A DNA stretch of 21,560 bases from a virus, in IMG/VR virus record IMGVR_UViG_3300006789_005435, positions 1-21,560 of that record; one strand, given 5' to 3'. The position numbers and the translations under genes are program-made. The notes below the pieces were generated by a model that had not been told where the DNA came from, did not search any database, and saw only the letters and a list, made by a program, of their open reading frames with translations. Numbering within the stretch: the stretch's first letter is position 1; every line of letters begins with the position of its first letter. Below, piece by piece: positions 1 to 21,560 of the stretch.

Positions 1-326
1 ATAGTGTACGTCCCTGGTCCATAGTTCCAAGTAACAGTAGTCCCTGTAGCATCTGCAGGCCCTGTGCTTTCGATAGAAGAAACAACTCTGTCTGCCGGAC
101 CAATGAAAGTTGTACTTTCTATTCGACGACCACCGTTGGAGTGAAGCAGCCAGGTTCCGTAATCAGGAATAGGATGGCCTGAAACAGATGTTGTTGTTGG
201 TCTAACTCCTAGATAAAATGCATCGCGGCGGCGCACTTCTCCAGACATTTTAATAATATCTGTACGTAGTAAATCTCCAGCCGCGTTGTAGTAAAGTCTT
301 TGATATTCAACACTAGCGAATGCCAT
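1..326 (-). CDS. Unrecognised gene, probable virion structural protein (3' end outside window)
   Basis: An open frame starts with ATG at 326 and stays open for 108 codons to the left edge, so the C-terminus is missing. It begins MAFASVEYQRLYYN. An AGGAG Shine-Dalgarno sequence lies six bases upstream (plus-strand 333-337) and overlaps the TAA stop of the preceding Ig-like gene, so the start is well supported. The visible part is rich in Gly, Thr, Ser and aromatic residues, with no membrane segment, consistent with a beta-rich virion protein. I do not recognise the family. Its place after the capsid and Ig-like genes suggests a head-fibre, head-completion or tail component, which is inference from context only. 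Confidence 0.72.
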   Translation of the reverse strand, partial: MAFASVEYQRLYYNAAGDLLRTDIIKMSGEVRRRDAFYLGVRPTTTSVSGHPIPDYGTWLLHSNGGRRIESTTFIGPADRVVSSIESTGPADATGTTVTWNYGPGTYT

Positions 327-336
327 AACCTACTCC

Positions 337-1416
337 TTATATATCAATATATAAGTCCTTGCCACTGACGGTAAGGACTTTGGGTACTGCCCCTATCTCG
401 CTCAAATCGCTTCCATCAAACACACCATCTACAGGATTCACAGTAACAGAGACTGTTTCCTGAGTAATTGTGTCTGAATCGATATTGGCAGAGAAGGTTA
501 CAGTTATTCTCTTTTTAGTAACAGAAATACGAGTAGACTTATCTACAGGACTAGTAGAAGAAACACTGAGTGCAGTCGTGCTCGTAGAAGTAGAAGTACC
601 ACCCAAAACAGTAGTACTTGTAGTGCTGGGAAGGGAGATAATCGAACCTGACCCAGTGGTGAATGTCCACTTATAAGTCGTGGTCATATACAAAGGAGCA
701 GAAACATTAAAGCTAAAGCTGTCGTCTACTATAAAGCCACTTCCACCAAAAGTAATATAAACATCATTGTCTAACTCAACTTCGTTTGTGCTTGTAGTTC
801 CTGTTCGGACGAGACTAGGGGCAGATGTTTTGTACCACTGGTACTTCGCCGTACCTATGTCCCCTGCAGTTGTTATCTCTACTATATAACCATCGTCTAT
901 AGTGCCTGTATACCCCCCTGAGACTGTTGCTGTGCCCGACCCGAGGTTCATACCCAAGGAGACATCGAAAACAGTCCTAGCAGCCAAGCCTACGCGAATG
1001 GTGTCACTTGAATCTTCATCACCAGCTAAGTAAATAGTATAGGTTGTGCTAGGAGATAAGTTCTTGCTGGGAGAAAAGATAGCTTTAGTTCTATATGCGC
1101 CTGCACCAGCAGAATAAGTTCCAGACGAAACAGCATTGTCGTCTGCATCAAGTTTCTCAAAGGTAAATGTGCCAGCCACCAAGCCTTGATAATTTGGACT
1201 GTCTAAGAACAGTTCAGGCTCTGGCGTTTCAGCCCTATCGAAAGTTTGTAGACCACCACCTGTCCATCGATCAGTGTCGGGGCCTTCAACGATAAAGGCT
1301 TTATTGATTGAAACTGGATCAATTTCTTGATCAAAAACAACCCATACAGTGCTTCCAAGAACAACACCAGAAGCGCTATCGGACGGAAATACATTTTGAA
1401 CAGTAGGGGCAGCCAC
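337..1416 (-). CDS. Ig-like-domain surface protein (two SbsA/Big_5-like domains)
   Basis: The protein has about 359 residues. Residues 3-150 begin APTVQNVFPSDSASG and continue with a short 'VWVVFDQEIDPVSI' strand pattern, as in SbsA/Big_5 bacterial Ig-like domains. A second copy starts near residue 289 (SPVDKSTRISV, ITVTFSANIDSDTI) and ends with KVLTVSGKDLYIDI. A Ser/Thr-rich linker (about 258-288) joins it to the middle region. The frame is open further upstream to a GTG at 1464, but that start overlaps the previous gene by 43 bases and has no Shine-Dalgarno. I chose the GTG at 1416, with AAGGA nine bases upstream and a five-base gap after the previous stop. Phage Ig-like domains commonly decorate capsids or tails and bind surfaces weakly. 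A capsid-fibre or decoration role is inferred from its place behind the major capsid gene. Confidence 0.8.
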   Translation of the reverse strand: MAAPTVQNVFPSDSASGVVLGSTVWVVFDQEIDPVSINKAFIVEGPDTDRWTGGGLQTFDRAETPEPELFLDSPNYQGLVAGTFTFEKLDADDNAVSSGTYSAGAGAYRTKAIFSPSKNLSPSTTYTIYLAGDEDSSDTIRVGLAARTVFDVSLGMNLGSGTATVSGGYTGTIDDGYIVEITTAGDIGTAKYQWYKTSAPSLVRTGTTSTNEVELDNDVYITFGGSGFIVDDSFSFNVSAPLYMTTTYKWTFTTGSGSIISLPSTTSTTVLGGTSTSTSTTALSVSSTSPVDKSTRISVTKKRITVTFSANIDSDTITQETVSVTVNPVDGVFDGSDLSEIGAVPKVLTVSGKDLYIDI

Positions 1417-1421
1417 AGACT

Positions 1422-1754
1422 TTAATCCTTGATAAGCCTGAAGGTTCTCCCCAGGGAGACCCACCAGTTATTACTAAGTTCTTTATTCTTACGCTTTTCT
1501 TGGTCTAGCTTGTCCATAAGCTTTCTGGTTTCTTCTGTTCTATTTGCACAGCGAGCAATCCAGAGATCTTTCTCTTGGTATAGTTTACGTATTTCTTCAA
1601 GTTGACTATCAGAAGGAAGGCCTCTAGCCTCAATGAATATTTCTTCATTGTCTCCTTCTATAATACTGAAGTGGTCGTATTCAGCATTCTCTTTAATTAG
1701 TTTTTTCTTTGTGGCCTCAACCATTGCTTTAAGGCGTAATTCTTCTCTATTCAT
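1422..1754 (-). CDS. Small charged helical protein, unknown
   Basis: This 110-residue protein starts MNREELRLKAMVEATKKK and is rich in Lys, Glu and Arg. The first 25 and last 50 residues look like amphipathic or coiled-coil helix (QLEEIRKLYQEKD, TRKLMDKLDQEKRKNKEL), with a WW pair near the C-terminus. The ATG at 1754 has a TAGGAA site about seven bases upstream. It lies between the major capsid gene, from which it is separated by a hairpin-bearing gap, and the Ig-like gene. I do not recognise a family. A head-completion or connector role would fit the position but nothing in the sequence proves it. Confidence 0.75.
   Translation of the reverse strand: MNREELRLKAMVEATKKKLIKENAEYDHFSIIEGDNEEIFIEARGLPSDSQLEEIRKLYQEKDLWIARCANRTEETRKLMDKLDQEKRKNKELSNNWWVSLGRTFRLIKD
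1426..1430 (-). promoter_or_regulatory. Shine-Dalgarno AAGGA that decides the Ig-like protein start
   Basis: AAGGA on the minus strand lies nine bases before GTG 1416. It favours this start over the in-frame GTG at 1464, which has no purine-rich site in front of it. Confidence 0.55.
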
Positions 1755-1771
1755 GTTGGTTCCTACAATGA

Positions 1772-1801
1772 GGGGCCAGCCAGTGAGAACCAGCTGGCCC
1801 C
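1772..1801. terminator. Strong GC hairpin behind the major capsid gene
   Basis: A perfect 9-bp inverted repeat, GGGGCCAGC and GCTGGCCCC (1772-1780 and 1793-1801), encloses a 12-base loop. It sits in the only sizeable gap inside the structural block, just downstream of the capsid stop and upstream of the next Shine-Dalgarno. No T-run follows on the minus strand, so it may be an attenuator or an RNA-stabilising 3' end rather than a full intrinsic terminator. Confidence 0.6.
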
Positions 1802-1820
1802 TGTGGGCTTCAGAGCTTTA

Positions 1821-1844
1821 TAGTTAGCAGGGTTGAACTAACTA
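1821..1844. repeat. Second inverted repeat in the capsid 3' gap
   Basis: TAGTTAG (1821-1827) and CTAACTA (1838-1844) form a perfect 7-bp inverted repeat with a 10-base loop. It begins nine bases after the capsid stop codon and precedes the GC hairpin on the transcript. The stem is AT-rich and weak by itself. Confidence 0.4.
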
Positions 1845-1852
1845 CCGGTAGA

Positions 1853-3091
1853 TTAAACTACAGCGGTAGTAGCAGGAATTTCAGCAACCTCGCCAGATAC
1901 AGTCTGCGTTAGCTGTGCCGGAAGAACGATCTGGTTGGGAACAACCTTAACATTCTTGGCGACTGCAATGGCAAGACCCTCATTATAGATACCAATGCCG
2001 TAACGTTCACGAAGCTTAATCTTGCGGACATCGACACGAGGATCACTCCATTCATCGGTCGTAAGAGCTTCATCAACAAGCATTGCACCTAGCTCGCCTG
2101 ACTGGAATACAACTACATCAGTAAGTAGAGTATCCGGATCAAATGGCATGAAGGGGCTAACAATTACTCGGAATGGGAAGGGCATGTAGCTCGGAAGAAC
2201 GGGAGCACCAGTGGCATTCTGGTCATAGTCATTGACTCCAGAAGCACTTTGTGAACCAGCGTTTCCACCGGGAACGATATCACGACCACCACTTAGACCA
2301 AGCTTACCTTGGGGCCCATTCTGGATCGGGTAACGAGCAGCGGGGGAACCCTGCCATCGCTGGAAGAAGCTTCCACCACCTGACTGTAGCGCGAAAGAAC
2401 GCATAGTCGGATCCTTAACCCACATTAGCCATGTAAGCGGGTGAACAAGAATGGTATCAGGAACGAAGCCCTGATGGATAAGTTGTGCCATCATGTCGAA
2501 AAGGTCATCCATTATCATGGAACCATTCGCAGCACCAGCTAGGCCACGTCCAGTGGTTACACCGTGTGAACTAGTTGTGGGGTCAGCGTTATCGAATACC
2601 TTAACACCTAGCGAAAGGACGTGTTGGAAGATCTTGGTTTCTTTGTGACGAGCCATCGCACGACCAGCTTGTCTCATGTATAGACCCATGAGATCAAACT
2701 GACTGTAGCGAATCATCTCTTCAGTGAAACCAAAAGCCATACCAACCTTACCTACGTTAGCGGTAACCGTCGCACCGCCAATCTGGGGCTGGTGCTCTGG
2801 GTACTCTTGACCTTCTGCAATATCGTCAGCAGTCATTGCACCCATCGCTGGGAAAACAATTGACTGGCCATACTGATACGGAATCTGATCTAGCAAACTG
2901 GTACCGACAAGGAGAGGCTCTTGTGCCTCTTGGATGATCTGGACTACAACCTTAGGAAGTAGGGGGCCAGCATTGGATGTATTTAGAACATCCATCATCT
3001 CAAATCTTTTACCAGTCACGAGATCGAGTCCGCCACTCTGTAGAATAGAGCGAGCATGGTTCGTGTCTTTAAATTCAAAACCGGACATCAT
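1853..3091 (-). CDS. Major capsid protein, HK97 fold
   Basis: This 412-residue protein has the expected length and place (protease-scaffold, one gene, then capsid). N-terminal residues 1-45 are polar. About 60-105 resembles an E-loop region (SLLDQIPYQYGQSIVFPAMG, then AEGQEYPEHQPQ), and 120-155 resembles the spine helix (FGFTEEMIRYSQFDLMGLYM, RQAGRAMARHKETKIF). The C-terminal part has hydrophobic strands typical of the A domain and ends in a flexible Ala/Thr-rich tail. It forms the icosahedral shell. The start is ATGATG. AAGGAG lies only three bases before the first ATG but six before the second (3088), so MSGFEFKD may be the true N-terminus. The N-terminus may also be cleaved by the protease. 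The fold assignment rests on pattern and gene order. Confidence 0.88.
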   Translation of the reverse strand: MMSGFEFKDTNHARSILQSGGLDLVTGKRFEMMDVLNTSNAGPLLPKVVVQIIQEAQEPLLVGTSLLDQIPYQYGQSIVFPAMGAMTADDIAEGQEYPEHQPQIGGATVTANVGKVGMAFGFTEEMIRYSQFDLMGLYMRQAGRAMARHKETKIFQHVLSLGVKVFDNADPTTSSHGVTTGRGLAGAANGSMIMDDLFDMMAQLIHQGFVPDTILVHPLTWLMWVKDPTMRSFALQSGGGSFFQRWQGSPAARYPIQNGPQGKLGLSGGRDIVPGGNAGSQSASGVNDYDQNATGAPVLPSYMPFPFRVIVSPFMPFDPDTLLTDVVVFQSGELGAMLVDEALTTDEWSDPRVDVRKIKLRERYGIGIYNEGLAIAVAKNVKVVPNQIVLPAQLTQTVSGEVAEIPATTAVV

Positions 3092-3098
3092 TCTCTCC

Positions 3099-4346
3099 TT
3101 ATCGACTGATTAGGTTGATGATTACTTCGCGGTCGGCACCGGTTGTACTGACATTTAGAGTGTCAGGAAAACCAGAGGTTGCAGTACCAGGCATTTGGTT
3201 CACAGTACCAAGAGACGAGTAATGTGTCTTGACTTTGTCAAGATTGTCTCTCGGATGTGTAATAAAGCCTAGGACCTGGCCCATAACGGTATTGATACCG
3301 GTACCAGTAGCTAATGTAAAGTTAGAGTCACCATCGACCTCAACGAGTGAACCGGGGCGAAGTAGCCCTGTCGCAGCGACATAATCGTGGACAGAAGTCG
3401 GAACGCTGTTGTAATGGTTGTAAGAAAGTACAGTACCGCTTACGCGTGCTGGAACGGTAGCTCCACCAGAGACCCAGAAGAAGGCAACGCCAGCTTCGTA
3501 ATCGAGGTAATAGTCACCGGACTGAGACATACCATCAACGCTAGTGCGCTCACGAAGTAGGAGCGTAGAATCATCAGCAGAGATTGTAGTTCTCGCAGTG
3601 CTCTTAGCCAACGCAGAGTTGGTTAGAGAAGCAGCAATAAAGTCTGTACTTGTAACACCGCTATAGCGAACAGTCGCAATAACGTTAGCAGCACTAAAGA
3701 GGTTGCCCGCACCATAGGTGAGAGTTGAGCCAGTAAGAGCCGCATCTAGTGTCTCGTCAGTCGACGCGGACGCCAAGTGAGGTACACGAATTACATAGTC
3801 GCAAAGGACCGCTACCTGATGTTGCATACGGAAGTTGTGGAACTTGAGATCCGCAGGCTTGAAGCCATCACGAGAGGTTGAGGCCCATACGTAGTAAGAC
3901 TGCGCAGCTACACCAACAGGCATAGATACAAACGCATCGGGCGTTTCGGCGGAACCGATTAGGCCTCTACTGCGAAGAGCAGTCTGAACTTGGGTTAGAG
4001 TGTAAGAAGTAGCAGCTGAAACAACCGCACCAGTGGTCAGGTCGATAACCTGCTCCGTAACATCGTTGGCAGTGTAGGTTAGGACTGTATCACCGCCAGC
4101 AGCAGCAGCCCAGCTTACACGGAGACCAGCAGGACAGACATCACCCTCACGGGTTAGACCAACGGCCTTTCCAGCAGCAACAACAATCCAATTCTCGTAG
4201 TGCTTATCCTGAAATACAACAGGGAGCCACGGAGCCGGAATAGAGTTGAAGTGCGGACGGATCCCCTCACTGTGCTCAAAGTTAGGAACGAGGTTACCTA
4301 CATGATCCCACTGTCTACTAGTAGGGGTATAACTGTTAAAACTCAT
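3099..4346 (-). CDS. Probable capsid-associated (decoration or stabilisation) protein
   Basis: A 415-residue protein lies between the protease-scaffold and the major capsid gene, the usual place of a head decoration or stabilising protein. The N-terminal 60 residues are aromatic and Pro-rich (PHFNSIPAPWLPVVFQDKHY). The next part, WIVVAAGKAVGLTREGDVCP, resembles the beta strands of phage head-stabilising proteins. The rest is rich in Thr, Ser, Ala and Val with alternating hydrophobic residues, so it is probably beta-sandwich. There is no membrane segment. The ATG overlaps the preceding TAA by one base, with AAGGAG upstream. The identity is inferred from position and composition; a minor capsid or tail-adaptor protein is possible. 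Confidence 0.72.
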   Translation of the reverse strand: MSFNSYTPTSRQWDHVGNLVPNFEHSEGIRPHFNSIPAPWLPVVFQDKHYENWIVVAAGKAVGLTREGDVCPAGLRVSWAAAAGGDTVLTYTANDVTEQVIDLTTGAVVSAATSYTLTQVQTALRSRGLIGSAETPDAFVSMPVGVAAQSYYVWASTSRDGFKPADLKFHNFRMQHQVAVLCDYVIRVPHLASASTDETLDAALTGSTLTYGAGNLFSAANVIATVRYSGVTSTDFIAASLTNSALAKSTARTTISADDSTLLLRERTSVDGMSQSGDYYLDYEAGVAFFWVSGGATVPARVSGTVLSYNHYNSVPTSVHDYVAATGLLRPGSLVEVDGDSNFTLATGTGINTVMGQVLGFITHPRDNLDKVKTHYSSLGTVNQMPGTATSGFPDTLNVSTTGADREVIINLISR

Positions 4347-6310
4347 TATGAATTCTCCTTGTCAGTTAGGTAATCCTTGATATCAAATCCAGAATCAATA
4401 AAGCCACGCTTCATCATGCTATCAACATAGTTGAGCGCCGCCTCTTCATCCTGGTCATCACAAATTGAAGTATATCTCTCAACCACTAGCTGGCCCCATC
4501 TGTCAAGATTGTCGACAGTTTTTGCTGCCTTCTTTCCGTCTTGAGCAAGAGTAGGATCATCGAGAACAACTTCTGCTTTTTCTGTTTTTAGAATCTCAAG
4601 TTCACAGGCAGTCTTTAGAAGATCACCGACTGAATCTTTGAGTTCTTGAACATTCTTTTCCTTGAGACTGTCTTTGATGGCCTCAAGTCCTCCTTCAGTA
4701 CCATTGAGTTTTTGAAGTAGGGAAACATGATCCGCGAGAAGAGTTTTGTACTCTCCCGAGATTTGCTCTAGCTGCTCATCAGCAGAGTCGGTTAGACCCT
4801 CCTGTGCAGTTAGTTGAGTTGCAAGCTGAGAAACTTGCTCCTCTAGAGCGGCGAGCTTATCGACCAGGGTGTTGAGGTCCGGAGCTTTCGCTACCTTTTC
4901 CTTTTCCTCTACGGCTGAAGTAAGCTGCGTAATCGCATCCTTAAGATCTTCAATCTCAAATTCTGAAGTACGCTTTAGTAAATCGGATAGTTCCATATCT
5001 AAATCGTCTTCCTTTGAATCTTTGTTAACTAGAACATATTCCCCGGTATCTTCTCCAGCTATGCTGAATTGATCCAAGGGACCATTGATCATCGCTCCGC
5101 GCAAACCTTTCTCCTCAAGTATAGCATGAAGTTTTGCGTGAACTTTATATACATCTGTAGGCATTTGCTCTTTTCTGGATAAAGACCATTCGTCTTCTTC
5201 TCGAACTGTATTATCCCATTCCCAATGAAGACCATCATGGAATCTAAGCAAAGCCTGTTGTTCCATCATTGTCTCTCCATCGAATGCATCTTCCCAATTT
5301 ACTTCGCGGCCCTCGTGTAGGTCTTTGTAAAGATCTAGGAGACAACTTTGAGTATCTGTCATTTGCTTAACTTCTACTTCTTTCTCTTCTTTGTCAGAAA
5401 CAGAGAGACCATCAAGAACGTCAGTATTTGCCTGCTGTATGCCATCAACAACACCAGCACTATCAGTAATTGAAAGCAGCTCGTAAGGAGTCGATCGTAA
5501 ATTGTCAGTATAAACCGGTGTAATTTCTTCAGCATTTTCATGTAAATCTACAATCCTCACACCTTCACTAACAGCCTCACTGTCTGCCGGAATATTTACA
5601 AAGGAGACCTCTTCGTATGAGAGATTTCCTGCGATAAGAAACATGGGCGCGCCATCAACCATTTCTCCAACATCATGCTCACAACGTCCATCACTAACCC
5701 AATCTGTTTTGCAACAAGAGCACACTGCGGCATCTGTGGCGGCGCGGGTAGACACAGTTTGGTAACGGCCATCAAGAACCTTTGTCATCGCGTCAGAGTC
5801 TGTCACTTGAAGTGTAGTTCGTCCAAACCCTAACCCCTGAAAGTCTTTAGAGAACAGAAGACCAGAGTGAACTAAAGATTCAACAGCATCGACAGCCTGC
5901 CACATTCTATTCATTGTGGGTAAAGCAGCTATAGCGTCCTTAACATCACTGTACTTGTCAGAAATACGACCAAACACTTCACCGGAAGTGTCTATATATT
6001 CTGCAGCGACTACACGACCCAAAGGAGCGTCATAAGTATTATGCTCTGTAAGAACAGGCTTGTTGAAGGATGATGTTCCTCCTCCGTCTTTGGAAACAAA
6101 GCTTTTGATACCGTCTCTCATTTTTGCAGGCAAGTACAAACCATTGTTTCGGGTGATGCGAGCAGCGTGCGTTGCTCGTACAGTAATCTCTACTCCAGTA
6201 CCCGCCCGGACAAAAGAATCAATCATATGAAGCTTTTGGTCCTTGTCCCATTGTTTTTTGAGGTCAGGGTTTAAGAGAATGGAGTCATAAATGTAAATTT
6301 TCTTAGCCAT
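4346..6310 (-). CDS. Prohead protease fused to capsid scaffold
   Basis: This 654-residue protein has a protease domain at about 1-260. Residues 84-100 (KPVLTEHNTYDAPLGRV) match the His-containing segment of HK97-type prohead serine proteases, with H90 as candidate catalytic His. YQTVSTRA near 183-190 places S187 at the usual catalytic Ser position, and YEEVSFVNIPAD (232-243) matches the conserved 'EVSlVt.PAn' strand. Between them is a Cys/His cluster, C197, C199, C200, C210 and H212, likely a zinc knuckle. The remaining 390 residues are acidic and coiled-coil (for example LVDKLAALEEQVSQLATQL), as expected of a scaffold. The enzyme should cut scaffold and capsid N-termini during head maturation. 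It overlaps the portal gene by eight bases. Confidence 0.82.
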   Translation of the reverse strand: MAKKIYIYDSILLNPDLKKQWDKDQKLHMIDSFVRAGTGVEITVRATHAARITRNNGLYLPAKMRDGIKSFVSKDGGGTSSFNKPVLTEHNTYDAPLGRVVAAEYIDTSGEVFGRISDKYSDVKDAIAALPTMNRMWQAVDAVESLVHSGLLFSKDFQGLGFGRTTLQVTDSDAMTKVLDGRYQTVSTRAATDAAVCSCCKTDWVSDGRCEHDVGEMVDGAPMFLIAGNLSYEEVSFVNIPADSEAVSEGVRIVDLHENAEEITPVYTDNLRSTPYELLSITDSAGVVDGIQQANTDVLDGLSVSDKEEKEVEVKQMTDTQSCLLDLYKDLHEGREVNWEDAFDGETMMEQQALLRFHDGLHWEWDNTVREEDEWSLSRKEQMPTDVYKVHAKLHAILEEKGLRGAMINGPLDQFSIAGEDTGEYVLVNKDSKEDDLDMELSDLLKRTSEFEIEDLKDAITQLTSAVEEKEKVAKAPDLNTLVDKLAALEEQVSQLATQLTAQEGLTDSADEQLEQISGEYKTLLADHVSLLQKLNGTEGGLEAIKDSLKEKNVQELKDSVGDLLKTACELEILKTEKAEVVLDDPTLAQDGKKAAKTVDNLDRWGQLVVERYTSICDDQDEEAALNYVDSMMKRGFIDSGFDIKDYLTDKENS

Positions 6311-8435
6311 TCTTAATTCCTACAGAACACTTACAGTTTGGGTGATGAGGAGGAATATCGGCAATTGATACCTTTTTGACTTTCAACTTCACATCACTAA
6401 AGTTAGAACACTCTTCACAATCAGACTCACTAGCACTATTATACACAGTTTCTATATTCTGGCTTCTGTAACCCATTAGTTTTCCATAGTTATAAGATCT
6501 AGTTAATTCAGTATTGTAAATAGCGTTAAGCCGCCCCTTCGAAATATCAAGAACAGAAGTATCGGAGTCGGTCATTTTGTATTTTTTAGCTCTACGAGAT
6601 ATATCATCCCTAAGCTTAAGAAGATAGTGGTCGAGATAAGTTTCTACTGTCTTGAAACCTGTTACAACAACTGTATCTGTCAGGCTTAAGCCACTTGCCC
6701 TAACTCCGTTTCTGAATTCTCTAGCGGCGAGCGCTTTAAACTTGTCAGTAAGGTCACGATGCCAGGCATCGATAATCCGATCAATCCATGCTTCCGACGC
6801 GCTGGTATTCTTGTAAAAAAGAACATCAGATTTGATAACTTGGAAAGACTCATTGATTAAATTATCAATAAAGTCTTTATTTGTTTTCGGTCCTGTTCTA
6901 GTACCGTGCTGATTCGCTGGCCTGTTGCGTGCGGCTCCAGAACGTTGTCCACTTGTCTTGCCACTTGCTGGGGCAACTTTCTTTGCCTGTTGTTCTTGCT
7001 TAGCACGCTGATCACCCTTAGAGACATTCCCTGATTGCACTGCAGTTGAATTATTCTCTGCAGCAACTTCAGGTAAATATCTTTCATCAATAGATTGAAT
7101 AATTAGCTCAGGCTCTTGAATGAGTTTCCAATAAGTCTGCTCCCACCACTCTTCGTCTTCTGGAGTTTTTGGATCATGTCCAATCGCAACCCGAAGTTCA
7201 TCAAAGTTGATAGCGTGCTGAGTGAAGAGCTGAACCATGTGGTTTTGCCAAGCAATCTTCTGGTCTTTGTTAATCTCCTTGAACTGAAGGTGAACCATTT
7301 TGTCAGAATCAGTGATGTCGAGACTACCTTCCAGCATAAGTTCTTGAATTACAAAATAATCAAACTGAGCTTCAAAATCATCCTGAATATCTTTAACCTC
7401 GTCTCTTAGGTTTTGAGACATGGTATCAGCAGTGGAACGATTGCTTGTGCCGCCTTCTCCAAAGTCAACAGTTGAAACACCGAGACCAGCAAAAACCCTA
7501 TCTCTAAAGTGCTTCAGGTATCCCTCCGCACGTAAGGCTCGGCCCTCAGAACCAATAAGAGAAATGCTATGTCGTTCTGGAGTAACAATCATTCCCTCTG
7601 GGGGCATGTATTCAATTTCTTGCTGAACAACATCAATCTCTGAACTGCCGTCAGGGTATATTACAGCAGGATCGTTGTCTGTTCCGACCTGATACTGAAA
7701 CAAAGGAAATAGGTTTTGATAAACAAGAAGATCAATATTTTCTTCAATACGACGTAGAGTACGAATGTCATCGATGACTGGAGTCAGGAGTGGTGTACCC
7801 GTAGCAAAACCTGTCTTTTTGTCAATATAGAAGTGCACAACATCATTCGGAGAGAATTCTTTTTCTTTCCCCTCTACGGTTTGTTTGTATTTGATTACTT
7901 TTCCGTATTCGTTTCTTTTGATCTCCACGGTTTCAGGAGGCATTATAAAATAACCGGCGACGGGTTTCAGGGAAGAACCTCCAATACGTCGAGCTTGGCC
8001 AGAAGAAATCTTTGGGTTTCTTGCCTTCACCAAGTAAGCGTTGGACTTTGTCACAAGATCATTGATGATTTCTTTTAGAAGAATTCTCCATGGCTTACCT
8101 TGGGCAAAACCTGTTTCTAACATCCTCCTATTGACATAAGCCAAAGCATCTTGGTCTTTGGCTACTAGGTCCCAGCCCTCCTTGAAGGCAAGTCCTCTTT
8201 TCTTCCTATGTGTTTGTCTTACATAGGCCTCGACATCCTCAATTCTATTAATCTCTTCAAGATCATATTCGGGCTGAGCGAAAGAATTGCGAGACCCATA
8301 AGACCTAGCGGGGTCAGATATACGCTTCTGCATTGCCGGCTTCAGTTTCCCTTTTGGATTTTCTTCAGCATCGGACATTGTAAATGTAGAAGAGACTATA
8401 TTGACCTTTATCTTGTTGTCAGTAGATTCAAGCAT
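6303..8435 (-). CDS. Portal protein with fused C-terminal MuF-like domain
   Basis: The protein has 710 residues. Residues about 80-460 look like a phage portal: FIMPPETVEIKRNEYGKV, then FSPNDVVHFYID, GTPLLTPVIDDIRTLRRIEE and FRDRVFAGLGVSTVDFGEGG are typical of the wing and stem of the dodecameric DNA channel. A Gln/Ala/Lys/Gly-rich linker (about 460-520) joins it to a Mu gpF-like domain at 521-706. That domain has NAIYNTELTRSYNYG, two cysteines in SDCEEC (673, 676) and the closing PPHHPNCKC with C701 and C703, a likely metal site. A MuF-like domain is usually a separate minor head protein or sits at the portal C-terminus. The start overlaps the upstream stop as TAATG; a downstream ATG at 8378 lacks a ribosome site. 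Confidence 0.88.
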   Translation of the reverse strand: MLESTDNKIKVNIVSSTFTMSDAEENPKGKLKPAMQKRISDPARSYGSRNSFAQPEYDLEEINRIEDVEAYVRQTHRKKRGLAFKEGWDLVAKDQDALAYVNRRMLETGFAQGKPWRILLKEIINDLVTKSNAYLVKARNPKISSGQARRIGGSSLKPVAGYFIMPPETVEIKRNEYGKVIKYKQTVEGKEKEFSPNDVVHFYIDKKTGFATGTPLLTPVIDDIRTLRRIEENIDLLVYQNLFPLFQYQVGTDNDPAVIYPDGSSEIDVVQQEIEYMPPEGMIVTPERHSISLIGSEGRALRAEGYLKHFRDRVFAGLGVSTVDFGEGGTSNRSTADTMSQNLRDEVKDIQDDFEAQFDYFVIQELMLEGSLDITDSDKMVHLQFKEINKDQKIAWQNHMVQLFTQHAINFDELRVAIGHDPKTPEDEEWWEQTYWKLIQEPELIIQSIDERYLPEVAAENNSTAVQSGNVSKGDQRAKQEQQAKKVAPASGKTSGQRSGAARNRPANQHGTRTGPKTNKDFIDNLINESFQVIKSDVLFYKNTSASEAWIDRIIDAWHRDLTDKFKALAAREFRNGVRASGLSLTDTVVVTGFKTVETYLDHYLLKLRDDISRRAKKYKMTDSDTSVLDISKGRLNAIYNTELTRSYNYGKLMGYRSQNIETVYNSASESDCEECSNFSDVKLKVKKVSIADIPPHHPNCKCSVGIKNG

Positions 8436-9829
8436 TAGTCTGTAGACTCCAGATCCTTAATCCATTCCGCAATCTTGTCTTGTTCCTCGCTATTGAGCAA
8501 ACCGAGACAGGACGGAACTTGTTTCGACGTTTCTAATATTGTATCACTAACAGTGAGACTCTCATTTTCTATTACAATTTCAACACCAGAGGGGAGACTG
8601 TTTGTTTGTGCTAGTTGATCGATAAGAGCCTGAATGTCTACAGCAGAAAGTGCTTGACTTGGATCTGTACAAACGCTATCGCTTTGAATAGCTTTGGTGA
8701 TCGCTCTAATCAAGCCGACCAGTCGAACTAAATCAACAAGAATTGCAGCATAATCCATTCTGAGAGTTAGGCCTCGACCCAACATATCGATAAGTACCCG
8801 AACAGCTTTCTTGTATTTTGCTCTCCATTTTTCAATTAATTCTTTTACATCCTGTGTTCCAAGAAGCAAAGACTCAATTGCTGATATTGACCCAAGAACA
8901 TCTTTATGAGTCACATACCCCCCGGTCGGGGCAATGTTTATATTCCACTTGGGGAATCCTCCAACAGAGGTTTCATCCAGGTCTTCTTCAGGCTCGTCAA
9001 ATCTATCGAACTCGGCCTCTTCATCAAAGCCAGCCCTTCGTTCCTGGCCTTCTCTAAAAGAGCTTGCAGTGCCTTGTGCTGCCGCTACAGAGGTTTCGAC
9101 AGCATGCTCTAGACTCATCACTGCTGCTGTCAGAGAGTTCATGAAATTAATTACATAATCTATAAAACAACCCAAAGCCCCTAAGCCAAGCTGAGCCACC
9201 ATATCAAGCAAGAGAAGGATAAACATTAGGATAGGTAGTAGCAATGCGCCAAGAACCCCAATCCAATCAATGTCTAACTTAAAGCTTAACGTAAGGTAAT
9301 GCTCAATTAGGAAAGCCAATAAGGCGAGAACAATAATTAGATCCTGAGGACAGGTAAATCTTAAAGCATCTAAGAGAGGACAAATTGTTGAATAGAAGCC
9401 TGTAGGATCTAACAGGCCTTTTAGTTTCTCAATGAAATTTTCGATCTGATCTAGGTAACTACTCAGTAATTCCATAAAGGAAGGGAAGGGAAGATTTTCC
9501 CATCCGAACTCTACTCTGTCATCACAGGGAATGCATTCCTTAAATTTGCTAATAGCTTGTTTACCAAGGGTGACTAGTTTTCCAGATTCGTTTTCTTCGG
9601 CAGACTCCATACCTGCAAAGGTATCAATTAATCCACCTAGAGAAGAAATCATTCCTCTTTGCTTTTCAATTTCTCCTAGCTGAGAACCCAGAATGCCTTC
9701 CTCTGTTCCTGATTTCCTCGCACCTTCTTCATAAGCCTTGATAATAAGATGAAGGTCTGCTTCAATATAAGGATTCGAATTCTGTAAAGGTGTCTCTGTT
9801 CCAGGAGTAGTTGTTATTAAAGCTGCCAT
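8435..9829 (-). CDS. Three-segment membrane protein between terminase and portal
   Basis: This 464-residue protein has strongly hydrophobic stretches at about 161-182 (LIIVLALLAFLIEHYL), 189-210 (ALLLPILMFILLLLDM) and 213-232. These are flanked by soluble helical regions on both sides. The N-terminal part has a CIPC pair (C99, C102) and further cysteines at 150, 160 and 221; the C-terminal part is helical with an acidic segment near 265-285. I do not recognise a family. A membrane protein inside the head-assembly cluster could anchor head assembly to the membrane, or be packed in the virion and form a channel during injection; neither is shown by the sequence. It is coupled by TAATG overlaps to both neighbours. 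Confidence 0.78.
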   Translation of the reverse strand: MAALITTTPGTETPLQNSNPYIEADLHLIIKAYEEGARKSGTEEGILGSQLGEIEKQRGMISSLGGLIDTFAGMESAEENESGKLVTLGKQAISKFKECIPCDDRVEFGWENLPFPSFMELLSSYLDQIENFIEKLKGLLDPTGFYSTICPLLDALRFTCPQDLIIVLALLAFLIEHYLTLSFKLDIDWIGVLGALLLPILMFILLLLDMVAQLGLGALGCFIDYVINFMNSLTAAVMSLEHAVETSVAAAQGTASSFREGQERRAGFDEEAEFDRFDEPEEDLDETSVGGFPKWNINIAPTGGYVTHKDVLGSISAIESLLLGTQDVKELIEKWRAKYKKAVRVLIDMLGRGLTLRMDYAAILVDLVRLVGLIRAITKAIQSDSVCTDPSQALSAVDIQALIDQLAQTNSLPSGVEIVIENESLTVSDTILETSKQVPSCLGLLNSEEQDKIAEWIKDLESTD

Positions 9830-10131
9830 TATTCAGTCTCTTCTTCGTCTGAATCAAATTCAACAAGATCTTCATATTTGTCAGCAATATTTTTTCCTCT
9901 GTCGAGATTCTTTTTATATTCCTTGGCTAAAGACTTAGCCCCAGACTGAGTTATGGATAAATCTGCAGAGTCTGGAAGTAGCGTATTCAAGAAACCAGTA
10001 AGAGCATCGATGAATGTCTGCATATCTTCTCTGGTGACAAAGTCCCGTCCAATCTTTGCAAACATTCTTTCATATTGTTCTTCCAAGTCTCTCTTCTGGC
10101 GATTTACTTCATCTTGGGCTTGAAAAGGCAT
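9829..10131 (-). CDS. Small acidic helical protein, unknown
   Basis: A 100-residue protein begins with a charged helix (VNRQKRDLEEQYERMF) and ends with an acidic tail (FDSDEEETE). There is no membrane segment, cysteine or recognisable motif. Its start overlaps the stop of the upstream gene and its stop overlaps the next start (TAATG), so it is surely translated as part of the head cluster. The acidic tail and helical character would suit an assembly chaperone, but this is only a guess from composition. Confidence 0.72.
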   Translation of the reverse strand: MPFQAQDEVNRQKRDLEEQYERMFAKIGRDFVTREDMQTFIDALTGFLNTLLPDSADLSITQSGAKSLAKEYKKNLDRGKNIADKYEDLVEFDSDEEETE

Positions 10132-10643
10132 TAGTCCTCCTCTTCAGAAAAAACAGAGTCAAGTTCTTCTTTATTGAATTGATTACGAAGCTCAAGTGCT
10201 TGCTGATACATTGGCCAGGTAATCTTGTTCGTCACTTCACCGAACACTCTCTTGATTGCAGCACGTAGGGCTAAATCTTTTCGAGTATTGACTTTGACGG
10301 TAAGGCCCTTCTCTTTTACCTTTTTATCTAGAATTCCTGCCAGACTTTGTAGTTCTCCATCAATGACTTCCATCCTCTCTTTGAGACCCTTTGCTTTTTG
10401 ATAAAGGTCATTAGGATCAAAGTCCTTGATATTTTCTTCTGGAATATAGTCAAGACCAGTTAGGGCACTGGTCACTGACGCGTCCTTAAGAAACTGATCA
10501 ATATCCAGTGGTTCTTTCGGATCAGCCTTCAAGAGCTTTTTGACAGTTTCGTCTGTCGGACGTGGAAGGGGTTGGTCATCAACCTCACGCCGAATTCGAT
10601 TAATTCCTTCAAGTATTTCTAGGGCTTTCTTTTTGTCAGACAT
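10131..10643 (-). CDS. Acidic helical protein, unknown
   Basis: A 170-residue protein is mostly charged helix (ALEILEGINRIRREVDD, LYQKAKGLKERMEVIDGELQ) and has an acidic C-terminus, FSEEED. It resembles its 100-residue downstream neighbour in charge pattern and acidic tail, but I see no clear sequence similarity between them. It shares TAATG overlaps with both neighbours. No family is recognised. It may be an assembly or virion-internal protein by position. Confidence 0.72.
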   Translation of the reverse strand: MSDKKKALEILEGINRIRREVDDQPLPRPTDETVKKLLKADPKEPLDIDQFLKDASVTSALTGLDYIPEENIKDFDPNDLYQKAKGLKERMEVIDGELQSLAGILDKKVKEKGLTVKVNTRKDLALRAAIKRVFGEVTNKITWPMYQQALELRNQFNKEELDSVFSEEED

Positions 10644-11080
10644 TAACCAACCACATGTTCTGTATAGGCTACTTTGAGAGAAACGTCAGTGAAGCTTTGG
10701 GCTTCATAATTCCCAGGGATTGTTATCCTCGCCCAGAAAGGATGGTAACTAGTAATATCTGCCTGAGAGGAGGTCCCAATCGCTGATAAGGATATCGGAT
10801 CTCCTGCGACAACCGCGTCCCACTCGAAGGGGGTCGGTTCTCTAATTCCAGTACTCAATTGCATTCCTCTCCCATTTCCATAGATGCCTAAAATATTCTC
10901 ATCCCCGAGAGATGACTCTGGAGTAACAGTCAGGTTGTCATAATAAACACTAATACTATCGTTCTTTAAGTAGATCAAGGCGGTTACTATCTCTCCCTTT
11001 ACTCCGTTATGTGAAGTAATAAGAACATCTGACAAGTCAGAAAAGGCGACTTTATTTGAATTGTAAAACTTGAGTCCCAT
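10643..11080 (-). CDS. Beta-rich probable virion protein, unknown
   Basis: A 145-residue protein begins MGLKFYNSNKVAFSDLSD. It has alternating hydrophobic strands, many Ser, Thr, Gly and Tyr residues, and no cysteine or membrane segment. The C-terminal half (YHPFWARITIPGNYEAQ, DVSLKVAYTEH) looks like the last strands of a beta sandwich. This type of small protein is common near the portal in head clusters, but I cannot name it. A structural role is inferred from composition and location. Confidence 0.7.
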   Translation of the reverse strand: MGLKFYNSNKVAFSDLSDVLITSHNGVKGEIVTALIYLKNDSISVYYDNLTVTPESSLGDENILGIYGNGRGMQLSTGIREPTPFEWDAVVAGDPISLSAIGTSSQADITSYHPFWARITIPGNYEAQSFTDVSLKVAYTEHVVG

Positions 11081-11700
11081 TATCTGTTAATCCTATTCAT
11101 TTTCTTGGATTGATTAGAAGAGCCCAGCAGGGAGTGTGCAGCAGAAGCACCGACACCAGTGGCTGCAGCTAATCCTGTTCCTGTTCCTCCAGCTGCCCAT
11201 GCAATCATCGTTGAGTATCCTCCACGTTGCTGTTGTTTAGAAAGTAAATTTACACGCCGGCGAGCAGTTTTTTTTACTATCATCTTTCTGTATTGTCCTG
11301 AGAGAGTTTTCCTTCCTACTCCAGCACCAATAGCCCCCATTGTAAAGTTAAGGAGTCCAGAATCGGTTGGGCTCATAAAAGTATTCGCAAGACCACCAAC
11401 AGCCATTGTCGTAATCATACCACCATGTGTTGCCCAAATACTTTGATGGTTTTTGTGCATAAACCTCATGGCTTGTCCTCCAGCTTTCCAGGCCGGTCGC
11501 GCATATTTTAATGCGCTAACGCCAAGAGCTGTTTTGGCTCCCATACTAGCGCCAGAAACAAAGCCAGTTCCAAACTTATCGTTCCACACACCAGCCGCAA
11601 AGCCGCTCGCGAGTCCGGTACCTAGAGCGGCACCAGCCGTAACGATTCCAGTTTTTATACCTGCTTGAACAATACTTCTGCTTACAATAGGAGAAATCAT
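11080..11700 (-). CDS. Gly/Ala-rich hydrophobic protein downstream of terminase
   Basis: This 206-residue protein is dominated by Gly, Ala, Thr and Ser. It has glycine-zipper-like hydrophobic stretches at about 10-38 (IVTAGAALGTGLASGFAAGV), 93-108, 115-129 and 162-190. A very basic segment, KMIVKKTARRR near 139-149, interrupts them, and the C-terminus is basic. It resembles in style the two Gly/Ala-rich proteins on the other side of the terminase gene. The segments could insert into membranes, so an ejected pore or virion-internal protein is possible. No family is recognised. TAATG overlaps couple it to the terminase gene and to the next gene. Confidence 0.75.
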   Translation of the reverse strand: MISPIVSRSIVQAGIKTGIVTAGAALGTGLASGFAAGVWNDKFGTGFVSGASMGAKTALGVSALKYARPAWKAGGQAMRFMHKNHQSIWATHGGMITTMAVGGLANTFMSPTDSGLLNFTMGAIGAGVGRKTLSGQYRKMIVKKTARRRVNLLSKQQQRGGYSTMIAWAAGGTGTGLAAATGVGASAAHSLLGSSNQSKKMNRINR

Positions 11701-14700
11701 TAGATCTTACCTCTCTTGGGCTTCCCTCTTCTTCGAATACCAGAAGATCTAGAGGTAGCTTTCTTAGTGTGTTTCCATTCGGTATCCGAACCCCATCCGG
11801 ATCGAATGGTACCAGCATGGCCTTGGGGGGTCCTTTCAAAAGACCTTCCTCCAGGTTGTGCTTGTCTTCGTTGATGTTCTCTCTGTTGAACGTAACCAGG
11901 ATCATAATTTACTTCTAAAAACCCTGGCATCCCGGCACCGCCAGGAAAGTTCTTTTTAAAGTCATCCATTGCCTCTTTCGGCAGCGGACCATCATTATTA
12001 GCAAACCTTGCGCCGATGCCCTCTGTAAAGCCAACATTTGGACTACTCATAAGTCGGGGTGCATAATCAGACATCTCTAAAATATAAGCGATTAGGGCAA
12101 GATTAAGAGCATCGAGTCGGTGATCTCCAACCTTCGCATCGTTCATGCCATACCTTGGAATACCAGTAGGACTGATCCCGTCTTGAATGTAATTTAAAAG
12201 CTGTTTGTGAAGAGTAATGTCTTTATAAGAAAAACGAATTCTTCCTTGTTCGAATTGTCGGACTGAGTTTTGGATAAGAAAAGCCTTTGCATGTGTCTTC
12301 TCTCTTCTTCTTGTTACAGGATTTCTGTATTCAACCTTACTTCCGAAATCATAAGCCTTTAGACGATCATAAAGAGCAGCACCTTCCGATCCTGGGTTCA
12401 CAAACCTTTGTTTATGAGACCATGCTTGCAAGGATTCAATCTGCGACCCGCCATAACCTCTATCGACATAGATGAATTTGGGAGACCACTTTTGATTCAA
12501 ATCAATAATGACTTCCATTGCTTTGTGCTGTTGATAATTTTGTTTAGAGATATTGACAGCTTCAACTACCCAGAATTCAAAGTCTGGTGCATCAGGGTTT
12601 AGTCCAGTTACAACTACCTCTACTCCTGCATTTGTGTTCCAATCAACACCTATAGAGTAAATCCAAGACGGTTCTCTGCGATTAAGAGAATACTTCTTAT
12701 CTCCAACTGTTACCTTTGCTATCTGTCCATAAGAATATGGCTTCTCTGCTTCTGCAACATGGCGTGGAGAATACATACCAGCAACCTGGTCAATAAATAC
12801 AGCCATGTATTCTTGCATGAAGGAGGTTTCGTCGGTTCCCTCGGCTTCAATTTCATCTTTAACTTGATCCCAGTGATCAAGGACCGTAGACGGAAAGTAG
12901 AATTCTTTGACATGTGCTGAGCCTGTGCACTGGTTATAGAACCACTCTCTCTTACCTGTAGGTGTACTGGAGGACATAACAGCAACATCCGGTGTTGTCG
13001 CCTGGATAGGCTGAACAACCTGCTTAATGTCCTCTGCAGGCATGAAGTCGGCCTCGTCAAGAAGGATGAGATCTGCCGAATTGTGGACCACAACTCCATC
13101 ATTAACTATAAAGTTGTGTGTGCCCCAAACCTCTATATCATAAAGTGTATCAACCCCTTTGCTTTTGATAGACTTGATAGCATCATAACGAAGATCATTA
13201 AAACTCATATTCGGAAAGCCCGCACTGTTTGCTAACGATAAGATTTCTTTAGACTTTTCTTCTTTCCCAGGAATAAGTCCGATAGACTTTAGAAGTCGCT
13301 TTGCTTCATTCACAGAACGGATAGTAACCACATATTGTCTTTTGTGTTTCTTGCCCTTTAGGTATTTTTCTCTAGTTCGTAAAGTTCCGAAAACACCAAA
13401 GCTGGTCACTAGTTGCAAAAACTGAGAGGCCAGATCACAACTTGTAGATGTAAACCCTATCTCAACTTGTTTGTTCTTAGCAACAAGCCAGCCATCTGTA
13501 GCTATTAGGCCTCTTAATAGAGCTGCTCTAACTGCAGGACCAGAGGCCAGGAGCTTAGAAGACAACTTCTTCTCTGGGGCTAGACTTCCCCATATTCCAG
13601 CATCGTCTAAAAGCTCTGCAATTTCTATATTTCTAGTTCGTGGTGCCTTGATACGAATATCAACTGCTTTTGAGTTTTCCTTTTGGTAACTACTCCAGTC
13701 TACGTCCCAATTATCGAGAATTGAACAAAATAAAGATTCGATTCTTTTATTAGCGACAGTAAATCTAACCGAACTGTGTTTTATAGCTTTTCTTCCACAA
13801 CTTCCATCACCAGCCATTAGGCCAACAAACAGTGCTTCCTCTTCTGTGAAATGAACACCCTGTTTGTCAAGAGTGAAATTCTTTACTGTAGCAAGATGAT
13901 TACTCTTTTTTAAATCTTTCAGTTTATTCCAAGAAAAGGTAGATTTCCCTAATTCAGAATATTTCTTTCTTATTCCTCGAGTAACAGTGCTGCTCAGAAG
14001 CCTGTGATCTTTTGAACAAACAAGACTTCGGCCAGAGCGTAACCGAACTTCATATTTTTCCTTCTCTGTAGTATCAAACACTTTGGAAACCATAGAGGTG
14101 ACTACCTTTCCATTGTTTGTTACAGAGAGGATGAGGTCATTCTTCTCGATATTAGAAATCTTCTTTCGTGACCCATCGGCCATCCAAACAAGAGTTTCTC
14201 CAGAAAGACACTGTCCACGAAGAGTGGACGCATTCTGTCCTGTACTAGCTCCTGTGGTGAAGCCCTTGATTGTTGCACCATTAGTAAAGACAAGCTCATG
14301 ATAGGGAGTCTTTACGTTCCTCACAAGCTTAATGTCTGGATTTCTCGAAACAAGCTTCTTGATCTCTTCGAAAATCATAGAGATTTGAGCCAAGAATGGA
14401 GATACAACTAAAATCCGAGGGCCTCTCATGATCGGGGTGCCAGCGGCATCCACCTCATCACTTTTAACATAGGCGGTAATTGCTTTTCTAAGAGTAGAGA
14501 CACACTCTTCGAATGTCTTTCCAGAACGCCGGCCAGCTCTCGATACTCTGTATTTTGCGGTACATTTAGCGACCACCCTCTGGTGATCACGAAAGTCTAC
14601 ACCCAGGACTTTTTTAGCCCAGAGGACAGGGTCTCTTACAATTCTCAATTGTTCTATTTCTTCTTCTGTCAGTTCTTTGACTAGTTCTCTTTTTAAATCA

Positions 14701-15227
14701 TAACTTTCAGGAATAAAATCACACTTGACAAGAAAGGCAGTTAATGCTTTCCAAGGAATCCATCCTTCGATCTTCTGGGTTCTGCTCGAAAAGCCACCCT
14801 TGCATGTCTGGCATACAGCATCAGAGATTTGTTGCTTACTTTCTCGATAGACCCTTGTGTGGTCTTGGTCATTTTGACAAATACCATAATAAACAGAAGT
14901 TCCCACCAAGCATTTGTCTTTGTGCTTTTCTTTCAGAATTACTCTCTGGCCTTTGCGCAGTCGCCCAATCTTTTCTTTGAATTGATCATCCCCAAAAACG
15001 TTTACTCCCCTTACAGAAATTTGGTATTCATTCCTTCCAGCATATTTTTGCAAGTGATCCATCTGACAAACTACACAGGAATTGTCAATATTCTTCGTTT
15101 TAATATTGTATTTTTCTTTGAAAAACTCTACCAAATCAGAACTAGGACGCATAGAATAGTCTAGGTAAGCTACCCCGTATTCGTTCTCCATGTAAAGATA
15201 TTTCATATCCTCGTGAAGATAGTCCAT
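11700..15227 (-). CDS. terL: Terminase large subunit (ATPase and nuclease), interrupted by an intein
   Basis: The precursor has 1175 residues; removing the intein (residues 340-716) leaves 798. The ATPase has Walker A RAGRRSGKT (230-238) and Walker B LILLDEAD (720-727). The RNase-H-like nuclease shows its expected acidic residues in SIGVDWN, in FIYVDRGYGG and in KVGDHRLDALNLAL. The protein is the packaging motor that drives DNA into the prohead through the portal and cuts concatemers. The N-terminal ~200 residues form an extra domain with cysteine pairs (C51/C54, C139/C142, plus C106 and C117), probably metal-binding. A basic C-terminal tail (SSGIRRRGKPKRGK) ends the protein. The ATG overlaps the upstream TAA, with GAGGA five bases before. 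Without splicing, the Walker A and Walker B segments are separated. Confidence 0.95.
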   Translation of the reverse strand: MDYLHEDMKYLYMENEYGVAYLDYSMRPSSDLVEFFKEKYNIKTKNIDNSCVVCQMDHLQKYAGRNEYQISVRGVNVFGDDQFKEKIGRLRKGQRVILKEKHKDKCLVGTSVYYGICQNDQDHTRVYRESKQQISDAVCQTCKGGFSSRTQKIEGWIPWKALTAFLVKCDFIPESYDLKRELVKELTEEEIEQLRIVRDPVLWAKKVLGVDFRDHQRVVAKCTAKYRVSRAGRRSGKTFEECVSTLRKAITAYVKSDEVDAAGTPIMRGPRILVVSPFLAQISMIFEEIKKLVSRNPDIKLVRNVKTPYHELVFTNGATIKGFTTGASTGQNASTLRGQCLSGETLVWMADGSRKKISNIEKNDLILSVTNNGKVVTSMVSKVFDTTEKEKYEVRLRSGRSLVCSKDHRLLSSTVTRGIRKKYSELGKSTFSWNKLKDLKKSNHLATVKNFTLDKQGVHFTEEEALFVGLMAGDGSCGRKAIKHSSVRFTVANKRIESLFCSILDNWDVDWSSYQKENSKAVDIRIKAPRTRNIEIAELLDDAGIWGSLAPEKKLSSKLLASGPAVRAALLRGLIATDGWLVAKNKQVEIGFTSTSCDLASQFLQLVTSFGVFGTLRTREKYLKGKKHKRQYVVTIRSVNEAKRLLKSIGLIPGKEEKSKEILSLANSAGFPNMSFNDLRYDAIKSIKSKGVDTLYDIEVWGTHNFIVNDGVVVHNSADLILLDEADFMPAEDIKQVVQPIQATTPDVAVMSSSTPTGKREWFYNQCTGSAHVKEFYFPSTVLDHWDQVKDEIEAEGTDETSFMQEYMAVFIDQVAGMYSPRHVAEAEKPYSYGQIAKVTVGDKKYSLNRREPSWIYSIGVDWNTNAGVEVVVTGLNPDAPDFEFWVVEAVNISKQNYQQHKAMEVIIDLNQKWSPKFIYVDRGYGGSQIESLQAWSHKQRFVNPGSEGAALYDRLKAYDFGSKVEYRNPVTRRREKTHAKAFLIQNSVRQFEQGRIRFSYKDITLHKQLLNYIQDGISPTGIPRYGMNDAKVGDHRLDALNLALIAYILEMSDYAPRLMSSPNVGFTEGIGARFANNDGPLPKEAMDDFKKNFPGGAGMPGFLEVNYDPGYVQQREHQRRQAQPGGRSFERTPQGHAGTIRSGWGSDTEWKHTKKATSRSSGIRRRGKPKRGKI
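13080..14210 (-). other. Intein with LAGLIDADG homing endonuclease in TerL
   Basis: This in-frame 377-codon insert begins with Cys (CLSGETLVWMADGS, splicing block A) and ends VVVHN, followed by Ser as the first C-extein residue. The other splicing blocks are visible: a CSKDH segment (precursor 404-408) as block B, and YDIEVWGTHNFIVNDG before the terminal His-Asn. Two endonuclease motifs, GLMAGDG (469-475) and GLIATDG (573-579), lie about 100 residues apart, as in single-chain LAGLIDADG enzymes, and both keep the acidic residue. All splice residues are intact (Cys1, penultimate His, terminal Asn, Ser+1), so active protein splicing is expected. The insertion point is three residues before the Walker B strand of the terminase ATPase, a conserved site typical of inteins. 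Confidence 0.95.
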
Positions 15228-16015
15228 TAAATTCCTCTGAAACTTGAGATTGCTTGATATGAAGCCTCTTGTCCAAAAGCACTTCTTGCATTGATGTGAG
15301 AGCGTTGAATAGCCTGCACACTTCTTTGTCTCATCGTCGTTGCGCCTCTGGTCTGGAAACTAGCTAGACTGCCAGCCGTTTCTAATGGAAGCTTACTCTT
15401 CCTGTACATTGCACTTCGACTTGTCTGTGAGGTTATAAAACCAACCCCCATTGTCGTCATAGCGGCTGGGAGCAGCACAGTCCCTGCAGTGCGGAGCGCC
15501 ATTGGACCCATAGAGCGCGCCGCCGCCTGAACCTTGCCTGCTTTCCAGGCGTTTACCAGTCCAACGACCGCGTGCTCTCCAACAGCGGCCCCGACAATAC
15601 CCTTTCCTAGGCCTTGTCCAGCTCCAATGAAGCCACCCTCTCGGTAGCCCTGTACGGTACTTCCTGCCAGGAACAAAGGACCAGCTGCAGCTCTTAGTCC
15701 AGTGCCTGCAACCCCCATGGCGCGCTGGCCCCAGGTTGAGCCTGCCCAGGTTCTACCTGTTTTAAGGCCAACAGTAATCGGGCCGGGATCTCGAAGATTT
15801 GAAAGGCGGAAGGCTTCCTGCGCAGTCGGGAATCGCCCCATAAGAGTTGCGATACCTGGCTCAAGCGCCTTTCCAATATGACTAAAAGCTACCTTTCCTG
15901 TCTGGGGCATATGGCTCTGGTAGGCTGCTTTTACTTGACGCCATTGTTGAGGATTGGCTATTTCTTCTCCCGCCGCCATTCCTGCGGCCCCGAAGCTGGA
16001 TGCCCAATCACTCAT
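15227..16015 (-). CDS. Gly/Ala-rich hydrophobic protein upstream of terminase
   Basis: This 262-residue protein has a polar N-terminus (WASSFGAAGMAAGEEIANPQ) and then hydrophobic Gly/Ala segments at about 98-120, 127-155 and 172-194 (MALRTAGTVLLPAAMTTMGV). The C-terminal 60 residues are basic and Ser/Gln/Arg-rich. The many Gly-x-Gly and Ala-x-Ala steps suggest packed membrane helices like a glycine zipper. I do not recognise a family. It may be a virion-internal or ejected membrane-active protein, like its neighbours at 16015-16521 and 11080-11700. TAATG overlaps with both neighbours show translational coupling to TerL. Confidence 0.75.
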   Translation of the reverse strand: MSDWASSFGAAGMAAGEEIANPQQWRQVKAAYQSHMPQTGKVAFSHIGKALEPGIATLMGRFPTAQEAFRLSNLRDPGPITVGLKTGRTWAGSTWGQRAMGVAGTGLRAAAGPLFLAGSTVQGYREGGFIGAGQGLGKGIVGAAVGEHAVVGLVNAWKAGKVQAAARSMGPMALRTAGTVLLPAAMTTMGVGFITSQTSRSAMYRKSKLPLETAGSLASFQTRGATTMRQRSVQAIQRSHINARSAFGQEASYQAISSFRGI

Positions 16016-16521
16016 TATCTACCCCCTCTCCGGAGCTTATTTAAAGCAAGTGGAAGACCTTGTGTTCCTCCACTGCGATTTCTTCTCAATCTTCTTCTTG
16101 AGAAGGTCATCATCTCTGCTTGTTGAAAGTTAGCTGCTCTTCTTGACTGAAGCATTGTTTTTCCCAACTTATCTAGGTGTTTTGCCATAGCATAGTTTTG
16201 TTGAGAGCCTGTTGCTGTACCACTGAATAACGCGTAGCTTGATGTTCCCACCATGGCGGTGCCAGCAACTCTCCCCACCCATTTGTTTTGGCTACCTGTT
16301 AAAAAGTGTCTTGTTCCTGTGCTTGCAAAATTGTAACCTTCCATAGCCCCACCACCAACATGATCAGCTAATTCTTTCGAATATCTTGCTCCTGTCTTTG
16401 CATGACCATAGCCTGCTGTGAGTGTTCTCTTTCCAACATTATATCCTGTTGTGAGTGCTCTTTTTCCAGCACTACCCCAGGCGGTCGCTTTTGTCGCCCC
16501 ACTTTTTATCCAACCAAACAT
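16015..16521 (-). CDS. Gly/Ala-rich basic protein with a short tandem repeat
   Basis: The 168-residue protein starts at ATG 16521, which overlaps the upstream TGA as TGATG and has a strong AGGAGG six bases before it. A TTG one codon earlier is also open but has no better site. Residues 19-28 (GKRALTTGYN) and 30-39 (GKRTLTAGYG) are a tandem repeat. A hydrophobic Gly/Ala stretch follows at about 80-105 (AGTAMVGTSSYALFSGTATG), and the C-terminus is highly basic (FSRRRLRRNRSGG). It could bind DNA or membrane. No family is recognised. Confidence 0.75.
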   Translation of the reverse strand: MFGWIKSGATKATAWGSAGKRALTTGYNVGKRTLTAGYGHAKTGARYSKELADHVGGGAMEGYNFASTGTRHFLTGSQNKWVGRVAGTAMVGTSSYALFSGTATGSQQNYAMAKHLDKLGKTMLQSRRAANFQQAEMMTFSRRRLRRNRSGGTQGLPLALNKLRRGGR

Positions 16522-18614
16522 CAACTACCTCCTTTTGAATGTCCTATAGGGGATTTTAACATGCGCAATGCAGCATCCTTCTGAAGACGAGACATCTTCT
16601 GTTTTCTAAGGTTTGTTTTTCTTAGAAGATTTTGTCTTCGAATCTTCTCTGGGTCATTGCCCAATAGATTCATTCTTCTTTTTATCGGCTTTTCAAGAAG
16701 TGTTTTTCTTACCCCAAGCCCGCCCGGCAGTGGCGGCAATTTGTTTAATTCCTCTGCCGCTGTCTTGGCTGCTCTCCTGATGGGTTCGGGGTAAGTTTGA
16801 AAACTATCTTTGTTTTTTCTAAAAAAGGATAAAAGGAATCCCTTTATTTGGCTTGACACCCCCTCAGACCTTAATTCTTTTCTAAACTGAGGGTAGCCAC
16901 CAAAAATAAATCCTCTTTCTTGTTCTTGTCCAACAAGTGCTAAAAATTCATGATGAGCTGCAATACCAGACTCTGTTGAGTTTCTGGTTTTTGTATTCCA
17001 ACGCCAAGCATCTTCAATGATTTCACTGATGTCGGCATCTTTGACAAAACCCTCTAGGAAAGTTTCTTCCCTGGCTCCAGTGCGTTTTCTAGGCTGACTC
17101 CAAAAATGTTCCCTTACTTTTTGGTGCACTCTTTCATGGGCAATAATTTGCCTGAGCTCTTCTCCTCGAAGATCTTTTCTGATTAATGAAAAAGTATTAA
17201 ATCCAGACTTTTCTGCTTCGAAAATGGAAGAGAACAAAGAAGAAACTTCTTCTTGTAGTTTGCTGCCTTGCTTTACATCTACTTCCGATAATCGTTTTTT
17301 TAAGGTTGGCAATAAAAAAGACAGACCCTTTGACCCTTTTCCTAAAGCTAAGCGTTGTGATAATTCTATAGAAATGGAACTTATCCCTCTCCAGCCACTA
17401 CCAAACTCTGTCATCCCTTTACGCATACCCTGGGCCCAGCCCTTATGGCTAAGCCCCTCTAGAGTATTGCGATTACTCTGGTGTCCAGAAAACGCTGCTC
17501 TGTTATGTCCACCTCTCGAAAGATTACCGAGAGACTCAAAGACAGAAAGATCTTCTGTAGTCATATATCCTTTAGCTTCGATATCCCATAGACTAAACAT
17601 AATTTCAGCTTGAGTCTTATCTTCTGCTAACCGATTCATAAGAGTATAAGTATTGAAGGTTGTGTGCTTTCCTGCTCTCTTGTCTACCTTCTGTTGGGCT
17701 TGCCAGAAGGCATGCCCCCACATTCCCTTTTCTGTCTCGATCGCCTCGTTCCATTTTTTATAGAAGTTGCGTCTATCGATAATGGATTGTTCTGCTCTAC
17801 CAAAAGGCAAATAAGACGCAGAGCCCTCGCCAACAAGACGGAGGTTGATATTCTGTCCTTGTTCGTCATAGACAACACCAACGGCACGTCCATAAGTCTC
17901 ATCTTCTGGATCAAAGATAATTGTAATATTATCTTGACTGTCAAGTATTTCCTGGAATCTTTCTCCAGCATTCTTTCCATATGGCTGGCCCCCAGCAATA
18001 CGAACAGGAGACATTGGGTCAGAGTCGTGAGACTCTACTTCGGGAGCATCAATACCAGCAAGACGAATAGAGACTGCTTTTCCTGTCGGAGTTCCGAGGA
18101 GTCCTCTTTTCTTAATGAGCAGGGTGTCTGCATCTTCCGCTTTTAGTTCGTATTCGTCTTTATTCAGGGTTACATAATGAAGATCTTTCTTTGTTCCCTG
18201 GTTCAAACCTTCCCAAGTGCCGTATTCTTCATCATGAAGAGCAAGAGGCCCAAGAGTGTTGATAGAAGCAAGTTGCAGTCTTGCTTCTCGTTGCTTGGAT
18301 TCAATTTCTTGTTCTAGCAAATATCTGCGAGCGGGATCTTGCCAAATAGTTTTTTGGAATCTTTTCAGCTTCGCCCTTGGATCATCTGAGTTATAAACAC
18401 CAATAATAGCGTTATATAAGCCCTGCCAGCCACTGCCAAATTGAGAATTTACTTTTCTCATAGCAGCAGCCATGCCTCCATGGATGAGGCCACTTATTTG
18501 CAGATGAGAATCTCCCCGCGTAGCGGGGCGGCGCACCTGTTCCCAAGCGTCGATCATTGTGCTCGCGCCTAGTATTTTCCCTTTTCGATTTTCATGATTA
18601 ATCCAATTGAACAT
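16521..18614 (-). CDS. Multidomain protein: staphylococcal-nuclease-like domain plus HExxH motif
   Basis: The protein has 697 residues. Residues about 158-305 match a thermonuclease (SNase) domain: DADT, then RLAGIDAPE with R184, D189 and E192, PYGKNAG, and YGRAVGVVY with R243. These are the counterparts of the catalytic Arg, Asp, Glu and Arg, so calcium-dependent nuclease activity is plausible. A second region holds HERVH (493-497), an HExxH zinc-protease-type motif, with AAHHEFLAL near 552-560 as a possible third-ligand helix. A motif is duplicated: residues 42-65 and 386-410 both read GL.H.G.A..MRK....FGSGW.G. The C-terminus is basic. Such modular proteins recall phage 'polyvalent' proteins injected with DNA. 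The start overlaps the preceding gene by 17 bases and lacks a clear ribosome site, so a start at ATG 18557 remains possible. Confidence 0.85.
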   Translation of the reverse strand: MFNWINHENRKGKILGASTMIDAWEQVRRPATRGDSHLQISGLIHGGMAAAMRKVNSQFGSGWQGLYNAIIGVYNSDDPRAKLKRFQKTIWQDPARRYLLEQEIESKQREARLQLASINTLGPLALHDEEYGTWEGLNQGTKKDLHYVTLNKDEYELKAEDADTLLIKKRGLLGTPTGKAVSIRLAGIDAPEVESHDSDPMSPVRIAGGQPYGKNAGERFQEILDSQDNITIIFDPEDETYGRAVGVVYDEQGQNINLRLVGEGSASYLPFGRAEQSIIDRRNFYKKWNEAIETEKGMWGHAFWQAQQKVDKRAGKHTTFNTYTLMNRLAEDKTQAEIMFSLWDIEAKGYMTTEDLSVFESLGNLSRGGHNRAAFSGHQSNRNTLEGLSHKGWAQGMRKGMTEFGSGWRGISSISIELSQRLALGKGSKGLSFLLPTLKKRLSEVDVKQGSKLQEEVSSLFSSIFEAEKSGFNTFSLIRKDLRGEELRQIIAHERVHQKVREHFWSQPRKRTGAREETFLEGFVKDADISEIIEDAWRWNTKTRNSTESGIAAHHEFLALVGQEQERGFIFGGYPQFRKELRSEGVSSQIKGFLLSFFRKNKDSFQTYPEPIRRAAKTAAEELNKLPPLPGGLGVRKTLLEKPIKRRMNLLGNDPEKIRRQNLLRKTNLRKQKMSRLQKDAALRMLKSPIGHSKGGS
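16528..16533 (-). promoter_or_regulatory. Shine-Dalgarno AGGAGG deciding start 16521
   Basis: A full AGGAGG lies six bases upstream of ATG 16521 on the minus strand, inside the last codons of the preceding gene. It supports this ATG over the in-frame TTG at 16524. Confidence 0.6.
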
Positions 18615-18888
18615 TGCCTAGCATCATTTTTTTATATTCGACTTCTAAAATTTGATCTTGCCATTGCTGCTTGCTGAGTCGACGCCCACGGAAGTAATAC
18701 TCAGGGCCCTCCGGTGCGTCCTTTCCAGTAACTGCGGGCCCTGAAGTACTATGAGTCAATCCATCCTGATAGTGCATAATAAAGTCCTGATCTAAAAACA
18801 CAACTGCTGGCCAACCATTTGGGGCGTCTTCTAAACACCCTTCTTGATTGAAAGTATAAATGGCATTGCCGTCAAGAACTTGTTTCAT
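18598..18888 (-). CDS. Small MORN-like protein
   Basis: A 96-residue protein has one or two degenerate copies of the 'dG..H...GPAv...G...yy..G..ls' pattern: DGLTHSTSGPAVTGKDAPEG, then EYYFRGRRLSKQQW. Small phage and bacterial proteins with this MORN-variant pattern are common but their role is mostly unknown. The ATG at 18888 has AGGAG five bases upstream and follows the previous gene after a 14-base gap. No membrane segment or catalytic residue is visible. Confidence 0.72.
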   Translation of the reverse strand: MKQVLDGNAIYTFNQEGCLEDAPNGWPAVVFLDQDFIMHYQDGLTHSTSGPAVTGKDAPEGPEYYFRGRRLSKQQWQDQILEVEYKKMMLGNVQLD

Positions 18889-18902
18889 TTTTCTCCTGGT
18901 GA

Positions 18903-19712
18903 CTATTCATCATCAAAAACACTGAGTTCTTCGTATTCTACATCTAGAGCTTCAAGCTTTTGAATCTTCTCACTGAGTTCACTCATAGTCTTGGCAACAT
19001 CAGTCTGCCAGCCTTCGTCTCCTTGCTTTAGCTTGGCTCTTGCATCTATCTTGTCTTTCCTGGTTGCAACCATAGACTTAAGGAGGTCTTGACGCATTCT
19101 ATGAATCTTCTCTTTGAGATCAAAGGCAGGGTGAATCTTAAGAGTAGTAAACTCCTCTTTGGTTATTGGGTCTTGCCCAATAGTCTCTTCTCTTAGAAGA
19201 GAACCTGCTTCATCTTTAGCTAGGAGTGCAGAAGCTCTGTAGTCGTAGATATCTAATGTAGCTATCTTAGTAACTATGGCTAAGTCTGTAGTATTCTCGG
19301 GGTTGATCTCGAACTCTTTAACGAGGTCCATTATGTGAAGCTGAAGAATCTCTCTTTCGACAGGACATGCCCGCGCTAGAGGGAAGTGTGTGCTATTAAA
19401 GTCTGTCTGGTTAGTTGTGGGATCTTTCACCACTAAAGGACACTTATGAATAACCGGGCATTTGGGACCTGCACATATAAGAGGGACAACAGCATGCAAA
19501 CCAGTCCTTAAACTAATTATATGATTCCGATATCTTTCTGCAGTTTCAGCATCCATGGGTACATTGTCATACTTGTCCATAGATAGCCCCAGGAACTTGT
19601 AGAACTGGTCTTTGTCTACTGCCCTTACCTGTGTAAGGTCTTTACTCACGGAGGCGATAGAGAGGGTACTGAGAGCTTCCTGTGGGGTGTTCTTGTTGTC
19701 GTCTTTACTCAT
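18903..19712 (-). CDS. Unknown protein with four-cysteine cluster
   Basis: A 269-residue protein carries cysteines at 80, 85, 91 and 116 in the pattern C-x4-CP-x4-KCP ... ACP, likely a zinc or iron-sulphur site. The region around it (AERYRNHIISLRTGLHAVVP) and the last 100 residues are helical and charged, ending in a coiled coil and an acidic tail. I do not recognise a family. As it lies upstream of the terminase large subunit, a DNA-binding or small-terminase role can be considered, but no helix-turn-helix is evident. The ATG has AAGGA eight bases upstream and overlaps the previous gene by eight bases. Confidence 0.75.
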   Translation of the reverse strand: MSKDDNKNTPQEALSTLSIASVSKDLTQVRAVDKDQFYKFLGLSMDKYDNVPMDAETAERYRNHIISLRTGLHAVVPLICAGPKCPVIHKCPLVVKDPTTNQTDFNSTHFPLARACPVEREILQLHIMDLVKEFEINPENTTDLAIVTKIATLDIYDYRASALLAKDEAGSLLREETIGQDPITKEEFTTLKIHPAFDLKEKIHRMRQDLLKSMVATRKDKIDARAKLKQGDEGWQTDVAKTMSELSEKIQKLEALDVEYEELSVFDDE

Positions 19713-19950
19713 TCTCTAATTCCTTGACAAGATCTGTTAATTCTTGGTTTAATGTGCGCAAATACTTGACAAAGTCTTCTTTCTCAGAGTGTCCAAAGAA
19801 CTCCTTGGTCTTCTTAGCATACCTGCAGGCTTTACCTAGAGTAGAGCTATCTACAAAGCCTTTATATCTATAAACATGAGTACAGTTGTTCCACTTAGAG
19901 AAACCTTGTACAAGAGAGCTAAATCTGTACATCAGATCATCTGTAGGCAT
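19705..19950 (-). CDS. Small helical protein, unknown
   Basis: This 81-residue protein begins MPTDDLMYRFSSLVQGF. The N-terminal half has aromatic residues and two cysteines (CTHVYRYKGF, ACRYAKKTKEFFG), and the C-terminal half is a charged helix (EDFVKYLRTLNQELTDLVKE). AAGGA lies six bases before the ATG, which directly abuts the stop of the upstream gene. No family is recognised. Confidence 0.68.
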   Translation of the reverse strand: MPTDDLMYRFSSLVQGFSKWNNCTHVYRYKGFVDSSTLGKACRYAKKTKEFFGHSEKEDFVKYLRTLNQELTDLVKELENE

Positions 19951-20607
19951 TTATTTTCCTTCCGCGAAGCGAAATACACCAGAGGGGAGAAGATAGGCGG
20001 CGGTGTTACCACTACCAACGAGAGGAGGTGTAGTCTCTTCTAATAGTTTTGTTCTGACTCTTCCTCTTTTATCAATAGAAGTGTCTCTTACTTGACCGTA
20101 GGTCAGGCCTCTATGATAGGAAGGGAGGGCGATATGGACATAGTCCATTCCTAATTCTTTGTTAAAACAGTAAGAAAGCTCACCATAAAAGAGATGTATC
20201 TTCCTACAGTATTCCCAAACATCTCTAGCTGGAACTCCGGGAACTAAGAAATTGGCCGCGGAGCCAGTGGTATGCAAAGAAGAACCATCATATTCTCTGA
20301 GTTGTCTGTCTCTCAGGCCCCAGATGTCAAGACCTTTATAGATAACTTCTTTGTTTTTTTTATCTATAGACCTTTCTACCCAAGACATACCCTTGAGGAC
20401 GACCAAAGGCCGTCCATAAAAATCAATAATAGGTTCGAGAAGATCCTCACACAAAGAAGCAAGATTGTATCTATAGTTGTTACCCCAGAGAAAGTTCTTA
20501 TCTTCAAGATTGCCACCCGCAGGGGTGTGACATAAGTCCCAAAGACTAATATGGGCAGAGAGCATGTCAGCTTGGGTAAATAACCATTTGTTTTGAGTTC
20601 CTAACAC
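19951..20607 (-). CDS. M15-family peptidase-like protein, possibly inactive
   Basis: This 218-residue protein matches the layout of peptidase M15A (D-Ala-D-Ala carboxypeptidase and phage endolysin type). Residues 48-75 (NLASLCEDLLEPIIDFYGRP) resemble the 'l..LL.pir...G.P' helix and strand. SSLHTTGSAANF (109-120) resembles the zinc-binding 'S.H..G.AaD' motif, and DYVHIALP (155-162) the closing 'vHid' motif. Candidate zinc ligands are H112 and H158, but the usual Asp is N119, so activity may be lost or altered. Intact family members cut peptidoglycan peptides. It is the first gene of the leftward block. The start is GTG 20607, with AGGAGG seven bases upstream. It could serve in lysis, in wall entry or only as a binding module. 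Confidence 0.72.
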   Translation of the reverse strand: MLGTQNKWLFTQADMLSAHISLWDLCHTPAGGNLEDKNFLWGNNYRYNLASLCEDLLEPIIDFYGRPLVVLKGMSWVERSIDKKNKEVIYKGLDIWGLRDRQLREYDGSSLHTTGSAANFLVPGVPARDVWEYCRKIHLFYGELSYCFNKELGMDYVHIALPSYHRGLTYGQVRDTSIDKRGRVRTKLLEETTPPLVGSGNTAAYLLPSGVFRFAEGK

Positions 20608-20614
20608 AGTCTGA

Positions 20615-20620
20615 CCTCCT
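20615..20620 (-). promoter_or_regulatory. Shine-Dalgarno AGGAGG for the GTG start at 20607
   Basis: A full AGGAGG lies seven bases upstream of GTG 20607. It is one of the strongest ribosome sites in the window and marks the beginning of the leftward block. Confidence 0.65.
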
Positions 20621-20641
20621 GGGAAAATATATGTTACATAG

Positions 20642-20652
20642 ATTTTATACCA
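20642..20652 (-). promoter_or_regulatory. Possible leftward promoter (extended -10)
   Basis: On the minus strand TGGTATAAAAT contains an extended -10 (TGnTATAA) about 35 bases upstream of GTG 20607. No good -35 is visible, only a T-rich stretch. The position suits the promoter of the whole leftward block, but AT-rich sequence gives many such matches by chance. Confidence 0.35.
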
Positions 20653-20699
20653 TATGCTGGAAACTTAGAAAAAATATATGAAAAATAGAGAATAAAAAT

Positions 20700-20727
20700 G
20701 AAATGACTTTATAGAAAGGCGAAAATG
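20700..20727. repeat. Imperfect direct repeat, copy 1
   Basis: The copy contains TATAGAAAGGCGAAAATG (20710-20727) preceded by GAAATGACTT. It matches copy 2 at 20742-20768 with a few substitutions and one single-base indel; the TATAG cores are 41 bases apart, about four helical turns. It may be an operator pair or a repeated phage-specific promoter. Confidence 0.5.
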
Positions 20728-20741
20728 CAAGAAATCAAAAA

Positions 20742-20768
20742 GAAGTGCTCTATAGGAAGGTGAAATTG
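20742..20768. repeat. Imperfect direct repeat, copy 2
   Basis: The copy contains TATAGGAAGGTGAAATTG (20751-20768) preceded by GAAGTGCTC. The 18-base core matches copy 1 at 15 positions. A weaker third TATAGGA follows at 20778-20784. Confidence 0.5.
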
Positions 20769-20849
20769 TGGGGAAAATATAGGAGTAGGTATGATAGATG
20801 GGTGAGTTCCGTACTCTCGAGTTTGGAGCCCACCCCCTCTCTCACCCCA

Positions 20850-20867
20850 GTGTCCACCCCCGGACAC
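20850..20867. repeat. Small hairpin GTGTCC / GGACAC
   Basis: A perfect 6-bp inverted repeat (20850-20855 and 20862-20867) encloses a six-base C-rich loop, at the start of the GC-rich region. It may be part of the leader of the first small gene. Confidence 0.4.
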
Positions 20868-20870
20868 ACG

Positions 20871-20893
20871 CCTCTGTGCTCACCACACAGAGG
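20871..20893 (+). terminator. Hairpin CCTCTGTG / CACAGAGG, possible terminator
   Basis: A perfect 8-bp inverted repeat (20871-20878 and 20886-20893) with a seven-base loop is followed on the plus strand by a pyrimidine tract (TCTCTTCCCCTTCGTCT). It occupies the same relative place before the first small gene as the 13-bp hairpins before the second and third, although the sequence differs. Confidence 0.4.
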
Positions 20894-20911
20894 TCTCTTC
20901 CCCTTCGTCTA

Positions 20912-20931
20912 TGCCTTGGGTGAGCAAGGCA
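20912..20931 (+). promoter_or_regulatory. Leader hairpin touching the ribosome site of small gene 1
   Basis: TGCCTTG (20912-20918) and CAAGGCA (20925-20931) form a perfect 7-bp stem with a six-base loop. The stem ends directly at the ATGGAG ribosome site. The same arrangement with a different stem sequence precedes the other two small genes, so an RNA structure controlling translation is likely. Confidence 0.5.
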
Positions 20932-20943
20932 ATGGAGTACAGC

Positions 20944-21147
20944 ATGTCCTCGGATATGTTCTACCGCCTCGTCCAGCTCCGGCTGGAAGCAGAGACCCGC
21001 AAGAACTCTTCGGAGTTCTTCCGGGCGCTCTACTTCCTTCGTGCCGCTGTGCACGCGGCAACCCTCGCCGCCACCGACGCGCGGCTGGAGTGGGTTGCCG
21101 CTCGGCACCTGTACTCGGCTGAGCTGATCCTCAGCCGAGCGCGGTAG
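20944..21147 (+). CDS. Small protein 1 of the rightward array, unknown
   Basis: This 67-residue protein starts MSSDMFYRLVQLRLEAETRK. It is mostly helical, rich in Ala, Leu and Arg, and has no membrane segment. Codons are GC-rich with C or G in the third position, unlike the AT-richer leftward block. The frame is open up to an ATG at 20911, but I chose ATG 20944: it lies six bases after GGAG, and all three small genes share the arrangement hairpin, ATGGAG, 5-6 bases, ATG. Its first residues (MSSDMF) resemble those of its neighbours (MSDDMF, MSNNIV). The TAG stop runs straight into the first 138-base repeat. No family is recognised; an early phage-host interaction protein is a guess. Confidence 0.62.
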   Translation: MSSDMFYRLVQLRLEAETRKNSSEFFRALYFLRAAVHAATLAATDARLEWVAARHLYSAELILSRAR

Positions 21148-21158
21148 TCTTCTGCACT

Positions 21159-21189
21159 CCCCATCCACACCACACAGGTGTGGGTGGGG
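21159..21189 (+). terminator. 13-bp GC hairpin in repeat copy 1
   Basis: CCCCATCCACACC (21159-21171) pairs with GGTGTGGGTGGGG (21177-21189) through 13 pairs, one of them G-U, around the loop ACACA. It starts 11 bases after the stop of small gene 1. There is no T-run after it, so it may act as a terminator of the GC-rich type or as an RNA processing or stability element. Confidence 0.55.
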
Positions 21190-21259
21190 AGATCAGAGGG
21201 TGAACTCGTCCACCTCTCTCATCTTGGTCCTGTCCCAGGATGCCACCTCACCCAGTAAC

Positions 21260-21279
21260 TGCCATTTGACAGGATGGCA
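21260..21279 (+). promoter_or_regulatory. Leader hairpin touching the ribosome site of small gene 2
   Basis: TGCCAT (21260-21265) and ATGGCA (21274-21279) form a perfect 6-bp stem with loop TTGACAGG. The ATGGAG ribosome site begins at or next to the stem end. The TTGACA in the loop is not placed to act as a -35 for a promoter of this gene. Confidence 0.5.
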
Positions 21280-21290
21280 ATGGAGCTCCC

Positions 21291-21383
21291 ATGTCTGACG
21301 ACATGTTCGAGATCCTCCTCGCCATGGCTGGCTCAGCCATGGTGACGACGGTCTTTTGGGGGGGCATCTACCTGACTTGGTAG
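21291..21383 (+). CDS. Small protein 2 of the rightward array, 30-residue hydrophobic peptide
   Basis: A 30-codon frame reads MSDDMFEILLAMAGSAMVTT followed by VFWGGIYLTW and TAG. Apart from the first seven residues it is one hydrophobic segment, so a single-span membrane peptide is likely. GGAG lies five bases before the ATG. The N-terminus resembles those of the two neighbouring small genes. Within it, CCATGGCTG and CAGCCATGG form a perfect 9-bp inverted repeat, so an RNA function is an alternative. It is very short, and coding status rests on the shared leader, the start and the complete frame. Confidence 0.5.
   Translation: MSDDMFEILLAMAGSAMVTTVFWGGIYLTW
21322..21342. repeat. Perfect 9-bp inverted repeat inside small gene 2
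   Basis: CCATGGCTG (21322-21330) and CAGCCATGG (21334-21342) are separated by only three bases. A T-run follows about ten bases later (TCTTTTGG). The structure is stronger than chance codon use would suggest and might terminate or regulate transcription within the gene. Confidence 0.5.
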
Positions 21384-21399
21384 ATGTCTCTTCTGCACT

Positions 21400-21430
21400 C
21401 TCCATCCACACCACACAGGTGTGGGTGGGG
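21400..21430 (+). terminator. 13-bp GC hairpin in repeat copy 2
   Basis: CTCCATCCACACC (21400-21412) and GGTGTGGGTGGGG (21418-21430) enclose the loop ACACA. The one change from copy 1 in the stem turns a C-G pair into a U-G pair, so pairing is kept. Confidence 0.55.
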
Positions 21431-21499
21431 AGATCAGAGGATAAACTCGTCTATTCTCTCATCTTGGTCCTGTCCCAGGATGCCACCTCACCCAGTAAC

Positions 21500-21519
21500 T
21501 GCCATTTGACAGGATGGCA
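21500..21519 (+). promoter_or_regulatory. Leader hairpin touching the ribosome site of small gene 3
   Basis: The hairpin is identical to the one before small gene 2: TGCCAT (21500-21505) and ATGGCA (21514-21519) with the loop TTGACAGG, directly before ATGGAG. Confidence 0.5.
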
Positions 21520-21530
21520 ATGGAGTCAAC

Positions 21531-21560
21531 ATGTCTAACAACATCGTTGAGCGCCTCAAC
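21531..21560 (+). CDS. Small protein 3 of the rightward array (cut by window edge)
   Basis: Only ten codons are visible, MSNNIVERLN. GGAG lies five bases before the ATG, and the whole leader is the second copy of the 138-base repeat. The start resembles those of small genes 1 and 2. Nothing can be said about the function. Confidence 0.5.
   Translation, partial: MSNNIVERLN

Follow-up and report, generated by a model that had tools for sequence, protein, structure and literature searches.

A bacterial virus, large and unclassified, carries at the right end of the fragment analysed here an array of very small genes separated by a repeated leader. In coding-strand RNA this leader folds into a series of hairpins. 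In a sister contig the array comprises five small genes and five leaders (A–E), three of them near-identical and two diverged. The array is real and unusual, and its RNA fold is firmly supported; the processing of its transcript and the swapping of its genes, discussed below, are mechanisms that we infer from it.

The stretch of DNA that we analysed, here called the window, is the whole of IMG/VR record IMGVR_UViG_3300006789_005435 (21,560 bases). Its minus strand carries a capsid, portal and terminase module, and the array lies on the plus strand. The capsid has 30–35% identity to its counterparts in Acinetobacter phage ME3, Moorella phage MTATph1 and Bacillus KLEB27-3 (jumbo) phage, and no close relatives were found by searches with the portal, terminase, capsid or gene 6. 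The large terminase subunit (window 11700–15227, minus strand) is split by an intein with a LAGLIDADG endonuclease, at approximately residues 336–716, and a distant relative, whose portal is 29% identical, carries a group I intron (L006 6101–6536). The sister contig, IMGVR_UViG_3300025103_000107 (L003; also L004/L009; 29,402 bases), is 99.97% identical to the window and extends beyond its edge, and a third contig (G001, 151,482 bases) contains the array from leader C onward together with the remaining phage. The contigs break inside the array, the window stopping in gene 3 and the 151-kb contig ending in leader C. The genome of this phage measures at least 151 kb and probably about 172 kb, if the circle closes as we suppose.

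An earlier note on the window had described two leader copies, here leaders A and B, which proved to be 96% identical (E 3.5e-60); the period of 240–241 nt and the positions of genes 1 to 3 were also as it gave them. Its expectation that the array runs past the right edge was borne out by L003, in which three additional leaders follow, together with genes 4 and 5. Near-identity of the leaders, as it was worded there, applies to three of the five, whereas the other two have diverged in sequence and kept the fold. The further copies that it anticipated exist beyond the edge in the sister contigs; scans of viral contigs, genome contigs and annotated phages gave none outside the same phage species. 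Neither the covarying sense-strand RNA structure of the leader nor the origin of the shared first residues in a start-codon hairpin was recognised in the note.

Table 1 Features of the array and its leaders. Plain positions refer to the window; those preceded by L003 or L010 refer to the respective contig.
Feature	Position	Strand	Remarks
Divergent intergenic region	20608..20800	+	AT-rich; between leftward endolysin-like gene and GC-rich array
Leader U0 (of gene 1)	20801..20931	+	GC-rich, structured, shorter, without H1, ends in H4; fold z −4.3
H4 of leader U0	20912–20931	+	arms TGCCTT/AAGGCA, 6/6 paired
Gene 1	20944..21147	+	67 aa, MSSDMF...; start codon inside hairpin
Leader A	21148–21285	+	links gene 1 stop to gene 2 ribosome site
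H1 of leader A	21148..21200	+	7-bp lower stem, 2x2 internal loop, 15-bp upper stem; adjoins gene 1 stop
H2 of leader A	21195..21218	+	8-bp hairpin; 5' arm common to H1 lower stem
H3 of leader A	21220..21242	+	8-bp hairpin; 3 compensatory pairs in copies A/B vs C, 0 broken
H4 of leader A	21260..21279	+	11 nt upstream of gene 2 start
Gene 2	21291..21383	+	30 aa, one hydrophobic segment
Leader B	21389–21525	+	links gene 2 stop to gene 3 ribosome site
H1 of leader B	21389..21441	+	5 nt past gene 2 stop
H2 of leader B	21436..21459	+	GATA/TATT vs GGTG/CACC in A: two compensatory pairs
H3 of leader B	21460..21482	+	hairpin
H4 of leader B	21500..21519	+	11 nt upstream of gene 3 start
Gene 3, first 10 codons	21531..21560	+	cut by window edge
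Gene 3, complete in sister	L003 2720–2833		37 aa, one hydrophobic segment
Leader C	L003 2843–2980
Gene 4	L003 2989–3288; L010 107–337		99 aa in L003; small acidic protein
Leader D	L003 3293–3395
Gene 5	L003 3405–3530		41 aa, one hydrophobic stretch
Leader E	L003 3535–3665
Gene 6	from L003 3898 (3898–6045)		up to 715 aa

In L003 the order of elements is U0, gene 1, A, gene 2, B, gene 3, C, gene 4, D, gene 5, E, a further structured stretch and gene 6 (Table 1). Genes 1, 2 and 3 are each preceded by a GGAG ribosome site. Family searches with genes 1–6 gave weak matches only, none of them convincing, and an annotated phage collection contained no match to the array or to gene 6. The intergenic region upstream of U0 presumably holds the array promoter; it contains a weak TATGAT −10-like box at about position 20790, and a consensus scan gave no promoter above chance. 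Within L003 1700–4300 we found two promoter-like sites where 1.9 were expected, none conserved between leaders. The array contains no convincing terminator: no T-run follows H1, the terminator scan stayed at chance level, and the sole plus-strand terminator-like match (L003 3845–3862) lies beyond leader E and within shuffle expectation.

Every leader folds far better than its shuffled versions, with z values from −4.3 to −6.9, and the fold is anchored at both ends, as H1 begins 0–9 nt past the stop codon at five of five stops and H4 ends 9–12 nt upstream of the start codon at five of five starts. H1 is a 22-bp hairpin (7 + 15 bp) with a 2x2 internal loop, in which 100% of the cells are paired over the five copies. 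Six of its pairs show compensatory change across these copies, all paralogues of one phage species, as holds for the leader covariation as a whole; the covariation score was reached by 0 of 500 shuffles, and pairing dropped to 43–65% in slid registers. Compensatory changes between copies were seen in H2, H3 and H4 as well, an example from H3 being CATCTTGG/CCAGGATG vs CATCACAG/CTGTGATG. Because of these changes we consider that the fold is selected for itself, and leaders D and E, which have lost most homology, retain it. H2 shares one arm with the lower stem of H1, so that only one of them can form at a time, and every copy has retained the two.

A covariance model of H1 scored the real copies at 66–83 bits in the sense orientation vs 26–48 bits in antisense (81 and 39.5 bits for leader A), and the G-U pairs of the leader are present only in the sense RNA, which indicates that the fold belongs to plus-strand RNA; a structure of the antisense strand or at the DNA level is disfavoured. 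A search of Rfam 15 with the leaders gave no match above the gathering score, and the weak microRNA-like matches obtained are generic hairpins. Over the 151-kb contig and the window, H1 is confined to this array. Scans of viral contigs for the leader pattern returned only contigs of this phage and a few chance or coding matches, and genome contigs gave 38 chance-like matches, scoring at most 20 bits with the H1 model vs 66–83 bits for the real copies.

The frame around the genes extends into their first codons. The start codon of each gene is contained in the 5' arm of a small hairpin, for example CAUGUC-UACG-GACAUG; the tetraloops are UACG, UAAC, UGAC and CUCG. This location of the start codons explains why the array proteins share their first residues. 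The hairpins occur in all five genes, with at least 6 bp in genes 1, 2, 4 and 5 and a weaker form in gene 3, compared with 7% of 124 control genes of the same phage. Shuffling gave P values of 0.01–0.14 for individual genes, and the start-codon hairpins are supported as a set, not gene by gene.

While the leaders are constrained, the genes between them vary, as the earlier note had proposed and as the comparison of sister phages corroborated. Window and sister differ at 5 of 19,226 bases compared (19.2 kb), all five in the 204-nt gene 1, where four of the substitutions fall within nine bases and may represent one event. Between the sister and G001, the 9.65-kb flank downstream of gene 4 contains no substitution and one 5-bp repeat indel, whereas the gene 4 proteins are only 53% identical, in a comparison of metagenome assemblies that could collapse or hide tandem copies of gene 4. 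The two alleles are identical in the shared part of the leader and in the first 21 nt, have approximately 60% DNA identity thereafter, and end in an identical tail. Both are open, the difference between their lengths is divisible by three and their dN/dS is approximately 0.4, for which reasons we take gene 4 to be a real protein gene. Variation of the cargo at two loci, gene 1 and gene 4, is thus well supported, and it is also right behind the start hairpin that the sequences of the paralogous units A and B part.

The gene 4 protein has a conserved HDCG.C..C motif and an SSB-type C-terminal tip, DSDIPF or DDDIPF. Both alleles end in DIPF, and one ends in exactly DDDIPF, the hub peptide of bacterial SSB (PMC5872125). 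The phage encodes its own SSB, and when G001 and the window were translated in six frames, this SSB and the gene 4 protein were the only two with such an end. Judging from this motif, the protein is possibly an SSB-tail mimic; its AlphaFold model (pLDDT 39.5) was uninformative.

The array opens a larger early region of approximately 10 kb (L003 1950–12000, from about 20800 in the window), with a GC content of 50–66% and a GC3 mostly of 0.63–0.88, vs 0.28–0.42 in genes sampled elsewhere. Its genes almost avoid AAA (2% vs 55%), CAA (6% vs 60%) and AGA (3% vs 44%), which are the codons read by the three tRNAs of the region (Lys-UUU, Gln-UUG and Arg-UCU); other AT-rich codons, e.g. TTA, are likewise avoided. 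A second repeated hairpin, with the consensus GGTAGGCCGAAAGGTCTACCTAAACTTGTGAGAG, is present in about eight copies among small genes and tRNAs (L003 6260–11048); in G001 it is confined to the early region, and other viral contigs gave two isolated exact matches to its core. Directly after one copy lies a truncated tRNA-like piece (L003 6780–6830) with an acceptor GTGAG/CTCAC and the T-arm GGTGGTTCGATTCCAC. A predicted Pistol self-cleaving ribozyme (L003 7094–7155) scored 47.3 bits, above the Rfam gathering score. The coding RNA of gene 6 (L003 3898–6045, z −7.4) and of gene 5 (z −4.5) is more folded than synonymous-codon shuffles, an excess also seen in some late genes (capsid, z −4.6).

Several known systems resemble parts of the array. 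The early genes 1.0 and 1.1 of phage T7 are separated by R1.1, a 60-nt hairpin with an internal loop (PMC6121014), and H1 is similarly a long hairpin of about two helical turns with an internal loop (7 + 15 bp, 2x2) at five of five intergenic positions between consecutive early genes, which here would lie on one transcript. Unlike the T7 sites, H1 directly follows each stop codon and is succeeded by two or three further hairpins, and the repeats are near-copies with variable cargo between them. Start-associated sequences (SAS/ESAS) of cluster K mycobacteriophages (PMC3203893) are likewise repeated inverted-repeat elements placed just upstream of many small non-structural genes; the leader differs in its length of about 138 nt, its single contiguous array and its anchoring to the preceding stop as well, and the 13-bp SAS GGGATAGGAGCCC is absent from the window and L003, where the best match has 3 mismatches. 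A diversity-generating retroelement was ruled out, since the reverse transcriptase PF00078 is absent.

Another parallel is the promoter early stem-loop (PeSL), a mobile regulatory cassette of T4-type phages (Arbiol 2010; Comeau 2014, cited in PMC4503421). As PeSLs are outlined there, the array shares with them repeated non-coding stem-loop cassettes between small variable early genes. PeSLs are associated with modular shuffling of the flanking genes, and the gene 4 allele replaced between sister contigs may reflect such shuffling here. It differs from that outline in lacking an early promoter and terminator, in its tandem hairpins with compensatory changes and in belonging to a phage that is not T4-type; strict identity with PeSLs, and a promoter or terminator in each leader, were ruled out by the promoter and terminator scans at chance level.

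We propose that an early operon of repeated units begins with the array. In each unit a start module (H4, ribosome site and start-codon hairpin) would precede a variable small gene, and H1–H3 would follow it as a 3' module. One long transcript would be made across the array, on which the long interrupted duplex of H1 would act as a processing and stabilising signal, most likely by being cleaved by RNase III of the host and by protecting 3' ends; we looked for an RNase III encoded by the phage and found none, so the host enzyme would have to act. Every tiny gene would thereby end up on a message of its own, bounded by hairpins and provided with a standard start site. As the processing and initiation signals would all lie in the leader and the first 20 nt or so, the cargo could be exchanged without retuning its expression, and the repeated leaders could provide the homology for recombination. 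Such recombination between leaders, swapping small genes, is plausible because the phage encodes its own RecA, which could supply this activity. A duplex after every stop and a start module before every start, with no above-chance promoter and no convincing terminator, fit a processed early transcript, and early expression would agree with the place of the array, which opens a divergent module with its own codon usage and tRNAs. Host takeover, raised in the earlier note as a function of such peptides, would be conjectural. From these arrangements we infer cleavage and stabilisation of the transcript, recombination between leaders and an action of the small proteins. We give an even chance to this reading, in which leader hairpins divide an early polycistronic transcript and cap the pieces, in the way of the T7 RNase III sites, so that each small gene is an independent and exchangeable unit. 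Against it, the H1 loop is 2x2 rather than the 4/5 loop of R1.1, a start-codon hairpin alone would reduce initiation, pure processing does not explain the competition between H2 and the lower stem of H1, a host RNase III would be needed, and the element was found in one phage species only, so that all its covariation is between paralogues.

Alternatively, the leaders could be chiefly recombination cassettes in the manner of PeSLs, with homology shuffling small genes between phages and the RNA fold secondary. Such shuffling would produce what is seen at gene 4, where alleles of 53% identity are enclosed by the same leader with 21 nt of coding start on one side and the same tail on the other, and it would agree with the unchanged 9.65 kb downstream, the clustering of the window/sister changes in gene 1 only, the divergence of units A and B just past the start hairpin and the presence of a phage RecA. 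Nevertheless, the units have neither the promoter nor the terminator that define PeSLs as outlined in PMC4503421, the compensatory changes indicate that the fold is selected, leaders D and E kept this fold while losing most homology, and one swapped locus was found, with no donor; we therefore place this reading somewhat short of an even chance. Integron-like single-strand DNA recombination sites used by an integrase would also explain small promoterless genes with palindromic repeats between them. However, the attC core GTTRRRY/RYYYAAC is absent from all six leaders, the tyrosine integrase PF00589 is absent from G000, G001 and G002 (controls were detected in 14 of 14 cases), and both the G-U pairs and the covariance model scores favour a fold of the sense RNA rather than of DNA, so that we give this idea almost no credence. 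An array without function, produced by ordinary tandem duplication and by assembly effects, with a collapsed or chimeric assembly behind the gene 4 difference, is also very improbable: contigs do break within the array and copies A–C look recently duplicated, but the diverged copies keep their pairing through compensatory changes, and the gene 4 alleles are open, with a multiple-of-three length difference and dN/dS of about 0.4.

Two other explanations take the fold as regulatory. The leader could be a translational operator: with H4 and the start-codon hairpin as binding sites for a protein of the phage or the host, all units would be switched together. In T4, gp43 is the repressor of its own translation and acts at a hairpin operator whose loop reads UAAC (PMC3014915), a precedent to which the start-codon hairpins (five of five genes, at least 6 bp in four, vs 7% of 124 controls) and the constant 9–12 nt between H4 and the start would correspond. 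The loops differ between units, though, we have no candidate binding protein, and H1, the strongest element, would be left unexplained at the stop side, making an operator unlikely. A switch between the H1 lower stem and H2, acting as an attenuator or antiterminator on transcription or translation into the next gene, would account for the shared arm and for the retention of both exclusive stems in all copies; we consider it distinctly improbable, as the leaders lack a U-run terminator and neither a ligand nor an anti-terminator was identified.

If transcript processing and exchange of the small genes both operate, the array may be a phage 'socket', that is, a self-contained RNA frame that turns any inserted small gene into an independently processed and initiated early message. 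The exchanged cargo would extend from the start hairpin to the stop codon, and the whole would be an integrase-free analogue of gene cassettes maintained by selection on RNA structure. We offer this as a tentative and rather doubtful generalisation.

In large phages the small genes that change fastest are arranged in arrays, and little is known of how such arrays admit new genes without losing control of expression. In the present array one RNA frame was duplicated and diverged, and compensatory changes have preserved it while its cargo changes between near-identical phages. If confirmed, this would provide a testable rule for modular early gene expression and would mark the cargo, including the protein ending in DDDIPF, as the part under diversifying pressure. 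That near-identical sister phages differ mainly in these genes hints at a plug-in platform for early genes that change rapidly.
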